From contig NZ_LMVC01000008.1 in the NCBI RefSeq assembly GCF_001510655.1, positions 365 through 64,364 on the forward strand: a stretch of DNA of 64,000 nucleotides. The letters are read 5' to 3'. This document shows positions 1-64,000 of this stretch, piece by piece. This DNA is from Fictibacillus sp. FJAT-27399. Lineage in GTDB: Bacteria > Bacillota > Bacilli > Bacillales > Fictibacillaceae. The translations under genes and the position numbers were made by a program. Below the pieces are notes generated by a model. It had not been told where the DNA came from. It made no database searches and was given only the letters and a program-made list of their open reading frames with translations. Position 1 is the stretch's first letter, and each line of letters starts with the position of its first letter.

Positions 1-98
1 GAGGTCACACCCGTTCCCATACCGAACACGGAAGTTAAGCTCTTCAGCGCCGATGGTAGTTGGGGGCTTCCCCCTGTAAGAGTAGGACGTTGCCAGGC
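1..98 (+). rRNA. 5S ribosomal RNA, 3' part
   Basis: The window opens inside a 5S rRNA: the conserved CCGAACACGGAAGTTAAGC loop is at about 21-40 and the gene closes with GCCAGGC at 92-98. The 5' end lies before the window, so an rRNA operon is directly upstream and the tRNAs that follow are its distal part. Confidence 0.95.
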
Positions 99-137
99 TA
101 TCATTTCATACATACTCGTATGTGGTTTTATTATTAT

Positions 138-212
138 TCCACAGTAGCTCAGTGGTAGAGCTATCGGCTGTTAACCGATCGGTCGTAGGTTCGAGTCCTA
201 CCTGTGGAGCCA
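138..212 (+). tRNA. tRNA-Asn (GTT)
   Basis: Cloverleaf with acceptor TCCACAG/CTGTGGA, anticodon loop CTGTTAA (GTT) and encoded CCA. It is practically identical to the tRNA-Asn at 63004. Confidence 0.96.
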
Positions 213-213
213 T

Positions 214-289
214 GCTTCCATAGCTCAGTAGGTAGAGTGCTTCCATGGTAAGGAAGAGGTCACCGGTTCGAGCCCGGTTGGAAGCTCCA
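214..289 (+). tRNA. tRNA-Thr (GGT)
   Basis: Acceptor GCTTCCA/TGGAAGC is a perfect 7-bp helix. The anticodon stem CTTCC/GGAAG encloses loop ATGGTAA, giving anticodon GGT. CCA is encoded. Confidence 0.95.
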
Positions 290-292
290 GTC

Positions 293-367
293 GGCCCGTT
301 GGTCAAGCGGTTAAGACACCGCCCTTTCACGGCGGTAACACGGGTTCGAATCCCGTACGGGTCACCA
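293..367 (+). tRNA. tRNA-Glu (TTC)
   Basis: The anticodon stem CCGCC/GGCGG encloses CTTTCAC, giving anticodon TTC. CCA is encoded. A near-identical copy is at 63180. Confidence 0.95.
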
Positions 368-402
368 ATTTTTTTCGTTAAGAAAATAACATTCATTAAT
401 AT

Positions 403-478
403 GGAGGATTAGCTCAGCTGGGAGAGCACCTGCCTTACAAGCAGGGGGTCGGCGGTTCGAACCCGTCATCCTCCACCA
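403..478 (+). tRNA. tRNA-Val (TAC)
   Basis: Acceptor GGAGGAT/ATCCTCC; anticodon loop CTTACAA gives TAC; CCA is encoded. Confidence 0.95.
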
Positions 479-497
479 TTATTTATCCCAACGGCAG

Positions 498-573
<76 letters not shown>

Positions 574-610
574 TTTTTTTATAAGTAATGTCTGAAGCCT
601 TTTTTTATGT

Positions 611-694
611 GGAGGGGTAGCGAAGTGGCTAAACGCGGCGGACTGTAAATCCGCTCCTTTGGGTTCGGCGGTTCGAATCCGTCCCCCTCCACCA
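611..694 (+). tRNA. tRNA-Tyr (GTA)
   Basis: Long-variable-arm (class II) tRNA of 84 nt with acceptor GGAGGGG/CCCCTCC and anticodon loop CTGTAAA (GTA). Confidence 0.95.
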
Positions 695-725
695 TCTTTA
701 TTTCCGACAGATTATGTTACAACAC

Positions 726-801
726 GAGCCATTAGCTCAGTCGGTAGAGCATCTGACTTTTAATCAGAGGGTCGAAGGTTCGAGTCCTTCATGGCTCACC
801 A
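726..801 (+). tRNA. tRNA-Lys (TTT)
   Basis: Acceptor GAGCCAT/ATGGCTC; anticodon loop CTTTTAA (TTT); CCA is encoded. A second copy is at 63503. Confidence 0.95.
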
Positions 802-850
802 TTTGAACTTCTGAATAAAAGATGATAGCAATGGTTACAAAGTATAATAT

Positions 851-924
851 GCGGGTGTAGTTTAGTGGTAAAACAAGAGCCTTCCAAGCTCTGGTCGTGA
901 GTTCGATTCTCATCACCCGCTCCA
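851..924 (+). tRNA. tRNA-Gly (TCC)
   Basis: Acceptor GCGGGTG/CACCCGC; anticodon stem GAGC/GCTC with TCC anticodon; CCA is encoded. Confidence 0.94.
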
Positions 925-928
925 TTAT

Positions 929-1004
929 GGGGCCTTAGCTCAGCTGGGAGAGCGCCTGCCTTGCACGCAGGAGGTCAGCGGTTCGATCCCGCTAGGCTCC
1001 ACCA
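929..1004 (+). tRNA. tRNA-Ala (TGC)
   Basis: Acceptor GGGGCCT/AGGCTCC; anticodon stem CCTGC/GCAGG encloses CTTGCAC (TGC). It is the last tRNA of the cluster and is followed by a terminator. Confidence 0.95.
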
Positions 1005-1019
1005 TACATAATAAGTACT

Positions 1020-1048
1020 GTCCTTAGACGAATGTCTAAGGGCTTTTT
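1020..1048 (+). terminator. Terminator of the rRNA-tRNA operon
   Basis: CCTTAGAC-gaat-GTCTAAGG hairpin followed by a T-rich tract, 16 nt after tRNA-Ala. Confidence 0.9.
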
Positions 1049-1129
1049 TATGTCTTTCAAACCTTCAAGGATTCCTGATCCAATAAAGAGGACGGTGCTT
1101 TTGTCCTAATAATTATCCATCAACCTCCT

Positions 1130-1143
1130 CGAAAGCGCTTACG
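1130..1143 (+). promoter_or_regulatory. cre-like site upstream of arginase
   Basis: CGAAAGCGCTTACG matches the CcpA consensus TGWAANCGNTNWCA except at the two outer bases. It lies about 30 bp upstream of the putative rocF -35 element. Carbon catabolite control of arginine degradation is plausible but not shown. Confidence 0.45.
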
Positions 1144-1174
1144 TATCGGTATATCTATGCATATTTCTGTCCAG

Positions 1175-1204
1175 TTGAACCAACACGAATAGACAGGCTA
1201 CAAT
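1175..1204 (+). promoter_or_regulatory. SigA-type promoter of rocF
   Basis: TTGAAC (1175-1180), an 18-bp spacer and TACAAT (1199-1204), about 50 nt before the start codon. Confidence 0.6.
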
Positions 1205-1252
1205 GAATTTATAGAATTTTTTGAAACACAGCATAAGGGGAGGCCGTACAGA

Positions 1253-2155
1253 ATGAAGAAGGATATTACGATCATCGGAGTACCGATGGATTTAGGGCAG
1301 ACAAGGCGCGGCGTTGACATGGGGCCAAGCGCCATTCGATATGCAGGAATTGTGGAACGTTTAGAAGATATAAATTATAATGTCCAGGATTTCGGGGACA
1401 TAGAGATTGCCCGGCCTGGGACAATAGAAGAAAAAATAGACACCAATCTTAAGAACCTTCAAGAAGTTTCAACTGCAAGTGAAAAGCTGGCAGACACGGT
1501 TTCTAATGTCATTCAGGAAAACCGGTTTCCTCTTGTCTTTGGAGGAGACCACAGTATCGCGATCGGCTCTCTTGCAGGAATTGCCAAGCACTACGAAAAT
1601 CTTGGCGTCATCTGGTATGATGCTCATGGAGACTTGAATACCGCTGATACTTCACCAAGCGGAAACATTCATGGTATGCCCCTTGCAGCAAGTTTGGGAA
1701 TCGGGCATGAATCCTTAACCGGCATTGGAGGATATGAGCAAAAAGTTAAGCCTGAAAATATTGTTATTATCGGTGCCCGTTCATTGGATGAAGGAGAAAA
1801 AGAATTAATCAAAGAACGCGGTATTAAAGTATACACAATGCATGAAATTGATCGGATCGGAATGACCAAGGTAATGGAGGAAACGATTGAATACCTTTCT
1901 AAAAAAACGGACGGTGTTCATTTAAGCCTTGACCTTGATGGATTGGATCCGCTTGACGCACCGGGTGTAGGTACGCCGGTTCTTGGTGGAATCAGTTACA
2001 GAGAAAGCCATTTGGCGATGGAAATGCTGGCCGAGTCTCAGATTATTACTTCAGCAGAATTTGTAGAGGTCAATCCAATTCTTGACGAAAGAAACAAGAC
2101 AGCGACAGTCGCTGTGGCGCTAATGGGATCACTATTTGGCGAAAAATTATTATAA
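1253..2155 (+). CDS. rocF: Arginase
   Basis: This 300-residue enzyme hydrolyses L-arginine to L-ornithine and urea in the cytosol, the first step of arginine catabolism. The manganese-binding signatures of the ureohydrolase family are all present: GGDHS at 97-101, DAHGD at 123-127 and DLDGLDP at 227-233. Length is normal for bacterial arginases. The ATG is preceded by GGGGAGG. The gene stands alone between a vegetative promoter (1175) and a bidirectional terminator (2165). The arginase-SigW-CdaA neighbourhood is, as I remember, also seen in the B. cereus group. Function is certain at family level; physiological control is inferred. Confidence 0.96.
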   Translation: MKKDITIIGVPMDLGQTRRGVDMGPSAIRYAGIVERLEDINYNVQDFGDIEIARPGTIEEKIDTNLKNLQEVSTASEKLADTVSNVIQENRFPLVFGGDHSIAIGSLAGIAKHYENLGVIWYDAHGDLNTADTSPSGNIHGMPLAASLGIGHESLTGIGGYEQKVKPENIVIIGARSLDEGEKELIKERGIKVYTMHEIDRIGMTKVMEETIEYLSKKTDGVHLSLDLDGLDPLDAPGVGTPVLGGISYRESHLAMEMLAESQIITSAEFVEVNPILDERNKTATVAVALMGSLFGEKLL

Positions 2156-2164
2156 TTATAAATC

Positions 2165-2202
2165 AAAAAAACAGCTCTCGATTACGAGTAGCTGTTTTTT
2201 AC
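2165..2202. terminator. Bidirectional terminator between rocF and the Spo0E-like gene
   Basis: AAAACAGCT-ctcgattacgagt-AGCTGTTTTTT with A-tract and T-tract on either side, so it can stop both convergent transcripts. It overlaps the last codons of the minus-strand gene. Confidence 0.9.
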
Positions 2203-2349
2203 GTTTGCTTTTTGGAATTCATTTAATAGAGCATCTATGTGTTGGCTGATTTCAACAATTTCTTCAGCGATTAAAGGCATAATTTTAGACATTTCATTCA
2301 TTTTTTTCCGTGAAACTTCAATTTCTCTTAGCAGGATATTGCGGTCCAT
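2182..2349 (-). CDS. Spo0E-family aspartyl-phosphate phosphatase
   Basis: A 55-residue helical-hairpin protein. Spo0E-type proteins remove phosphate from Spo0A~P and so delay entry into sporulation. The family pattern is visible: a helix beginning REIEVSRKKMNEM, a turn, and the signature SQHID (Ser-x-x-x-Asp) followed by ALLNEF. The start is set at the ATG at 2349 because AAGGAG lies directly upstream; the longer reading adds 12 residues with no ribosome site. It is a single gene convergent with rocF. Paralogues of this family are common in Bacillus, so which phosphorylated regulator it targets is not known. Confidence 0.8.
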   Translation of the reverse strand: MDRNILLREIEVSRKKMNEMSKIMPLIAEEIVEISQHIDALLNEFQKANVKNSYS

Positions 2350-2498
2350 GTGTACACGCTCCTTAAAAAAAATCTTTAATTCCACTATTCCCTCAATTAT
2401 CCAAATTAAAACTCATTTTCTAAATTTTGTACAAAACATTTCTCAATCCCTGTCTGTTTTCATGCTAAAATAAAAATTGCTCAATTTTTTATGGAATA

Positions 2499-2524
2499 TG
2501 AAACTTTTTTGAATACTAAACGTA
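2499..2524 (+). promoter_or_regulatory. SigW autoregulatory promoter
   Basis: TGAAAC (2499-2504), 16 bp, then CGTA (2521-2524). This is the exact SigW consensus and lies 37 bp before sigW, matching known autoregulation of the operon. Confidence 0.88.
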
Positions 2525-2561
2525 GAAAAATACGAACCGCAACTGGTGGTGGAAAATTGAA

Positions 2562-3137
2562 ATGGATTCATTAATTAATAATCTGGTTACCCAAGTGAAA
2601 GCAGGGAACCAGGAGGCTTTTGAAGGTCTTGTTGAAATTTACAAAGATAAAATATACCGGCTGTGCTACAGAATGGTCGGAGACAGCCATGAGGCGGAGG
2701 ACCTTGCTCAGGAAGCATTTGTCCGCGCTTACGTAAACATTGATAAATACAGTGGAAGCTATAAGTTTTCAACGTGGCTGTATCGCATCGCCACAAACTT
2801 GTGTATTGATAAACTGCGGAAAAAGAAACCGGATTACTCTATGGATGCTGAAATTCCAGGAACGGAAGGAGCAACGCTTTACAGCCAGGTGGCAGGAGCG
2901 GATCCACTTCCGGAAGAGGAAGTGGAGGAAAAGGAAAAGCGGGATCATCTCCAGCAGGAAATCATGAAACTTCCGGAAAAGTACAGGACAGCGATCCTGC
3001 TAAAGTATGTCGAAGATCTATCGCTTGAAGAGATCAGCTCTGTTATGGATTTGCCCGTTCCGACTGTCAAAACACGGATACATCGGGGAAGAGAAGCGTT
3101 AAAAAAGGTGTATAAAAAGGTTGCAAAATCGAGGTGA
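2562..3137 (+). CDS. sigW: ECF RNA polymerase sigma factor SigW
   Basis: This 191-residue ECF sigma factor directs RNA polymerase to envelope-stress promoters. Region 2 is at about 10-90, with the -10 reading helix in DLAQEAFVRAYVNI and TWLYRIATNLCID. Region 4 is at about 130-185, with the helix-turn-helix LSLEEISSVMDLPVPTVKTR. Length and sequence match SigW of B. subtilis. The stop overlaps the ribosome site of rsiW, indicating translational coupling. The promoter at 2499 shows it drives its own transcription. Known family members respond to antimicrobials and alkali; inducers here are inferred. Confidence 0.95.
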   Translation: MDSLINNLVTQVKAGNQEAFEGLVEIYKDKIYRLCYRMVGDSHEAEDLAQEAFVRAYVNIDKYSGSYKFSTWLYRIATNLCIDKLRKKKPDYSMDAEIPGTEGATLYSQVAGADPLPEEEVEEKEKRDHLQQEIMKLPEKYRTAILLKYVEDLSLEEISSVMDLPVPTVKTRIHRGREALKKVYKKVAKSR

Positions 3138-3142
3138 ACATA

Positions 3143-3760
3143 ATGTCATGTGATACAGAAAAATATATGAGCCTGATTGATAAAGCCCTGGATAGGGATA
3201 TAACGGAGCTGGAGCAGAAAGAGCTGAACATACATCTGGAAAATTGCGAAGCCTGCAGAGAGCACTATTATGCCCTGAAGGAAATCATTTCCGACATGAA
3301 AGAATCAGCGCCTGTTGTTGCTCCCGACCATTTTACAGAGAATGTAATGAAGAAGCTTCCTGCCGTGAAAAAGAAAAGGATGCCGGCTCAATGGATCAGG
3401 CGTTATCCAGTCCTGACTGCGGCTGCAGTATTCTTAATCATAATGTTCGGTTCAGTCATGGCCAATTGGAGTACGGGGAATGAACTATCAGTAGTCTCCG
3501 GCTCGGATAACGTTCAGATCAAGCCATCCACGCATACAGTTATCGTTCCTAAAGGAAAAACGGTCAAAGGTGACCTGGTCGTAGAAAATGGCGATGTGAG
3601 GGTGGAAGGAAAGGTTGACGGCAATGTCGTCGTCATCAAAGGGAAAAAATATATGGCTTCCGCGGGCCAGATAACCGGTGACAGCCAGGAAATCCATCAA
3701 GTGGTTGAATGGGTCTGGTATAAACTTAAAATGTTCTTCACAGGAGAGGAACAAAAATAA
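3143..3760 (+). CDS. rsiW: Anti-sigma-W factor RsiW
   Basis: A 205-residue single-pass membrane protein that holds SigW inactive until it is cut by regulated proteolysis (PrsW, then RasP, in B. subtilis). The cytosolic part has the zinc anti-sigma motif H-x3-C-x2-C (HLENCEAC, near residues 33-40). One membrane helix is near 88-107. The outer part ends in a beta-rich stretch (KTVKGDLVVENGDV) like the family's extracellular domain. I chose the ATG at 3143 over an upstream GTG because GAGGTGAA sits at the right distance. It overlaps no other gene and ends before a weak terminator. Confidence 0.92.
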   Translation: MSCDTEKYMSLIDKALDRDITELEQKELNIHLENCEACREHYYALKEIISDMKESAPVVAPDHFTENVMKKLPAVKKKRMPAQWIRRYPVLTAAAVFLIIMFGSVMANWSTGNELSVVSGSDNVQIKPSTHTVIVPKGKTVKGDLVVENGDVRVEGKVDGNVVVIKGKKYMASAGQITGDSQEIHQVVEWVWYKLKMFFTGEEQK

Positions 3761-3789
3761 TATTTAGTATCGAACTAATATGAAGATCT

Positions 3790-3823
3790 AAAAAGCCGCC
3801 TGTTTATGGCTGGCTTTTTACTT
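3790..3823 (+). terminator. Probable terminator after rsiW
   Basis: An imperfect stem, AAAAGCCGCC with GGCTGGCTTTTT, ends in a T-run. It separates the sigW-rsiW transcript from cdaA. Confidence 0.6.
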
Positions 3824-3896
3824 TTTCGGGACTTTATAACGCAGCCAAAGACACCTGGCCAGCCAGTCTCCAACTTTTATGGCAGCGGATGGGATA

Positions 3897-3905
3897 TGCT
3901 ATAAT
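3897..3905 (+). promoter_or_regulatory. Extended -10 promoter for the cdaA operon
   Basis: TGCTATAAT is a TGn-extended -10 element about 80 nt before cdaA. No good -35 is seen at 17 bp, as is usual for extended -10 promoters. Confidence 0.5.
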
Positions 3906-3983
3906 AAGGGATACCGAATAATTATGATCATTGTTGCACTACATTAACATAGAAAGAGTAGTTCCCTGAAGTGGAGTGATGTC

Positions 3984-4817
3984 ATGTTGCCTGTTGGAAG
4001 TTTTAGTTTAGGTAGCTATATCAGCCAGATCGTTGATATTTTGCTGGTTACCTATGTTTTTTATAAATTAATAATGCTGATAAGAGGAACCAAGGCGGTA
4101 CAGCTTTTAAAAGGAATTGTGGTCATTGTAGCTGTATGGCTTGCGAGCAGTTTCTTTGAACTGCGGACAATGGGCTGGCTGATGGATAAAGCCATTACAT
4201 ATGGATTATTGGCCATTATTATTATTTTCCAGCCTGAATTAAGGAGAGCGCTGGAGCAGCTCGGCAGGGGAAAACTGTTTTCCCGATCTGGTTTAGCTGA
4301 CGAAGAGGAGATGGGAAACTCCATTGATGCGATCGTTAAGTCAACCAGTTATATGGCCAAGCGCCGAATTGGGGCCATCATATCGTTTGAAAGAGAAACC
4401 GGTCTTACCGATTATGTGGAAACAGGGATTCCTATTCATTCGAAATTGTCATCAGAGCTGCTGACCAATATTTTTGTGCCCAACACGCCCCTGCACGACG
4501 GAGCGGTTATTTTGCGGCAGAATGAGATCGTTGCGGCAGGCTGTTATCTTCCGTTGACCGAAAGCCCTTTTGTTTCCAAAGAACTGGGTACAAGGCACAG
4601 AGCGGCTATCGGTGTAAGTGAAGTGACAGATGCGATTACTGTCATTGTCTCAGAAGAAACCGGTGGCATCTCGATTACGAAGAACGGAGAAATCCATCGC
4701 AACCTGAATGAGGAAACACTGAGAGCTTTATTGAATGCGGAATTAATGGTATCTGGCAGAAATGCTTCCTCATCACGCTGGAATTGGAGGGGGAAGAAAA
4801 ATGGACAAACTCCTTAA
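3984..4817 (+). CDS. cdaA: Diadenylate cyclase CdaA
   Basis: This enzyme makes cyclic di-AMP from two ATP; the messenger controls potassium and osmolyte transport and wall homeostasis. The 277-residue protein has three N-terminal membrane helices (about 10-90) and a cytosolic DAC domain with the catalytic DGA at 172-174 and RHR at 204-206. GTGGAGTG precedes the ATG. It overlaps cdaR by 17 bp, and cdaA-cdaR-glmM is the conserved operon in which CdaR and GlmM bind and modulate the cyclase. The link between c-di-AMP and peptidoglycan precursor supply is known for this family. Confidence 0.96.
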   Translation: MLPVGSFSLGSYISQIVDILLVTYVFYKLIMLIRGTKAVQLLKGIVVIVAVWLASSFFELRTMGWLMDKAITYGLLAIIIIFQPELRRALEQLGRGKLFSRSGLADEEEMGNSIDAIVKSTSYMAKRRIGAIISFERETGLTDYVETGIPIHSKLSSELLTNIFVPNTPLHDGAVILRQNEIVAAGCYLPLTESPFVSKELGTRHRAAIGVSEVTDAITVIVSEETGGISITKNGEIHRNLNEETLRALLNAELMVSGRNASSSRWNWRGKKNGQTP

Positions 4818-6222
4818 GAGCAATTGGTTTGTAAAAATTATCGCTTTTCTTTTGGCATTAATGCTTTATACCGTCCTATCCATGGAAAACCAGCAGCAAT
4901 CTGACCGGCAATCCCTGTTCACCTCCGTCTCCAAGACGAGTGAAACAGTAAGCGGGGTTGCCATTACGCCTTTTTTTGATGAAAATAAATACGTACTTAC
5001 AGACTTGCCCCGATCGGTGGACGTCAAGCTGACGGGTTCTTCCAATCTGCTGACGAAAGCATTAAAAGTAGACCGTCGAATGGAAGTCTATATCGATCTT
5101 ACAAAGATGGGTCCAGGTACAAAAAAAGTTCCTGTGAAAATCAGGAATGTTCCGGAAGGGTTAAGAGCCGTTCCATCACCTCAGGAAGTGGAAGTAACGC
5201 TTCACCGAAAACAAACGAAGCAGATCCCGATTTCTGTGGATATCAAGAACAAGAATAAGCTGCCGGAGGGTTATGAAGCCGGAAAACTTAGCTACTCGCC
5301 GAAGAGTGTGTATGTAACAGGTCCAGAGGATTACATCAGTGATATTGCAAGTATCCGGGCATCTGTGGATGTTTCGAATGCCAAGGATAAGGTAGAATCA
5401 AGGGTGCCGCTGCGGGCTTACGACAGTCAAGGCAATCTGCTCGATGTACTGATTGATCCAAAGTCTGTCAATGTTACGGTCCCTATTACAAAACCAAGTA
5501 AAACGGTACCGCTGAGCCTGAATGAAAAAGGCAACCTTCCTGACGGACTTACCCTTGCAGGTATAACTGTGGATCCGAAAGAAGTGACGTTAACAGGTCC
5601 TTCATCCGCCCTTGATAAAATCAGTGAAGTAAGCGGCGTAGACATAGATTTAGACAAGATTAAAGAAGATTCAACGATAGACGTTGATGTGCCTCTTCCA
5701 AAAGGCACAGAAGCTGTAAATCCCAAACAAGTCCAAGTAAAAGTGGATGTAGAGAATGACGTGAAAACAAAGACCTTTAAGGATATCCCTATTGAAATGA
5801 GGGGAGAGATTCCTGAACAGCAGGCGTCTTTCTTATCTCCTGCGAGCGGAAAGATGGATGTGACCATTACAGGCAGCAAAAAAACAGTTGATGCATTGGT
5901 GGCTTCAGATATTAGGGCATATGTTGATGTCAGCAAGCTGAAACCAGGCGAGCATACGATTTCGATAAAAGCCTCAAACTCCAAGAACCTTCAAATGAAA
6001 AAGGAGTTTACGACGGCGAAAATTAAAATCGAAACCACAGCAACCCAGACTGGCTCTGATAACCAGACTGACCAAACCACATCGCAGAGCGGGGATAAGA
6101 ACAGCAATAACGAGAATAACGGCACTGCCGGCAGCAAGCCGGACAATAACCCAACCTTTTCTCAATCAAAGGCAGAGGGACAATCGGATCGTACCGAATC
6201 AATTACTGAAGGAGAGAATTAA
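4801..6222 (+). CDS. cdaR: CdaA regulatory protein CdaR (YbbR domains)
   Basis: A 473-residue protein with one N-terminal membrane anchor (about 8-27) and a long extracytoplasmic part built of consecutive YbbR beta-domains. Each domain carries a variant of the V(Y/T)xTGP / VTITGS motif, near residues 170, 255 and 355. The C-terminus is a low-complexity Asn/Gln/Ser/Thr tail of about 60 residues. CdaR modulates CdaA activity from outside the membrane. The start at 4801 is preceded by GGAGGGGGAAG inside cdaA. The stop lies 3 bp before glmM, so all three are cotranscribed. Confidence 0.93.
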   Translation: MDKLLKSNWFVKIIAFLLALMLYTVLSMENQQQSDRQSLFTSVSKTSETVSGVAITPFFDENKYVLTDLPRSVDVKLTGSSNLLTKALKVDRRMEVYIDLTKMGPGTKKVPVKIRNVPEGLRAVPSPQEVEVTLHRKQTKQIPISVDIKNKNKLPEGYEAGKLSYSPKSVYVTGPEDYISDIASIRASVDVSNAKDKVESRVPLRAYDSQGNLLDVLIDPKSVNVTVPITKPSKTVPLSLNEKGNLPDGLTLAGITVDPKEVTLTGPSSALDKISEVSGVDIDLDKIKEDSTIDVDVPLPKGTEAVNPKQVQVKVDVENDVKTKTFKDIPIEMRGEIPEQQASFLSPASGKMDVTITGSKKTVDALVASDIRAYVDVSKLKPGEHTISIKASNSKNLQMKKEFTTAKIKIETTATQTGSDNQTDQTTSQSGDKNSNNENNGTAGSKPDNNPTFSQSKAEGQSDRTESITEGEN

Positions 6223-6225
6223 ATC

Positions 6226-7566
6226 ATGGGAAAATACTTTGGAACAGACGGGGTAAGAGGAGTTGCCAATACAGAGCTTACACCAGAATTAGCTTTTAAA
6301 CTTGGCCGATTTGGGGGATATGTATTAACAAAGGAAACCCAAAAACCAAAAGTACTGATCGGCAGAGATACACGAATTTCTGGTCATATGCTTGAAGGAG
6401 CATTGGTGGCTGGCCTTTTATCTACGGGAGCTGAAGTATTGCGTTTAGGTGTCATCTCGACACCTGGCGTTGCTTTCTTGACAAAGGCACTTGGCGCTCA
6501 GGCAGGTGTCATGATCTCTGCTTCCCATAACCCAGTCGCTGACAACGGAATTAAGTTTTTCGGAGCGGATGGCTTTAAGCTTTTGGATGAGCAGGAAGCA
6601 GAGATTGAAGCTCTCCTCGATCAGGAGAAAGACGAGCTTCCGCGCCCTTCAGGCGGCGATATCGGCTCAGTAGGCGACTATTTCGAAGGCGGACAAAAGT
6701 ACCTTCAATATTTAAAACAAACCGTCCCTGGCGATTTTTCCGGTATGCATATCGCACTCGACTGCGCTCACGGTGCAACATCTTCTTTGGCTCCGCATCT
6801 GTTTGCTGACCTGGAAGCCGATATCTCAACGATGGGAACAAGCCCAAATGGTCTAAATATTAACGATGGTGTAGGTTCCACACACCCTGAAAAACTGGCT
6901 GAACTGGTCAAGGAAAAAGGAGCAGACATGGGTCTGGCCTTTGATGGGGACGGAGACCGTCTGATTGCGATTGATGAAAAGGGGAACATCGTGGATGGCG
7001 ACCAAATCATGTTTATTTGCGCCGTCTACTTAAAAGAACAGGGAAGACTGAAGAACGATACCATCGTCTCCACTGTGATGAGCAACCTTGGATTCTATAA
7101 AGGACTTGAAGACAGAGAAGTAAAATCGGTTCAGACTGCTGTCGGCGACCGATATGTGATGGAAGAAATGAGAAAGAGCGGATATAACCTGGGCGGAGAG
7201 CAATCAGGACATATCATTTTCCTTGACCATACCACGACGGGTGATGGCATGTTATCGGCTATTCAATTAGCAAGCATCGTCCAGCAGACGAAAAAGCCAT
7301 TATCTGAGCTTGCGGATGAAATGAATAAGTTCCCTCAGCTTTTAATCAACGTTAGAGTTGTAGATAAAACAAAGCTTGAAGGCAATACAACGATCCTATC
7401 TGCGATCGAGAAGGTCGAAGCAGAAATGAACGGAAACGGGCGTGTACTTGTCCGTCCATCGGGAACTGAGCCGTTGGTGCGTGTCATGGTCGAAGCACCT
7501 ACGAAGGAACAATGCCAAATCTATGCTGATCAGATAGCTGATGTGGTCAAGGCGGAACTTGTTTAG
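6226..7566 (+). CDS. glmM: Phosphoglucosamine mutase
   Basis: GlmM interconverts glucosamine-6-phosphate and glucosamine-1-phosphate, feeding UDP-GlcNAc and peptidoglycan synthesis. The 446-residue protein has the phosphoserine loop ISASHNP with Ser100, the metal loop DGDGDR near 240, the sugar-specificity loop GGEQSGH near 325 and the phosphate-binding [12 protein letters not shown] near 408. It is the last gene of the cda operon and ends at a strong terminator. In this family GlmM also binds and inhibits CdaA, which explains the gene order. Confidence 0.97.
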
Positions 7567-7604
7567 TCAAATGCACCCTCATTCATCAAGATAGGCACGA
7601 AACC

Positions 7605-7650
7605 TATGCATAAGCGTATCACCAGCGGGTTCGCTTATGCATATTTTATT
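7605..7650 (+). terminator. Terminator after glmM
   Basis: A 12-bp perfect stem, TATGCATAAGCG with CGCTTATGCATA, is followed by TTTTATT. It isolates the cda operon from glmS. Confidence 0.9.
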
Positions 7651-7679
7651 AAATATTTATTAAGCTGCTTAGCAACCAA

Positions 7680-7708
7680 TTGACGCTTAAATCGAAACAA
7701 GATATCAT
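7680..7708 (+). promoter_or_regulatory. SigA promoter of the glmS leader
   Basis: TTGACG (7680-7685), 17 bp, TATCAT (7703-7708). Transcription would start near 7715, just upstream of the ribozyme. Confidence 0.75.
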
Positions 7709-7761
7709 TAGGTTTGAATTTACTTCGAAACGGGAAGGTGGATAGAGCGGCCAATTTATTA

Positions 7762-7925
7762 ACCTAAGCGCCTGAACTATTTTCGGACGGAAGAAAATAG
7801 TTGACGAGGAAGAGGTTCATCGATTTTTCGGCGGATGCCTCTCGGAACCAGTCACTTTCGTAAGCTTTTAAATAAAACAGGCAAGGCGACTTCCTGTACA
7901 AAATTAAAAGCAGTGGCTAACAAAA
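7762..7925 (+). ncRNA. glmS ribozyme (GlcN6P-activated self-cleaving riboswitch)
   Basis: The conserved core is readable: the 5' segment AAGCGCCTGAACT, the P2 stem closing with AGTTGACGAGG, and the catalytic segment TTCGGCGGATGCCTCTCGG. Cleavage is expected immediately 5' of G7768. When glucosamine-6-phosphate binds, the RNA cuts itself and the glmS message is degraded. The 3' boundary is approximate. Confidence 0.93.
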
Positions 7926-7945
7926 TAAATCAAACATAGGTGGGG

Positions 7946-8006
7946 CTGTGAGCCCCGCTCACAGTCCCCCTGTTACAGAGGCGGGTGCCAGCCCATATTT
8001 TGGGCT
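7946..8006 (+). other. Two hairpins between ribozyme and glmS
   Basis: CTGTGAGC-ccc-GCTCACAG (7946-7964) and AGCCCA-tattt-TGGGCT (7990-8006) lie between the ribozyme and the glmS ribosome site. Neither has a T-tract, so they are not plain terminators. Confidence 0.55.
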
Positions 8007-8034
8007 ATACCTGACCCAAGGGAGGATATATTAA

Positions 8035-9837
8035 ATGTGCGGAATTGTAGGTTATGTAGGGAATAAGGATGCTAAAGAAATCTTGCTTCGCGGACTGGAA
8101 AAATTAGAGTACCGCGGTTATGACTCAGCAGGTATTGCTGTAGTTGATAATGACGGCGTTCAAGTCTTCAAAGAAAAAGGAAGAATCGCTGTATTGCGTG
8201 ATATCGTTGACTCAGGCGTTGAAACATCAATGGGAATCGGACATACCCGCTGGGCAACACACGGAGCGCCAAGCAAGGTGAACTCTCACCCACACCAAAG
8301 TACTGCAGAGCGATTTACGCTTGTGCATAACGGTGTTATTGAGAACTATGAGAATATTAAAAGAGAATACTTACCGAATGTTGAATTCGTAAGTGATACA
8401 GATACAGAAGTTGTTGTACAGCTTATTGAAAAGTTTGTCAGCGAAGGGGAGAACGTGGAAGAAGCATTCCGCCACGCGCTTTCTGTTATTAAAGGCTCTT
8501 ACGCGATTGCGTTAGTCGATAACCAAGATTCAGACACCATCTATGTTGGTAAAAATAAAAGCCCGCTATTGGTCGGCGTAGGAGAAGGATTTAACGTTGT
8601 AGCAAGTGATGCTATGGCCATGATTTCTCAAACAGACCAATACGTTGAACTGATGGATGAGGAGATCGTTATCGTAACACGTGACTCCTATACCATCAAA
8701 ACACTGGACGGCAAAGAAGTAGCACGTGATCCATACACAGCTGAATTGGATGCAAGTGATATCGAAAAGGGAACGTACCCTCACTATATGCTGAAAGAAA
8801 TTGATGAGCAGCCATTTGTTATGCGTAACATCATCAAGCAGTATCAAAACGAGGAAGGCAATCTTAAGCTTGATGACGATATTCGCAGCGCGATGAAAGG
8901 TGCAGACCGCATTTACATCGTGGCTTGCGGAACAAGCTACAATGCAGGACTTGTAGGTAAACAGCTGATCGAAAACATTGCCAATATCCCTGTAGAGGTT
9001 CATATTGCCAGTGAATTCGTTTATAACATGCCGCTTCTTTCTCAGAAGCCATTGTTCATCTTTATCTCTCAATCAGGAGAGACAGCCGACAGCCGTGCGG
9101 TATTGGTAGAAGTGAAAAAGCTTGGCCATAAAGCGTTGACGATTACTAACGTTCCTGGCTCTACCCTTTCAAGGGAAGCTGACCATACACTTCACCTATA
9201 TGCAGGACCTGAAATCGCAGTAGCATCAACAAAAGCTTATACAGCGCAAATTGCTGTCCTTGCTATTCTTGCCGTTGATTCTGCTCGTGCAAAAGGCATC
9301 GAGCTTGATTTCAATCCGCTTCAAGAGCTTGCGATTGTGGCAAACGCAATGGAAACATTGACAGACCAAAAAGAAACCATGGATCGTGTAGCACAGGAAT
9401 ACCTATCAGTAACACGCAATGCTTTCTTTATCGGCCGTGCGGTTGATTACTTTGTTTGTTTGGAAGGTTCTCTAAAGCTTAAAGAAATCTCTTATATCCA
9501 AGCAGAAGGCTTTGCAGGAGGAGAACTTAAGCATGGTACGATTGCTTTGATTGAAGAAGGAACGCCAGTTATCGCTCTAGCTACACAAGAACACGTGAAC
9601 TTGAGCATCCGCGGAAATGTAAAAGAAGTAGCAGCCCGTGGAGCAGAAACTTGCGTGATCAGTACAGAAGCGACGAAGGACGAAGGCGACCGCATCGTAC
9701 TTCCTGAAGTACATGAGTACCTTACTCCGCTCGTATCTGTTGTACCGCTTCAATTGATTGCTTACTATGCAGCACTTCACCGTGACTGTGATGTTGATAA
9801 GCCGCGTAATCTTGCGAAAAGTGTAACAGTAGAATAA
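8035..9837 (+). CDS. glmS: Glutamine-fructose-6-phosphate aminotransferase (isomerizing)
   Basis: GlmS makes glucosamine-6-phosphate from fructose-6-phosphate and glutamine, the committed step to amino sugars. The 600-residue protein has the class II glutaminase domain starting at the catalytic Cys2 (MCGIVGYVG), with [11 protein letters not shown] near 70. Two SIS sugar-isomerase domains follow (about 285-415 and 455-590), with SQSGETADS near 348 and the C-terminal NLAKSVTVE that carries the active-site lysine. GGGAGGATAT precedes the ATG. Expression is set by the upstream ribozyme, giving direct product feedback. Confidence 0.98.
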
Positions 9838-9851
9838 GTATTAAGTAAAAG

Positions 9852-9875
9852 CCAGTGGAAATTTACTGGTGTTTT
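9852..9875 (+). terminator. Short hairpin after glmS
   Basis: CCAGT-ggaaattt-ACTGG followed by TGTTTT, 14 nt after the stop codon. It is a modest terminator. Confidence 0.55.
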
Positions 9876-9936
9876 ACGCTAAAATAGCATTTTACTAGAT
9901 AAAGAAGTCCTTTACTGAATAATAAAGTGCTTTTCT

Positions 9937-9966
9937 CCCTTGGAATTTAACTTCCAGGGGTTTTTT
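9937..9966 (+). terminator. Second terminator after glmS
   Basis: CCCTTGGAA-tttaac-TTCCAGGGG followed by six T. This is stronger than the hairpin at 9852. Confidence 0.8.
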
Positions 9967-10155
9967 CATTATGGAGCACTTAGTGAAATATTATATGGAT
10001 ATTTCGCTCTTATAGCATTCCACTATGAAGCAGGCTATGTCCTTGATCAAGTGTTTAGCACAACAAAAAAGTTTGACAAGTATCAGTAAAGAACTCTTTT
10101 ATCTTACAACAGAAATGTCTTTTTAAAACTAAGTTGTACCCTGGCTGTCCAAATC
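9967..10155. other. Intergenic, nothing recognised
   Basis: The gene-free stretch 9838-10678 holds two terminators, then this segment, then a repeat element. I see no convincing coding frame or RNA here. A TTGACA at 10073 lacks a good -10. Confidence 0.5.
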
Positions 10156-10472
10156 AAAAAGGGGCTGTCCAAGAAGTCTGTAAGCTGTTGATTTCCGTTC
10201 CAGGGTGCTCGCTTTCCGCGGGGCGTGCGGTGAGCCTTACCGGCGTGAACGCCTACTTTTTGGGCGCTAGCGCCTGCGGGAGTCTCACCTGTCACGCTAG
10301 TCCCGCAGGACAAGGAAGGCTCCGGCAGCTTTTTATCACACGAAGAAAATGTGAAGTTCATTTTCGAGGAGTCTTGCACCTTCCACTTCAATCAACTTTT
10401 CATTGAAGATTTTCAAGCCAAAAAGGAGCTGCTGAAGGTAAATTTTCGACTTTCAGGACAGCCCCTTTTTTT
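10156..10472 (+). repeat. MITE-like dispersed repeat, copy A
   Basis: A 317-bp element bounded by 15-bp perfect terminal inverted repeats, AAAAAGGGGCTGTCC and GGACAGCCCCTTTTT. The body is GC-rich with internal palindromes such as GGCGCTAGCGCC (as read on the minus strand). It has no credible ORF. A highly similar copy lies inverted at 49883-50218. Short ORFs on either strand here are by-products of the repeat. No transposase is encoded, so mobility would need an enzyme acting in trans. Confidence 0.85.
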
Positions 10473-10678
10473 GTAGTAATTATTTCAAGTTATTTTTACA
10501 TCAACTAAATCAGACAACTTAATCCTATGTACTTATTTGTGGTTATCCACAATTCTCGATTCTTTTTTTTTATAAATGGTGTCTTCAAATTAAACCCGTC
10601 GGTGAAAATTTAAAGTGGCTTACTTAAAATTAATATAAAATAACATCTAAATACATATGAATCGTTCACAATTATCAT
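10473..10678. other. AT-rich intergenic, nothing recognised
   Basis: Low-GC sequence between the repeat and the next minus-strand ORF. No hairpin with T-run, promoter pair or coding frame stands out. Confidence 0.5.
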
Positions 10679-10969
10679 TTAATTAACGAAGTGAACGCTT
10701 CCATCATCCGTAATATAAATAGATTGATGGCTACTTAAATATTTCAGTGCATCTTTCATTATTCCATGCTCTTTTAAATCAGCCTGTCCACGTATGTAAG
10801 TGTGCACATCTAAGATCAGCACATAGGAATAGCATTGCTGGCCATCGATCGGCTCAACATTTGAGAGCTGAAAAGCATCGCCATACTTTTCTTTAAACCA
10901 TAACTTTGCCTGTTCATGAGTCTTAAATGAAGGGATTTTTGCTTCGTCAATTACTCCTGCAGCGTACAC
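10679..10969 (-). CDS. Hypothetical protein, possibly 5'-truncated
   Basis: I do not recognise this 96-residue product. It has no ATG near the front; the first usable codon is GTG at 10969, with AAGGAG about 11 nt upstream. The same frame stays open for about 24 more codons to a TGA (reading HPEAANDYREN near its start), without an initiation codon. The protein is mixed polar with no signal peptide or membrane segment. A shift of one base near 11031 would join it to a frame reading YKGFDQQQF, so it may be the decayed 3' part of a longer gene. No operon partner is seen. Confidence 0.4.
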   Translation of the reverse strand: MYAAGVIDEAKIPSFKTHEQAKLWFKEKYGDAFQLSNVEPIDGQQCYSYVLILDVHTYIRGQADLKEHGIMKDALKYLSSHQSIYITDDGSVHFVN

Positions 10970-11207
10970 TCCTACACCAACTCCTTTATGTAGATTTTCC
11001 CTATAATCATTCGCTGCCTCAGGATGAATTGCTGTTGGTCAAATCCTTTGTAATTTTAACCAGCACCAATATATATAGATATTATTTGATCAGAATAGTG
11101 CTGAGATGTTATTTGAAGGTGTGTTTAAGCTCCGCGAGTTTATAGAACAAGAGGCATAAATAATCACGAAAATGAGCCAAAGGTAATTGTTCCAGGAGGT
11201 GAGTCTA

Positions 11208-11348
11208 ATGAAGAAAAAGGACGAGGACAAGCTACGTAAAGAAATTTTAGATTTTGAAGAAGGCTTTCCAGATGGTATTTATGGATGGCAGCTTTTTTTA
11301 TGTTTTAAACATGACAACAAGTATGGTGACAAAATGCCCTTTTCTTTG
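11208..11348 (+). CDS. Small hypothetical protein, 46 residues
   Basis: A short ORF with a very good ribosome site: AGGAGGTGAG ends 4 nt before the ATG. The product begins MKKKDEDKLRKEILDF, is charged, and contains the aromatic stretch GIYGWQLFLCF. There is no recognised family. It may be a genuine small protein or the surviving front of a longer gene that has lost its frame. The mtlA cre site follows 15 bp later. Confidence 0.45.
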
Positions 11349-11362
11349 AATTGAAAAATGGT

Positions 11363-11376
11363 GTGTAAACGCTTTA
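11363..11376 (+). promoter_or_regulatory. cre site upstream of mtlA
   Basis: TGTAAACGCTTTAT matches the CcpA operator consensus at 12 of 14 positions, 65 bp upstream of the mtlA start. Glucose repression of mannitol uptake is the usual consequence in Bacillus. Confidence 0.7.
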
Positions 11377-11441
11377 TTATTAGAGCATAAGACCTATAGA
11401 TTGTACGAATAGTACCAAATAGGAAAGGGGTTTCGATTGAT

Positions 11442-13259
11442 ATGGCAAGTTCTGAACAGACAAAGACAGGCGCTAAAGTAAAAATACAGCGGTTTGGCAG
11501 CTATTTGAGCGGTATGATCATGCCAAACATAGGGGCGTTCATCGCCTGGGGAATCATCACGGCATTATTCATTCCTACAGGATGGCTTCCAAATGAAGAT
11601 ATGGCAAAACTGGTTAGCCCGATGATCACTTACTTGCTGCCGCTGCTTATCGGATTTTCAGGCGGACGCATCGTTTATGACCTGCGAGGCGGTGTCGTTG
11701 GTGCCACGGCAACGATGGGGGTTATTGTCGGAGCAGACATTCCAATGCTTCTAGGTGCCATGATTATGGGGCCTCTTGGCGGGTATGCCATTAAGAAGTT
11801 TGACAAGATGATTGAAGGAAAAGTGAAATCCGGCTTCGAGATGCTCGTGAATAACTTTTCCGCCGGGATTATTGCCGGAATTTTAACGATCATTGCCTAC
11901 AAAGGAATTGGACCGGTTGTATTAACGTTAAACAAAACGCTTGCTGCAGGAGTACAGGCTATTGTAGACGCACACTTGCTGCCGCTGGCCAGCATCTTTA
12001 TCGAACCAGCAAAAGTGTTATTCTTAAACAATGCCATTAACCATGGGATCTTAAGCCCGCTGGGAATTGAGCAAGCCACCAAAGCAGGAAAATCCATTCT
12101 GTTCTTGTTGGAATCCAATCCGGGACCAGGGCTGGGTGTCCTATTGGCTTACATCCTTTTTGGAAAAGGAATGTCGAAACAATCGGCACCAGGGGCTGCC
12201 ATTATCCATTTCCTTGGCGGGATTCATGAGATCTACTTCCCGTATATTCTGATGAGACCGTTACTTCTTTTAGCGGTAATCGGAGGCGGTGCTTCCGGTG
12301 TATTCACTTTCTTGCTGTTTGACGCAGGATTGGTAGCCGCTCCGTCACCAGGAAGTATCTTTGCTCTTATTGCCATGACACCGAGAGGACACTACCTTGG
12401 GGTCATAGCTGGAGTTCTGGCTGCGGCAGCCGTATCCTTCTTGATTTCTTCTGTCATCTTAAAATCTTCCAAACAAACAGATGAAGATGATTTGACAAAA
12501 GCGACAGAAAAAACATCTGCACTTAAAGGAAAAGAAAGCCGTGCTTCATCACTTGTCCAACCGAAAGAAACGCAAGTGCAACAAACGTCTGGTGGTGCCA
12601 GGCACCACATCGCTGTAGAAAAAAGCCGTGCCGACGTTCAAAAGATTATTTTCGCTTGTGATGCAGGTATGGGTTCAAGTGCAATGGGCGCATCAATCTT
12701 AAAAAACAAAGCACGAAAAGCGGGACTGGATGTATCGGTGTCTAATACATCGATTACGAATATTCCCGCTGATGCAGATATCGTCATTACGCATAAAGAT
12801 TTAACAGACCGGGCGAAAGCAAAACTGCCGAATGCCGAACACATTTCAGTAGAAAATTTCTTGAACAGTCCTAAATATGAAAAACTGCTGAATGAGTTAG
12901 TAGAAAGCAAAGGTACAACAGCACCTGCCGAGCCTAAAGGTATGCCAATCGCAGAAAACGAGTATGAAGACGTTTCGAAAATTATCTTTGCCTGTGATGC
13001 GGGTATGGGTTCGAGTGCAATGGGAGCTTCTATACTCAAAAATAAAGTTCAAAAAGCAGGGCTGGATGTTTCCGTGTCCAATACTTCGATTACCAATCTG
13101 CCCGCTGATGCAGACTTGGTCATCACCCACAAAGATTTAACCGATCGTGCAAAAGCTAAACTACCGGGCGCAAAACATATTTCAGTTGAGAACTTTTTAA
13201 ACTCACCGAAATATGAAGAACTGCTTGAGAAGTTAAAAGCAGCCAAAAGCCTGCACTGA
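11442..13259 (+). CDS. mtlA: Mannitol PTS transporter subunit IICBB
   Basis: The membrane permease takes up mannitol and phosphorylates it to mannitol-1-phosphate. Residues 1-345 form the IIC channel with several membrane helices and the motif GGIHEIYFPY near 270. A Gln/Ser/Lys-rich linker follows. The protein then has two complete IIB domains instead of one, each with the phosphorylated cysteine in FACDAGMGSSAMGAS (Cys406 and Cys518). At 605 residues it is about 125 longer than B. subtilis MtlA. AGGAAAGGGG lies upstream. Phosphate would come from MtlF (15553). The duplication is discussed in the findings. Confidence 0.96.
   Translation: MASSEQTKTGAKVKIQRFGSYLSGMIMPNIGAFIAWGIITALFIPTGWLPNEDMAKLVSPMITYLLPLLIGFSGGRIVYDLRGGVVGATATMGVIVGADIPMLLGAMIMGPLGGYAIKKFDKMIEGKVKSGFEMLVNNFSAGIIAGILTIIAYKGIGPVVLTLNKTLAAGVQAIVDAHLLPLASIFIEPAKVLFLNNAINHGILSPLGIEQATKAGKSILFLLESNPGPGLGVLLAYILFGKGMSKQSAPGAAIIHFLGGIHEIYFPYILMRPLLLLAVIGGGASGVFTFLLFDAGLVAAPSPGSIFALIAMTPRGHYLGVIAGVLAAAAVSFLISSVILKSSKQTDEDDLTKATEKTSALKGKESRASSLVQPKETQVQQTSGGARHHIAVEKSRADVQKIIFACDAGMGSSAMGASILKNKARKAGLDVSVSNTSITNIPADADIVITHKDLTDRAKAKLPNAEHISVENFLNSPKYEKLLNELVESKGTTAPAEPKGMPIAENEYEDVSKIIFACDAGMGSSAMGASILKNKVQKAGLDVSVSNTSITNLPADADLVITHKDLTDRAKAKLPGAKHISVENFLNSPKYEELLEKLKAAKSLH
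12642..13235 (+). repeat. Tandem duplication of the mtlA IIB domain
   Basis: Two copies of an 86-codon unit, 12642-12899 and 12978-13235, are separated by 26 codons. By eye the protein copies differ at roughly ten positions, while the DNA differs at many third positions. The duplication is therefore not recent, or has been held by selection. Confidence 0.9.
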
Positions 13260-13262
13260 TCG

Positions 13263-13293
13263 AAAAGTCCGGTTCCCAGGAATCGGACTTTTT
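13263..13293 (+). terminator. Terminator between mtlA and mtlR
   Basis: AAAGTCCG-gttcccaggaat-CGGACTTTTT directly after the mtlA stop. mtlR-mtlF-mtlD probably depend on read-through or on their own promoter. Confidence 0.85.
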
Positions 13294-13430
13294 CTATACT
13301 TTTTAAATCATGGCAACAATGATGATGACGAAATCGGCTTTTCATTTCGTTGTATTAAGGAACGGCGTGGCTTTATTATTTAATTAAGGGTATGCAAATT
13401 AAATATTGTCATTAACGTGGAGTGAAAAAC

Positions 13431-15551
13431 ATGTATATATCGGCAAGAGAACGACTGATAATTGAAATCTTATTATCTAAAAAAGAAGAGATGACGGTCA
13501 AGGATCTTGCGGATGAAATTGATGTGAGTACCCGGACGATCCACCGTGATCTAAAAGAACTTGAAAATACGCTAAAAGAGTATGAACTGGAGCTGATCAA
13601 AAAATCAGGAGTAGGTATACAGATCATCGGGGACGAACAGAGAATGGAAGAACTGAAGCTGGCGCTGTTTCATTTATCGTATAACGAGTACACGCCTGAA
13701 GAGCGGCAGACCATGATTTTTTGTTCCCTTCTGGAAGCGAAGGAACCGGTTAAGCTTGTCTCACTGGCTCATGATTTAAACGTGACCATCGCTACGATCA
13801 GCAATGATTTAACAAAATTAGAAAGCCGTCTGCTTGAATTTGATCTGACCCTCGTTAGAAAAAGAGGATACGGAGTAGAAATTACAGGGGACGAAAAAGC
13901 AAAAAGAAGAGCGATGAGCCAAATCATTGCGCAAAATCTTAACGAAACTGAATTCTTATCACTCGTAAAAGAAAATATCCAGAAAAAATCTCTTCATACG
14001 GCTGATTCCATTTCTGAGCGGTTATTGGGACTCGTTGAAAAGAACCGGCTATTGACGGTAGAGAAAGCGATCGAAGAAGTGAATGAAGAGCTTCCCTATC
14101 CCATTGCAGACAGTGCCTATATCGGCCTGGTCGTCCATCTGACACTGGCCATCGAACGAATTCTGCAGGGAGAAAACATCAATATGGACGAGGCTTTTCT
14201 GGAGACGTTAAAGACTGCACCGGAATATAAGGCAGCTGAAAAAATTATTGAAAAGCTGAAGAATGTCATTCATGCCGACATACCTGAAGCAGAGGTAGGC
14301 TATATTACGATGCATCTGCAAGGTGCCAAGCTTAGGCAGGACAAAGGATACTTGTTGGAGGAGTCGAGTTTTCAAACGGCTTTAAAAGCGAAAAGCCTGA
14401 TGATGTTTGTCGGTGAAAAGACCGGTATTGAACTTTTAGGGAACGCATCGCTCTTTCAGGGGCTAGTTACGCATTTAAAACCGGCGCTGTACCGGATCAA
14501 GCAAAACATGGGGATCTCTAACCCGCTCATGCCCAAGATTAAAAAAGATTATGAAGATCTCTTTCACATCGTACAGGAAGGGGCCGCAGCTATTTTTCCA
14601 GATTTGCATGTTCCAGATGAGGAAGTGGCCTATCTTGTCATGCATTTTGGTTCCGCTTTGATGAACGGGCGCCATGCTGAACGATTGAAAGCTTTAGTGA
14701 TCTGTTCTACGGGTATTGGGACGTCCAAAATGCTTGCGACTCGACTGAAACGGGAAATACCTGAAATTAAGGAACTGAAAAATGTATCACTCTTTGAATT
14801 GAATAAGATGGACACGGAAGAGTATGATCTTGTCATTTCTACGATACATCTGCCGGATTATCATTCTCCGTATATTGTCCTCAGCCCCATCCCTAACGAG
14901 GAGGAACTGCAGAAGGTTAAGCAATACATCGCAGAGACAGCCGGAGCACATTCAGAAGAGAAGCGTTCTGCTTTGCTCGAAACCAGCACGGGGGAAAAAG
15001 ATCCAAAACAGTTTTTGGAAGGGCTGGAGAGCATCAAGAAGTATACCGATGCCATCGTGGACCTCTTACAAGGATTTAAACTGACCCCTGTCCATGGCCG
15101 GAAAGGCGTTGAGCTCATCCTAAAGGAAGCCTGTGAAGCTCTGGCTGCAGCAGGTGCCCTGCATAGCAGCGAACAGGTTGCTGCTGCACTGTTTGAACGT
15201 GAAAAACTGGGCGGACTTGGGATACCGAATACCGAGCTTGTGCTTTACCATGCACGCAGTGATGAGGTCGTTAAACCTTCCTTTACCATTTATGGGCTGG
15301 AAGATGCCATCAGGGTGCCCGCCATGGATCAGACTGTCATTGAAGCTGACAATATACTGCTTCTGCTTGCGCCCAGCGAGTATTCTAGCCAGGGATTAGA
15401 GGTACTCAGCTTTATCAGTTCCATTATTATTGAAAACGAACAAAGCATTGCGCTGTTCGAATCAAAGGATGAACAGAAACTATCAGCCTATCTGGCGGAA
15501 AAGTTTGATCAGTTTTATAAAGAAAAACTAACAGAATTAAGGAGAGGATAA
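13431..15551 (+). CDS. mtlR: Mannitol operon activator MtlR
   Basis: A 706-residue BglG/DeoR-like, PTS-controlled transcription activator. In order: an N-terminal winged helix and second HTH (about 1-170, including MTVKDLADEIDVSTRTIHRD), two PRD domains with phosphorylatable histidines (about 185-400, including VVHLTLAIERI and ITMHLQGAKL), an EIIB-like domain with Cys in VICSTGIGTSKM near 424, and a C-terminal EIIA-like domain (about 530-690). HPr and MtlF/MtlA phosphorylation set its activity in known relatives. The ATG at 13431 has GGAG upstream; a GTG nine bases earlier is less likely. The order mtlA-mtlR-mtlF-mtlD matches Geobacillus. Confidence 0.94.
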   Translation: MYISARERLIIEILLSKKEEMTVKDLADEIDVSTRTIHRDLKELENTLKEYELELIKKSGVGIQIIGDEQRMEELKLALFHLSYNEYTPEERQTMIFCSLLEAKEPVKLVSLAHDLNVTIATISNDLTKLESRLLEFDLTLVRKRGYGVEITGDEKAKRRAMSQIIAQNLNETEFLSLVKENIQKKSLHTADSISERLLGLVEKNRLLTVEKAIEEVNEELPYPIADSAYIGLVVHLTLAIERILQGENINMDEAFLETLKTAPEYKAAEKIIEKLKNVIHADIPEAEVGYITMHLQGAKLRQDKGYLLEESSFQTALKAKSLMMFVGEKTGIELLGNASLFQGLVTHLKPALYRIKQNMGISNPLMPKIKKDYEDLFHIVQEGAAAIFPDLHVPDEEVAYLVMHFGSALMNGRHAERLKALVICSTGIGTSKMLATRLKREIPEIKELKNVSLFELNKMDTEEYDLVISTIHLPDYHSPYIVLSPIPNEEELQKVKQYIAETAGAHSEEKRSALLETSTGEKDPKQFLEGLESIKKYTDAIVDLLQGFKLTPVHGRKGVELILKEACEALAAAGALHSSEQVAAALFEREKLGGLGIPNTELVLYHARSDEVVKPSFTIYGLEDAIRVPAMDQTVIEADNILLLLAPSEYSSQGLEVLSFISSIIIENEQSIALFESKDEQKLSAYLAEKFDQFYKEKLTELRRG

Positions 15552-15552
15552 T

Positions 15553-15987
15553 ATGTCATCAGTGTTAACGAAAGAAAACATCCTATTAAATGCGGAAGTG
15601 GAGAGCAAGGAAAATGCGATCCGATTAACCGGAAACCTGTTAGTGGAAAATGGATATGTTGAACCGCAATACATTGAAAAAATGCTGGAGAGGGAGCAGC
15701 TGACCTCTACGTATATGGGGAATTTTGTGGCCATCCCGCATGGTACGGAGGATGCAAAGCAAGCGGTCAAGGAGTCAGGGATTGCTATTATCCAAGTGCC
15801 GGGCGGAGTGGAATTTGGACCTGGAAATGAAGTGAAACTGCTGATTGGAATTGCCGGAAAAGGCGACGAGCATTTGGAGATTCTTTCACAAATCGCCATT
15901 GTTTGTTCTGAAGAAGAAAATGTACTGGGGATCGTAAATGCCGGTTCAAAAGAAGAGATTCTAGACTACTTTGAAGGAGTAAACTAA
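15553..15987 (+). CDS. mtlF: Mannitol PTS subunit IIA
   Basis: A 144-residue cytosolic phosphocarrier that passes phosphate from HPr to the IIB domain of MtlA. The active histidine is His63 in AIPHGTEDAK. The fold is the fructose/mannitol EIIA type throughout. The ATG follows AAGGAGAGGATA at the mtlR stop, with a 1-bp gap, so it is translated with mtlR. With two IIB domains in MtlA it would have two acceptor cysteines. Confidence 0.95.
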   Translation: MSSVLTKENILLNAEVESKENAIRLTGNLLVENGYVEPQYIEKMLEREQLTSTYMGNFVAIPHGTEDAKQAVKESGIAIIQVPGGVEFGPGNEVKLLIGIAGKGDEHLEILSQIAIVCSEEENVLGIVNAGSKEEILDYFEGVN

Positions 15988-15988
15988 T

Positions 15989-17155
15989 ATGCTGGCTGTA
16001 CATTTTGGAGCGGGTAACATTGGCAGAGGATTTATTGGCAACTTATTGTTTCAATCAGGCTATCGAACAGTATTTGTAGATGTAAACCAGGAAATCGTAG
16101 ACTTATTGAATGAAAAGAATCAGTATACTGTAGTTCTTGCGGATAAAAGCCAGGAAGAACTTCAGATCAGGAATGTATCAGCGGTTAACAGCGGAACAGA
16201 TCCTGATCAGGTAATTGAGCTCATCGCAAATGCGGACCTGGTAACAGCAGCAGTTGGACCAAACATTCTTCCGTTTATCGCTGGCTCCATTGCTGAAGGA
16301 CTTCGTAAAAGAATAGCAGCAACTAACGCTCCTTTAAATATCATCGCCTGTGAAAACATGATCGGCGGAAGTACACTTTTAAAAGAAAAAGTTTACGAGA
16401 AATTGGAAGAAAGCGAGAAGCAGCTGTTTGATTCCCGCTTTGGATTTCCGGATGCAGCGGTTGATCGCATCGTTCCCAATCAGTCCAATGAAGATAAACT
16501 GATGGTTAAGGTAGAACCTTTCTATGAGTGGGCAGTAGATGAGACGAAAATCATCGGGAGCAGACCTGAAGTCGAAGGAATCACCTATGTAGAGGATTTG
16601 AAACCGTATATTGAGCGAAAGCTGTTCACGGTGAACACTGGACATGCAGCAGCTGCATACATCGGGTATCAAGCTGGCATGCGAACCATTGATGAAGCGA
16701 TGAAAATCAAAGAACTGCAGGAACTGATTCAACAAACGCTGCAGGAAACAGGACGTATGCTCGTCAGCAAATATGCCTTTGACCCTGATGAACATCAGAA
16801 ATATATCAAAAAAATTGTAAATCGTTTTGTGAATCCTTATATCACGGACGAGGTGACGAGAGTTGGACGTTCTCCGATCCGTAAACTTGGACCGGCAGAC
16901 CGTCTTGTGAGCCCAGCCGTTCAATATCTTCAGCTGACTGGAGATGTCCCAGTTTCGTTAACAAGAGTCATTGCTTCAGCTCTTCTCTATGATTATAAAG
17001 AGGATCCAGAAGCAGTCGCTATTCAGGAAGCGATATATGAAAAAGGTATCGAACGAGCTATAGAGCAGTTTACCGGAATTGAAGCAGGGTCCATCCTGTC
17101 TGAAACCGTGCTCAACCACTATCATCAATTAAAATCGGGCATCACAATAAAGTAA
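15989..17155 (+). CDS. mtlD: Mannitol-1-phosphate 5-dehydrogenase
   Basis: This NAD-dependent long-chain dehydrogenase oxidises mannitol-1-phosphate to fructose-6-phosphate, linking the PTS product to glycolysis. The 388-residue protein starts directly with the nucleotide-binding loop HFGAGNIGRGFIG. The catalytic region with NTGHAAAAYIGY lies near 214. The gene follows mtlF by 1 bp and ends the operon at a bidirectional terminator. Confidence 0.97.
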   Translation: MLAVHFGAGNIGRGFIGNLLFQSGYRTVFVDVNQEIVDLLNEKNQYTVVLADKSQEELQIRNVSAVNSGTDPDQVIELIANADLVTAAVGPNILPFIAGSIAEGLRKRIAATNAPLNIIACENMIGGSTLLKEKVYEKLEESEKQLFDSRFGFPDAAVDRIVPNQSNEDKLMVKVEPFYEWAVDETKIIGSRPEVEGITYVEDLKPYIERKLFTVNTGHAAAAYIGYQAGMRTIDEAMKIKELQELIQQTLQETGRMLVSKYAFDPDEHQKYIKKIVNRFVNPYITDEVTRVGRSPIRKLGPADRLVSPAVQYLQLTGDVPVSLTRVIASALLYDYKEDPEAVAIQEAIYEKGIERAIEQFTGIEAGSILSETVLNHYHQLKSGITIK

Positions 17156-17162
17156 AAAGAAC

Positions 17163-17203
17163 AAAAAGCAGTGGATTCCTTTACGGAGATCTCACTGCTT
17201 TTT
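17163..17203. terminator. Bidirectional terminator, mtlD / exporter
   Basis: AAAAAGCAGTG ... CACTGCTTTTT with an 11-bp perfect stem serves both convergent genes. Confidence 0.9.
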
Positions 17204-17207
17204 GATT

Positions 17208-18281
17208 TTAAAACACTCTCCCTGTACTTACGACGGTTTGTCCGCCAGTCTCCTTTAAAATTCGGTTTAAATCGGTAAGTATGGCACCTACATCCCGCAG
17301 GATCGTCAATGACTCGTAGCGTTTTAGAATGAAAAGACAATGAGACTGAATTTCCTGTGCTTCTTTTACACTTGAGATGAGTTTTAACAAATTTTCGGCG
17401 GATGGATCAATGACCGTCATTCCATAATGAGCAATACAGTCTGACGTATGTTCAATGGCCAAATTTAACTGCGTGATTTCTTCAGAGGCGGCATGATCAT
17501 CAAGATTAGTGGAAAGATCCCGAATCCCGCGGGCAATGCCGCGAATCTGCAGTGTAATGTGATTCAGATGCTTCATTCCGGTTTCAAGGTGCTCCAGCCG
17601 TATGCGCCGCTTCGTAAAGAAAGGGGTGAACCGGAGATTTTGACTGGCGAGAACAACAGCTTCAATGCCTTTCTCGTTCTGCTCTGTCAGTTCTTTGACC
17701 TCCTGCTGGATCTCTCGGCGGTGAGAGAGCGTCCTGTCCCAAAGGAGAACAAGATCTTTTAAGGTTATGGATGCCTTATTCGATAACTTTAAGAGCAGCT
17801 CTTCTGCAGCAGGTATCGTGTTGGGAGGGACGAGCAGAGCATTTGTCAGTACTGCGATGGCTGAACCGATGATCGTTTCCACAATACGGCTGAGCGCATA
17901 ACCCTGTCCAAACGCGAGGACAAGAATGGAACTTACAGACACCTGAGAGACCACCTGAGCCGGCATCCGGAAGGCCGTTGTTACTGCCATGCCGACCAAT
18001 ACGACTAGAAGGATAGATCCCGCGTTCAATTTTAGCCAGTGCCCAATCAGCATGCTGATAATGACTCCGCCAATGACCCCGCACACTCTATAGATCGCCT
18101 TTTCCATCGATCCAGCAATAGTGACCTGCATCGTCAGCACAGCTGCCAACGGAGCAAAGAACGGATAGTCATTTTGAGAGAGATGGGAGGAAACCATCCA
18201 GCCAAGGGCTGCGGCGATTGCTGTTTTCAATACTTGTAACGTCAGACCGAGACGTAAAAAGACTTCCAATCCTTTTCTCAA
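17208..18281 (-). CDS. Aromatic acid exporter family (FUSC/ArAE) membrane protein
   Basis: A 357-residue integral membrane protein. The N-terminal half (about 1-160) has five to six membrane helices, beginning LQVLKTAIAAALGWM and including LAAVLTMQVTIAGS, the pattern of the ArAE_1/FUSC family. The C-terminal half is a cytosolic helical domain. Relatives are proposed to export aromatic acids or similar compounds; the substrate here is unknown. The start codon is TTG at 18281 with AAAGGAT 8 nt upstream. A terminator-like hairpin lies in its leader (18326-18362). Confidence 0.8.
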   Translation of the reverse strand: MRKGLEVFLRLGLTLQVLKTAIAAALGWMVSSHLSQNDYPFFAPLAAVLTMQVTIAGSMEKAIYRVCGVIGGVIISMLIGHWLKLNAGSILLVVLVGMAVTTAFRMPAQVVSQVSVSSILVLAFGQGYALSRIVETIIGSAIAVLTNALLVPPNTIPAAEELLLKLSNKASITLKDLVLLWDRTLSHRREIQQEVKELTEQNEKGIEAVVLASQNLRFTPFFTKRRIRLEHLETGMKHLNHITLQIRGIARGIRDLSTNLDDHAASEEITQLNLAIEHTSDCIAHYGMTVIDPSAENLLKLISSVKEAQEIQSHCLFILKRYESLTILRDVGAILTDLNRILKETGGQTVVSTGRVF

Positions 18282-18325
18282 TGGCGTTATCCTTTCTGCA
18301 CATAGTCTTGTAAGTTGTTTTTTCC

Positions 18326-18362
18326 AAAAAGGCTTGAGCTGAAACCTGTTCAGCAGCCTTAC
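18326..18362 (-). terminator. Terminator-like hairpin in the exporter leader
   Basis: Read on the minus strand, AAGGC-GCTGAA pairs with TTCAGC-GCCTT across a small internal loop, and five T follow. It ends about 45 nt upstream of the exporter start codon and just after a TATACT -10-like element, so it would act on the exporter's own transcript. Confidence 0.5.
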
Positions 18363-18426
18363 CTGTTTACAGTATAACCTTGTTTCTTAGTAATTGATGC
18401 AGTTCTATATTCTCTGCAAACGGTTC

Positions 18427-18455
18427 TTGACTTTTTCCAGAAAAATGAATATATT
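18427..18455 (+). promoter_or_regulatory. SigA promoter of proS
   Basis: TTGACT (18427-18432), 17 bp, TATATT (18450-18455). The start would be near 18462, at the foot of the T-box leader. Confidence 0.85.
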
Positions 18456-18469
18456 ATTTCTTAATCCAA

Positions 18470-18730
18470 TATAGAAGAAGCGTTGAAAAGGATTAGTAGA
18501 ATGTAGTGGTTTTTTTCCTTCAGAAAAAAACTTCGTCTTTCCAAAGAGAGGAAACTTACAGCTGAAAGGTTTCCGGGAGACAGCATTCGAACCTGCCTTG
18601 GAGTTCGGCATCGTTCATAAGATGTCTGCGGAAAGTGCCGTTACCAAAATGAGTGTACAGAGTGAATTCGTCTGTAAATAAGGGTGGTACCACCAATACC
18701 CCGGTCCCTTTTAAAGGATCGGGTTTTTTT
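18470..18730 (+). promoter_or_regulatory. T-box riboswitch, proline-specific
   Basis: Stem I elements (GAAGCGTTGAAAAGGATTAG, AGAGAG), a specifier region GAACCTGCC with proline codon CCT at 18592-18594, and the antiterminator box AAGGGTGGTACCACC near 18681 are visible. A terminator, CCGGTCCCTTTT / AAAGGATCGGG plus seven T, closes the leader at 18700-18730. Uncharged tRNA-Pro would stabilise the antiterminator and switch on proS. Confidence 0.93.
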
Positions 18731-18771
18731 GCGTTCCTTTTCACGGTTTTTACAATAGAAAGGAAGAGATA

Positions 18772-20211
18772 ATGATGCGAAAAGAAAAAAAGCTGGTTGA
18801 AGAAATTACTGCCATGGAAGATGATTTTGCACAATGGTACACTGACGTCGCACGTAAAGCGGATCTCGTCGATTATGCAAGTGTAAGAGGATCCATGATC
18901 ATCCGTCCATACGGATATGCGATCTGGGAACATATCCAAAAAGAACTTGACCGCCAGATTAAGGATACCGGTCATGAGAATGTCTATCTTCCATTGTTTA
19001 TACCAGAGAGCCTCCTTCAAAAAGAGAAAGATCATATCGAAGGATTTGCTCCTGAAGTGGCATGGGTTACACACGGGGGAGAGGAGAAGCTTGCGGAGCG
19101 CCTCTGTGTCCGTCCGACTTCTGAAGTGCTTTTCTGCGAGCATTATGCGAACATCATTCATTCATATCGCGACCTTCCAAAGCTGTATAACCAGTGGGGC
19201 AATGTTGTTCGCTGGGAGAAGACCACGCGTCCTTTCCTTCGCTCTCTTGAATTCCTTTGGCAGGAAGGCCACACGTGCCATGCGACCGATGAGGAAGCGG
19301 GAGAGGAAACCCGAAGGATGCTTGAAGTTTATGCGGATATATGTGAAGAGTATTTAGCGGTGCCTGTCCTTCGTGGCCGGAAAACAGACAAAGAAAAGTT
19401 TGCCGGAGCGAAGTTCACACTGACGATTGAAAGCTTGATGCATGACGGAAAAGCATTGCAGACAGGAACATCACATCACCTGGGAAGCGGATTTGCTGAA
19501 GCATTTGGCATTCAATACACCGACAAGCAAGGGAAACTTCAGCACGTACACCAAACGTCCTGGGGAATCACGACTCGCCTGATCGGTGCATTGATCATGG
19601 TGCACGGAGACAACCGAGGGCTTGTTCTTCCACCAAAAATCGCTCCAGTCCAAGTGATGGTCATCCCGATTGCTCAGCATAAAGAAGGGGTGCTCGACAA
19701 AGCGTATGAGCTTAAAGACCAGCTGAACAAAACGGTCCGTGCGGGGATTGATGCATCCGATAAGTCACCGGGATGGAAATTCAGCGAGCATGAGATGAAA
19801 GGTGTACCGCTTCGCATTGAGATTGGCCCGAAAGATATCGAAAAGAATCAGGCCGTTGCGGTCCGCAGGGATACAGGAGAAAAAATCTTCCTTTCTCTTG
19901 ATGAACTGGAAACACGTATTCCGCTTCTGCTGGAAGAAATCCAAAAAGGTCTGCTGCAAAAAGCAAAGGCACACCGCGAAGAGAAAACGAACATCGCCCT
20001 CAGCATGGACGAATTCAAAGCGGTGCTGGAATCTAATCCTGGTTTCATTAAAGCCATGTGGTGCGGAGACCGTAAGTGTGAGGATCAAATAAAAGAAGAG
20101 ACAGGCGCGACCTCCCGCTGTATGCCATTTGAGCAGGAGGTTATTTCGAAAACGTGTGTTTGCTGCGGAAAAGAAGCGGAAGAGCTTGTCTATTGGGCAA
20201 AAGCTTATTGA
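18772..20211 (+). CDS. proS: Proline-tRNA ligase, type 3 (archaeal/eukaryotic-like)
   Basis: A class II aminoacyl-tRNA synthetase that charges tRNA-Pro. At 479 residues, without the bacterial editing insertion, it is the short archaeal-type ProS that B. cereus carries as a second enzyme; bacterial ProS is about 565 residues. Visible features are motif 2 with [20 protein letters not shown] near 144 and [10 protein letters not shown] near 280. A C-terminal cysteine-rich zinc-type domain has Cys in [14 protein letters not shown] and TCVCCGKE, and the protein ends WAKAY. It is controlled by the upstream T-box. A housekeeping ProS may exist elsewhere on the chromosome. Confidence 0.95.
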
Positions 20212-20339
20212 TCGATTCCTATATAGTTTTGAAAAAACAAAAAGGGAATGTACCGAATTACAGTTAAGAATTTTGCTTCTAGAAACCATGGCAGCACAAT
20301 AAACTACAGTTATCCATTTAAAAAACTTCACGAAATTTT

Positions 20340-20368
20340 TTGACTACTCAGGCAACAGGCGTTATAAT
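20340..20368 (+). promoter_or_regulatory. Near-consensus SigA promoter
   Basis: TTGACT (20340-20345), exactly 17 bp, TATAAT (20363-20368). It is one of the best vegetative promoters in the window and serves the 48-residue ORF that follows. Confidence 0.88.
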
Positions 20369-20390
20369 CATTGAAAAGGAAGTGAGAACA

Positions 20391-20537
20391 ATGAATACTT
20401 TAAAAAAGATAGTTGTTCGCGTAATAGGATCTAATCTTCTAGTGCTTTTCGCCATTTTACTTCTTCCGGTGTTCCTGCTGACTGACAATGTCAATGTGTT
20501 TCAAGATCTTGTAGACTATATTTTCAAGCCAGATTAA
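20391..20537 (+). CDS. Small membrane protein, 48 residues
   Basis: The ORF is bracketed by a near-perfect promoter, a ribosome site (AAGGAAGTGAG) and its own terminator, so it is very probably expressed. The product has a short basic N-terminus (MNTLKKIVVRV), one membrane helix (LLVLFAILLLPVFLL) and a short acidic tail. No family is recognised. Single-pass proteins of this size often bind and modulate larger membrane complexes; that is inference only. Confidence 0.7.
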   Translation: MNTLKKIVVRVIGSNLLVLFAILLLPVFLLTDNVNVFQDLVDYIFKPD

Positions 20538-20542
20538 TAATT

Positions 20543-20571
20543 AAACACCACCAACTGTGTGGTGTTTTTTG
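20543..20571 (+). terminator. Terminator of the 48-residue gene
   Basis: AACACCAC-caactgt-GTGGTGTT followed by T. Confidence 0.88.
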
Positions 20572-20620
20572 TTGAGTAAAAGTACATAGTTGAAAAAACA
20601 ACGAGCAAGGGGAGAACGCA

Positions 20621-21064
20621 ATGGCAAAAGTCATCGTGCTGTTGCTTGCTTTGTTTTCCGGAATGGGGCAAAGCATGCAGGCGGCTGTAAACGGAACGCT
20701 TGGAAAGAAGATTGGTTCAATCGAAGGTGCTTTCGTTTCCTTTTTTACGGGAACCGTGATGCTCCTTATTTTTATGCTGATTTGGGGGAACGGCAGTCTC
20801 AGTACAGTGTGGAACGTTCCAAAATGGAACCTTATCGGGGGTGTGCTGGGGGCCATCTATGTATTTATTGTTATCATGGCTGTTCCGAAGATTGGAGTAA
20901 CAAGTGCCATTACGGCAGTCATCATTGGCCAGCTGATCATGAGTGTTGTCATTGACCATTTTGGATGGTTTGGCAATGAACCTGTCCATTTTACGTATAA
21001 AAGGATGATCGGGCTCGTTCTGATGTTTGCCGGCCTCTATTTTGTTTTCTCGGACAAGCATTAA
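20621..21064 (+). CDS. DMT-type membrane protein, YdcZ/DUF606 family
   Basis: A 147-residue, five-helix membrane protein of the small DUF606 group in the drug/metabolite transporter superfamily. The opening GMGQSMQAAVNGTLGKKIG and the late segment PKIGVTSAITAVIIGQL are characteristic. Such half-size transporters usually work as pairs or homo-oligomers; the substrate is unknown. A GGGGAGAACGCA ribosome site precedes the ATG. It stands alone between a terminator and the putP promoter region. Confidence 0.82.
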   Translation: MAKVIVLLLALFSGMGQSMQAAVNGTLGKKIGSIEGAFVSFFTGTVMLLIFMLIWGNGSLSTVWNVPKWNLIGGVLGAIYVFIVIMAVPKIGVTSAITAVIIGQLIMSVVIDHFGWFGNEPVHFTYKRMIGLVLMFAGLYFVFSDKH

Positions 21065-21193
21065 GCACAAGTAGTTTCTAAATAAAAGCATTGTTTAAAA
21101 AAAATTGCTGTGATAAATTTTTAAATAGAGCTACTTTTCAGTTACTTTTCCATTGGTAAGATAGCCGGGGAGCAGCATTTTTTATGTTCAATC

Positions 21194-21207
21194 TGAAAGC
21201 GTTAACA
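21194..21207 (+). promoter_or_regulatory. Consensus cre site upstream of putP
   Basis: TGAAAGCGTTAACA is a full match to the CcpA operator consensus. It lies 39 bp before the putP start, a position suited to roadblock repression. Proline use would be repressed by preferred sugars. Confidence 0.82.
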
Positions 21208-21245
21208 AAGGGAGAAGTATCGAAAGGGAAAAAGGGGGAGAAACA

Positions 21246-22712
21246 ATGGAATATGGGGTAATAGTGTCCATCGGCATTTATATGGCCGGGATGCTGCTGA
21301 TCGGCTGGTTTGCTTACCGAAGAACAGCGAACTTGACTGATTATATGCTGGGAGGCAGAGATTTGGGGCCTGCAGTCACAGCACTGAGTGCGGGGGCATC
21401 TGATATGAGCGGCTGGCTGCTCATGGGTCTGCCGGGAGCAATGTATGTTTCCGGTTTAAGTGCGGGGTGGATCGTTGTTGGTCTGACAGCGGGTGCCTAT
21501 TTAAACTGGCTTTTTGTTGCACCACGCCTTCGTACGTATACGGAAATAGCAAATAATTCTATTACTATTCCGGATTACTTTGAAAATCGATTCAAGGATA
21601 CATCCCGAATTCTAAGAATTACATCAGCAATTGTTATTTTGATTTTCTTTACGTTTTATACTTCATCTGGAATGGTTTCAGGCGGCGAACTATTTAAGAC
21701 GGCTTTCAATCTCGATTACACATGGGGAATTTGGCTGACCGCCAGTGTCGTGGTTCTGTATACGCTGTTTGGCGGTTTTCTTGCCGTCAGCTGGACTGAT
21801 TTTGTTCAAGGGACGATCATGTTTATTGCGTTAATCCTCGTGCCGGTCGTAACAATCTTTCAACTCGGCGGGACAGGGCCAACTTTTACAGAAATTCAAT
21901 CCATCGATCCGAAATTGCTCGACGCCTTTAAGGGGACAAGCTTGATCGGAATCGTTTCTCTCTTAGCGTGGGGACTTGGTTATTTTGGACAGCCTCATAT
22001 CATCGTCCGTTTTATGGCCATTTCTTCTGTCAAGCAGATGAAAAATGCGCGAAGAATCGGAATGGGCTGGATGATTTTCTCCATTGTTGGAGCAATGTTT
22101 ACAGGTCTGGTTGGTATTGCATATTTCAATCTTAACGGCGGAGGGCTCGGTGAGAAAAAGGCTGAAACCGTATTTATCGTGCTATCGGAAGTGCTGTTTC
22201 ATCCGCTGATTACGGGATTCCTGCTAGCCGCTATTTTAGCAGCGGTTATGAGTACGATTTCATCACAGCTGCTTGTCACATCGAGTGCTATGACAGAAGA
22301 CTTTTATAAAGCGTTCTTTAAGCGATCCGCTTCAGACAAAGAACTTGTATTGGTCGGACGCCTTTCTGTATTGGCGATTTCAGTGATCGCTTTAGTTCTT
22401 GCTCTTAATCCGAATAAAACTATCCTTAACCTTGTTGGCTATGCGTGGGCAGGATTTGGAGCGGCGTTTGGACCGGTCGTTCTTCTAAGTTTATACTGGA
22501 AAAGAATGACGAAATGGGGAGCCTTTTATGGCATGCTTTCGGGTACACTGACCGTTATTATCTGGGAGCAAATTAAAGCATTTGAAGCAGTGTACGAAAT
22601 TATTCCAGGCTTTATCGTTTGCTCAGTCGTTATTGTAGCGGTCAGCATGATGACAGCAAAACCATCTGCTGAGATCGAATCAGAATTTGAAGAAGCACAA
22701 AAGATTGCATAA
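21246..22712 (+). CDS. putP: Sodium/proline symporter
   Basis: A 488-residue sodium-solute symporter with about 12-13 membrane helices. It imports L-proline with Na+. Family markers are the N-terminal DYMLGGRDLGPAVTALSAG near 31, the SGWLLMGLPGA segment near 56, and GLGYFGQPHIIVRFMA near 240. The ATG has GGGGGAG upstream. The cre site suggests a catabolic role; OpuE-type osmoprotective proline transporters are the close alternative, and the sequence alone does not fully separate them. Confidence 0.93.
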   Translation: MEYGVIVSIGIYMAGMLLIGWFAYRRTANLTDYMLGGRDLGPAVTALSAGASDMSGWLLMGLPGAMYVSGLSAGWIVVGLTAGAYLNWLFVAPRLRTYTEIANNSITIPDYFENRFKDTSRILRITSAIVILIFFTFYTSSGMVSGGELFKTAFNLDYTWGIWLTASVVVLYTLFGGFLAVSWTDFVQGTIMFIALILVPVVTIFQLGGTGPTFTEIQSIDPKLLDAFKGTSLIGIVSLLAWGLGYFGQPHIIVRFMAISSVKQMKNARRIGMGWMIFSIVGAMFTGLVGIAYFNLNGGGLGEKKAETVFIVLSEVLFHPLITGFLLAAILAAVMSTISSQLLVTSSAMTEDFYKAFFKRSASDKELVLVGRLSVLAISVIALVLALNPNKTILNLVGYAWAGFGAAFGPVVLLSLYWKRMTKWGAFYGMLSGTLTVIIWEQIKAFEAVYEIIPGFIVCSVVIVAVSMMTAKPSAEIESEFEEAQKIA

Positions 22713-22723
22713 GACGTATGAAA

Positions 22724-22754
22724 GGCCGTCCTGTCTGACAGGGCGGCTTTTTTA
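22724..22754 (+). terminator. Terminator after putP
   Basis: GCCGTCCTGTCTGACAGGGCGGC stem followed by six T. Confidence 0.9.
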
Positions 22755-22817
22755 AATTTCCGGAAAATTCAATCTTGACCGGAACCGCCATTTTGTCATA
22801 CAGTTATCATCGTGAAC

Positions 22818-22834
22818 AGTTCAATTCTTGAACT
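22818..22834 (+). promoter_or_regulatory. Palindromic operator candidate for the MarR repressor
   Basis: AGTTCAATTCTTGAACT is a perfect 7-bp inverted repeat with a 3-bp centre, 35 bp before the marR-like start. Size and position fit a MarR-dimer autoregulatory site. Confidence 0.6.
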
Positions 22835-22868
22835 AGTTATAGTCTAAGTAGGAAAATGGGTGAATACA

Positions 22869-23309
22869 ATGGATGTTGGGAAATGGCAAAGCATACTTGG
22901 CCGGTATGAAGCGGCTTCCTTTACAGTGAATAAAAGGTTCGGTGCCCTGATCAAGGAGCAGCTTCAGGATGTGCTGACGAATGACCAGCACATGACGCTG
23001 AGCTATATTAAAAGATTCGGATCCTGCACGACGACTGAGCTGGCAGAGGCGTTTTGTGTACATAAGAGCGCCATTACAGCTATTGTTACGCGGCTGGCAG
23101 AGAAAGGATATATCGATCGGATAAGAGACCAAAAGGATAGAAGAATTGTGTACTTGTCTTTGACAGAAGAAGGGTTAAAGGTCTTTCAATGGGCAGATGA
23201 GAAAGTTTTTGAGGTGGTTGCTCCTTTTCTAAAGGTGTTCAGTGGAGAAGAGATTGAATCGTTCTTGAACCTGTACGAGAAACTGGCATCTGTACTGAAT
23301 GAGGAGTAG
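22869..23309 (+). CDS. MarR-family transcriptional regulator
   Basis: A 146-residue winged-helix dimer. The recognition region reads TTELAEAFCVHKSAITAIVTRLAEKGYIDR, followed by the wing DQKDRRIVYLSLTEEG, which is textbook MarR. The ATG at 22869 has GGGTG upstream; a GTG three codons earlier is less likely. It is followed 15 bp later by an MMPL exporter, the same arrangement as ydgG-ydgH of B. subtilis. It most likely represses the pair and is released by a small hydrophobic ligand; the ligand is unknown. Confidence 0.9.
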   Translation: MDVGKWQSILGRYEAASFTVNKRFGALIKEQLQDVLTNDQHMTLSYIKRFGSCTTTELAEAFCVHKSAITAIVTRLAEKGYIDRIRDQKDRRIVYLSLTEEGLKVFQWADEKVFEVVAPFLKVFSGEEIESFLNLYEKLASVLNEE

Positions 23310-23324
23310 GGGAGGAGAGAAAGA

Positions 23325-26300
23325 ATGAGAGCGGTGTTAAAAGGAAAGTGGATCATTGCAGCAGTCTGGCTGGCACTTGTCGTTGTGCTGGCGCTGCTCG
23401 CACCTAATATGACAGACCTGGTGAGGGAAAAGGGGCAGATTAATGTTCCAGACGGATATTCGTCGAGCTATGCCCAAAAAATGCTGAATGATTTGGATAA
23501 AAAAGAAAAATCGGCGGATGAATCGCAGGTTGCCCTTGTGTTTCACAGCAGTAAAAAACTGACTGAAAACGAAAAAAACGAGGTCAAAAGCGCTGTAGCG
23601 AAACTGGAACAGGATAAGAACGACCTTGGGATCAGCGAAGTGTTATCACATTTCAAAGAAAAAGAGCTGAAAGACCAGCTTGCGTCAAAGGATGGAAAGA
23701 CCATCCTTTCCTTAGTCACGGTAAAAACAGGCGACAAGGAGCCGGCTGACATTTCAAAATCACTCTACAATGAATTAAAAGACGTAAAAGTACCGCATTA
23801 TTACACAAGCAGCTGGATGATTGACGAGGATGTGGTCGCAAGTTCTCAGGAAGGGCTCAAAAAAACCGAATACATAACGGTCGTCTTCATTCTTGCCGTT
23901 CTGTTCGTTGTTTTCCGCTCGTTTATTGCACCGCTAGTCCCGCTTGTTACCGTTGGAATCAGCTATGTTGCGGCACAGTCGATCGTAGCTTTTTTAGTGG
24001 ATAAATGGAACTTCCCTCTGTCCACGTTTACACAGATCTTTCTTGTCGCGGTCTTGTTCGGTATCGGAACAGATTATTGCATCCTGCTTCTCAGCCGCTT
24101 TAAAGAAGAGATGGGCCGGAATGAGAGTTTACTGGATGCCATTATCACCACGTACAAAACGGCGGGAAGAACCGTATTTTTCAGCGGACTTGCTGTGATG
24201 ATCGGCTTTGCAGCCATCGGTTTCTCAGCTTTTAAACTCTATCAGTCTGCTGCAGCTGTTGCAATTGGAGTCGCGGTGCTGCTTCTGGCATTATTGACGC
24301 TCGTTCCGTTTTTCATGGCGGTGCTCGGCACCAAGCTGTTCTGGCCATCAAAAGCGGCAATGGAGCATAAACAAAGCAGGATTTGGGGAGCTGCAGGGTC
24401 GTTCTCCTTTAAACGCCCGCTCGTTACGCTTCTTATCGTAGCCGCCATCGTCACTCCTTTTCTTGCAACTTATGATGGAGATTTGTCCTTTAACTCTTTG
24501 GATGAGATCGGCGATAAATATAACTCGGTAAAAGCGTTTAATGTTATCTCTGACAGCTTTGGTCCAGGAGAATCCCTTCCTGCCAAAGTTGTCGTAAAGA
24601 ATGATGAGCCGATGGACCGCTCGGAGTATTTGGCAACCATTGAGAAAATCAGCCGTGAAGTCGGACAGATTAAAGGTGTGGACCGGGTGCGCAGTGCCAC
24701 ACGGCCGGTCGGCGAGGAGCTGAAAGATCTCCAGGTTGCTAATCAGGCAGATTCTCTGGATAATGGATTAGAAAAAGGCAACAACGGATTGAAAAAAATC
24801 AGCGGAGGATTAGCCGAAGCAAGCACGCAGCTTAGCAATTCCCAGCCCAAGATGAAGCAGACGACAGACGGAATCAGTGAGCTGGTGACAGGCACCAACA
24901 AACTTAAAACAGGAATCGGTGACCTGTCCGGCGCGCTTTCCCAGATCGAAAAAGGAATGCGTGACGGCTCCAAAGGCGCAGGAGACCTGAAAAAGGGCGT
25001 GCAGCAAGCGAAGTCGAGTGCAGACCTGCTATACCAAAGTAATCAGAAGCTTCTTTCCGGCTATAAAGAAATGGAAAGCGGTCTGGGACAGCTGCAAGGC
25101 GGCTATGCCAAAACGGCAAAGCAGCTGAGTACCACCTCAAAAAGTCTTGCCCAACTAAAGGGAAGCTTCACTCATTTAGAAAAAAAATACACGAGTACAG
25201 ATAAAAGCAAAGACATTAACAGCGATTCTGATTACCAGGCCATCAAAGGCACGTTTACTCAGCTTCAAGACGGCCTAGGCCAGCTGGCAGCGGGTCTGGA
25301 CCAGTTGAATGGAAATTTGAATAAGGTAAAAACCAACATGGGGAAAGCCAATGACGGCTTGAGTAAAGTAGTCGGCGGCCAAAAACAGCTGGCTGACGGA
25401 CTCGGCTCGATTTCAGCGGGGCTTGGCCAGTTAGAAACAGGAATCAATAAGGCTGCAGACGGACAGAAGCAAGTTATCGGAAAGCTGCCAGAAGTACAGG
25501 GCGGTTTAGCTAAAATCGCCGGTGGACAGGAGCAGCTGAAGAGCGGTTTTTCACAGATGGACCGCCAGCTTTCAGAGCTTTCTGACGGGCTTGGGCAAAG
25601 CGCGGCAGGCATTAAAAAGGTTTCAGGCGGAATCGATTCTGCCAACGATTACCTTCACTCTCTGTCTTCATCACCTGACCCGGAGATGGCGGGCTGGTTC
25701 CTGCCTGAAGATGTACTGAACAACAAGGATTTTCAGCAGGTGTTCGATAACTATATGCCGGGTGACCGCAAACTGACAACGCTTGATGTCATTTTTAAAG
25801 AAAACCCTTATTCACAGCAAGCGCTCGGACAGGTGGATGAAATCAAGCAAGCGGTTAAGCGTGCAACAGCCGGTACCAACCTTGAGAATGCACAGGTTGG
25901 GATCAGCGGAGTAACAAGCATCTACTCTGATCTGAATGATATCTCGGCTTCTGATTATTCAAGAACGGTTGTTTTAATGTTAGTAGGAATTGCGATTATT
26001 CTCATCATCATGCTGCGATCCCTTATTATGCCGCTTTATATTATCGCTTCCCTGGTCTTAACGTATTATACAGCGATGGCTTTTACAGAAACCATTTTTG
26101 TCAATGTACTCGGTTATTCCGGCATCAACTGGGCGGTACCGTTTTTTGCCTTTGTTATCTTGGTAGCGCTGGGAGTAGATTATAGTATCTTCCTTATGGA
26201 CCGGTTTAACGAATACAAGTCACTGTCCGTAAAAGAAGCGATGCTTTCCTCCATGAAGAATATGGGGACCGTCATTATCTCAGCGGTTGTCATTCTCGGA

Positions 26301-26477
26301 GGAACATTCGCGGCGATGTATCCTTCAGGGGTATTGTCGCTGCTGCAAATCGCGACGATTATTTTAAGTGGTCTATTGCTTTATGCGTTTGTCATTTTGC
26401 CGCTGTTTGTCCCGGTTATGGTGAGAACGTTCGGAAAAGCAAACTGGTGGCCATTTATGGATTCAAAAAAAGAATAG
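23325..26477 (+). CDS. MMPL/RND-family exporter with long coiled-coil insert
   Basis: A 1050-residue transporter. Two MMPL membrane halves (about 175-360 and 880-1045) carry the paired proton-relay segments GIGTDYCILLLSRF near 243 and ALGVDYSIFLMDRF near 948. Between them lies a large extracellular region, about residues 480-780. It is made of repeated GL-x-x-(I/L)-x-x-G heptad-like units (GLGQLQGGYAK, GLGQLETGINK and similar), resembling the YhgE type. Export of lipid-like or amphiphilic toxic compounds is the family theme; the cargo is unknown. GGGGAGGAG is the ribosome site and the marR gene is cotranscribed. Confidence 0.9.
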   Translation: MRAVLKGKWIIAAVWLALVVVLALLAPNMTDLVREKGQINVPDGYSSSYAQKMLNDLDKKEKSADESQVALVFHSSKKLTENEKNEVKSAVAKLEQDKNDLGISEVLSHFKEKELKDQLASKDGKTILSLVTVKTGDKEPADISKSLYNELKDVKVPHYYTSSWMIDEDVVASSQEGLKKTEYITVVFILAVLFVVFRSFIAPLVPLVTVGISYVAAQSIVAFLVDKWNFPLSTFTQIFLVAVLFGIGTDYCILLLSRFKEEMGRNESLLDAIITTYKTAGRTVFFSGLAVMIGFAAIGFSAFKLYQSAAAVAIGVAVLLLALLTLVPFFMAVLGTKLFWPSKAAMEHKQSRIWGAAGSFSFKRPLVTLLIVAAIVTPFLATYDGDLSFNSLDEIGDKYNSVKAFNVISDSFGPGESLPAKVVVKNDEPMDRSEYLATIEKISREVGQIKGVDRVRSATRPVGEELKDLQVANQADSLDNGLEKGNNGLKKISGGLAEASTQLSNSQPKMKQTTDGISELVTGTNKLKTGIGDLSGALSQIEKGMRDGSKGAGDLKKGVQQAKSSADLLYQSNQKLLSGYKEMESGLGQLQGGYAKTAKQLSTTSKSLAQLKGSFTHLEKKYTSTDKSKDINSDSDYQAIKGTFTQLQDGLGQLAAGLDQLNGNLNKVKTNMGKANDGLSKVVGGQKQLADGLGSISAGLGQLETGINKAADGQKQVIGKLPEVQGGLAKIAGGQEQLKSGFSQMDRQLSELSDGLGQSAAGIKKVSGGIDSANDYLHSLSSSPDPEMAGWFLPEDVLNNKDFQQVFDNYMPGDRKLTTLDVIFKENPYSQQALGQVDEIKQAVKRATAGTNLENAQVGISGVTSIYSDLNDISASDYSRTVVLMLVGIAIILIIMLRSLIMPLYIIASLVLTYYTAMAFTETIFVNVLGYSGINWAVPFFAFVILVALGVDYSIFLMDRFNEYKSLSVKEAMLSSMKNMGTVIISAVVILGGTFAAMYPSGVLSLLQIATIILSGLLLYAFVILPLFVPVMVRTFGKANWWPFMDSKKE

Positions 26478-26489
26478 AAATATTGATTA

Positions 26490-26520
26490 AAGCAGCGTAC
26501 GAAATGTGCGCTGCTTTTTT
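26490..26520 (+). terminator. Terminator after the MMPL gene
   Basis: AGCAGCGTAC ... TGCGCTGCT hairpin followed by six T. Confidence 0.88.
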
Positions 26521-26524
26521 GACG

Positions 26525-26562
26525 CCAAAAAAAAAGAGACAAGATACAGATCTTGTCTCCAG
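26525..26562 (-). terminator. Terminator of the glycine-rich gene
   Basis: On the minus strand, GAGACAAGATCTGTATCTTGTCTC runs straight into nine T. This is a very strong intrinsic terminator. Confidence 0.9.
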
Positions 26563-26566
26563 AGGG

Positions 26567-26887
26567 TTAGCAGCAGCCTTTAACGCTACTTTCGCCGAAG
26601 CCACCAAGAAAGTGCCCGCCGCCAAAGCACGATGTGCTGCAGCCGATGATGATCAAGAGGATAAACAGGACAACAATGATGGCAAATCCGCGTCCGCCGC
26701 CATAACCGCAGCCGCCGAAGCCAGGATAACCGTAGCCATATCCGCCTCCGAATCCGCCTCCGAATCCACCAACACCGCCATATCCGCCTCCGAATCCACC
26801 AACTGGGCCATATCCGTAGCCAGGGGCACCACCGCCATACCCGTATCCATAACCAAATCCTTGACGCTGATTTCTAATTCCAGACAA
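26567..26887 (-). CDS. Glycine/tyrosine-rich YjcZ-like protein
   Basis: A 106-residue protein. Residues 10-68 are almost only Gly, Tyr, Phe and Pro in repeats of the type [16 protein letters not shown] membrane segment, [17 protein letters not shown], follows and is the hallmark of the YjcZ sporulation-associated family. The C-terminus is Cys/Gly-rich and ends VKGCC. YjcZ proteins are usually 30-60 residues, so the long repeat arm and the cysteine tail are extra. The start is TTG at 26887 with AAAGGAG upstream. A spore-coat or envelope role is inferred from relatives. Confidence 0.72.
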
Positions 26888-26966
26888 TGTGTAGATCTCC
26901 TTTCTTCCAACAATTAAAAGTTACTTGCCATATAGAGTATGTAGAAACACGGGAAGGGTTTGGACA

Positions 26967-27000
26967 ATTGTCGTGACAATGGTGGAATTTGTTATATAAT
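26967..27000 (+). promoter_or_regulatory. Promoter with palindrome over the -35
   Basis: GTGACA (26973-26978), 16 bp, TATAAT (26995-27000). The palindrome ATTGTC-GT-GACAAT (26967-26980) covers the -35 element and would be a natural repressor site. Confidence 0.55.
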
Positions 27001-27043
27001 TAGGGAACTGTAAGTTTTTTGAAAATTTGGACGAGGTGAGATC

Positions 27044-28128
27044 ATGCTTGAAAAGGTCAACCGAATTCTGCGGCATAGCGGCCTTCCTGCGTTAAAAGAT
27101 TCTTCGGATTATTACTTTCTGGGTGAGGGTGCCTGGCACGCCGCTTATCGTGCCGTTCTTTCTGAAGGGGATTATGTAATACGGATACCTAAGCCTGTCG
27201 CCTATGATCGAATGGTGGAATATCATGAAGAGAGCTTACTGGCTGAATATGATGGGGCAGAGTGGTATTACAGAACAGCCAACAGGGCAGTAAAGGGAAT
27301 CTGCCCGGAATTCTACCATTATCATGTATCCCGGGAACTGACTTACACGATTGAAAGTTACATGGGAGAAACTCTTAACCTTTCAGCAGCAACAAAACAG
27401 CAGATGTATACTACGGGTTTCAGTTAGGCTTATTTTATAAAAAGATGGACAGTCTTCCTTTAGAGCGCCAAGGCTTTGGGTATTTAAAATGGAATGGAAC
27501 AGAAGCGTCGGGTGAACTGGAGGAAGACCCTATTCAATATCTGATTCATGAAAAGGCGGAATATCAGCAGGAGCTTGATAATCTGTTGAGATCTAATCTT
27601 CCTTTTCGTAAGAATCTCTTAAAACAAAAAGTAGAAGAACTTCTAAATTTAAGACAGATCGAAAAATTCGGGGTTACACTATCCAATCAGGATACGTCGC
27701 CAGAGAACCTCATCATAAATGGCCAACGGGCTAAGCTGATTGATCCGGTCCCTATTATCTACAGTGGGGTCAGCCTTGCTGCTAATCATATACATAACTA
27801 TGAAGTTACTTTTCCTCTTTATAGGAATGCACCAAGGTACAAGAGACATCAGTTTCATTTATATAAAGATCAGCTGTCGGCAAACAGCCAAGGATTCAGA
27901 GAGGGATATGTGGAACAATCAGAAGAGATGGGGTTAGCCCTGGAAATTGAGCGGATGCTGAAGCTATTATCAATGGCCCATGTTCATTATCAAAAGACAG
28001 CCAGCAATACACTGAGCAGGGAACAGCAGATCCGGATGGGTAATCTGAACGAGGTGAAAGAACGGCTCATGCTGGTCCTTGAACTGCTCGAAAACTATGA
28101 AGTAAGGGATAAAGTAGGCGTACGATGA
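27044..28128 (+). pseudogene. Aminoglycoside-phosphotransferase-like kinase, frameshifted
   Basis: Two consecutive ORFs (27044-27427 and 27445-28128) are parts of one kinase-like protein. The first holds the N-lobe, beginning LEKVNRILRHSGLPALKD and including GAWHAAYRAVL. The second holds the catalytic lobe with TLSNQDTSPENLII and the metal residue in AKLIDP, the APH pattern. The first frame stops at 27425 just after TTGFS; shifting one base there continues as FQLGLFYKKM. One T seems to be missing from a run of Ts near 27418. The rejoined protein would be about 361 residues. It is either a genuine null allele or a sequencing error. Substrate unknown. Confidence 0.8.
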
Positions 28129-28598
28129 GTCTTTTGAAGTCATTTGCTGAACAAGTGGACTGGCTTGAGGAACTAAGGACGGTGAAAGAGGAATTGTGGC
28201 TTGAGCCTATTTCAAGCGGGAAATGGTCAATAGGTGAAGTGGTTTCTCATTTTAAAGCATGGGACTTGTTCGTGATCCACCACCGTCTTCCTTATTTTCT
28301 GGAACATCAAGCCTTCCCGGAGAACGAGGTGGATTCGGAAAGGATGAATCAGGATGCCTCTCGCTATGCCAAATTTGGTGTTTCCAAATTCCAACTGCTG
28401 CAGGAAGCGATTGAAACAAGGGCCAATCTGGTCCAGCAGCTACAAATGATTCCGGAAGAATGGTGGATTCAGTCTTTTTACTATAAAAACAAGACACTGA
28501 CGCTCGCCGCTTATATTGAAGGATTGTCAGAGCATGACAAGCACCATCAGAATCAGATCAGCCTCTTTCTGCAAAAGACAGCAAATCATGCAGGGTAG
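28125..28598 (+). CDS. DinB-family protein
   Basis: A 157-residue four-helix-bundle protein of the DinB/YfiT superfamily. Its three metal-binding positions can be placed at His in VVSHFKAWD (about residue 46) and two His in SEHDKHHQNQ near 137-141. Many family members act as metal-dependent thiol transferases, often with bacillithiol; the activity here is not known. The ATG overlaps the stop of the kinase-like gene (ATGA), so the two were translated together. Confidence 0.8.
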   Translation: MSLLKSFAEQVDWLEELRTVKEELWLEPISSGKWSIGEVVSHFKAWDLFVIHHRLPYFLEHQAFPENEVDSERMNQDASRYAKFGVSKFQLLQEAIETRANLVQQLQMIPEEWWIQSFYYKNKTLTLAAYIEGLSEHDKHHQNQISLFLQKTANHAG

Positions 28599-28685
28599 TG
28601 GATTGCCATGATGGGGAAAGATGGCGCAGGAGATCGAATTTCCCCGGAAATGATCGACAGAATCAGGAGGAATGAGAAAACGAAA

Positions 28686-28710
28686 CACCCTGCTTTAGAG
28701 AAACAGGGTG
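28686..28710 (-). terminator. Terminator of the Mpo1-like gene
   Basis: CACCCTG ... CAGGGTG stem; on the minus strand TTTCGTTTTC follows. Moderate strength. Confidence 0.6.
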
Positions 28711-29052
28711 CTAAAGGGACAACCTTTTCAATTCTTGATCGAGCCTTCCTGCCAGGATAAAGAAAAACATCTTAAAGTCTGCGCGTAATGACCAAAGGGG
28801 ATGCCCGAATGTAGCCGGCTTGTTGCCTTCGATAAAGAAATGACTATACCACGCAAGCCCATAGGCTGTAACGGGGGCCGCCAGTAAAAACCAGGCATTG
28901 ACCGAAGCACCAAGTGCCAAGAAGATAAATACAAAGGAGGTTCCAAGAAAATGCCAGGCCCTTGTGCTTTTCTTGGAATGCTGAGTTAAATAGAATACCC
29001 AAAATTCATCAAATGTTTTTAGTTTGTTATCCTGTAGAATACCTGGTTGCAT
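28711..29052 (-). CDS. DUF962/Mpo1-like membrane protein
   Basis: A 113-residue protein with two to three membrane helices. The DUF962 signature is clear: FDEFWVFYLTQHSKKSTRAW, then SHFFIEGNKPATFGHPLWSL. In yeast the homologue Mpo1 is an iron-dependent dioxygenase of 2-hydroxy fatty acids, and the conserved His residues sit in these segments; bacterial function is less clear. The start is the ATG at 29052, preceded by AGGAGG; seven upstream codons are excluded. Confidence 0.82.
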   Translation of the reverse strand: MQPGILQDNKLKTFDEFWVFYLTQHSKKSTRAWHFLGTSFVFIFLALGASVNAWFLLAAPVTAYGLAWYSHFFIEGNKPATFGHPLWSLRADFKMFFFILAGRLDQELKRLSL

Positions 29053-29117
29053 AAAAATCAGCCTCCTAATCATCTTTTCTTTATGTACTTCGGTATAGGT
29101 TAGGTTTTTCCTTTAAT

Positions 29118-29153
29118 AAGAGCTTCGTCACTTCATCAGGTGACGGAGCTCTT
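29118..29153. other. Strong hairpin in a divergent intergenic region
   Basis: AAGAGCTTCGTCAC and GTGACGGAGCTCTT form a nearly perfect stem of 14 pairs around TTCATCAG. It lies between two divergent genes, so it is not an ordinary 3' terminator of either. Confidence 0.6.
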
Positions 29154-29172
29154 AGCTTTTGATAAACGCAAG

Positions 29173-29196
29173 GTTAGTATTTTGTCAGACGGGTAA
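29173..29196 (+). promoter_or_regulatory. SigB-type promoter candidate
   Basis: GTTAGT (29173-29178), 12 bp, GGGTAA (29191-29196). The -10 is exact and the -35 matches 4 of 6. It is 46 bp upstream of the next gene. Confidence 0.55.
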
Positions 29197-29241
29197 ATTA
29201 AATAAGACATGCGTAACAGACAAAAAGGAAGGTGCCAAAAA

Positions 29242-29535
29242 ATGTTAAAAACACAAACAGCCGAACGCGTAAATATACTGTATTCACTATTAGGGCAGCA
29301 GCTTGAAGAGAAGGAATATAACAAAGATCGTCTGCAAAAAATAACCGAACTTTGCCAGCTGTTAAAGGAAGACGTTGAAGTTGGCGAACAAACTTCTGAA
29401 GTTTTTAATGACATTGTGGCCGTTGGGCAGGATGCTCTCGAAACCCAAGGGGATAAAAAAAGTTTCCTTCATTCAAAGGAAAAAGAGTTAAACGAGTATT
29501 ACGAGCATCTCAAAAAACTGTTGGAGGAGCAGTAA
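29242..29535 (+). CDS. Hypothetical helical protein
   Basis: A 97-residue, highly charged, probably all-helical protein without membrane segment or signal peptide. The start is ATG at 29242 with AAGGAAGGTG upstream; 11 upstream codons have no ribosome site. No family is recognised with confidence; YtzH-like proteins have similar size and character. A SigB-type promoter precedes it and another lies just after it, so it is probably part of the general stress regulon. Confidence 0.6.
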   Translation: MLKTQTAERVNILYSLLGQQLEEKEYNKDRLQKITELCQLLKEDVEVGEQTSEVFNDIVAVGQDALETQGDKKSFLHSKEKELNEYYEHLKKLLEEQ

Positions 29536-29536
29536 T

Positions 29537-29562
29537 GTTTTAGATGCATTGAACAGGGGTAC
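29537..29562 (+). promoter_or_regulatory. SigB-type promoter of the stress gene
   Basis: GTTTTA (29537-29542), 14 bp, GGGTAC (29557-29562), 41 bp before the next start codon. It matches the SigB consensus GTTTAA-N12-14-GGGWAW with two deviations. Confidence 0.7.
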
Positions 29563-29603
29563 ATGCTTTAATAGAACTTTATTAAAACTTTGGAGGGATT
29601 ACG

Positions 29604-30143
29604 ATGGATCAGAAAAAAGTCATTGGTGTTTTTTCGACAGAAGAAGAAGCCGTATCAGCGATTAATTCTTTACGGGAAAGAGGCTATGATGAAGGGGATA
29701 TCTCAGTAATCGCCCAGGATAAAGAAGAACGGAGACACATTGAAGACGAAACAGGAACAAAAGCTGGTGAAGGAGCAGCAGCGGGTGCTGCGACCGGCGG
29801 TGTGCTAGGCGGTGTAGGAGGCTTGCTCGCAGGTATTGGTGCACTGGCTATTCCTGGGATTGGTCCGATTGTGGCTGCCGGTCCGATCGCAGCTACCCTT
29901 GGCGGAGCAGCCATCGGTGCAGGTGCAGGTGGACTTGTGGGTGCATTGGTTGGTATGGGTATTCCTGAAGAGGAAGCAGAAGAATACCGGAACTACGTAG
30001 AAAATGGGAAAATTTTAGTTATGGTGGATGCTGATGCTGAGCGCCGGGAGCATGTGTACGACACATTCCGGAACAACAATACGCTGAACTCCCGCTATTA
30101 TGAAAGAAACTTGCCTGGAGGAGACAGCGGTAGAATCTATTAA
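29604..30143 (+). CDS. General stress protein, YflT/GSP17M-like
   Basis: A 179-residue protein. The N-terminal half (1-60) is the YflT domain, starting KKVIGVFSTEEEAVSAINSL and containing GDISVIAQD. A Gly/Ala-rich hydrophobic centre (about 60-125) resembles glycine-zipper segments. The C-terminal half repeats the motif GKILVMVDADAERREHV. Relatives belong to the SigB general stress regulon, and the SigB-type promoter at 29537 agrees. The biochemical role is unknown. TTGGAGGG is the ribosome site. Confidence 0.85.
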   Translation: MDQKKVIGVFSTEEEAVSAINSLRERGYDEGDISVIAQDKEERRHIEDETGTKAGEGAAAGAATGGVLGGVGGLLAGIGALAIPGIGPIVAAGPIAATLGGAAIGAGAGGLVGALVGMGIPEEEAEEYRNYVENGKILVMVDADAERREHVYDTFRNNNTLNSRYYERNLPGGDSGRIY

Positions 30144-30187
30144 CAAGTGGCACGCGGTAAGGCAACAGTATAAAAAGTTTAGGTTGG

Positions 30188-30218
30188 AGCTAAAGCTGGA
30201 ATGCTTTAGCTTCTTTTT
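30188..30218 (+). terminator. Terminator after the stress gene
   Basis: AGCTAAAGC-tggaat-GCTTTAGCT followed by TCTTTTT. Confidence 0.88.
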
Positions 30219-30323
30219 GTTTGTTCATCGGTCTATTTGTCGAAGGATAATAGTTGAAGAGGATGGGAAGTTATGTAAAAATAAAATAAAACGACTAGTC
30301 ATTTTTATTGGAGGTATAAGATT

Positions 30324-31241
30324 ATGGTTTCCATTAAAAGGTTGAATACACTCAATTTTCAAGAGGCTGCTGATTTATTTAATGAAGGTTTCAAGCATTA
30401 TTTTACAGATATCACGTTAACTGTCGATTCGCTGATTAAAAAACTGGCCAATGAAGATCTCTCTCCTGAAAAATCAGTGGTCGCTTTTGATCAGGAAAAA
30501 CCGATTGGCTTTGTCATCAACGGATTCAGAACTGTAAATGGCCAAAAGATTTCCTGGAATGGCGGAACGGGCATCATACCTGAATACCGGGGCAAGGGTA
30601 TAGGCAAAGAGATGATAACCGCTTGTATGGATATTTATGAAGAAGAAGGAGTAGAACTGCTGCTTCTTGAAGCGATTTCTGAAAATACAAGAGCCATCAA
30701 GTTGTATGAGAGCATGGGTTACAGCATATTTGATGAACTTACTTTCCTCGTAAATAATGAGCCTCTCTCTGAGGGCGCCTTTTACTTTGAAGGTGATTAT
30801 GACTTGATTCACGGAATTCCGCAGGATGTAAGGGATATTGAATTTTATCAGCATATGACACCATGGCAGACACAGTATCAGAGCCTTAAAGACAGTGAAT
30901 CGCTCATTGTAAAATGTGGCCAGGAAACGGTTGGCTATGCTGTGTTCAAACGTACGAAAAATGCGGAAGGAAAGATTGAGGGCATCGCACTTTATCAGTG
31001 TGAAGCAAAACCAGGATATGAGAAAGCGTATGATGTTATTCAATTTATGCTTCGTTCCGTTTATAGTCCTGCTGAACCTGCCTGCCGCCGCATGACCGTA
31101 AACTTTTCAAAGAGCAATAAGCAGGTTTGTGATGCCCTTTCTAAAGAAGGTTTTACAGTGATGATCGAGCAAGTCCATATGTCCAAAGCGGTACGTACAC
31201 CCTCCAGCAGCGAAACAGAAACAAAAGCAGTACAAACATAA
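30324..31241 (+). CDS. GNAT-family N-acetyltransferase (two domains)
   Basis: A 305-residue protein. The first domain (1-150) is a complete GNAT fold with the acetyl-CoA loop in GIIPEYRGKGIGKEMI and the following helix-strand ENTRAIKLYESMGYSIF. The second half (about 155-300) looks like a degenerate GNAT-type or SCP2-like region (PWQTQYQSLK, KNAEGKIEGIALYQ). Substrate unknown. TTGGAGG lies before the ATG at 30324. It is a single gene before a TetR regulator. Confidence 0.85.
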   Translation: MVSIKRLNTLNFQEAADLFNEGFKHYFTDITLTVDSLIKKLANEDLSPEKSVVAFDQEKPIGFVINGFRTVNGQKISWNGGTGIIPEYRGKGIGKEMITACMDIYEEEGVELLLLEAISENTRAIKLYESMGYSIFDELTFLVNNEPLSEGAFYFEGDYDLIHGIPQDVRDIEFYQHMTPWQTQYQSLKDSESLIVKCGQETVGYAVFKRTKNAEGKIEGIALYQCEAKPGYEKAYDVIQFMLRSVYSPAEPACRRMTVNFSKSNKQVCDALSKEGFTVMIEQVHMSKAVRTPSSSETETKAVQT

Positions 31242-31316
31242 ATAAAGGGTTTCGTAATTTTCATGCAGAAAAAGGTGTGCATACAACCACGAGATCAAAA
31301 CATTGGGGGAAAGAGC

Positions 31317-31940
31317 ATGCCAAAGGTTTCAGAAGAATACAAAGAAGAGAAGAAGAACAGGATTCTGGAGAGTGCCCTTCGCTGTTTTGGCGAAAAAGGG
31401 TACGAAGCGACCATTATTGATGATATAGTGAGAGAATCCAATTTGAGCAAGGGCGCCATCTACAATTACTTTAACAGCAAGGAAGAAATTTATCTTCAGC
31501 TCCTTCAGGGGCAAACGAAGGATTTCTTCTCAGAGGTAGAGAGTGAATATCATAAGCGATCAAGTGCAACAGATAAACTGCGTTTTTTATTTGAAAGGTT
31601 CCAGAATCAGCCGTTAATTGATGAGCGCAGGAAATCCATGAGGTTATATACGGAATTCTGGCTGTACAGCGCCCGTCAGGAAGATCTAAAGAAACTGATG
31701 GAAGAAAGGTACCTGCAATTTACTGGGTTTATAAAAGACATTATTAAAGAAGGACAAGAGACCGGAGAGTTCAACGAACACGTCGATTCTGAGTTTATTT
31801 CTCAAATTTTTTGGGCGCTCAGGGACGGCAACGTTCTTCATTACTCTCTGCTTGGAGAAGAAGAACAGTATAAAAAAACGTGGGAAATGATTGAGGGGTT
31901 TTTTATTGGCTGCTTAACCACACCAAAGAATCGGGAGTAG
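31317..31940 (+). CDS. TetR/AcrR-family transcriptional regulator
   Basis: A 207-residue repressor. The HTH is at about 10-60: ILESALRCFGEKGYEATIIDD, then LSKGAIYNYFNSKEEIY. The C-terminal ligand/dimer domain is all-helical and resembles YfiR-type regulators. The start is ATG at 31317 with GGGGGAAAG upstream; an upstream frame extension is rejected. The gene stands alone, so the target is not evident; the preceding acetyltransferase is one possibility. Confidence 0.88.
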   Translation: MPKVSEEYKEEKKNRILESALRCFGEKGYEATIIDDIVRESNLSKGAIYNYFNSKEEIYLQLLQGQTKDFFSEVESEYHKRSSATDKLRFLFERFQNQPLIDERRKSMRLYTEFWLYSARQEDLKKLMEERYLQFTGFIKDIIKEGQETGEFNEHVDSEFISQIFWALRDGNVLHYSLLGEEEQYKKTWEMIEGFFIGCLTTPKNRE

Positions 31941-31957
31941 AATCCCGATTTTTTTTT
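31929..31957 (+). terminator. Terminator after the TetR gene
   Basis: AATCGGG-agtagaa-TCCCGATT with nine T. It overlaps the last codons and stop of the gene. Confidence 0.88.
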
Positions 31958-32140
31958 GTGGAGAAAAAGAGAATAATTTCCCGGGATATAAAAGATTTTG
32001 TCGAATGGAGGCAGGGTCAACCCGCGAGGATAGACCAGAACGGAGAGCATGTCAAGATACCCCGATATTTCTATATTAATAGCGACTGGTTATGCATTGT
32101 AATTTACAAAAATTGGAGTACACTTAAGTTTGGGTTTTTT

Positions 32141-32167
32141 TGAAACCTTTTACTTCAAAACAACGAC
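32141..32167 (+). promoter_or_regulatory. SigX-type autoregulatory promoter
   Basis: TGAAAC (32141-32146), 17 bp, CGAC (32164-32167). CGAC in the -10 favours SigX over SigW in B. subtilis. It lies 32 bp before sigX. Confidence 0.75.
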
Positions 32168-32198
32168 TAAAAAAATAGATAGATAGGGGGGCAACGCA

Positions 32199-32744
32199 GT
32201 GAAAGACTCGTTTGACCGGCTATATGAGGAATACCATCATTCCTTGTTTCAGTTTGTTTTCTACATGGTCAGAAACAGGGAGGCGGCAGAAGATATTGTA
32301 CAGGAAGTGTATATAAAAGTTCTCAAAGCCTATGAAACATTTGAAGGTAAAAGCTCTGAAAAGACATGGCTTTATTCAATAGCAAGGCATGTCACCATTG
32401 ACTGGATCCGCAAGCAGAACCGCCGGAAGAAGAAACTCCTGTTTTTTACTTTATCGGAGAACGAGAACCAGCTTGCTGATCTCCAGCCCCTGCCGGATGA
32501 ATTTGTCACCCAGAAGGAATCGGTCAAAGAGTTATATCACGCGTTAAAAAAATGTACCATACAGCAGCAGCAAGTGCTAATCCTCCGCTATATCCAATCG
32601 CTCTCCATCACGGAAACTGCTGCAGTGCTCGGTTGGACAGAAAGCAAAGTGAAAACAACACAACACCGGGCGATCAAGGGACTAAAAGGTCTTTTGGATC
32701 AGACGTCAGGCCAGGAGGAGGAACGGAAAGATGGAATCGTCTAA
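32199..32744 (+). CDS. sigX: ECF RNA polymerase sigma factor SigX
   Basis: A 181-residue ECF sigma factor that in B. subtilis controls surface charge and peptide-antibiotic resistance genes. Region 2 has FQFVFYMVRNREAAEDIVQE and KTWLYSIARHVTIDWIRKQ; region 4 has LSITETAAVLGWTESKVKTT. These match SigX closely. The start is GTG at 32199 after AGGGGGG. It overlaps the next gene by 14 bp, the usual sigX-rsiX coupling. Its own promoter type is recognised at 32141. Confidence 0.9.
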   Translation: MKDSFDRLYEEYHHSLFQFVFYMVRNREAAEDIVQEVYIKVLKAYETFEGKSSEKTWLYSIARHVTIDWIRKQNRRKKKLLFFTLSENENQLADLQPLPDEFVTQKESVKELYHALKKCTIQQQQVLILRYIQSLSITETAAVLGWTESKVKTTQHRAIKGLKGLLDQTSGQEEERKDGIV

Positions 32745-34062
32745 ATGGACGGAAGAAGAAATACAAAAGCAGCTTGAAAAGATGCCCCCTGTTAAAGACA
32801 AGCGCTCCCGTGAATTAATATTTCACGAGATAGAAGGAAGACTGGAAGAATCCAAGCATAGTAAGAAGATCACAAGAACCTGGATTATGCCGGGGCTCGC
32901 TGCCGCCTGCTTGCTGGCCATCATCATGATCCTGGTGCCAGGCACCTTGTTTAAAAAAGAAGTCTCGGCGCCATCATTGCATGAGAATTCCATGGATAAC
33001 AAAATGGCCGGAAAAGCAAAAGATCAGGTCAAAGAACCCAGTCCGGCGGCCCAGCCGAAGCAGTCAGTGAAAACAGCCCGTTTGGAAGAACAAAAGAAAC
33101 CTGCGGCTCCTCAGGAACGGGTGAAGCCATCAGGCCCAGCAAAGCCTGAAACAAGTGCTGATACTCCTGTACAGCGAAGCAAGGTTAAGGTTGTTGCACC
33201 TCCAACCGTTTCCATTACGGCTGCTGTTGAAAGCGGAAAATACCATCCTCCGATGACAATGAAAGCTCTCAATCAGCAGCTGTCTTCAGGAAAATCGGTG
33301 GTGACGGTAGCCTATAGTGACGAACAGGCGCAGTTCGTTGTGCCGGTATCTTTCCTCGTAAATGGGAAGGGAACATACGTGGATAAGGTGGAGAATGTGC
33401 TAGGAAGCTTTAACCCAGAGAGAGTGGGGCTTCAGCCGACCTTTCTGAACAAGGCGAAGCTTACTGAAAAAGAGGGATCGGTAGTAGTGGATCTGCCCCC
33501 AGGTTCGGTTTCTTCTGCAGAAGAAGCACTGCTTCCAAAAATTTTAAACTATACCTTTGCGTACAACAAGGAATACTCCAACGTGAAATTTATGACAGAC
33601 GATAAGCCAGGCTATGAATTTTCCAATCTTGGACCAAAAGAGGATATGGACATTAATAGGAGCATTGGAGGAGCCAGCTATCTCTATACTTCTCCATCAG
33701 GTGATGAGTTTCTGGTGGAAAGCAATGCGACGAGCTTTGCAGATTCTGCCGGAAGCCTGCAGGGAGCATTGGAGCAGCTGAGCAAGGGTTATAAGGATCA
33801 GAAACTTATGCCGGCAGTTCCCGATGGTATTAAGCTTACAGCGTCCAGGTCGGGAACAATGACCGCGATCCGGGTGGATGGAAATGATTTGAAAAATGAT
33901 GAGGAAACAAGAAAAATGATGGATGCCATCTTAGTGACGGCTAAGAACTATGGAAGCCAGTCTGTTTCGGTGACCAATACCGACCTTGAAGCTGTTGGAC
34001 CCTATGACCTTGAACAGCCAATTGATCATGTGGCTGTTGTTAATTTTATGAACGTTAAATAA
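32731..34062 (+). CDS. rsiX: Anti-sigma-X factor RsiX
   Basis: A 443-residue type II membrane protein. The cytosolic N-terminus (1-48, including WTEEEIQKQLEKMPPVKDKR) binds SigX. One membrane helix lies at about 51-70. A Lys/Pro/Ala/Glu-rich wall-spanning stretch follows (about 80-160). The large outer domain (about 170-440) resembles the RsiX/GerM-like sensor region. B. subtilis RsiX is about 368 residues; the extra length is in the spacer. A GGTGCCAGGCACC palindrome lies inside the membrane-helix codons (32934-32946). Start at the ATG inside sigX with AGGAGGAGG upstream. Confidence 0.87.
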   Translation: MESSKWTEEEIQKQLEKMPPVKDKRSRELIFHEIEGRLEESKHSKKITRTWIMPGLAAACLLAIIMILVPGTLFKKEVSAPSLHENSMDNKMAGKAKDQVKEPSPAAQPKQSVKTARLEEQKKPAAPQERVKPSGPAKPETSADTPVQRSKVKVVAPPTVSITAAVESGKYHPPMTMKALNQQLSSGKSVVTVAYSDEQAQFVVPVSFLVNGKGTYVDKVENVLGSFNPERVGLQPTFLNKAKLTEKEGSVVVDLPPGSVSSAEEALLPKILNYTFAYNKEYSNVKFMTDDKPGYEFSNLGPKEDMDINRSIGGASYLYTSPSGDEFLVESNATSFADSAGSLQGALEQLSKGYKDQKLMPAVPDGIKLTASRSGTMTAIRVDGNDLKNDEETRKMMDAILVTAKNYGSQSVSVTNTDLEAVGPYDLEQPIDHVAVVNFMNVK

Positions 34063-34163
34063 TTTTTCCAATATATGTAACCTTTTGATCGGCAAGGCGA
34101 CTAATAGGTTGGAACGAGGAAAAGAAAACATGGCTTCGTCTTCCAATCCATTTCAGGGGGTAA

Positions 34164-34628
34164 ATGATGATGAAACGAGTAGTAATGTCACTTGTATCGT
34201 TGGGAACGGCTATAGGAATTTTATTGGGAGGAACCCATATTGCCAATGCTTCGCCTTCCTATGATCAGGAGGTAACCGCAACAGCAAAACACTTTGTGGG
34301 AACTCCTTATAAATGGGGAGGTACGACACCAAAAGGCTTTGATGCGTCTGGGTATACTCAATATGTTTATAAGCATTCTGCAGTTAACATGAATTTGCCA
34401 AGGACTTCTGCTGAGCAGTATAAAACAGGTACAGCAGTAAAAAAAGAAAATTTAAAACAAGGAGACATTGTTTTCTTTAAAACAGATGGCAAAAAAGTAT
34501 CCTTTTCAGGCATATACCTTGGAAACAGTGAATTTGTAGGGGCAACCTCCAAAGGAGTAAGGATCCAGTCTCTTAAAACAAAGTACTGGAAAGCCGCTTA
34601 TGCAGGAGCTAAACGGGTATTAAAATAA
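34164..34628 (+). CDS. NlpC/P60-fold secreted protein lacking the catalytic triad
   Basis: A 154-residue secreted protein with a signal peptide ending near residue 29 (AnAS). The NlpC/P60 fold is clear: FVGTPYKWGGTTPKGFD, then GDIVFFK and SGIYLGNSEFVGATS. The catalytic positions are all replaced: family Cys in DCSG is Ala61 (DASG), the His of HVGIYLG is Phe114, and the third His of FIHA is Gly126. It should therefore bind but not cut peptidoglycan. AGGGGG precedes three consecutive ATG codons; the first is used. It is monocistronic with a good terminator. Confidence 0.82.
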   Translation: MMMKRVVMSLVSLGTAIGILLGGTHIANASPSYDQEVTATAKHFVGTPYKWGGTTPKGFDASGYTQYVYKHSAVNMNLPRTSAEQYKTGTAVKKENLKQGDIVFFKTDGKKVSFSGIYLGNSEFVGATSKGVRIQSLKTKYWKAAYAGAKRVLK

Positions 34629-34639
34629 AACGGATAAAT

Positions 34640-34674
34640 AATCAGGCTGAAAAACAGTCCTGATTATTTTTTTG
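34640..34674 (+). terminator. Terminator after the NlpC-like gene
   Basis: ATAATCAGG ... CCTGATTAT stem followed by seven T. Confidence 0.9.
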
Positions 34675-34810
34675 TTTAGTACCTTGCAATGTACAGTAGT
34701 GGATGATACTCTATAGTGAGTAAAGCAAGTAATTGGAAAATAAGCCAATTATCTTCCATGGATAGAAAACAGAAAAAGATGGAGACAGATTGGAAGGCGG
34801 CGGGAAACAA

Positions 34811-35140
34811 ATGAATGCCCAGTTTAAAAAAGGAATATTAGAGTTATGTGTTTTAGTGCTTACTGCCAATAGCGACAAATATGGATATGAACTCGTACAG
34901 ATGATCTCTGAGAAATTTCATATTGCCGAAGGAACGGTCTATCCCCTTCTTAGGAGACTGACGAAAGAAGGTTACTTTTCCACCTATTTAAAGGAATCTT
35001 CAGGCGGTCCTCCACGTAAATATTACACGCTGACAGTAGAAGGAAACCGTTATATGGAGTCCTTGGTAGGCGAATGGAAGATGTTTTATGAAGGGGTTAA
35101 TCAAATTATTGAGGAGGGGTTAGCGGATGGTGCAAAATGA
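34811..35140 (+). CDS. PadR-family transcriptional regulator
   Basis: A 109-residue winged-helix regulator. The PadR signature includes [24 protein letters not shown], then [18 protein letters not shown] and the wing [14 protein letters not shown]. The start is ATG at 34811. It overlaps the next gene by 14 bp and leads an operon with a HAAS-domain and a DUF4097 protein, a common Firmicute arrangement for envelope-stress sensing. It probably represses its own operon; the signal is unknown. Confidence 0.9.
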
Positions 35141-35678
35141 ATTTTTGTCACAGCTGAAGGATCAATTGAAGGAATTGCCTGAAGCAGACCGCCAGGACAT
35201 TTTATATGACTATGAGGAGCATTTCAGGTTGGGCTTGGAAGAAGGAAAAACAGAAGAGGAAATTGCTGTTTCACTCGGCCAGCCAAAAGCGATTGCGAAA
35301 GAAGTGAGAGCAGAATTTCGTGTGAAGGAAGCAAAATCTAAGCCATCGTTTGAATCCGTATTAAAAGCGTTTCTATCTACCGTCAGTCTTGGTTTCTTTA
35401 ATCTTATCTTTATATTGGGGCCGTTCTTTGCGGTTGTGGGTGTACTTCTTTCCATTTATGCCATATCCATCGGACTGCTGCTGTCCCCAATCGCCGTCTT
35501 ATTTGGATGGGAGCAACTAGGAAGTTCTGCGAATTGGCTGATGGGGTTGTTCTCCATCGTAACCTTGCTTAGTGCAGGGGTTTTGTTAGGAGTAGCATCC
35601 ATTGTCCTGACACGATGGTTTGTGAAAGTTCTTATTAAGTATCTGCAATTCAATGTCAATATTATTAAGGGGCGGTAG
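35127..35678 (+). CDS. HAAS-domain (DUF1700-like) membrane protein
   Basis: A 183-residue protein. The cytosolic N-terminal HAAS domain (about 1-75) has [25 protein letters not shown] and [16 protein letters not shown]. Three to four membrane helices follow (about 90-175). HAAS proteins pair with PadR regulators and are thought to form a membrane switch with them. AGGAGGGG precedes the ATG. Confidence 0.88.
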
Positions 35679-35680
35679 GG

Positions 35681-36607
35681 ATGAATTCAGTGTTGAAAAA
35701 AATTACGGTCATTGCAGCAATCGGTTTGGCAGCTGGGTTGATTGGAACCTACAGCATTTATGCTTCAACCAGCCATTCTGTTTTCTCTTCCTTCAACAAA
35801 AGCAAAGAAACCGTGCTTTATACTGAAAAAACCTTCAGCAGCGATTCACTTAAATCGGTAAAGCTCACCTCAGATACGGCTGATATTACCGTGAAGAAAT
35901 CTAACGGACCGGAAACCAGAGTGGTTCTTGAAGGCCAAAAGGGCGACAAGAAAGACTACACCATTCAGGCTGAGCAGAATGGCGGCGTGCTGGATGTAGA
36001 GGTTATCGGGAAAAATAAGTTCTTTAACATGGGTTTTCACTGGAGTCCAAAGCTGACGGTGTATGTGCCTGATAAAAATTATGGCCATTTTAATATTTCA
36101 GCTGACACAGGAGATGTAAGTATTAAAGATTTGAAGTCCGATAGTGCAAACATCGAGACGGATACAGGTGACATTGATGCTTCAGGAAAATTTACAGTAA
36201 GCAAGCTGAATGCAGAGAGCGACACCGGAGATTTGTCGTTCAATGACTATCGTGGAACATCTATAGATCTATCAACTGACACAGGTGATATACAAGCCGG
36301 CCGCATTTCAAAGAATGCGATGGTGATGATCAGGACCTCTACCGGAGATATTCAAGACCTTTCGATGGAAAGTGCCAGCAAGGATGTTCACATTGAATCG
36401 GATACAGGAAATGTTGAACTGCAAATGGATCAGTCTCCATCTGATTTTAAGCTGCGTGCATCCTCTGACACTGGCGATGTTGAAGTTTCCCCGGACTGGA
36501 AAGTGAACTATGAAGAAAAAAGCGATCACAAGGCTAAAGGAAAAGCGGGTCAGGGAGGATTCAGCGTTTCTGTAAAAACGGATACGGGGGATATTTACCT
36601 AAAGTAA
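35681..36607 (+). CDS. DUF4097 beta-solenoid protein (LiaG/YvlB-like)
   Basis: A 308-residue protein with one N-terminal membrane anchor (about 8-28) and an outer beta-strand-rich domain. The repeated turn DTGD(V/I/L) occurs about eight times at intervals of about 20 residues (for example SADTGDVSIKDL, ETDTGDIDASG, SDTGDVEVS), the DUF4097 repeat, which forms a right-handed beta structure. Relatives LiaG and YvlB sit in envelope-stress operons. It is translated right after the HAAS gene and ends at a bidirectional terminator. Confidence 0.87.
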   Translation: MNSVLKKITVIAAIGLAAGLIGTYSIYASTSHSVFSSFNKSKETVLYTEKTFSSDSLKSVKLTSDTADITVKKSNGPETRVVLEGQKGDKKDYTIQAEQNGGVLDVEVIGKNKFFNMGFHWSPKLTVYVPDKNYGHFNISADTGDVSIKDLKSDSANIETDTGDIDASGKFTVSKLNAESDTGDLSFNDYRGTSIDLSTDTGDIQAGRISKNAMVMIRTSTGDIQDLSMESASKDVHIESDTGNVELQMDQSPSDFKLRASSDTGDVEVSPDWKVNYEEKSDHKAKGKAGQGGFSVSVKTDTGDIYLK

Positions 36608-36611
36608 CATA

Positions 36612-36645
36612 AAAAAGGCTCCAGACCGGGTCTGGAGCCTTTTAG
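36612..36645. terminator. Bidirectional terminator
   Basis: AAAAGGCTCCAGACC-ggg-TCTGGAGCCTTTTA serves the DUF4097 gene and the convergent EamA gene. Confidence 0.92.
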
Positions 36646-36647
36646 TG

Positions 36648-37577
36648 CTAGATTGCTTTATTCATGTTCACTTTCTTGGAACGAGTACTTTCTTTTTTTC
36701 GCGCAAGACCGAGGTAAATGCCTGCCACGATCAGGAGAAGGGCAAGCGAGTGGTACCAGTGAATCTTTTCATTCAAAAAGAGTGAAGCGAAAAATAGGGA
36801 GCTGATCGGCATGACGTTTAAGAACAGGGTGGTTTTACTTGGACCAATTTCTGAGATGGCCATGTTCCACCATGATGTACATAGAGCCGTTGCGATACAT
36901 CCTGAGAAGGCCATGACACCAAATGAGAACCAGTGAACGTGATAGACGGCAGGCTGAACAGGATGAACGGCCCACATGATCATCAGCAGCACGGCACCAA
37001 ACAAATGGCTGAATGCTGTAACCTGATAAACACTGGCTTGTTTGACCGCCTGTTTGATCAGCAAGCCTCCCGCCACGTAGGCGAGCATGGATAGGAATAC
37101 GAATAGGTTTCCTTTTATCGCATCTGTACCTGTTGCCCCTGGATGGCCAACGACAAGAATGACGCCAATAAACCCCATACCGATCCCGATGAACCGCTTG
37201 AGTTCGAACTTATCACCGAGAAACAGCATAGCAAGAAGAGCGGTTGTAAGAGGATTAAGCCCCAAAATGAGCGACCCGGCAGAGCCAGTAGTATAGCGCA
37301 GGCCCTGGGAGATTAATAGCTGATGCAAAAAGATCGACGTAAACCCTACAAGGAAAATGAGGAACCAGGCAGATTTAGAAAGCTGTTTAATCCCGAGTTT
37401 CCACTTCCCGTATGTAAAGAGCATAAGACCCAAAGCTGCCATGGAGATCCTCCAGGCAGAAAGCTGTACCACAGGGAAAATACCCGACAGATACTTGATC
37501 ATAATGACATTTAATCCCCAAATAACCGTAACTAGACTTAATAAAACAAGCAACAGATAATATCGTTTTTTCTCCAT
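36648..37577 (-). CDS. EamA-family (DMT) transporter
   Basis: A 309-residue, ten-helix membrane protein with two EamA repeats (about 8-140 and 155-295). It starts with KRYYLLLVLLSLVTVIWGLN, and PFxxxxxR-like and GLNPLTTALLAMLFLGD segments follow. Typical cargo are metabolites or drugs; here it is unknown. The ATG at 37577 has GAGGGA upstream. A divergent uvsE begins 133 bp away. Confidence 0.9.
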   Translation of the reverse strand: MEKKRYYLLLVLLSLVTVIWGLNVIMIKYLSGIFPVVQLSAWRISMAALGLMLFTYGKWKLGIKQLSKSAWFLIFLVGFTSIFLHQLLISQGLRYTTGSAGSLILGLNPLTTALLAMLFLGDKFELKRFIGIGMGFIGVILVVGHPGATGTDAIKGNLFVFLSMLAYVAGGLLIKQAVKQASVYQVTAFSHLFGAVLLMIMWAVHPVQPAVYHVHWFSFGVMAFSGCIATALCTSWWNMAISEIGPSKTTLFLNVMPISSLFFASLFLNEKIHWYHSLALLLIVAGIYLGLARKKESTRSKKVNMNKAI

Positions 37578-37710
37578 AGTCAAATCCCTCTGTGTTGGTT
37601 AGTGAGCTGCTAACCGAATATAAACCCATTTCAAATATTTGTCTATAACCTGGGAGATGATCGAAGAAATATTTTTTGGGAATACTGTTAGTAGAATTGA
37701 GGTGAACGGT

Positions 37711-38676
37711 ATGACCATTATACGTCTCGGGTATGTGGCGATGAGCATGAAGCTTCAAAATTCCTCTCCGTCGCAAACGATGACTTATGCCCGTTTTTCG
37801 CAGATTGAGGACAGGGCAGCAGCGTTAAGAAAACTGGAGCGGATTGCAAACTCCAACCTGAAAAACACGCTAAGGCTACTTATGCACAATGCAGCCAACG
37901 ATATCCAATTTTACCGGATGACATCAAGGCTTATTCCACTGGCCAACCATAAAGAACTGCTGGATTGGAAGTACATGCTTCCACTAAAAGAGGCGCTGCA
38001 AGCAATCGGATCTTTTGCAAAAAAACATCAGATGAGACTGGACTTCCATCCGGATCATTTTGTACTGATCAATTCGACCAAAGATGAGATACTTAAGAAT
38101 TCCATACAAACGCTGAATCTTCATTATAAGATCTTACGAGGGATGGAGATTGATCCTGTCCACCGATGTGTCATGCATGTTGGAGGCAATTACAAAGAAA
38201 CCGATGTCGCACTTGAACGTTTCATACATAACTGGATGTATGTTCCGCATCATATTCAGCAAATGATGATGCTTGAAAATGATGATTCCTCATTTACGAT
38301 GGATGATACCCTTTATCTGTGTGAGAAGCTGGGTATACCGCTCGTTTTTGATTACCATCATCACTTGGCCCATCATCAGAACATCCATTGGGAAGAGAAC
38401 TGGGATCGTGTCGTTCAGTCATGGGAATATTCGCCCCTTCCGCTGAAGATTCATATTTCCAGTCCGAAAAGCGAGAAAGAATACCGGCATCATGCTGATT
38501 TTGTGGATCCTGAAATGTTCTTCCGTTTCCTTCAGGGCATAAAAGGAAGCGTGGGGCAGGTCGATTGCATGATTGAAGCCAAGCGAAAGGATGACGCGCT
38601 GTTTCAGCTGATGGAGGACATAAAGAAAAGAAACGATATAGAGATCATAAACGGAGCTTCTTTTTATTTAAAATAA
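37711..38676 (+). CDS. uvsE: UV damage endonuclease UvsE
   Basis: A 321-residue TIM-barrel endonuclease that nicks DNA 5' of UV photoproducts and some base lesions, starting repair independently of UvrABC. It begins IRLGYVAMSMKLQNSSPSQTM, the UVDE signature. Metal ligands are in RLDFHPDHFV, MHVGGNYKE, LENDD, FDYHHHLAH, KIHISSPK and HHADFVD. The ATG at 37711 follows GAGGTG; an upstream in-frame ATG at 37639 has no ribosome site. In Bacillus the gene is used mainly in the spore/germination stage. Confidence 0.94.
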   Translation: MTIIRLGYVAMSMKLQNSSPSQTMTYARFSQIEDRAAALRKLERIANSNLKNTLRLLMHNAANDIQFYRMTSRLIPLANHKELLDWKYMLPLKEALQAIGSFAKKHQMRLDFHPDHFVLINSTKDEILKNSIQTLNLHYKILRGMEIDPVHRCVMHVGGNYKETDVALERFIHNWMYVPHHIQQMMMLENDDSSFTMDDTLYLCEKLGIPLVFDYHHHLAHHQNIHWEENWDRVVQSWEYSPLPLKIHISSPKSEKEYRHHADFVDPEMFFRFLQGIKGSVGQVDCMIEAKRKDDALFQLMEDIKKRNDIEIINGASFYLK

Positions 38677-38685
38677 CCAGCCAAA

Positions 38686-38712
38686 AACCTCTTGCTGCAA
38701 GGGGTTTTTTTC
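38686..38712 (+). terminator. Terminator after uvsE
   Basis: AACCTCTTG-ctg-CAAGGGGTT followed by T. Confidence 0.85.
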
Positions 38713-38828
38713 ATTTGTCGAAAATTATCGGGCGAAAGACATTGACGTTTGAAATTTCATACAATTATAATAAAGATACTTACTAAACAAAAATGTATAA
38801 AAAGTATAAAAATAAGGAGGAATAAAAA

Positions 38829-39554
38829 ATGAAGAAAGTAGTGATGATTACCGGAGCCTCAAGAGGATTAGGAAAGGCACTCGCTCTTTACTTTGCAAAG
38901 GAAGGATTTAACCTAGCGATCTGTGCCCGAACAGAAGGTGAACTGCTCAACGTAAAGGAGGAAACAGAAGCATATGGTGCTGACGTTCTGGCGGTAACAG
39001 CGGATGCCTCCCAGGCGAGAGATGTGGAACGTTTCGTTGCGCTGACAGAAGACTATTTCGGACATATTGATGTACTCATTAACAATGCCTCCATGCTCGG
39101 ACCAAGCCCGATGCCTTATTTGCTGGATTATCCGGAAGAGGATTTTGCTGAGGTGATCCGCGTCAATTCCATCGGACCGTTCCTGGTGACACGCAGAGTA
39201 CTGCCGGCCATGCTGCAGCGGAACAAAGGAAGCATCATCAATGTAACGTCCGAGGCTGGAAACGTAGGTTACGCAGGCTGGGGAGCATATGGAATTTCGA
39301 AGTTTGCACTTGAAGGGCTGACTGAAACGTGGGCAGACGAAGTGGCAGAGACTGGTGTAAGGGTGAACATGGTGGACCCTGGGGAAATGGATACCGAAAT
39401 GCATGCCCTTGCTGTACCGGATTGTGATTATGAACTGGCTGATCCGAATGATCTTGTTCATGTCTTCGGATACCTTGCTTCCGAAGATTCTTCTGAAGAG
39501 AACGGTAAACGGTTCAGTGCGCAGGAATTTACGATGGAAGAGAGAGAAAGCTGA
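38829..39554 (+). CDS. SDR-family oxidoreductase
   Basis: A 241-residue classical short-chain dehydrogenase. The nucleotide loop is TGASRGLGKALA (9-20), followed by NNASMLG near 88. Catalytic Ser is in INVTSEAG and Tyr-Lys in YGISKFAL near 155. Substrate unknown. AAGGAGGAA precedes the ATG. The TGA shares a base with the ATG of the QueA-like gene, so the two are translationally coupled and probably act together. Confidence 0.92.
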   Translation: MKKVVMITGASRGLGKALALYFAKEGFNLAICARTEGELLNVKEETEAYGADVLAVTADASQARDVERFVALTEDYFGHIDVLINNASMLGPSPMPYLLDYPEEDFAEVIRVNSIGPFLVTRRVLPAMLQRNKGSIINVTSEAGNVGYAGWGAYGISKFALEGLTETWADEVAETGVRVNMVDPGEMDTEMHALAVPDCDYELADPNDLVHVFGYLASEDSSEENGKRFSAQEFTMEERES

Positions 39555-40579
39555 TGAGTGCAGAAGCCATTTCCTTTTTCCTTCCAGAAGAGTTAAATGC
39601 CAGCATGCCTCCTGAACGGAGAGGATTGCGCAGAGATTATGTAAAAATGATGGTCATTGACAGAGTAAACGGCCATACTTCTCATACGCAGTTTTATCAG
39701 CTGGACCACTTTTTGAAAGCGGGAGATGTTCTCGTGTTGAACGCAAGCAGAACGATTCCTGCGGTGCTGCAGGGACAGCTTGAGGATGGAACCGTGGTAG
39801 AAGTCAGGCTGGCTCACCGGAAAAGTGAAGGGATCTGGGAGGCCTTGATCCTTTCCAATACCGTGAAAGCAGGGGACAAAATCATGTTTTCCCCACTCTT
39901 AACCGCTTCTATCTTAACAACGGAAACAGCCAATCCATTTGCTGTACTTGAGTTTAATCTCTGCTGCTCGGCACTGTATGATCAAATCTATCAGATCGGA
40001 CAGCCTGTACGTTATGAATATATTAAGACACCGTGGGAACTTGATTACTATCAGACTGTTTTTGCGACCTCTCCAGGCTCTGTTGAAATGCCGTCAGCCG
40101 GGCGGGCATTTAGCTGGGAACTGCTTTTCCGCCTTCAGAAAAAAGGAGTAAAGATTGCCTATATCCAGCTGCATACGGGCTTAAGTTATTTAATGGATGA
40201 TAAATGGCATGTAGAGCCGCGCGAAAATATGGAAGAATACACGATACCTGAAGAAACTGTGCAGGCGGTTCACCAAGCGAAGAAGAACGGCAATAAAGTG
40301 ATTGCGGTTGGAACGACAGTCGTCCGTGCCCTTGAGTCAGGCGCCGATCACGATGGCCGCTTAAAGGCGGCTAGCGGGTGGACGAATTTATATATTACCG
40401 CTGAAACCAAACTTCAAATCGCAGACGGATTGATCACAGGTCTGCATGAGCCCGAAGCAAGCCACCTCGATCTGCTGTCAGCTTTTGTTTCTCCAGAACT
40501 TTTAAAAGTATCATACGAAGAGGCGATCACCCAAAAGTACTTTTGGCATGAGTTCGGTGACATGAACCTGATCCTATAA
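39554..40579 (+). CDS. QueA-like protein (divergent paralogue)
   Basis: A 341-residue protein of the QueA fold; QueA transfers and isomerises the ribosyl group of S-adenosylmethionine onto preQ1-tRNA. The family frame is clear (FFLPEELNASMPPERRGLRRD, AGDVLVLNASRTIPA, VIAVGTTVVRALESG, the ending FGDMNLIL). Several usually invariant positions differ: NDTR is NASR, and HVGxGTF is HTGLSYL. It is also away from a ruvB-queA-tgt context. It may have another substrate than preQ1-tRNA. It is coupled to the SDR gene and followed closely by a VOC gene. Confidence 0.8.
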   Translation: MSAEAISFFLPEELNASMPPERRGLRRDYVKMMVIDRVNGHTSHTQFYQLDHFLKAGDVLVLNASRTIPAVLQGQLEDGTVVEVRLAHRKSEGIWEALILSNTVKAGDKIMFSPLLTASILTTETANPFAVLEFNLCCSALYDQIYQIGQPVRYEYIKTPWELDYYQTVFATSPGSVEMPSAGRAFSWELLFRLQKKGVKIAYIQLHTGLSYLMDDKWHVEPRENMEEYTIPEETVQAVHQAKKNGNKVIAVGTTVVRALESGADHDGRLKAASGWTNLYITAETKLQIADGLITGLHEPEASHLDLLSAFVSPELLKVSYEEAITQKYFWHEFGDMNLIL

Positions 40580-40590
40580 GGATGGAAAAC

Positions 40591-40938
40591 ATGAGGGTCC
40601 ATCATTACGGGATTGCAGTGAAAGACTTGGATGCGGCAGCGGAATTTTATATAAAAGGATTAAACATGAAGGAACTGTTTCGTACCCGCTGGATGGGGGA
40701 GGAGCTCTTGTTCTTAGAGAGCGGAAGCATGAAGATCGAACTGATTGCACAAACGGGTACGGTAGGTGAAGCAACCCATGTTGCTTATCAAACGGACGAT
40801 TTAGAATATTTGGCTGGCAGACTTCAGCAGGAAGGAATTGTTCCGTCAGAAGGACCATATGTTTTGGAAAACGGCTGGCGTACTGTTTTTTATGAAGGGC
40901 CATCAGGTGAAATGATAGAGTTTGTGGAAGAACAATAG
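40591..40938 (+). CDS. VOC/glyoxalase-like protein
   Basis: A 115-residue vicinal-oxygen-chelate protein of two beta-alpha-beta-beta-beta units: VHHYGIAVKDLDAAAEFYIKG, then THVAYQTDDLEYLAGRLQQEG and the end FYEGPSGEMIEFVEE. Metal-ligand positions (His near 5, Glu near 50, His near 60, Glu near 110) are compatible with a metalloenzyme such as methylmalonyl-CoA epimerase or lactoylglutathione lyase; specificity is not assigned. ATG at 40591 with AAGGATGG upstream is chosen over ATG at 40582. It is probably in the SDR operon. Confidence 0.82.
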   Translation: MRVHHYGIAVKDLDAAAEFYIKGLNMKELFRTRWMGEELLFLESGSMKIELIAQTGTVGEATHVAYQTDDLEYLAGRLQQEGIVPSEGPYVLENGWRTVFYEGPSGEMIEFVEEQ

Positions 40939-41350
40939 GTGGAGAATGGCTGGAGGTCAAGGTACCTCTGGCTTTTTTAATGAGTGTTTCCTGGCATTAT
41001 AAAAAATTATCAAGTAACACTTTTAAATAACTTTGTAAATTTTTTCAAAAGTGTTTTGGCGGTTGCTGTTTTTGCTACAATAAAAGACAGCGGGCTAAAA
41101 TACCCGAGGTAAAGCTCTTGATCCGATAGAGAAATCTTCGTAATTAGCGAAATACGCGCGGCTTAAGCTGGTTTACGCGCCAATCTGCCCGGAATACGCG
41201 CCGATTCTCGCAAAATACGCGCCAAACCGTATACTTGACAGCCCGGAGCGGGACAGCCAATAATTTTCGTGACCGCAGAGATATACATACGGTACAATAA
41301 AAAGAGAAAATGGGTGACTAGTTCACCTGACCAAGAAAGGTGTGAACATT
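40939..41350. other. Gene-free stretch before signal peptidase
   Basis: This 412-bp gap holds the four-unit 21-bp array at 41151-41234 and, right after it, a TTGACA (41235-41240) with AATAAT 18 bp on. A second candidate -10, TACAAT (41293-41298), lies nearer the gene. No coding frame is supported. Confidence 0.6.
41151..41234 (+). repeat. Four tandem 21-bp units with core TACGCGC
   Basis: The core TACGCGC begins at 41153, 41174, 41195 and 41216, spaced by exactly 21 bp. Three units share AATACGCGC and one has TTTACGCGC; the rest of each unit is variable. Twenty-one base pairs is two turns of B-DNA, so the cores face the same side. Confidence 0.85.
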
Positions 41351-41899
41351 ATGGAGCAAAAAGCTAAAAAAGGGAATGAACTCTTCAGCTGGATCAAGTC
41401 TATCGTATTTGCTCTCGTCCTTGTATATATTATTAAAACCTTTTTCTTCGCACCATACATGGTAGAAGGAGCATCCATGTCTCCAACCTTGCATAACCAT
41501 GATAAATTATATGTAAATAAAATTATCTATTCGGTATCTGAACCGAAAATAGGGGATATCGTGATTATCAAAGGCACGGACAAACGGTATGTTAAACGTG
41601 TAATTGGAGTGGAAGGTGACACCATCCAAGTTCACAGTGACAAGCTTTTGGTAAACGGCAAGCCGATAAAAGAACCCTATTTATCTAAAAACAAAAAGCA
41701 GGCGCGAAGCCTCGGTGTTTATTTAACAGAAGACTTCGGGCCGATTAAAATTCCTAAAGGAAAAATCTTCGTAATGGGTGACAACCGATTGAACAGTATG
41801 GATTCAAGAAACGGCCTGGGCCTCATTAACATCAGCTCAGTGGAAGGCCGCTCCGAAGTGGTCATCTATCCGTTCAAAGACATCCGACAAACAAAGTAA
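41351..41899 (+). CDS. sipS: Type I signal peptidase
   Basis: A 182-residue membrane-anchored serine protease that removes Sec/Tat signal peptides outside the membrane. One N-terminal helix (about 13-31) is followed by the catalytic Ser42 in VEGASMSPTL and Lys82 in KRYVKRVIG; GDNRLNSMDSR near 142 completes the family boxes. Length matches the P-type SipS/SipT/SipU group. The ATG at 41351 has AAAGGTG upstream. Which of the several paralogues it is cannot be decided here. Confidence 0.93.
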   Translation: MEQKAKKGNELFSWIKSIVFALVLVYIIKTFFFAPYMVEGASMSPTLHNHDKLYVNKIIYSVSEPKIGDIVIIKGTDKRYVKRVIGVEGDTIQVHSDKLLVNGKPIKEPYLSKNKKQARSLGVYLTEDFGPIKIPKGKIFVMGDNRLNSMDSRNGLGLINISSVEGRSEVVIYPFKDIRQTK

Positions 41900-41903
41900 G
41901 CTA

Positions 41904-41934
41904 AAAAACCTGACCACACTGGCCAGGTTTTTAT
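41904..41934 (+). terminator. Terminator after the signal peptidase gene
   Basis: AAAACCTG-accacactgg-CCAGGTTTTT. Confidence 0.88.
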
Positions 41935-41954
41935 TTTAGAGATGCTATTTAGAA

Positions 41955-42004
41955 GTGCCAGGCACAGGTTTTACACAAGTATGTAATTGGCGGTGCCTGG
42001 CACC
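41955..42004 (+). repeat. Pair of GTGCCWGGCAC palindromes
   Basis: GTGCCAGGCAC (41955-41965) and GGTGCCTGGCACC (41992-42004), 26 bp apart, just before tag. The same 13-bp palindrome occurs inside mtlA (12594-12606) and rsiX (32934-32946). Confidence 0.75.
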
Positions 42005-42019
42005 AAGGAGGTTAAAGAA

Positions 42020-42547
42020 ATGGAAGAGACAGTGAGATGCAAGTGGAGCCGTGACAGTGAACTGCTGATGGCATATCACGATGAGGAGTGGGGGAAACAG
42101 GTTAAAGACGACACTAAATTATTTGAGTGTCTAACTTTAGAGATGTTCCAGGCGGGCCTCAGCTGGAGGACGATCCTGCACAAACGTGAGAATTTCAGAG
42201 AAGCATTCTGTCAGTTTGATATCAAAGAGGTAATGAATTTCACTGAGGATGATATTGTACGGCTGTTAAGTAATGAAGGTATTGTCAGGCACCGAAGAAA
42301 GATTGAAGCAACCATTGAGAATGCGAGAAGATGTGATGTGCTGATTAATGAGCAGGGGAGCCTTATTACTTTTTTTGAGCAGCTGCCAGCAGATCATCTG
42401 GAGAAGCAAAAGGCCATCAAGCAGACATTCAAACATATTGGACTGACAACTGCGGAAAGCTTTTTAATGGCAACGGGAATGATGCAGCCGCAGCATGAGG
42501 AAGGCTGCCATCTCCATTCACAGGCGATAAAGGAAAAGGCCAGATAA
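42020..42547 (+). CDS. tag: DNA-3-methyladenine glycosylase I
   Basis: A 175-residue glycosylase that excises 3-methyladenine from alkylated DNA. TAG family markers: VRCKWSRDSELLMAYHDEEWG at the start, ECLTLEMFQAGLSWRTILHKRENF near 38 and the zinc-type His/Cys at the C-terminal end (EEGCHLHSQ). AAGGAGG lies upstream of the ATG at 42020, just behind the palindrome pair. Eleven upstream in-frame codons run through the palindrome and are not used. Confidence 0.92.
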   Translation: MEETVRCKWSRDSELLMAYHDEEWGKQVKDDTKLFECLTLEMFQAGLSWRTILHKRENFREAFCQFDIKEVMNFTEDDIVRLLSNEGIVRHRRKIEATIENARRCDVLINEQGSLITFFEQLPADHLEKQKAIKQTFKHIGLTTAESFLMATGMMQPQHEEGCHLHSQAIKEKAR

Positions 42548-42552
42548 CAGAA

Positions 42553-42587
42553 CCACCTCCACTTACATACTGTAAGAGTGGAGGTGG
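42553..42587 (+). promoter_or_regulatory. Hairpin masking the L,D-transpeptidase ribosome site
   Basis: CCACCTCCACTTACA pairs with TGTAAGAGTGGAGGTGG (a two-base bulge on the right arm, three-base loop). The right arm contains the Shine-Dalgarno GGAGGTGG of the next gene. No T-tract follows, so it is not a terminator. Confidence 0.72.
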
Positions 42588-42592
42588 CTAAA

Positions 42593-42928
42593 TTGGCGTA
42601 TGAAATTTTAATATCGGTTGGCCGCAAGAGACTTGCTTTAATGCAAAACGGAAGGACAGTCAAGCGATATCCTATAGCAGTGGGTAAAATGCTGAGCCCG
42701 ACCCCAGTGGGTACGTATCGAATTATTAATAAACAGCCTAATCCAGGCGGTCCCTATGGAGCCATGTGGATGGGCCTCTCAGCGCCCCACTATGGGATTC
42801 ATGGGACCAACAACCCGTCATCCATCGGAAAAAGGGTATCAAAAGGATGCATCAGAATGTTTAACAGAGATGTGCTCGAATTGTCCAAAATTCTTCCGGT
42901 TGGTACGAAAGTTTATATTGGGAGATAA
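42593..42928 (+). CDS. L,D-transpeptidase (YkuD domain)
   Basis: A 111-residue protein made almost entirely of the YkuD catalytic domain. The signature spans [17 protein letters not shown] and CIRMFNRDV, with His, the shared GC loop and catalytic Cys in SKGCIRM. It forms 3-3 cross-links or modifies wall peptides. The start is taken as TTG at 42593 behind GGAGGTGG; GTG at 42578 is possible. There is no signal peptide or LysM, which also holds for some spore-localised relatives. The ribosome site is buried in a long hairpin. Confidence 0.88.
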
Positions 42929-42948
42929 AAAAAGAGCCTAAGCGGCTC
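42927..42948 (-). terminator. Terminator of the regulator-peptide operon
   Basis: On the minus strand GAGCC-gctta-GGCTC is followed by seven T. It lies 12 bp after the peptide stop codon and ends the two-gene operon. Confidence 0.82.
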
Positions 42949-42959
42949 AAAATATATAC

Positions 42960-43190
42960 TCAGCAACTGCTAGAACCCAAGTCAGGTAACTCATCAAAAG
43001 CTACAAGTTTAGGGCTTGTTTTAGGAAGTTCATCAAAGGCAGTAAGCTTAAAGGTTTTAGGAAGTTCATCAAAGGCAGTAAGCTTCACGATTGTTTTAGG
43101 AAGCTCATCAAATGCGCTGTTTTTAAAAATAGGGAAAGCTAAAGCCAACATAAATGTTAGTATCAAAAAACCAGTAATAACTCTTTTCAT
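42960..43190 (-). CDS. Secreted pro-peptide with four AFDELP repeats (signal precursor)
   Basis: A 76-residue precursor. Residues 1-25 are a Sec signal peptide: MKRVITGFLILTFMLALAF and a short charged patch. The rest is four tandem units whose core AFDELP starts at residues 26, 39, 51 and 64. The linkers are KTIVKLT, KTFKLT, KTSPKLV and a final DLGSSSC. GGAGG precedes the ATG, which is only 14 bp after the stop of the regulator gene. By analogy with PapR, NprX and Phr, secreted precursor would be cut to short peptides that re-enter the cell and bind the TPR regulator. The repeated precursor is unusual; no function is proven. Confidence 0.8.
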   Translation of the reverse strand: MKRVITGFLILTFMLALAFPIFKNSAFDELPKTIVKLTAFDELPKTFKLTAFDELPKTSPKLVAFDELPDLGSSSC

Positions 43191-43204
43191 GAAAAATTCC
43201 TCCA

Positions 43205-44476
43205 TTAAAATATCTTTTTTCTACTATTATTTGATATTCTATAGAACAAACTTGCCTTTTTATATTGGCTTTGATCAAAATATGAATCAGCAAGCAGTTC
43301 AGAATAAAGCGAAACATATTCCCACATATTTCTTTTTTCAAAATGAGGTATAGCTTCTTTACTAACAAATGTTTCAAACTCTGACCAGGTATATTCCGAA
43401 CCTTCAACTCTATAATTTAATATTTGCAAATGGTAATAAAAATCACTAGTCGTATTATTACCCAAGTTATCAAAGCTTTTTTTTATCCACTGTCGGGCCT
43501 GTTCAAAATCCTGAAGTTCAAAAAATTCTTGAGCCAGCATATAACTGGTTCCAGCTATACGTTCAGGGTCCCCATCTTTCTCTTTATAAAAAAGACTTTT
43601 TTTAAAAAATTCTACAGCTTTAAGATGTTCTTTTTTACAAGAAAAAACATAGCCGAGGTTATGATAAATAACACCTGAGGTGAAATTATCATGAAACGAT
43701 CTAGAATATTTTAAAGCTTGATTAAGGTGATATTCTGCTTGATCGTAATTTTGAACTCTTCTGTAGCTAATAGCTAGCAATATTTGACAATCCGCACTTC
43801 TACTATAATTATATTCTTTATCAAAAATTCCTATCGCTTTAAAGGCATAAGAATTGACTGCGCTTATACGCATCAAGTAACCATAGGCAAGAGCGGTTAA
43901 ATAGTATAATACTGCAACATCACTCTCGTTAATATTACTGTTTGTTGTATTGTAAATGTCTTCAGCTTTTTTGAAAAATTGTATTGAAAGTTTATGATTA
44001 TTTTGATTAATATTAAGGCTGCCCGATACAATATTAAAATAGAATATAAGTTCAGGCGTAAGTTGCTCTTTTAGATTATTAACTTTTAATAAAAGATTGC
44101 TGGCTGCATTTATGTTTGGGTTTGCCGTAACAATATAATACCTCGCCAAAAACAACTCATATCTCAAAATAAGCTCAGGCTCATTTACGATTTGCATTTT
44201 TTCCTGAACTTTCTCAAAAAAATCATCCGCTTCCTCAAACCGACGATTCACCATCATCATATTCCACTCATTGAGCAGTTCGAGGATCTCGTTGCTGTCG
44301 ACTTCCTCGGGCGAAATACCTAAACGTTCACATAGGAGATTAATGACTTCCTCGCTGGACTTCGCATCCCCTTTCTCAATCTTACTCAAGTAGGAAACAG
44401 AACAGATTCCCTGAGCCAGTTCTTCCTGGGTTAGGCCTTTGGTTTTTCTATAATATCTTATTCTCTGACCGACCAT
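43205..44476 (-). CDS. NprR/PlcR-like HTH-TPR quorum-sensing regulator
   Basis: A 423-residue protein. Residues 1-62 are an XRE-type HTH (RIRYYRKTKGLTQEELAQ, VSYLSKIEKGDAKSSEEV) like that of NprR and PlcR. The remainder is all-helical with TPR-like pairs, for example YDQAEYHLNQALKYSR and HLKAVEFFKKSLFYKE, forming a peptide-binding superhelix. Length equals NprR of B. cereus (423). AGGGGG lies before the ATG. The next gene encodes a repeat-bearing pro-peptide. GC is low (about 25-38% in most lines I counted) in the TPR part but about 43-45% in the HTH part, suggesting a mosaic or acquired gene. Target genes are unknown. Confidence 0.82.
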   Translation of the reverse strand: MVGQRIRYYRKTKGLTQEELAQGICSVSYLSKIEKGDAKSSEEVINLLCERLGISPEEVDSNEILELLNEWNMMMVNRRFEEADDFFEKVQEKMQIVNEPELILRYELFLARYYIVTANPNINAASNLLLKVNNLKEQLTPELIFYFNIVSGSLNINQNNHKLSIQFFKKAEDIYNTTNSNINESDVAVLYYLTALAYGYLMRISAVNSYAFKAIGIFDKEYNYSRSADCQILLAISYRRVQNYDQAEYHLNQALKYSRSFHDNFTSGVIYHNLGYVFSCKKEHLKAVEFFKKSLFYKEKDGDPERIAGTSYMLAQEFFELQDFEQARQWIKKSFDNLGNNTTSDFYYHLQILNYRVEGSEYTWSEFETFVSKEAIPHFEKRNMWEYVSLYSELLADSYFDQSQYKKASLFYRISNNSRKKIF

Positions 44477-44495
44477 AAAATCCCCCTTTCCGAAC

Positions 44496-44556
44496 TTGGG
44501 AAAATTGTCATACTAACCCCCTACTCATCAAGTACCAATACTACTACTTTTCCCAA
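44496..44556. promoter_or_regulatory. Spaced inverted repeat in the regulator's upstream region
   Basis: TTGGGAAAA (44496-44504) and its exact complement TTTTCCCAA (44548-44556) lie 52 bp apart centre to centre, between the regulator and the divergent gene at 44702. They may be operator half-sites. Confidence 0.4.
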
Positions 44557-44701
44557 TACATACCTACAGAATAGTCTGTTAAGATAAATATAACAGAAAA
44601 TAATCAGTTTTTGCTAGAATTACACAATTAAAATAATTTCAAAGACTTGTCCGGATGGTAAGAAAGTTATAACCGGCCATAAAGAAATGGAGGAGAACAT
44701 A

Positions 44702-45589
44702 ATGGCGAAAATGTATACATTATCAGCGCAAGAATCGGACATCCAGGAGCTGCTATATGTCTCAAATGATCCAGGTTCAGCCGGAAAGCCTTCAGCCAGC
44801 GAACTTGATGACTCTACTCCATATACTGATGTGTTCATGGATAATAAAAAAAATTACTGGTTTGCCAAAGCCCAGGATACAAAAAACAAACGGCACACCA
44901 TCTATATCTTTGACCATGAAAATGGCAGGCTCATCTCACATAAAGTCAACGGCCGACCGAATTTTTATGAGTTTGATGACAGTGTTGTCATCGCTTGTGA
45001 AGGTGATGGGTCTAAAGGCTCGCTTCTTATTTTCTCAAAGGAACAGCCGAAGCTTATAAAAGAATGGAAAGTGAACGGTTACCTGTGGGAAGTCGAGAAG
45101 AACCAAGGAGCCATTTATGTTTCTTGTTATATTGTAGAGGAAGATCAAGCTGTCCTCTACGTCATTAAAGACAATAAGAAAAAAAGGGTGAACCTGGGAA
45201 AGAATATGGCACCTACCGATATCCTTTGCATTAAGGATGAGGTTTACATTTCAGCGGCTCCCATTCTAAACGGCGATCCAAAGAAAATCATTGTCTTGAA
45301 CAGTAATGAGAAAGTGGTAAGAGAATATCCGCTGAGTATATCGCCGAGAACACTCTATCATGTAGAGGATGAGATCATGGTGTATGAATTGGATCTTGCC
45401 ACAGGGAAAACGGAAAAGATTGTGTATGTTAATCTGCATACCGGTGAACAGTTCACACATGCAATTCCAAACTCGCAAGTGGTGGAATGTACGAGCCGCT
45501 CGCTTTCTCTCTTGCAGCAAGACAGCAAAACCTTGTTTACTTGGGACCATACGAATCGTAAAATCGTTGAAAGCCGAAAGATTTCTTAA
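44702..45589 (+). CDS. Protein of unknown function, divergent from the quorum regulator
   Basis: I do not recognise this 295-residue protein. It has no signal peptide or membrane segment. The sequence is a series of short beta-strand pairs with aromatic ends (YWFAKAQDT, HTIYIFDHENGRLIS, GSLLIFSKEQPKL, YVNLHTGEQF), as in beta-propellers of the WD40/Kelch type. It begins with an odd stretch, ELLYVSNDPGSAGKPS. GGAGGAG precedes ATG 44702. It shares its upstream region with the HTH-TPR regulator, so it may be a target; that is inference. A strong terminator follows. Confidence 0.6.
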   Translation: MAKMYTLSAQESDIQELLYVSNDPGSAGKPSASELDDSTPYTDVFMDNKKNYWFAKAQDTKNKRHTIYIFDHENGRLISHKVNGRPNFYEFDDSVVIACEGDGSKGSLLIFSKEQPKLIKEWKVNGYLWEVEKNQGAIYVSCYIVEEDQAVLYVIKDNKKKRVNLGKNMAPTDILCIKDEVYISAAPILNGDPKKIIVLNSNEKVVREYPLSISPRTLYHVEDEIMVYELDLATGKTEKIVYVNLHTGEQFTHAIPNSQVVECTSRSLSLLQQDSKTLFTWDHTNRKIVESRKIS

Positions 45590-45609
45590 ATCAAATACAC
45601 ATAATGTTC

Positions 45610-45641
45610 AATCCTGCGGTGGTGATACTGCAGGATTTTTT
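45610..45641 (+). terminator. Terminator of the 295-residue gene
   Basis: AATCCTGC-ggtggtgatact-GCAGGATTTTTT. Confidence 0.9.
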
Positions 45642-45700
45642 CTTATTCGGAAGAAGAGGTTATCTAATGAATGAACATGCTTTGGAAAGGATGGAGATAC

Positions 45701-46093
45701 GTGAAAGAAAGAGAATGGATCCCTGGAATCAACCATATTGAATTCTGGGTGAACTCGATGGAAGAATCTCTGAAATTTTATGAAACGCTGTTTGCTTTGA
45801 TTGGGTGGAAAGAGATCGGGAAAGGCATGTTCAGCTCTGGACATATCGAGATCTATTTAAAGGAGGCCGACGTTCCGCGGACTGATTCTGCAGGGCCAAG
45901 GCACATTTGCTTTCAGGCAGTCTCACGCGATGTGGTTGATCGTGTCGGCAGCTATCTGCAGGAAGCCGGTGCAGAGATGATCAGGGGCCCTGTTGAAGTA
46001 CCCCGCTATTCAAAGGGATATTATACGGTAGACTTCAGAGATCCTGACGGATATGTGCTGGAAGTTGCACATACTCCTCACATGAAGCTCTAA
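45701..46093 (+). CDS. VOC/glyoxalase-superfamily protein
   Basis: A 130-residue protein with two VOC units: PGINHIEFWVNSMEESLKFYE and RHICFQAVSRDVVDRVGSYL, closing with VDFRDPDGYVLEVAHTP. The pattern His/Glu/His/Glu for metal binding is kept (HIEF, EIYL, RHIC, LEVA). Substrate unknown; fosfomycin-resistance-like and dioxygenase-like relatives exist. The start is GTG at 45701 with AAAGGATGGAG upstream. The genes to 47863 follow at short spacing and may form one transcript. Confidence 0.82.
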   Translation: MKEREWIPGINHIEFWVNSMEESLKFYETLFALIGWKEIGKGMFSSGHIEIYLKEADVPRTDSAGPRHICFQAVSRDVVDRVGSYLQEAGAEMIRGPVEVPRYSKGYYTVDFRDPDGYVLEVAHTPHMKL

Positions 46094-46113
46094 TAAAGGA
46101 GAAATGATAAAGG

Positions 46114-46527
46114 ATGGACGCAGTCTGGTATGGAGCGGCGGGAATTTGCAGAAACGAAGAAAACAAAATCGTCATGGTGCTGCAGGGTCAGATTGGGGAA
46201 GAAAAGAGATGGAGCGTTCCATCAGGGCAGGTTGAACCCGGGGAAACGTTTCAAGAATGCTGTGCCCGGGAATTTTGGGAGGAAACAGGTTATCGGGTAA
46301 AAGTGGGCAGCCGTCTTTTCATTAAAAAGTGCATAACATATGGCATTGAAGTTGATGTACATTACTTTGAGGCAACTATTCTTTCGGGTGTTCCGGCTAT
46401 ACAGGACCCCGACCAGCTGATCCATGAAATCTCCTGGAAAACGGCAGAAGAAATTGGCCGGTTAATTCTCTCTTTTCCGGAAGACCGGCCTGTTTTAATT
46501 GAAATGGCTGAACCGGTCTCTGTTTAG
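46114..46527 (+). CDS. NUDIX hydrolase
   Basis: A 137-residue hydrolase of nucleoside-diphosphate-linked compounds. The NUDIX box spans GQVEPGETFQECCARE and FWEETGY, the full G-x5-E-x7-REU-x-EE-x-GU pattern, preceded by RWSVPSG. Substrate specificity cannot be read. AAAGGAGAAATGATAAAGG precedes the ATG. Confidence 0.92.
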   Translation: MDAVWYGAAGICRNEENKIVMVLQGQIGEEKRWSVPSGQVEPGETFQECCAREFWEETGYRVKVGSRLFIKKCITYGIEVDVHYFEATILSGVPAIQDPDQLIHEISWKTAEEIGRLILSFPEDRPVLIEMAEPVSV

Positions 46528-46550
46528 AAAAAATGTTAGGGAGGAGAAAA

Positions 46551-46892
46551 ATGAGCAGATCTATTCGAAAGGGCACGGCTGCTGATTTTCAAAATATGAA
46601 AGAATTAGTAGGAAATCCGGATAATTTAATGGATGAATGGTCAAAAGAACAATGGGTCTCCGCGTTGGAACGTGAAGATGTCGGGGTGTTTGCTGCGGAA
46701 GAAGAGGGAGTTCTTCATGGTTATGCGGTTGTCCGGCTCAACAAGAAGGATCCCGTTTCCTTAACTGAAAAGCCGAGGGCTCTCATCACCCATTTATGTA
46801 CCATGTCCGGGGAGGGCCAGTTGCGCCAAATGCTTGTGCAGCATTGTTTGGCCTGGGCGAGGAAAAAAGGAGCCGGAGATTTTGAGATGTAG
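46551..46892 (+). CDS. GNAT-like acetyltransferase, possibly C-terminally truncated
   Basis: A 113-residue protein with the first part of a GNAT fold: IRKGTAADFQNMKELVG, FAAEEEGVLHGYAVVRL and THLCTMSGEGQLRQML. The stop at 46890 comes right after AGDFEM. The usual last helix and strands (N-x-x-A-x-x-FYEK-x-G-F) are missing, and no other frame continues them. It may be a stunted gene or a short variant. AGGGAGGAG precedes ATG 46551. Confidence 0.65.
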   Translation: MSRSIRKGTAADFQNMKELVGNPDNLMDEWSKEQWVSALEREDVGVFAAEEEGVLHGYAVVRLNKKDPVSLTEKPRALITHLCTMSGEGQLRQMLVQHCLAWARKKGAGDFEM

Positions 46893-46918
46893 CAGCGGTC
46901 AGGAAAGGAAGAGATCTT

Positions 46919-47863
46919 GTGAACCATCAATTTTTAGCGAAGTGGAAATGGTATGAAATAGAGTCAGCAGGACAAAAGGCACAATACCTCAAGAACATGG
47001 TTCACGAGCTGCCGGATAGTTCTCACTGGATCAACAATATAAAAGAAGAAACAAGCAATTATTTACGAATAGAGCACGACGGCAATCCCGTCCTGAACGG
47101 CTGCCTTATCTATGAAAAAGATGATCTGGGAGAAGATGAATATAACAATGATTTCTTTCATTTCTACGTAACAAAAAATTATTTTGTTACAGTAGGGCTG
47201 GATGTTACGAAGCTGATCCGGACAGAGAAAAAAGGCATGCTTGAACAGATGCATCGATGCGAAACAGCGGCAGAAGGCTTTTTTATCCTGCTTGGCGAAG
47301 TGCTGAACAACTATCTCGACGGAATCGATGAGTTCGAGCACAGGCTGAAAACCCTTCAGCATGATATGAAGAAAAATAATAATCAAAACCTGCTGGAACG
47401 CATTTATGATCTGCGCCAGGAATTATTAATTTGGACAGACCTGACCATACCAGTTGAGGAAATTAAGCTGGCAGCGGAAGAAGCATTTTTAGATGACATT
47501 ACAGAAACGAGAGAATACAGGAGGACGTGCGTCAGGATCGAACGTACACTGAATCTGATCAGCCATTACAAACAAGATATAGATACAATGATCAACCTTG
47601 AAGAAGTTCTTTCTTCACATCGAGGAAACGAAATTATGAAGACACTCACGGTTATGACCGTTATCTTCACTCCGGGTATGATGCTCGGCTCAATCTGGGG
47701 TATGAATTTCAAGAACATGCCCGAGCTCGATTGGAAAACGGGTTATGCTTGGGCACTCGGTCTCATCGGTTTATCTATCATCAGTATCTACATATGGCTC
47801 AGGATGAAAGGGTGGACAGGAGACCTTTTAAAAAGCCGCAGAAAAAAACACCCGTTTAAATAA
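46919..47863 (+). CDS. CorA-family divalent cation transporter
   Basis: A 314-residue CorA-type channel for magnesium or related metal ions. The long cytosolic alpha/beta and helical domain (1-245) leads into two C-terminal membrane helices. The selectivity motif GMN is in GSIWGMNFKNMPEL near 262, and a basic tail RRKKHPFK follows. The start is GTG at 46919 with AGGAAAGGAAGAG upstream. Length is typical. Which ion is carried is inferred from the family. Confidence 0.9.
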   Translation: MNHQFLAKWKWYEIESAGQKAQYLKNMVHELPDSSHWINNIKEETSNYLRIEHDGNPVLNGCLIYEKDDLGEDEYNNDFFHFYVTKNYFVTVGLDVTKLIRTEKKGMLEQMHRCETAAEGFFILLGEVLNNYLDGIDEFEHRLKTLQHDMKKNNNQNLLERIYDLRQELLIWTDLTIPVEEIKLAAEEAFLDDITETREYRRTCVRIERTLNLISHYKQDIDTMINLEEVLSSHRGNEIMKTLTVMTVIFTPGMMLGSIWGMNFKNMPELDWKTGYAWALGLIGLSIISIYIWLRMKGWTGDLLKSRRKKHPFK

Positions 47864-48057
47864 ATACACACTCCCATAAAAATAAATATAAACATTTGCC
47901 GCAAAAATCCGATAGAAAAAAAGATTTGACTACTTTTGTCGAATCCAAAACTATTGGAAAAAAATTTTAATTAAAAACCAACCAACTTACCATTAATAGT
48001 AGGATATTTCGTTCGAAATGTTATAGGGAGTATGTAGACGGGAGTTGTCAGCGGCGA

Positions 48058-49278
48058 ATGAAGAAAATTTTTCAAACCATCATGTCCTTATGTTTATTAT
48101 CTGGAATTCTGGCACCAACGGTACCGGCGCACGCCAGCACAAGCGAAGCACCGAAAGTAAAAAGCCAGAGTGCCATCCTGATTGATCAGAAAACCGGGAA
48201 CGTTCTTTATAATAAAAAGGGCAGCAAGAAGATGTATCCTGCAAGTATCACTAAAATTGTAACGGCAATCCTTGCCATCGAGTCCGGTAAAATGGATGAA
48301 ATGGTAACCATTAGTAAAAATGCGACCCTGACAGATGGAACAAGGGTCTATTTATCTGAGGGAGAACAGCTTCCTTTAAAGAAGCTTGTTGAGGGAATGA
48401 TCGTGAACTCCGGAAATGACGCAGCTGTAGCAATTGCGGAATATCTTGCAGGAGATGTGCCTTCATTTGCCGATAAAATGAATGAATTTGCGAAAAAGGC
48501 AGGAGCCACGCATACCCATTTTGTGACGCCGAACGGATTATTTAATCCTGATCATTATACAACAGCAGAAGATATGGCCAAGATCACTCAAGTCGCCATG
48601 AAAAATAAGGAGTTCCAAAGAATTGTGAGTATAAAAGATCTCCCTTGGCACGTAAAGGGCTGGGATACAACCCTTGTGAATCATCATCGTCTGCTTTGGG
48701 ACTACCCGGGCACGACAGGGGTCAAAAACGGCTATGTCAGTCAGGCGAAACATACGCTTGTCACCTCGGTGTCCAGAAATGGAATGGATTTTATTGCGGT
48801 GCTCTTAAAAGCTCCGACGGCTAAGGCGTCTTACAGAGATACCATTTCACTTTTCGAATACGGGTTTAACCATTTTCAGAGGCAGAAACTTTCCAAAGGA
48901 ACCATGATTGAGGATTCTGCCGGAAAAGAACATGCCTTGAAAAGGGACCTTGAATTTACACTCCCTATGGGGGAGAATTATACAAAGAATGTTTCTTCAA
49001 ACGGGGAATTAACGGTGCAGGACAGCAAAGGAAATGAGCTGGCCGCAGTTCAGCTGTTTCATCCAAGCCCCAAAAAAGCAGCCAGCAAAATGGCTTCAAG
49101 CACGGCAGAAAAGGTAAAAGAAATAACGCCGCTGCAGTTAACCACAAAGACGGCAGTCTTCTTCTACAGCCTGTTTCTACTGCTTGTCTCCTGCATGGTG
49201 ATCGTCCGCATGAAAAAGAAAAAGAGAAAAGAACAGCGGATGAAAAGGCTGGAGAAGAACTATACGTTTATTAAATAA
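48058..49278 (+). CDS. D-alanyl-D-alanine carboxypeptidase (peptidase S11)
   Basis: A 406-residue penicillin-binding protein that trims the terminal D-Ala of peptidoglycan stems. A signal peptide (1-26, ending AHAS) is followed by S63-I-T-K66, SGN in IVNSGNDAAVA near 117 and KNG (instead of KTG) in TTGVKNGYVSQ near 222. A C-terminal membrane helix (about 362-383) and a basic tail anchor it, as in DacF-type enzymes. Not in an operon; a terminator follows at once. DacA/DacF-like function is certain; the sporulation stage is not. Confidence 0.92.
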   Translation: MKKIFQTIMSLCLLSGILAPTVPAHASTSEAPKVKSQSAILIDQKTGNVLYNKKGSKKMYPASITKIVTAILAIESGKMDEMVTISKNATLTDGTRVYLSEGEQLPLKKLVEGMIVNSGNDAAVAIAEYLAGDVPSFADKMNEFAKKAGATHTHFVTPNGLFNPDHYTTAEDMAKITQVAMKNKEFQRIVSIKDLPWHVKGWDTTLVNHHRLLWDYPGTTGVKNGYVSQAKHTLVTSVSRNGMDFIAVLLKAPTAKASYRDTISLFEYGFNHFQRQKLSKGTMIEDSAGKEHALKRDLEFTLPMGENYTKNVSSNGELTVQDSKGNELAAVQLFHPSPKKAASKMASSTAEKVKEITPLQLTTKTAVFFYSLFLLLVSCMVIVRMKKKKRKEQRMKRLEKNYTFIK

Positions 49279-49300
49279 CACCTTCTTTGGAGGGTGTTTT
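49277..49300 (+). terminator. Terminator after the carboxypeptidase
   Basis: AACACC-ttctttgga-GGGTGTT followed by TTT, overlapping the stop codon. Confidence 0.78.
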
Positions 49301-49384
49301 CTTCTGAAATCATCATAAATTCGGCAGTTGAATCGAAAGAAATATAGTAGAAGTATAAATAAGGGTGCTGATAGGTGGGTTTTT

Positions 49385-49471
49385 ATGGATATTAATACGA
49401 AAATCAGGATACTTGTAGTGACGGTGTTTATTTTAATGATGATGACCGCGATCATGTCGCTGACCAATTAA
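49385..49471 (+). CDS. 28-residue hydrophobic peptide
   Basis: A tiny ORF between two terminators. It has a ribosome site, ATAGGTGGG, and encodes MDINTKIRILVV, a hydrophobic stretch rich in Val, Ile and Met, and a polar end SLTN. It would be a single-pass membrane peptide. No family is known to me. A dedicated downstream terminator (49488) supports it as a real transcription unit. Confidence 0.5.
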   Translation: MDINTKIRILVVTVFILMMMTAIMSLTN

Positions 49472-49487
49472 AAAAGTGTATTTATAC

Positions 49488-49517
49488 GTAAAGAGAGGAT
49501 CTCCTCTCTTTTTTTAT
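49488..49517 (+). terminator. Terminator of the 28-residue ORF
   Basis: AGAGAGGATCTCCTCTCT followed by seven T, a near-perfect palindrome. Confidence 0.88.
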
Positions 49518-49571
49518 GCCGCAGTACTCACATAGTTTCCCCTTAATATCCAACTAATGGAAATTACTAAA

Positions 49572-49884
49572 TGAAGCTGCAGTGTTTTGTTATACTTCAG
49601 GAGCTTGCAGCAATCATTCCTACTGTCAGACAAATACGCTGAAAAGCGCGTATAAGCATGACCTGGATACGATGCTGTTCGATTTTACCGGTGCAGGCTC
49701 TATTACACGTGAAGGGCTGCAGCAGATGGAAAGATTGTTCACTGCCTTATCCTATATAGGCGGGATTGAAGCAGTCATCGTCGGAGTAAAGCCTGAACAT
49801 GCGAAACAAATGAACGCGCTGAATGCAGATGAGGAATTCTCCTTTTTATCGACGCTGCAGGAGGCCATGAAAAAGCACCTATAA
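49572..49884 (+). pseudogene. Decayed STAS-domain gene (RsbR/RsbS-like remnant)
   Basis: Two frames together spell part of a STAS domain. Frame one starts ATG 49572 and reads MKLQCFVILQELAAIIPTVR before stopping near 49640. Frame two then continues NTLKSAYKHDLDTMLFDFTG and on through GGIEAVIVGVKPEHA to TLQEAMKKHL at 49884, which fits the second half of an RsbR/RsbS STAS domain. The phosphorylatable Ser/Thr position after FDFTGAGSI is uncertain. It lacks the N-terminal non-haem globin part. It abuts copy B of the repeat. Dead copy of a stressosome paralogue is my reading. Confidence 0.6.
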
Positions 49885-50218
49885 AAAGGGGCTGTCCAGA
49901 AAGTCGAAAATTGACCTTCAGGCAGCCCCTTTTTGGCTTGAAAAATCTTCAATGAAAAGTTAATTGAAGTGGAAGATGCGAGACTCCTCGAAAATGAACT
50001 TCACATTTTCTTCGTGCGATAAAAAGCTGCCGGAGCCTTCCTTGTCCTGCGGGACTAGCGTGACAGGTGAGACTCCCGCCGGTGCTTGCACCAAAAAGTA
50101 GGCGTTCACGCCGGTAAGGCTCACCGCACGCCCCGCGAAAGTAGGAGCTCGCGCCGGTAAAAGCGAGCAGCCTGGAACGGAAATCAACAGCTTACAGACT
50201 ACTTGGACAGCCCCTTTT
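49883..50218 (-). repeat. MITE-like dispersed repeat, copy B (inverted)
   Basis: A 336-bp copy of the element at 10156, in the opposite orientation. It has the same AAAAAGGGGCTGTCC / GGACAGCCCCTTTT ends. It differs by an insertion of about 20 bp near 50140 and by paired changes in an internal hairpin: GGTGC-TT-GCACC at about 50082-50093 where copy A has GGCGC-TA-GCGCC. Its first 52 bp fold as AAAAAGGGGCTG ... CAGCCCCTTTTT, a terminator-like stem. Confidence 0.87.
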
Positions 50219-50225
50219 CGCTGTT

Positions 50226-50831
50226 TTACCGGAATTTTTGCCTTGGCACAAACGCCATTAAGACGGGTGCCAGGGCAGCGCCGGCAATGAGGCCGAATAA
50301 ATGGCCGTAAATATTAATTCCTTCGCTGGTAAACGTGGTGATTAAACTGAAGACCAGAACGACAAGCAATATCTGTTTGTTGCCTGCCCCTACTAAATAT
50401 TCTTTGCGTGCATACATCAAATAAAGATAGATGCCGAACAGCCCGAAAATAGCACCTGATGCTCCGATATGGGCAAAGTTAATGGGGAGAATAAAATAGG
50501 TTGCGATATCTGCAATAATGCCGGCACCAAAATATCCGATCAGAAATTTGCCTTTGCCAAGAATTCTCTCAAGGGCAGGCCCGAAAATAACGAGTGAAAA
50601 TGAATTGAAGAGCACGTGCGTAAGGCTGACGTGTGTAATGATCGGTGTGGCGAGCCTCCAATATTCTCCCTGGGAGATGTAATAGTTAGAGCCGGCAAAA
50701 TAATAATAAAGAAAGTCCGCCTGCGGTCCAATATTAAGCAGGAGAAAAACGATCAAATGAAGAGCTGTCAGGATTGAAATGACAGGGTAAAGCCTGATAA
50801 AAGTCTTGAAATTTTCCTCCCTTACAAACAA
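50226..50831 (-). CDS. Rhomboid-family intramembrane serine protease
   Basis: A 201-residue, six-helix membrane protein. The catalytic serine is in GASGAIFGLFG near 127 and the histidine in NIYGHLFGLIAG near 179. HVSLTHVLFNSFSL near 66 carries the supporting His/Asn. It is like YdcA of B. subtilis, which also lies just upstream of acpS. The start is TTG at 50831 with AGGTGGTGA upstream. Substrate unknown. It is divergent from acpS. Confidence 0.9.
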   Translation of the reverse strand: MFVREENFKTFIRLYPVISILTALHLIVFLLLNIGPQADFLYYYFAGSNYYISQGEYWRLATPIITHVSLTHVLFNSFSLVIFGPALERILGKGKFLIGYFGAGIIADIATYFILPINFAHIGASGAIFGLFGIYLYLMYARKEYLVGAGNKQILLVVLVFSLITTFTSEGINIYGHLFGLIAGAALAPVLMAFVPRQKFR

Positions 50832-50916
50832 CCAGCATCACCACCTGTATGTAGTATATTTATCTTAGCACAACGGCAATACAAATAAGAAATACGAAAG
50901 CCGTAGAAAGGAAGCA

Positions 50917-51279
50917 ATGATGATTATTGGCACGGGAATTGACATTGTGGAGATTGCAAGGATAGAAGAGGTCTGCCAGAAGCAAGTTCGTTTTCCCAAT
51001 CGGATCCTCACTAAAAAAGAGCTTGAGGCGTATGGCGTTTTAAAGGGAAGAAGGCAGGCTGAATTTCTGGCGGGGCGCTTTGCTGCCAAGGAAGCCTATG
51101 CAAAGGCAGTGGGAACGGGAATCGGGAAGCATCTGTCGTGGCAGGATATCGAGATTGCGAAAAATGATAACGGGAAGCCTGTCATATTCGGCGGAACGGA
51201 TAAGATCGCCCATCTTTCCATTTCACATTCCAAAGAATTTGCTGTGGCACAAGTCGTGCTGGAAACTGCTCCGGAATAA
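50917..51279 (+). CDS. acpS: Holo-[acyl-carrier-protein] synthase
   Basis: This 120-residue enzyme transfers 4'-phosphopantetheine from CoA to acyl carrier protein, enabling fatty acid synthesis. IIGTGIDIVEIARIE holds the metal Asp, and AGRFAAKEAYAKAVGTGIG near 52 holds the catalytic Glu/Lys. SISHSKEFAVAQV completes the site. AAAGGAAG lies before two ATG codons (50917 and 50920). It opens the conserved acpS-ydcC-alr-ndoAI-ndoA-rsb cluster. Confidence 0.96.
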   Translation: MMIIGTGIDIVEIARIEEVCQKQVRFPNRILTKKELEAYGVLKGRRQAEFLAGRFAAKEAYAKAVGTGIGKHLSWQDIEIAKNDNGKPVIFGGTDKIAHLSISHSKEFAVAQVVLETAPE

Positions 51280-51436
51280 GCTTCGATTTTCAGAGCTCGT
51301 CATGCTAGTCTGCATATTGTCCCATTTGCCCACATATATTGTAATGCGGTCAGGAAGGACATCCTGTTTGCGTGGTTGAGAGCGTAAATACAGGGTGCCC
51401 TTCCTTTGTAAAATAAAGGGCAAAGGGGATAAGAAC

Positions 51437-52471
51437 ATGAAGAAGACACTGTCAATAACCTTGATGGCGTTTCTATTCATATTCGGATTGGCGGGCTGCG
51501 GAGCGAAAAGCCAGGAAGATGTAGTAACGTCGCTGGATAAGAAGATGGAGGAAATGACGGGATACAAAGCAGATGCCGTCATGACACTGAATACGGGCGA
51601 GAAACCAATTCAGTATCAGCTGGAAGTGTGGCATAAGAAACCAAACTTTTATCGTGTGAATCTAAAAAACGCCAAGAAGGATCAAAGCCAGATGATCCTA
51701 AGGAATAAAGAAGGTGTTTTTGTTTTAACGCCTGCTCTGAATAAAAGCTTCAGATTCCAAAGCGACTGGCCGGAAAATAATAGTCAGGTCTATTTGTTCG
51801 AGTCTCTGGCAGCAGACATACTGAATGATACGGACCGAGGATTTAAAGCGAAGGAGAATTCGTATGTTTTCCATACGAAAACCAACTATCAAAATAAAAA
51901 CCTGTATCAGCAGGAGATAACGCTGAATAAAGATCTGGCTCCGAAAACAGTAAGAGTTATGGATAAGGATGCAAAGGAACTGGTGAAGCTGCAATTCTCC
52001 AATGTGAAGTTCGATGCTAAATTTGATAAGGGCGCTTTTGACATGGAGACTAACATGACAGGAGCACAGCTGGAACTGCCGGCGATGAGCCAGAAAAGTG
52101 ACCAAAAGGCGATGGAAGTATTGTATCCGAAGTACAGCGGCCCTGGGAATATCGAATTGACCAATGAAAAGGAAGTTAGCGTGCATGACGGCAAACAAGT
52201 TGTTCTCAGTTTCTCGGATGAAAATAATAAAAAAACATTTACATTGATTGAAAGAAAAAATGAAGCCGTTCAGACAACTGCCGGAAAACCAGAAAGGCTG
52301 ACCATGCCTGGCGGAGAACCCGTTGATCTGGGCTACACCGTTGGAGCGATGAATGATAAGTCGATATCATGGACGTATAAGGGAGTGGATTTTTTCCTTG
52401 CATCCAATTCGCTTGATCAGGAAGAACTGATGGCCATTGCGCGTTCGGTTTCCGCTCAAGGCTCAAAATAA
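51437..52471 (+). CDS. ydcC: LolA-like lipoprotein YdcC
   Basis: A 344-residue lipoprotein. The signal peptide ends in lipobox LAGC (Cys20), so the protein is anchored outside the cytoplasmic membrane. The body is beta-rich, of the LolA/DUF4367 kind, starting EDVVTSLDKKMEEMTGYKAD. In B. subtilis ydcC belongs to the sporulation (SigE) set and sits in the same place. Precise role unknown. The start at ATG 51437 follows GGGGAT. Confidence 0.88.
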   Translation: MKKTLSITLMAFLFIFGLAGCGAKSQEDVVTSLDKKMEEMTGYKADAVMTLNTGEKPIQYQLEVWHKKPNFYRVNLKNAKKDQSQMILRNKEGVFVLTPALNKSFRFQSDWPENNSQVYLFESLAADILNDTDRGFKAKENSYVFHTKTNYQNKNLYQQEITLNKDLAPKTVRVMDKDAKELVKLQFSNVKFDAKFDKGAFDMETNMTGAQLELPAMSQKSDQKAMEVLYPKYSGPGNIELTNEKEVSVHDGKQVVLSFSDENNKKTFTLIERKNEAVQTTAGKPERLTMPGGEPVDLGYTVGAMNDKSISWTYKGVDFFLASNSLDQEELMAIARSVSAQGSK

Positions 52472-52488
52472 TAAAGTTAAAAGGATTT

Positions 52489-52523
52489 GGCTGATTTCGC
52501 ATTTTGTGAATCAGCCTTTTTTA
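52489..52523 (+). terminator. Terminator after ydcC
   Basis: GGCTGATTT ... GAATCAGCC stem with TTTTTT. Confidence 0.88.
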
Positions 52524-52606
52524 TTCTGTATTTGCCCTTACGGAAATAGGATGAATGTTGTAGAATAACGAATAGACGAATTTCTATAAGAAGAAGATAT
52601 AGATAG

Positions 52607-53752
52607 ATGGGACGGATAAGTTTGGATACTCGGGAGTTTTACAGAGACACTTGGGCAGAGGTTGATTTGTCCAGCATCAAAGAGAATATTCGCTCATTCC
52701 GCGGCCTGCTTCCAGACCGAACGGAAATTATGGCCGTAGTGAAAGCGGATGGATACGGACACGGAGCGCTGCCTGTCGCAAAAACGGCACTTGAAGCAGG
52801 GGCAACCTATCTTGCAGTTGCATTATTGGATGAAGCACTGTCTCTTCGAAAACAAGGCATACAGGCACCCATTCTTGTACTGGGCCGGACCAGGCCGGAA
52901 GATGCGGCACTTGCAGCGGAAAACGATATTTCACTTACCGTTTTTCAAGCAAACTGGGTCGATGAGGCTTCAGTTTATCTTCAAGGAGAGAAGAGGGTCA
53001 ACCTCCACCTTAAAATTGACACAGGTATGGGACGGATTGGAACGAGAGAAGCAGAGGAAACGAAGAATCTGGCCTTGAAAATAGAGGAAGTTCCCCAATT
53101 TTGCCTGGAGGGCGTGTTTACCCACTTTGCCACGGCGGATGAACTGGAATCTGATCTGGTGGACAAACAATTTGAAAGGTTTGCGCGAAGCTTGGAATGG
53201 ATCCGTGAAACGGGTGCAGCACCGCTCTTTATCCATTGCGGAAACAGTGCGGCCTCTCTAAGGTTCCCTGACAGAGTCTTTAATATTGCAAGAATCGGAA
53301 TCTCGATGTATGGACTCGCTCCTTCAGAGGAAGTGAAAAGCGTACTTCCTATTCCGTTAAAAGAAGCCTTTTCTCTGCATACCCGGCTTGTTCATGTAAA
53401 AAAAGTTCAACGGGGAGATACGGTAAGCTATGGCGCCACCTATACCGCCAAGGAGGAAGAGTGGATCGGCACGCTTCCGATCGGCTATGCCGACGGCTGG
53501 ATGAGACGCTATGCTGAAAAAGGTCATGCACTGGCTGGGGGCAGGAAAGTTCCGTTCGCAGGAAGGATCTGCATGGACCAATGCATGATTCGCCTTCCCC
53601 ATGAGATGAAGGTCGGTGATCTTGTTACGTTAATCGGCTGCCAGGGGGACGAAAAGATCTCTATTGATGATCTTGCCGCTCAAATCGGTACGATAAACTA
53701 CGAAATTCCGTGTTTAATTACATCTCGTGTCCCCCGTGTTTACAAAAAGTAA
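52607..53752 (+). CDS. alr: Alanine racemase
   Basis: Alr is a PLP enzyme that makes D-alanine for peptidoglycan. The 381-residue protein has the PLP lysine Lys46 in VVKADGYGHGA, the second-subunit tyrosine Tyr275 in GDTVSYGATY, and GYADGWMRRY, which binds the cofactor phosphate. The ribosome site is weak; a TTG at 52622 is an alternative start that would give a 376-residue protein. The placement between ydcC and ndoAI is that of B. subtilis. Confidence 0.95.
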   Translation: MGRISLDTREFYRDTWAEVDLSSIKENIRSFRGLLPDRTEIMAVVKADGYGHGALPVAKTALEAGATYLAVALLDEALSLRKQGIQAPILVLGRTRPEDAALAAENDISLTVFQANWVDEASVYLQGEKRVNLHLKIDTGMGRIGTREAEETKNLALKIEEVPQFCLEGVFTHFATADELESDLVDKQFERFARSLEWIRETGAAPLFIHCGNSAASLRFPDRVFNIARIGISMYGLAPSEEVKSVLPIPLKEAFSLHTRLVHVKKVQRGDTVSYGATYTAKEEEWIGTLPIGYADGWMRRYAEKGHALAGGRKVPFAGRICMDQCMIRLPHEMKVGDLVTLIGCQGDEKISIDDLAAQIGTINYEIPCLITSRVPRVYKK

Positions 53753-53849
53753 GGTCGAATTTTAGAAAAAATGAATGTAATTTTAAATTTTTAGCAGAAT
53801 ATTAGCAGGACTATTAAAAATCTTGAAGAATATTTACTTTGAAATCGTT

Positions 53850-53878
53850 TTGCAAACCCTTATCTTAAGTGATAAGAT
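53850..53878 (+). promoter_or_regulatory. ndoAI-ndoA promoter with spacer palindrome
   Basis: TTGCAA (53850-53855), 17 bp, TAAGAT (53873-53878). The palindrome CTTATC-TTAAGT-GATAAG (53859-53876) fills the spacer and runs into the -10, a position typical of antitoxin operators. Confidence 0.5.
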
Positions 53879-53939
53879 TATATTTGGTTAAGAATGATCG
53901 TAGCAAATCGTAGATAAGCTTTGCTCTGGAGGTGTAGGT

Positions 53940-54221
53940 GTGTCCGAATTGGCTAACACAAAGAGGATCGTAATTAGTCTTCCTCAACAGATTATCAATG
54001 AGGTAGACCGGATGATTAAGAATGAGAATTTGGACCGCAGCGAATTTATACATCAGGCGACTAAGATGTATATCCGCGAGAAGAAGAAACGTCACATTCG
54101 TGAATCTATGAGACAGGGTTATATGGAAATGGCAAAAATCAATTTGAACATTGCATCAGAAGCCTTTCTTTTAGAGGAGGAAGCTGAAATTACCTTAGAC
54201 CGCTTAGTTAGCGGGGTGTAG
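53940..54221 (+). CDS. ndoAI: Antitoxin EndoAI (MazE-type)
   Basis: A 93-residue ribbon-helix-helix antitoxin that binds and inhibits the NdoA RNase. The RHH region is [19 protein letters not shown] and [16 protein letters not shown]; the C-terminal tail wraps the toxin. The start is GTG at 53940 with GGAGGTG upstream. It lies 4 bp before ndoA. It can bind its own promoter by the RHH fold, but such regulation is not established in B. subtilis as far as I recall. Confidence 0.94.
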
Positions 54222-54225
54222 CCCT

Positions 54226-54576
54226 TTGATCGTAAAACGCGGAGACGTTTACTTTGCAGACCTTTCCCCTGTAGTTGGATCGGAACAAGGGGGAATCAGA
54301 CCGGTTTTGATTATTCAAAATGATATCGGTAACCGATTTAGTCCTACTGTTATTGTCGCAGCCATAACCGCTCAAATCCAAAAGGCAAAACTGCCGACGC
54401 ATGTTGAGATCAATGCGAAGAAATATGGATTCGAACGGGATTCTGTTATCTTGCTGGAGCAAATACGTACGATTGATAAACAAAGGCTGACCGACAAAAT
54501 CACGCATCTTGATGATGAGATGATGCGTCGCGTTGATGAAGCGTTACAAATCAGTCTCGGTCTTATAGACTTTTAA
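54226..54576 (+). CDS. ndoA: mRNA interferase EndoA (MazF-type toxin)
   Basis: A 116-residue endoribonuclease that cuts mRNA at UACAU in B. subtilis. The sequence is almost the same as MazF-bs ([52 protein letters not shown]), with catalytic Arg near 25 and Thr near 48. The start is TTG at 54226. It is translationally tied to ndoAI. The adjacent rsb operon follows after a terminator. Confidence 0.96.
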
Positions 54577-54579
54577 ACA

Positions 54580-54616
54580 AACTGCCGTTTCTCCCTGGGA
54601 ATGGCAGTTTTTTTTA
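54580..54616 (+). terminator. Terminator between ndoA and rsbR
   Basis: AACTGCC ... GGCAGTT stem followed by a T-run; rsbR needs its own promoter or read-through. Confidence 0.88.
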
Positions 54617-54748
54617 ATTGGAAAATCTTTACTAATGTAAATAAGCACAGCTTTTGGGAATTGCCGGCGAACTATATAGCAAAAGATTGCAAGAATGAGT
54701 GAGAAATGGAATAATAAATATAGTGTACCGATCGTAAGGGGGTATAGA

Positions 54749-55564
54749 ATGAACGCGGCCATCATCAATATTATCTTAAGTAAACGCAACGAAATAGATG
54801 AGCTTTGGTCCAGGGAGCTTAATGCTTTCAAAAATGAGACAAGCGTTATGACACCCCACATGTACAATCAGCTGAACAAGGAATTTTTATCATTGCTGAT
54901 TCATCATATCAGCCAGGGCGATATTTCAGCTGATGGAACATTGGAACGTTTTTTCGATAAAGTATTGCGGACGAACATGCCGCTTGAATATTTAACACAA
55001 GGTCTTCAGACGTTTCGAAGGATTGTTCTGGAGATTATTATTGAGGAAGATATTCAAAAGGATACAGCAATAGATATATACAGGGAAGTAGACCGCTGGA
55101 TGGATCCTATTTTAAATTCAGTAGTTCAAAATTCTTCTCAGATATGGGAACGTACCGTTTCTATTCAAAAGTCAGCGTTGCTTGAATTATCAGCACCGCT
55201 TATTCCGGTATTTCAGCATATTAGTGTTATGCCGCTGATTGGAACCATCGATACAGAACGCGCAAAGTTGATTATGGAGAACCTGCTCGAGGGAGTGATT
55301 CAATACCGTTCTCAAGTCGTTCTTATTGATATTACAGGTGTTCCCGTTGTCGATACAATGGTTGCTCACCATATTATCCAGGCTGCTGATGCAGTCAGGC
55401 TGCTGGGCTCCACTTGTATTCTGGTCGGAATCAGGCCGGAAATCGCCCAGACCATTGTTAGTCTTGGCATTGATTTAAGCCTTTTTCCTACGAAAAGCAC
55501 ACTGCAAAAAGGGATGGAAAGAGCTCTGGAAATTACAAACCAACAAATCGTTAAGGATAAATAG
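54749..55564 (+). CDS. rsbR: RsbR (RsbRA), stressosome sensor/scaffold
   Basis: A 271-residue co-antagonist that builds the stressosome with RsbS and RsbT. The N-terminal half (1-130) is the non-haem globin sensor domain. The C-terminal STAS domain has the two RsbT-phosphorylated threonines: Thr169 (GTIDTERAK) and Thr203 (VPVVDTMVAHH), equal to T171 and T205 of B. subtilis. ATG 54749 has AAGGGGG upstream; 18 earlier codons are not used. First gene of an eight-gene SigB operon. Confidence 0.95.
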   Translation: MNAAIINIILSKRNEIDELWSRELNAFKNETSVMTPHMYNQLNKEFLSLLIHHISQGDISADGTLERFFDKVLRTNMPLEYLTQGLQTFRRIVLEIIIEEDIQKDTAIDIYREVDRWMDPILNSVVQNSSQIWERTVSIQKSALLELSAPLIPVFQHISVMPLIGTIDTERAKLIMENLLEGVIQYRSQVVLIDITGVPVVDTMVAHHIIQAADAVRLLGSTCILVGIRPEIAQTIVSLGIDLSLFPTKSTLQKGMERALEITNQQIVKDK

Positions 55565-55576
55565 GGAGTGGGGAAA

Positions 55577-55933
55577 ATGAGGATTCCTATTTTGAAACTG
55601 CATGAGTATCTTCTTATTACGATTCAAGTAGAGCTCGACGATCAGACAGCTCTGCAGTTTCAAGAAGATCTGCTTAATAAGATTCATGACACCGGCGCCA
55701 AAGGTGTAGTAATTGACCTGACATCCGTAGATATGATCGACTCCTTTATCGCCAAAGTATTAGGAGATGTCGTCCGTATGTCAAAACTGATGGGAGCACA
55801 AGTGGTTTTGACTGGTATTCAGCCTGCAGTTGCAATTACACTGATTGATTTAGGGATTTCAATGAGAGAGGTTCCGACGGCGCTTGATCTTGAACAAGGG
55901 CTCGATAAATTGCGACTGGAACTGGAGGGATGA
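55577..55933 (+). CDS. rsbS: RsbS, stressosome antagonist
   Basis: A 118-residue STAS protein that traps RsbT in the stressosome. The phosphorylated serine is in [14 protein letters not shown] (Ser56 from this start, Ser59 if GTG at 55568 is used, which would equal the B. subtilis numbering). AGGGAGTGGGG fits the ATG at 55577. It overlaps the rsbT start region by 4 bases. Confidence 0.95.
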
Positions 55934-55935
55934 GT

Positions 55936-56337
55936 ATGGACATCCAATCCTGTGTAGAAGTTTGCAATGAATGGGATATCGTCAGCGCCCGGCAGTTAGG
56001 CAGAAACATGGCAAAAGAACTGGGGTTCGGCAATGTGGATCAGGCGCGGATTACAACCGCCATTTCTGAGTTGGCACGTAACATCTACTTGTATGCCGGC
56101 AGCGGAAAAATTTGTCTGGAGCCGGTTGAACAAATGGGCAGGAAAGGACTCCGGATCATCGCCGTTGATAACGGTCCTGGGATTCGGGATATCCGAAAGG
56201 TTATGCAAGATGGATACACGACTTCTGGAGGACTAGGGGCGGGGCTGCCTGGAGTCAAGCGTTTAATGGACGAGTTTTCCATTGATTCAACGTTAGACAG
56301 CGGGACAGAGATCCTTGCTACGAAGTGGCTTCGTTAG
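55936..56337 (+). CDS. rsbT: RsbT, serine/threonine kinase
   Basis: A 133-residue GHKL-type kinase that phosphorylates RsbS and RsbR and then activates RsbU. N-box ISELARNIYLYA near 44 and G-boxes DNGPGIRDI, TSGGLGAGLPG are present. The second ATG (55936) is at a better distance from GGAGGG than the ATG at 55930. Confidence 0.95.
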   Translation: MDIQSCVEVCNEWDIVSARQLGRNMAKELGFGNVDQARITTAISELARNIYLYAGSGKICLEPVEQMGRKGLRIIAVDNGPGIRDIRKVMQDGYTTSGGLGAGLPGVKRLMDEFSIDSTLDSGTEILATKWLR

Positions 56338-56347
56338 GAGGTATTCA

Positions 56348-57355
56348 ATGAACGAAAGAGAAATGATTATAGATCGATATAAAGACTTGCTGACTACCTA
56401 TCTTAAAGGGAAAAGCGAGACCGCCCTATATAAAGGGCAGCAATTCAGCAGGAAGCTGATCGAGCAGCAGATCTCTCCCGAAGATGTGATCAGCCATCAC
56501 GTTAACGTGCTGAATGAGCTTTTTCCCGACATGACGGATGGAATGAAGGATTCTTTTGATTTTCTTCTGGAAGTCATGATCGGGTATGGGTTTGCTTATC
56601 GTGAGCATCAGAGCTTAAGGACACGGCAGCGCCAGCTTGAATCTGAAATTGAAGTCGCTGCGAGCATGCAGCAGACACTTCTGATCAGTGATGTCCCAGA
56701 GGTGGATTCTCTGGATATTGGAGTGATCAGTGTTCCGGCCAAGAAGATGAACGGAGATTACTTTAATTTTGTAAAAGACGATAAATCAATCAGCGTTGCA
56801 GTAGCTGATATCATCGGCAAGGGAATACCGGCTGCGCTATGTATGTCCATGATTAAATATGCCATGGACAGCTTGCCTGAACAGCGTATGCAGCCTAATC
56901 TCCTGCTTGAAAATTTAAATAGAGTCGTTGAACAGAACGTGCATCCGAACATGTTTATTACTATGCTTTATGGGCTGTATGACACAGATGTCCATAAGTT
57001 TTATTTTGCCGGTGCAGGACATGAGCCCGGTTTTTTTTATAAAGCGGAAAGCGACGAGTTTGAAGACATGTTTGCCAAGGGTCTCGTTTTGGGTGTTTCC
57101 CGAACGACCAAATATATGGAATATGAAAAACAGCTCGATCCGGGTGATATGATTATTCTTCTTTCCGATGGCGTGACAGAGTGCCGAACTAGCAAAGGGT
57201 TCATCGAAAGAGATGAGATTGTTTCTCTGATCCGTGAGAATATGCATAAACCGGCTCAGGAAATTGTCGATTGTGTGTTTACAGAGCTTGAGAGACTTCA
57301 GGAATTTGAACTAAGAGATGACTTTACACTTATTATTCTAAAAAGAATGGTTTAA
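56348..57355 (+). CDS. rsbU: RsbU, PP2C phosphatase
   Basis: A 335-residue phosphatase that dephosphorylates RsbV after environmental stress, freeing SigB. The N-terminal RsbT-binding helical domain (1-84) precedes the SpoIIE-type PP2C domain with metal-binding Asp in MNGDYFNFV, VADIIGKGIPAA, and LSDGVTE. TAGGAGG precedes the ATG. Its stop codon is part of the SigB promoter for rsbV. Confidence 0.95.
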   Translation: MNEREMIIDRYKDLLTTYLKGKSETALYKGQQFSRKLIEQQISPEDVISHHVNVLNELFPDMTDGMKDSFDFLLEVMIGYGFAYREHQSLRTRQRQLESEIEVAASMQQTLLISDVPEVDSLDIGVISVPAKKMNGDYFNFVKDDKSISVAVADIIGKGIPAALCMSMIKYAMDSLPEQRMQPNLLLENLNRVVEQNVHPNMFITMLYGLYDTDVHKFYFAGAGHEPGFFYKAESDEFEDMFAKGLVLGVSRTTKYMEYEKQLDPGDMIILLSDGVTECRTSKGFIERDEIVSLIRENMHKPAQEIVDCVFTELERLQEFELRDDFTLIILKRMV

Positions 57356-57375
57356 CCGTTTTTGAAAAAGGGTAA
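57350..57375 (+). promoter_or_regulatory. Internal SigB promoter of rsbVW-sigB-rsbX
   Basis: GTTTAA (57350-57355), 14 bp, GGGTAA (57370-57375). A perfect consensus, overlapping the rsbU stop codon, 42 bp before rsbV. It gives positive autoregulation of sigB. Confidence 0.93.
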
Positions 57376-57416
57376 ATCATTTTATGGGTTTATGATAACA
57401 TCCTGGGGGGAAAAAA

Positions 57417-57749
57417 ATGAATCTGCAAATTAAACATGAAGAAACCAATGGAGTTCACTATTTAATATTAGCTGGAGAAGTAGACGCATACACTGCACCA
57501 AAACTTAAGGAAGTGCTGGTTCCTCTTACAGAGGAGAAAAATGTACAAATCATGATTGATCTTCAGCACATTGATTATATGGACAGTACAGGCCTTGGGA
57601 TTTTTGTCGGAGCTTTGAAGTCAACCAAGAAGAATGACAGTTCGCTGAAGCTTCGCGGAATGACCGAAAGAGTTAAACGATTGTTTGAAATTACCGGACT
57701 GACTGAGGTAATGGATATAGACAATGAGGTAAAGGGGGAGGCCAGATGA
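57417..57749 (+). CDS. rsbV: RsbV, anti-anti-sigma factor
   Basis: A 110-residue STAS protein that binds the anti-sigma factor RsbW when dephosphorylated. The regulatory serine is Ser57 in YMDSTGLGIF. GGGGGG precedes the ATG. Overlaps rsbW by 4 bp. Confidence 0.96.
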   Translation: MNLQIKHEETNGVHYLILAGEVDAYTAPKLKEVLVPLTEEKNVQIMIDLQHIDYMDSTGLGIFVGALKSTKKNDSSLKLRGMTERVKRLFEITGLTEVMDIDNEVKGEAR

Positions 57750-58228
57750 ATAAAGCCTCTGATTTTATCGAAATGACAGTACCTGCCAAACCCGACTATG
57801 TCGGTGTGGTGCGTCTGACGATATCTGGTATCGCCAACCGGATGGGTTTTGTTTTTGACGAAATTGAAGATATCAAAATTGCCGTTTCAGAAGCCTGTAC
57901 GAATGCAGTTAATCATGCGTACACAGAAACGGAAAAAGGACAAATCCGGATTGGCTGTGGCGTATATGAAGACCGGCTCGAAATTATGGTTGTAGACCAT
58001 GGCAAGAGCTTTGATTATGATGATATAAACGAATCACTCGGACCAGTAGAAGGGAAATCCGTGGAACAATTGAATGAAGGAGGTCTTGGCCTCTTCCTAA
58101 TTGAATCATTGATGGATAAAGTCGAAATTAGCGGTGAAGCGGGTGTGATCGTAATGATGACGAAGTATCTTCACAGAGATGAGGTGAAGGAAAATGTCGA
58201 CAGGACCTCACCAGCACCTACGCAATAA
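57746..58228 (+). CDS. rsbW: RsbW, anti-sigma-B factor and kinase
   Basis: A 160-residue GHKL kinase that holds SigB and phosphorylates RsbV. N-box SEACTNAVNHAY near 49 and G-box GGLGLFLIESLMD near 112 are clear. The gene overlaps sigB by 35 bp, securing matched amounts. Confidence 0.96.
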   Translation: MNKASDFIEMTVPAKPDYVGVVRLTISGIANRMGFVFDEIEDIKIAVSEACTNAVNHAYTETEKGQIRIGCGVYEDRLEIMVVDHGKSFDYDDINESLGPVEGKSVEQLNEGGLGLFLIESLMDKVEISGEAGVIVMMTKYLHRDEVKENVDRTSPAPTQ

Positions 58229-58985
58229 GGAAGAAGTATATAAGTGGATCGATGAGCTTCAGAACGATCCGCAAAATGAAATTCTTCAAACCAAGCTTGT
58301 ACATCAATACCAAGACCTTGTCCATTCACTCGCCCGAAAGTTTTCAAAGGGCAAAAGCATTCATGATGATTTAGTACAGGTAGGGATGATTGGACTGCTG
58401 GCTGCACTCCGCAGGTATGATCCTGAATTCGGCCGTTCATTCGAATCGTTTGCGGTTCCTACCATCATTGGTGAAATTAAACGCTTTATTCGGGATAAGA
58501 CCTGGAGTGTCCACGTACCGAGACGGATTAAGGAACTTGGACCGCGTATAAAAAAAGCCGTAGAAGAACTGACGAACCAGCTTCAGCGTTCTCCGAAAAT
58601 CCAGGAAATTGCCGACTTCTTGGAGGTCACGGAGGAAGAAGTACTGGAGACGATGGAGATGGGCAAAAGTTATCAAGCTCTTTCTGTCGACAGTTCAATT
58701 GAAGCAGATCAAGAAGGAAGTACAGTAACATTGCTGGATCTTGTCGGATCTCAGGATGCCGGCTTTGACCAGATCGATAAAAGAATGCTGCTGCAGAAGG
58801 CGTTCGCTGTTCTTTCTGAAAGAGAACAGGAAATTTTGAAATGTACGTATTTTGAGAATCTAAGCCAGAAAGAAACAGGAGAACGGCTTGAAATTTCTCA
58901 AATGCATGTTTCTCGCCTTCAAAGGAGAGCACTTGAAAAACTTCGGGAAGCAATTCGCGTTGAACCATCGGAGGCTTTAAAATGA
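58194..58985 (+). CDS. sigB: General stress sigma factor SigB
   Basis: A 263-residue alternative sigma factor of the SigB/F/G type controlling the general stress regulon. Region 2 (DLVQVGMIGLLAALRRYDPEFG, FESFAVPTIIGEIKRFIRD), region 3 (RRIKELGPRIKKAVEEL) and region 4 (LSQKETGERLEISQMHVSRL) are all present. GAGGTGAAGG precedes the ATG. Genes at 29242 and 29604 in this window have matching promoters. Confidence 0.97.
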   Translation: MSTGPHQHLRNKEEVYKWIDELQNDPQNEILQTKLVHQYQDLVHSLARKFSKGKSIHDDLVQVGMIGLLAALRRYDPEFGRSFESFAVPTIIGEIKRFIRDKTWSVHVPRRIKELGPRIKKAVEELTNQLQRSPKIQEIADFLEVTEEEVLETMEMGKSYQALSVDSSIEADQEGSTVTLLDLVGSQDAGFDQIDKRMLLQKAFAVLSEREQEILKCTYFENLSQKETGERLEISQMHVSRLQRRALEKLREAIRVEPSEALK

Positions 58986-59590
58986 TCCAGGACTATTCCT
59001 ATGACAAAATAGCTGTCTCTTCCTTTCAAAAGCCTAAGAATGGTAATGATCTATGCGGAGATAGTTTTTACGTCACGGAAACCCGTGATTATTTTATTTG
59101 TGCAGTAGCAGATGGGCTAGGAAGCGGGAGTATGGCAAGAACTGCTTCTCAGGCAGCTGTAAATGCAGTTGAGCAGAATCATCATTTAGATGTTGAGGAA
59201 CTCATGAAGGTGTGTAATGAGGAGCTGAAAGGGACTCGCGGAGCGGTTCTTTCCATCTTTAAGATTGATTTCCGGCAGGAGGCAGTGATTTATGCTGGTG
59301 TTGGAAACATCCGCTTTATGATGGCCGGAAAAGACCGTAAGTTAATTTATCCCCTTCCGACTGTGGGATTTCTCTCTGGAAAACCCCAAAAATTTCGGAT
59401 TCAGCAATTTCCCTTTGATAATCAGACTGCTTTTATTATTTATTCTGACGGAATGGAAATTCATACGCAAAGCCGCAGCATCTTGACAAATATGGTTTCG
59501 CCAAAGGAGTCTGCGGCTTACTTTGGAAATCTTTCTCAAAAATTAATTGATGATGCTACCTGTCTCGTAGGAAAAGTGTCGCATGCCTAA
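58982..59590 (+). CDS. rsbX: RsbX, feedback phosphatase
   Basis: A 202-residue PP2C-type phosphatase that removes phosphate from RsbS and RsbR and resets the stressosome. Metal-binding boxes are CGDSFYV near 21, VADGLGSGS near 39 and YSDGMEI near 157. Overlaps the sigB stop (ATGA). Last gene of the operon, before a terminator. Confidence 0.94.
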   Translation: MIQDYSYDKIAVSSFQKPKNGNDLCGDSFYVTETRDYFICAVADGLGSGSMARTASQAAVNAVEQNHHLDVEELMKVCNEELKGTRGAVLSIFKIDFRQEAVIYAGVGNIRFMMAGKDRKLIYPLPTVGFLSGKPQKFRIQQFPFDNQTAFIIYSDGMEIHTQSRSILTNMVSPKESAAYFGNLSQKLIDDATCLVGKVSHA

Positions 59591-59593
59591 TAT

Positions 59594-59625
59594 AAGCCGG
59601 GCCGATTGAGCCTCGGCTTTTTTTT
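59594..59625 (+). terminator. Terminator of the rsb-sigB operon
   Basis: AGCCGGGC-cgattga-GCCTCGGCT with eight T. Confidence 0.9.
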
Positions 59626-59676
59626 GTGGTAATTATGAATGACCTCCATATACTAATTGAAAAGGGGTGATGCGTT

Positions 59677-59853
59677 TTGAATCCTGGTTTTTGGATTTGG
59701 ATTACCCTGGGTTTTATCGCTTTTTACTATATTGTGCGTTACGTCAGCCTTGCCAAAAGGACAGAAATTTTTTTGGAAAGCCCGTCTGTTACTAAACATT
59801 ATGCTTCCATTCACGGTTCCTGCATCAAGGAGGAGGAGGAGTGGCGGTATTGA
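59677..59853 (+). CDS. Small membrane protein, 58 residues
   Basis: A TTG-started ORF with AAGGGGTGA 6-7 nt upstream. The N-terminal NPGFWIWITLGFIAFYYIV is a membrane helix; the rest is a cytosolic tail ending EEEEW. No family is recognised. It lies between rsbX and tex, where B. subtilis has other small ydc genes. A second reading frame over the same bases (from 59732) is a less likely product. Confidence 0.5.
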   Translation: MNPGFWIWITLGFIAFYYIVRYVSLAKRTEIFLESPSVTKHYASIHGSCIKEEEEWRY

Positions 59854-59974
59854 GCATCCGAACGTGGATGCTTTTTTTATTGCGCCCGGCTCATGTTTTC
59901 TTAAAAGGTGTGGAAAGTGTTAAACTAGAAGAGTATATGATGTCATTTTTACAGTAATGAAAGGGGTACTTCTA

Positions 59975-62155
59975 TTGGAAGGAACAATCGAAAAAACGGA
60001 TAATGGCTATTTGGACATTGCGAAAGAATTGGGTGTTAAACAAAAACAAGTAGTAAACGTTATCGATTTATTAAAAGACGGCAACACGGTCCCCTTTATC
60101 GCCAGGTACCGGAAAGAGCTGACAGGCGGACTGGATGAAGTTCAAATCAAAGAAATCATGGATAGATGGCATTATTCCGAAAACCTTAAAGAGCGTAAAG
60201 AGGAAGTTCTCAGGCTGATCGGGGAACAGGGGAAACTGACGGATGAGCTAGCTGCTGCCATTTCAAAGGCTAAAAAATTACAAGTGATAGAAGATTTATA
60301 CCGTCCCTACAAGCAAAAGCGAAGAACCAGGGCGACTGCAGCCAAGGAAAAAGGGCTTGAACCGTTCGCGGACTGGATGATGAGCCAGCCTGCACAAGGA
60401 GATGTCCTGCAAAAAGCTTCGGAATTTCTTTCTGAGGAAAAAGAAGTACATACAGTGGAAGATGCTGTTGCGGGCGCTCAAGACATCATTGCCGAACAGC
60501 TGTCAGATGATGCTTCCATCAGAACGTGGATCAGAGACCTGACGTTTAAAGAAGGAAAGCTGCAAACGTCATTGAAGAAAAATGGAGAAGACGAGAAAAA
60601 GGTATATGAAATGTACTATGAGTACACTGAGCCTGTTCAGAAAATCGTTCCTCACCGTATTCTTGCTGTAAACCGGGGTGAAAAGGAAGACGTTCTAAAA
60701 GTGGATATTGAGGCTCCTTCAGAGAAAATCATTGAAAGACTCAATCGCACTGTAATTAAAAATTCCTCTTCACCGGTGGTATCATTCCTAAAAGAGACCA
60801 TTGAAGACAGCTATAGAAGGCTGATTGCTTCTTCTATTGAACGCGATATCCGGAATGAACTAACGGATAAGGGTGAAGAGCAGGCAATCCACATTTTCTC
60901 TGAGAACTTGAGGAACCTTCTTCTTCAGTCTCCATTAAAGGGAAGAATGGTACTCGGTGTGGATCCTGCTTACCGGACAGGCTGCAAACTTGGTGTGGTG
61001 GACGAGACCGGAAAGATGCTCCATATCCAGACGATTTATCCTACACCGCCGAGGTCGGAAGTGCAAAAATCCGAAGCAGTGGTCAAAGAACTGATCGCAA
61101 AGTATGGCATACATGTCATTGCCATCGGAAACGGAACAGCCTCAAGAGAAACGGAACAGTTCATTGTCAATACGATTAAAAGCATTGAGGAATCTGTTTC
61201 TTATATCATCGTAAACGAGGCGGGCGCCAGTGTTTATTCAGCTTCTGCTATCGCAAGGGAAGAGTTTCCCGAACTGCAGGTCGAGGAACGCAGTGCGATA
61301 TCCATCGCTCGGAGACTGCAGGATCCGCTCGCTGAACTGGTGAAAATTGATCCGAAGTCTGTCGGTGTGGGACAGTATCAGCATGATGTCTCACAAAAGC
61401 GTCTGAACGAATCTTTAACCTTTGTCGTGGAAACAGCCGTGAACCAGGTGGGTGTTAATGTGAATACCGCTTCCTCGTCCCTTCTTCAATATGTAGCAGG
61501 CTTGTCCAAGACCGTGGCACAGAACATTGTTAAGGTGAGAGAGGAAAAGGGGAAATTCGTGAAGCGGGAAGAATTGAAAAAAATTCCGAGGCTCGGTGCG
61601 AAAACCTATGAGCAATGTATCGGCTTCTTAAGGATTCCTGACGGGAAAAACCCGCTTGACCAAACAGCCATTCACCCGGAGAGCTATAAAGAAACACTCC
61701 AGCTTTTAAAGGAAATAGGCAGTGAACTGCAGGAGATTGGCTCAGACGATTTAAAATCCAAGCTGAAAACCATTGATATAAAATCAATGGCAGCCAAATT
61801 AACGATTGGGGAACCGACTCTTCAGGATATCATTGACGGCTTATTGCGGCCCAACCGGGATGTCCGGGAAGAATTATCAAAGCCGCTGCTGAAAACGGAT
61901 GTACTAAAGCTTGAAGATCTGGAAAAAGGGATGGAACTTGAAGGAACCGTCCGGAACGTCGTTGATTTTGGGGCCTTTGTAGATATTGGCGTGAAACAGG
62001 ATGGCCTTGTTCATATTTCTAAACTGGCCAAACGCTTTGTGAAGCATCCGATGGATGTCGTGAGTGTCGGCCAGGTTGTCACCGTATGGGTAGACAGTGT
62101 CGATCTGGCGAAAGGGAGAGTGGCGTTAACTATGCTGCCGCCAGATGCCCAGTAA
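59975..62155 (+). CDS. tex: Tex-family RNA-binding protein (YdcI)
   Basis: A 726-residue cytosolic protein linked to transcription fidelity and stress tolerance in other bacteria. Order: an N-terminal helical region, a YqgF-like RNase-H fold (about 315-460, GVDPAYRTGCKLGVVDETG), HhH motifs (about 490-560, TASSSLLQYVAGLSKTVAQN, KIPRLGAKTYEQC) and a C-terminal S1 domain (about 640-710, GMELEGTVRNVVDFGAFVDI). The start is TTG at 59975 with AAAGGGG upstream; an ATG six codons earlier is possible. It is followed on the other strand by cmpA. Confidence 0.93.
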   Translation: MEGTIEKTDNGYLDIAKELGVKQKQVVNVIDLLKDGNTVPFIARYRKELTGGLDEVQIKEIMDRWHYSENLKERKEEVLRLIGEQGKLTDELAAAISKAKKLQVIEDLYRPYKQKRRTRATAAKEKGLEPFADWMMSQPAQGDVLQKASEFLSEEKEVHTVEDAVAGAQDIIAEQLSDDASIRTWIRDLTFKEGKLQTSLKKNGEDEKKVYEMYYEYTEPVQKIVPHRILAVNRGEKEDVLKVDIEAPSEKIIERLNRTVIKNSSSPVVSFLKETIEDSYRRLIASSIERDIRNELTDKGEEQAIHIFSENLRNLLLQSPLKGRMVLGVDPAYRTGCKLGVVDETGKMLHIQTIYPTPPRSEVQKSEAVVKELIAKYGIHVIAIGNGTASRETEQFIVNTIKSIEESVSYIIVNEAGASVYSASAIAREEFPELQVEERSAISIARRLQDPLAELVKIDPKSVGVGQYQHDVSQKRLNESLTFVVETAVNQVGVNVNTASSSLLQYVAGLSKTVAQNIVKVREEKGKFVKREELKKIPRLGAKTYEQCIGFLRIPDGKNPLDQTAIHPESYKETLQLLKEIGSELQEIGSDDLKSKLKTIDIKSMAAKLTIGEPTLQDIIDGLLRPNRDVREELSKPLLKTDVLKLEDLEKGMELEGTVRNVVDFGAFVDIGVKQDGLVHISKLAKRFVKHPMDVVSVGQVVTVWVDSVDLAKGRVALTMLPPDAQ

Positions 62156-62167
62156 TCCTCGCTGAAT

Positions 62168-62302
62168 TTATGGCAGAGTGTTGCTTTCAGTCGTGCAGTT
62201 CTTTTGATTATAAAAAAACCAGCATTGATTTAGAAGACGGATCTGATAACGGTCTTTTTGATAGTAGGCTTTTCTAAGTTGCTTCTTAAACCATGTAGGC
62301 AT
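62168..62302 (-). CDS. cmpA: Cortex morphogenetic protein CmpA
   Basis: A 44-residue sporulation protein. It begins MPTWFKKQLRKAYYQKDRY and continues QIRLLNQCWFFYNQKNC, closely matching CmpA of B. subtilis, a mother-cell protein that delays cortex assembly by promoting ClpXP-dependent removal of SpoIVA that is not in place. TGGAGG lies upstream of the ATG at 62302. It has the same place, near ydcK, as in B. subtilis, and marks the organism as a spore former. Confidence 0.9.
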   Translation of the reverse strand: MPTWFKKQLRKAYYQKDRYQIRLLNQCWFFYNQKNCTTESNTLP

Positions 62303-62398
62303 AGACAAAACCTCCACTTATTCAAGCGTGATTTAGTCTATGTCTCATGGCTTGTTGATGTGACCAACTTTTTGTTTTAGAAGGAGAAAGGAAAAGAA

Positions 62399-62848
62399 AT
62401 GGAACAAAAGGATCTACAACATCTTGTTGAACATCTTTCACAGGATTTTTTCCAAAAGCGCTTTCGGCATACCGCCCGCTTTAATGCCCGGCTGAGAACT
62501 ACTGGAGGGCGATATTTGCTGAGGTCCCATGATATAGAGATCAATCCGAGGCAGCTGACTGAGTTCGGCTATGAAGCGCTCGTAGGCATCATTAAACATG
62601 AATTGTGCCATTACCATCTCCACATAGAAGGCAGGGGCTATAAACATCGGGACCCGGAATTTAAGCAGCTTCTGAAGAAGGTTGGCGGGTTGCGCTATTG
62701 CGAAGCATTGCCTGGGGCCAGGACAACACAGCCGTATAAATATCTTTATATATGTTCAAACTGCAAGCAGCAATATAAGCGTAAGCGCAGGGTCAATACG
62801 GCTAAATATGTATGCGGAAAATGCAGAGGGAAATTGATTTTAACTTAA
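62399..62848 (+). CDS. ydcK: SprT-family putative metalloprotease YdcK
   Basis: A 149-residue SprT-like protein. The zinc site HELCHYHLH is near 73-81 with a third His further on (HRDPEF). A C-terminal zinc ribbon has two Cys pairs (CSNCKQQY and CGKCRGK). Cellular role not established. AGAAGGAG precedes the ATG. Confidence 0.9.
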   Translation: MEQKDLQHLVEHLSQDFFQKRFRHTARFNARLRTTGGRYLLRSHDIEINPRQLTEFGYEALVGIIKHELCHYHLHIEGRGYKHRDPEFKQLLKKVGGLRYCEALPGARTTQPYKYLYICSNCKQQYKRKRRVNTAKYVCGKCRGKLILT

Positions 62849-62861
62849 AGCTAAAAAAGTG

Positions 62862-62890
62862 TTGACTAGAAAGTCTGATCTGTGTTAGAT
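62862..62890 (+). promoter_or_regulatory. tRNA operon promoter P1
   Basis: TTGACT (62862-62867), 17 bp, TTAGAT (62885-62890), upstream of P2 in a tandem arrangement usual for stable RNA operons. Confidence 0.72.
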
Positions 62891-62951
62891 TAATAAAGTC
62901 GCTGAAAGACATCTTGTCCTTACATAGACAAAATAAATTCCAAAAAACATA

Positions 62952-62980
62952 TTGACTTTTGAGGCTGAACAAAGTATGAT
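62952..62980 (+). promoter_or_regulatory. tRNA operon promoter P2
   Basis: TTGACT (62952-62957), 17 bp, TATGAT (62975-62980), 24 bp before tRNA-Asn. Confidence 0.8.
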
Positions 62981-63003
62981 ATTAAATGTCTCAAAAAACA
63001 CAT

Positions 63004-63078
63004 TCCACAGTAGCTCAGTGGTAGAGCTATCGGCTGTTAACCGATCGGTCGTAGGTTCGAGTCCTACCTGTGGAGCCA
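63004..63078 (+). tRNA. tRNA-Asn (GTT)
   Basis: Same sequence as the tRNA at 138, with anticodon loop CTGTTAA and encoded CCA. First gene of the second cluster. Confidence 0.96.
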
Positions 63079-63083
63079 ATTAC

Positions 63084-63174
63084 AGAGAAGTACCCAAGTG
63101 GCTCAAGGGGCGCCCCTGCTAAGGGTGTAGGTCGCTAACGCGGCGCGAGGGTTCGAATCCCTTCTTCTCTGCCA
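63084..63174 (+). tRNA. tRNA-Ser (GCT)
   Basis: Class II tRNA with long variable arm; acceptor AGAGAAG/CTTCTCT and anticodon loop CTGCTAA (GCT); CCA is encoded. Confidence 0.93.
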
Positions 63175-63179
63175 GTTGT

Positions 63180-63254
63180 GGCCCGTTGGTCAAGCGGTTA
63201 AGACACCGCCCTTTCACGGCGGTAACACGGGTTCGAATCCCGTACGGGTCACCA
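63180..63254 (+). tRNA. tRNA-Glu (TTC)
   Basis: Anticodon loop CTTTCAC in stem CCGCC/GGCGG; identical to the copy at 293. Confidence 0.95.
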
Positions 63255-63305
63255 AGTTGTTTTCGTTAGAAAAAAACCAAACGATTTTCTTACAAACATA
63301 AATAT

Positions 63306-63381
63306 GGACTCGTGGTGTAGTGGTTAACATGCCTGCCTGTCACGCAGGAGATCGCCGGTTCGACCCCGGTCGGGTCCGCCA
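63306..63381 (+). tRNA. tRNA-Asp (GTC)
   Basis: Anticodon stem CCTGC/GCAGG with CTGTCAC loop (GTC); acceptor GGACTCG / CGGGTCC with one mismatch-like pair. Confidence 0.94.
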
Positions 63382-63419
63382 TTTTTTCTCAAACAAAATA
63401 CATCAACACATGAAATTAT

Positions 63420-63494
63420 TGGGCTATAGCCAAGTGGTAAGGCAACGGACTTTGACTCCGTCACTCGTAGGTTCGAATCCTGCTAGCCCAGCCA
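63420..63494 (+). tRNA. tRNA-Gln (TTG)
   Basis: Acceptor TGGGCTA/TAGCCCA; anticodon loop TTTGACT (TTG); CCA is encoded. Confidence 0.95.
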
Positions 63495-63502
63495 TCTTTC
63501 AT

Positions 63503-63578
63503 GAGCCATTAGCTCAGTTGGTAGAGCATCTGACTTTTAATCAGAGGGTCGAAGGTTCGAGTCCTTCATGGCTCACCA
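63503..63578 (+). tRNA. tRNA-Lys (TTT)
   Basis: Near-identical to the tRNA at 726; loop CTTTTAA (TTT). Confidence 0.95.
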
Positions 63579-63606
63579 TCTTAATAATAGCAACACAAAC
63601 ACACAT

Positions 63607-63691
63607 GCGGGTGTGGCGGAATTGGCAGACGCGCTAGACTTAGGATCTAGTGTCTTATGACGTGGGGGTTCGAGTCCCTTCACCCGCACCA
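63607..63691 (+). tRNA. tRNA-Leu (TAG)
   Basis: Class II tRNA with acceptor GCGGGTG/CACCCGC and anticodon loop CTTAGGA (TAG). Confidence 0.95.
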
Positions 63692-63714
63692 TTTTTTAAA
63701 ACTTTAATTGCTTT

Positions 63715-63800
<86 letters not shown>

Positions 63801-63842
63801 AAGCTTCTCATATAACATTTAAATAAAGAAATAAAATAATAT

Positions 63843-63919
63843 GCGCCCTTAGCTCAGCTGGATAGAGTGTTTGACTACGAATCAAAAGGTCGGGAGTTCG
63901 AATCTCTCAGGGCGCGCCA
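63843..63919 (+). tRNA. tRNA-Arg (ACG)
   Basis: Acceptor GCGCCCT/AGGGCGC; anticodon loop CTACGAA (ACG, read as ICG after deamination). Confidence 0.95.
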
Positions 63920-63922
63920 TAA

Positions 63923-63999
63923 CGGGAAGTGGCTCAGCTTGGTAGAGCACCTGGTTTGGGACCAGGGGGTCGCAGGTTCAAATCCTGTCTTCCCGACCA
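63923..63999 (+). tRNA. tRNA-Pro (TGG)
   Basis: Acceptor CGGGAAG/CTTCCCG; anticodon loop TTTGGGA (TGG). The cluster runs to the window edge and probably goes on. Confidence 0.95.
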
Positions 64000-64000
64000 T

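Follow-up and report, generated by a model that had tools for sequence, protein, structure and literature searches.

What is encoded by a small gene that repeats the hexapeptide AFDELP four times directly behind an HTH-TPR regulator in the soil bacterium Fictibacillus sp. FJAT-27399? The initial annotation of the locus, within the window analysed here (the whole stretch of DNA, 64,000 nucleotides), proposed a quorum-sensing cassette in which AFDELP would be the signal of an NprR/PlcR-like receptor. Comparison with related genomes lends strong support to the proposed quorum-sensing cassette, to AFDELP as the putative signal and to its coupling to an NprR-like receptor. We give a probability of roughly 80% to the following reading: the locus is a chromosomal NprR-type quorum-sensing operon, whose AFDELP-type peptide would lead the regulator to bridge two half-sites and to activate its targets, predicted to include protease and sporulation-timing genes. 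The features of the locus are collected in Table 1.

Table 1. Features of the candidate quorum-sensing locus (positions in the window)
Feature	Position	Strand	Basis or remark
Intrinsic terminator hairpin GAGCCGCTTAGGCTC and T-run, common to the convergent YkuD gene	42934..42948	-	
Candidate Sec-type pheromone precursor of 76 aa with four copies of AFDELP	42960..43190	-	sequence; repeat orthologues in the family
AFDELP copy 4 (GCTTTTGATGAGTTACCT), then DLGSSSC	42984..43001	-	residue 64
AFDELP copy 3 (GCCTTTGATGAACTTCCT)	43023..43040	-	residue 51
AFDELP copy 2 (GCCTTTGATGAACTTCCT)	43059..43076	-	residue 39
AFDELP copy 1 (GCATTTGATGAGCTTCCT)	43098..43115	-	residue 26
Predicted NprR-type RRNPP receptor and transcription factor of 423 aa, with HTH_3 at residues 6-58 and nine TPR helix pairs at 61-422	43205..44476	-	
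Predicted operator TTGGGAAAA-N43-TTTTCCCAA, between the regulator and the divergent gene	44496..44556		conservation; genome-wide pair search
Extended -10 TGTTAAGAT for the divergent gene; lies 20 bp from the operator, the standard distance	44577..44585	+	
Divergent gene for a conserved protein of 300 aa without Pfam family; predicted target	44687..45589	+	

The surroundings in the window are core chromosome genes, among which we take glmM, glmS, proS, alr and sigB-rsb to be recognisable from their translations. A mobile-element origin was considered and rejected: core genes are present in the window, there is no near phage match, and the precursor is unmatched in phages or plasmids.

A tandem-repeat precursor follows the regulator

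The regulator stop codon and the precursor are separated by 14 bp, as initially annotated, and a strong Shine-Dalgarno sequence (ATGGAGGAATTTTTCATG) stands before the precursor. An alternative in-frame ATG upstream would give a product of 81 aa, but it abuts the Shine-Dalgarno sequence. The shared terminator is likewise present, and the four copies are found at the residues first reported. When the mature precursor was shuffled 20,000 times, no hexamer ever occurred more than twice, as against four times for AFDELP. Codons differ across the four copies (GCA/GCC/GCC/GCT, GAG/GAA/GAA/GAG and CTT/CTT/CTT/TTA), the residues being identical. The same cassette is intact in a second genome of this species (L074). 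The precursor (P0001) matched no database family.

The Lys/Thr-rich linker that had been described after each copy holds for copies 1-3, which are followed by KT, and not for copy 4, which is followed by DLGSSSC. As the residues past the Pro vary between copies (KT, KT, KT, DL), the functional unit would end at or soon after this Pro. The residues after the Pro differ in all three copies of the F. enclensis precursor. The C-terminus of the window precursor, GSSSC (42960-42980), has a terminal Cys, unlike that of most relatives.

The regulator is an NprR-type protein in the broad sense

In Pfam, the regulator matches HTH_3 (4e-13) and TPR_12 (2e-15), and a RapH_N-like match at residues 59-115 lies below the cut-off. 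The closest solved sequences are NprR (4gpk, E 5e-16), then Rap proteins. The AlphaFold model (pLDDT 92.7) consists of an HTH and nine TPR helix pairs, and its best Foldseek match is NprR (5dbk), the Raps coming next. NprR-type proteins in the broad sense combine an N-terminal HTH, a helical region like that of Rap and nine TPRs, and the regulator has this arrangement. The NprR part of the identity first proposed is thus upheld by the best sequence and fold matches, and the PlcR part is abandoned: the regulator has nine TPRs versus about five, and no PlcR chain is found at E 0.01 among the solved-structure sequence matches. A Rap identity was also rejected, as the regulator has an HTH, whereas Rap proteins have no DNA-binding domain.

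RRNPP/RRNPPA systems are defined by a TPR receptor of 250-500 aa and an adjacent Sec-exported propeptide of 10-100 aa (PMC10075063). Here, a 423-aa protein with nine TPR pairs is followed, 14 bp downstream, by a 76-aa precursor, whose secretion signal was assigned by reading of the sequence. Because B. cereus NprR clusters with G159/G098 in the receptor tree, apart from the regulator's clade and with weak deep support, the regulator is classed here, on phylogenetic grounds, as NprR-type in the broad sense and outside the orthologues of the B. cereus-group NprR.

The locus resembles NprR-NprX of the B. cereus group (4GPK, 5DBK) in its receptor of about 423 aa with an HTH and nine TPRs, in the precursor directly downstream, in having a neutral protease among its predicted targets, and in the kept tetramer-interface aromatics (Y222, Y224). 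Of these, which correspond to Y223 and F225 of NprR, Y222 is present in 33/33 family sequences and Tyr or Phe at 224 also in 33/33. Unlike NprR-NprX, the Fictibacillus receptor is not orthologous in the tree, its predicted ligand is [x][D/E]xxP versus SKPDIVG, its signal occurs in tandem copies and nprA is not adjacent. Most NprX-contact residues also differ, R126, Y165, W167, H201, N306, D309 and R343 of NprR corresponding to A118, N159, H161, Y200, R306, G309 and T343. Within the Spo0F-binding set (NprR D107, Y118, E188, Y223), E99 and Y222 are similar or kept, L110 is not, and the E188 position differs between two alignments; because of this disagreement, a loss of Spo0F binding is no more than a possible reading. 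N273 is kept and aligned with an Asn of NprR and RapH; it is probably the peptide-backbone Asn conserved in RNPP proteins (PMC3601957).

PlcR-PapR is also comparable, with an HTH-TPR receptor that activates extracellular enzyme genes and a peptide gene downstream, but PlcR has five TPRs, and its operator and peptide do not match. The loose likeness initially noted to the LPFEF peptide of PapR does not survive comparison with relatives, in which the conserved core is [D/E]-x-x-P.

Candidate signal arrays in the family and selection on their copies

The regulator is present in 34/34 genomes of the GTDB family, whose named members are Fictibacillus species; all that is found of it in G026 is a pair of partial matches, each on a different contig. 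Counts refer to the 33 genomes with an intact regulator, two of them from the window's own species. In the family, the regulator is followed by a small secreted ORF; 30/33 genomes conserve its place, its secretion signal and its repeats, with 3-9 signal copies per precursor. The pattern named at the outset as refuting the proposal, homologues in which no conserved peptide ORF adjoins the regulator, is thus not the one observed. The precursor of F. aquaticus has one signal copy, FHDVPGRP at the C-terminus is the only signal candidate in L028, and no recognisable signal was found behind the regulator of F. gelatini (L029).

The signals of the family include AFDELP, AHDDLP, AHDQNP, AHDDNP, AHDDSP, ARDELP, FDDSP, IEDNP, VDNSPGIK, TENNPGIR, SDNNPSIK, VDNGPNPT, YDENPP, IDDRP, AHDDTP and IDQTP. 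Common to them are the Pro and, at position -3, an acidic residue, and species differ at positions -4, -2, -1 and +1 relative to the Pro, where modal residues agree in only 0.10-0.27 of between-species pairs. Within a precursor, the copies agree closely from position -4 up to the Pro (identity 0.94-1.0) and poorly in the flanks (about 0.3). On the receptor side, the HTH is nearly invariant, with an entropy of 0.22 versus 1.54 in the TPR region. Variability is higher at positions aligned with NprX contacts than at TPR positions drawn at random (about 0.01; the alignment is uncertain at some of the contact positions), as expected if the receptor groove follows the signal.

Most relatives from outside the family are single-copy (e.g., QEEHPDPN, KDQHPDPI). 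Arrays of 5-8 copies also occur in other families of the order (L060, L089, L094, L103), with signals including AVDKHPDPT, AIDQHPDPT, AHESHPDPQ and EAEHPDPT. These arrays are independent, and many of their relatives have a single copy. At another locus (L063; G027:C1:528200-536500), four NprR-like receptor genes stand in tandem, with no recognisable precursor behind any of them.

When the copies are compared inside each precursor, core codons give a pS of 0.57, a pN of 0.021 and a pN/pS of 0.037, and the linkers between copies a pN/pS of 0.81; core pN is lower than pS in 29/29 precursors tested. As synonymous sites of the core diverge and non-synonymous sites hardly do, every copy appears to be selected and used.

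This result bears on two other explanations of the repeats. The pair could be a real quorum-sensing system of which only the C-terminal copy is processed, the others being by-products of repeat slippage. Classical RRNPP signals (Phr/NprX) are indeed C-terminal, some relatives end exactly in the signal (VDNGPNPT, IDDRPEL), and copy 4 of the window is followed by other residues than its neighbours (DL, not KT). We nevertheless consider this quite unlikely, since the protein sequence of every copy, and not of the last alone, is maintained in spite of synonymous divergence, and since internal copies of the phi105 and phi3T Phr precursors are excised and active (PMC11343458). Alternatively, the ORF could encode a secreted repeat protein (an adhesin fragment, an antimicrobial or a protease substrate) found by chance after the regulator, a view to which the lack of a database family for the precursor leaves some room, its signalling role being deduced from sequence. 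It is hardly plausible, as the short conserved spacing, the Sec signal, the place after an RRNPP receptor, and selection on the core only, between hypervariable linkers, all fit known RRNPP precursors.

The tandem architecture itself, whose novelty the initial annotation had implied, is not new, because multi-copy RRNPP precursors, including NprR-associated ones, have already been published. Phr and NprX precursors with duplicated signals were reported in 2016 (PMC5199041), a later survey describes up to six copies, and repeats in 17/17 large NprR-associated precursors (PMC9765709), multi-copy Phr, NprX, AimP and PapR precursors reach 6-8 copies (PMC5199041, PMC9765709), and two tandem Phr precursors are processed into active peptides, up to eight copies being cited (PMC11343458). 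The published cases (the tandem Phr of phi3T and phi105, PMC11343458; multi-copy NprX, Phr, AimP and PapR, PMC5199041, PMC9765709) resemble ours in having several signal copies per precursor, with copies more conserved than linkers, but are mainly two-copy Rap-Phr systems or scattered large precursors. Here, in contrast, 3-9 copies of a species-specific signal stand beside an orthologous HTH receptor throughout an entire family. Within the literature searched, what appears to be new is (i) that arrays of species-specific signals, with selection on each copy, extend across the family, and (ii) the operator of fixed gap, the promoter geometry that goes with it and a predicted regulon that includes a second quorum-sensing pair; some of these loci may be listed in the supplementary tables of PMC5199041, PMC9765709 and PMC11343458. 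Our literature search found no paper naming Fictibacillus together with NprR and quorum sensing.

A predicted two-part operator in the regulator promoter

TTGGGAAAA and TTTTCCCAA sit in the strongly conserved promoter region of the regulator and are kept in its 25 closest homologous promoters. In this genome, with gaps of 28-58 allowed, the pair is found at four sites, the gap being exactly 43 in all, and the reversed control gives none. With gaps of 33-53 allowed, 34/34 family genomes have 2-7 sites, with listed gaps of 42-44 and 0 sites in the reversed control. Measured from centre to centre, the half-sites are separated by 51-52 bp, or about five turns of the helix. Only the fixed-gap pair is informative, because the single element TGACAATTTTCCCAA, with two mismatches allowed, is no commoner than the control.

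Sites with a gap of 42 or 43 occur in 26/249 genomes of the order; 25/26 also encode the regulator at E<1e-45 (Fisher 1e-13), as do 16/17 of those from outside the family (Fisher 4e-9). From this position and co-occurrence, the operator is predicted to belong to the regulator. It is absent upstream of many more distant NprR-like genes, and no TTGGGAAA was found near nprR/nprA of G159, whose NprR (37%) is the nearest to the B. cereus type among 397 genomes, none of which has a close one.

The sites could also be bound by another regulator controlling this operon, either one of two paralogues encoded in this genome (L002, L003) or an unrelated dimer. Both paralogues have an HTH recognition helix very similar to that of the regulator, and the site is also found near PhoX and FdhD genes. 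This appears unlikely: each family genome examined at this position has the site in the promoter of the regulator itself, the site tracks the presence of the regulator lineage outside the family, and it is missing from the upstream regions of both paralogues.

We know of no published operator of the TTGGGAAAA-N43-TTTTCCCAA form. AimR, the arbitrium receptor of phages, is an RRNPP regulator that binds two inverted half-sites with a long fixed spacer and is inhibited by its peptide. The operator described here shares the inverted half-sites and the long fixed spacer, but its spacer is 42-43 bp, its half-site is another one, and its regulator is predicted to be activated, and not inhibited, by the peptide.

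Promoter geometry and predicted targets

In 40/40 distinct promoters from the five main target classes (divergent gene, M4, S8, PfpI, Rap), the extended -10 motif TGnTAnnnT stands 18-20 bp after the operator; these promoters come from related species and are hence not independent. By comparison, the motif occurs in 0/12 cases on the regulator side, in at most 2 in shuffles, and in a mean of 0.4 at other offsets. Judging from its geometry, this operator/-10 layout is the one of an activator whose site overlaps the -35 region. Towards the regulator, 18-20 bp separate the operator from the start codon and the extended -10 is absent; autoregulation may therefore be negative.

Targets were taken as the nearest downstream ORFs and assigned for part of the sites; M4, DJ-1/PfpI and Rap/TPR were checked by Pfam, and the other neighbours were named from sequence. 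The divergent 300-aa gene is conserved beside the regulator in the family. Elsewhere in this genome, the operator adjoins genes for an M4 neutral protease (C6:1403046, L182:3180-4823), a DJ-1/PfpI protein (C6:1598881) and, with one mismatch, a Rap protein (C6:1416193, L203). The predicted operator and -10 precede an M4 gene in this genome and two others. Further neighbours are subtilisin-like protease, PhoX-like and FdhD genes. The PhoX-like (L165, L186, L194, L197) and FdhD (L178, L179, L206) pairs may act differently or serve the other side, because they have no extended -10 at the usual distance. For one perfect pair of this genome (G000:C7:67201-67261, L184/L204), no clear target gene was found; the nearest ORFs encode a Cys/His-rich protein of 73 aa and, at a greater distance, a Wzz-like protein.

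Rap homologues without an HTH lie behind the operator at L203 (G000:C6:1414000-1418500), L159, L170, L188, L191, L195, L202, L207 and L213. In 8/9 of these, a small secreted ORF overlaps the end of the Rap gene by 4 nt, with endings such as AEHGR, AGHGET and SEHGVIRDTPTHV, and looks like a Phr precursor. The small ORF of L213 contains three copies of a RDAIVPDSEK-like repeat.

Proposed mechanism and significance

In the proposed mechanism, the precursor would be exported by Sec and cut extracellularly into several AFDELP-type peptides, with AFDELP or FDELP as mature core, perhaps extended by 1-2 C-terminal residues. The re-imported peptide would sit in the TPR groove, and the peptide-loaded regulator, probably a tetramer, would hold the two half-sites. 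In B. thuringiensis, NprX induces an NprR tetramer for which simultaneous binding to two DNA sites has been proposed (PMC4970707). In the promoters of target genes, the proximal half-site would overlap the -35 region upstream of the extended -10, leading to activation, in this genome, of the divergent gene, the neutral (M4) protease, the DJ-1/PfpI protein and the Rap-Phr pair. Since receptor and precursor would be co-transcribed, repeat number would raise the signal per receptor, and copies within one gene would change together, giving a species-specific signal.

With little better than even confidence, we extend this reading to the whole family: an orthologous receptor would be paired with tandem arrays in species dialects, each copy being selected and the groove co-changing while the HTH and the 61-bp operator stay fixed. 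By bridging half-sites five turns apart, it would activate proteases that may mature its own signal and switch on Rap-Phr, in a two-tier cascade towards sporulation.

Some thirty natural receptor-signal pairs with a constant output site offer suitable material for reading the RRNPP receptor-peptide code, and for studying how signals change while communication is maintained. With so precise a two-part operator, it also becomes possible to test whether a tetramer of the NprR type spans two half-sites that lie far apart. Finally, the predicted link from the NprR-type regulator to Rap-Phr would join two layers of quorum sensing that the B. cereus group combines in a single protein.
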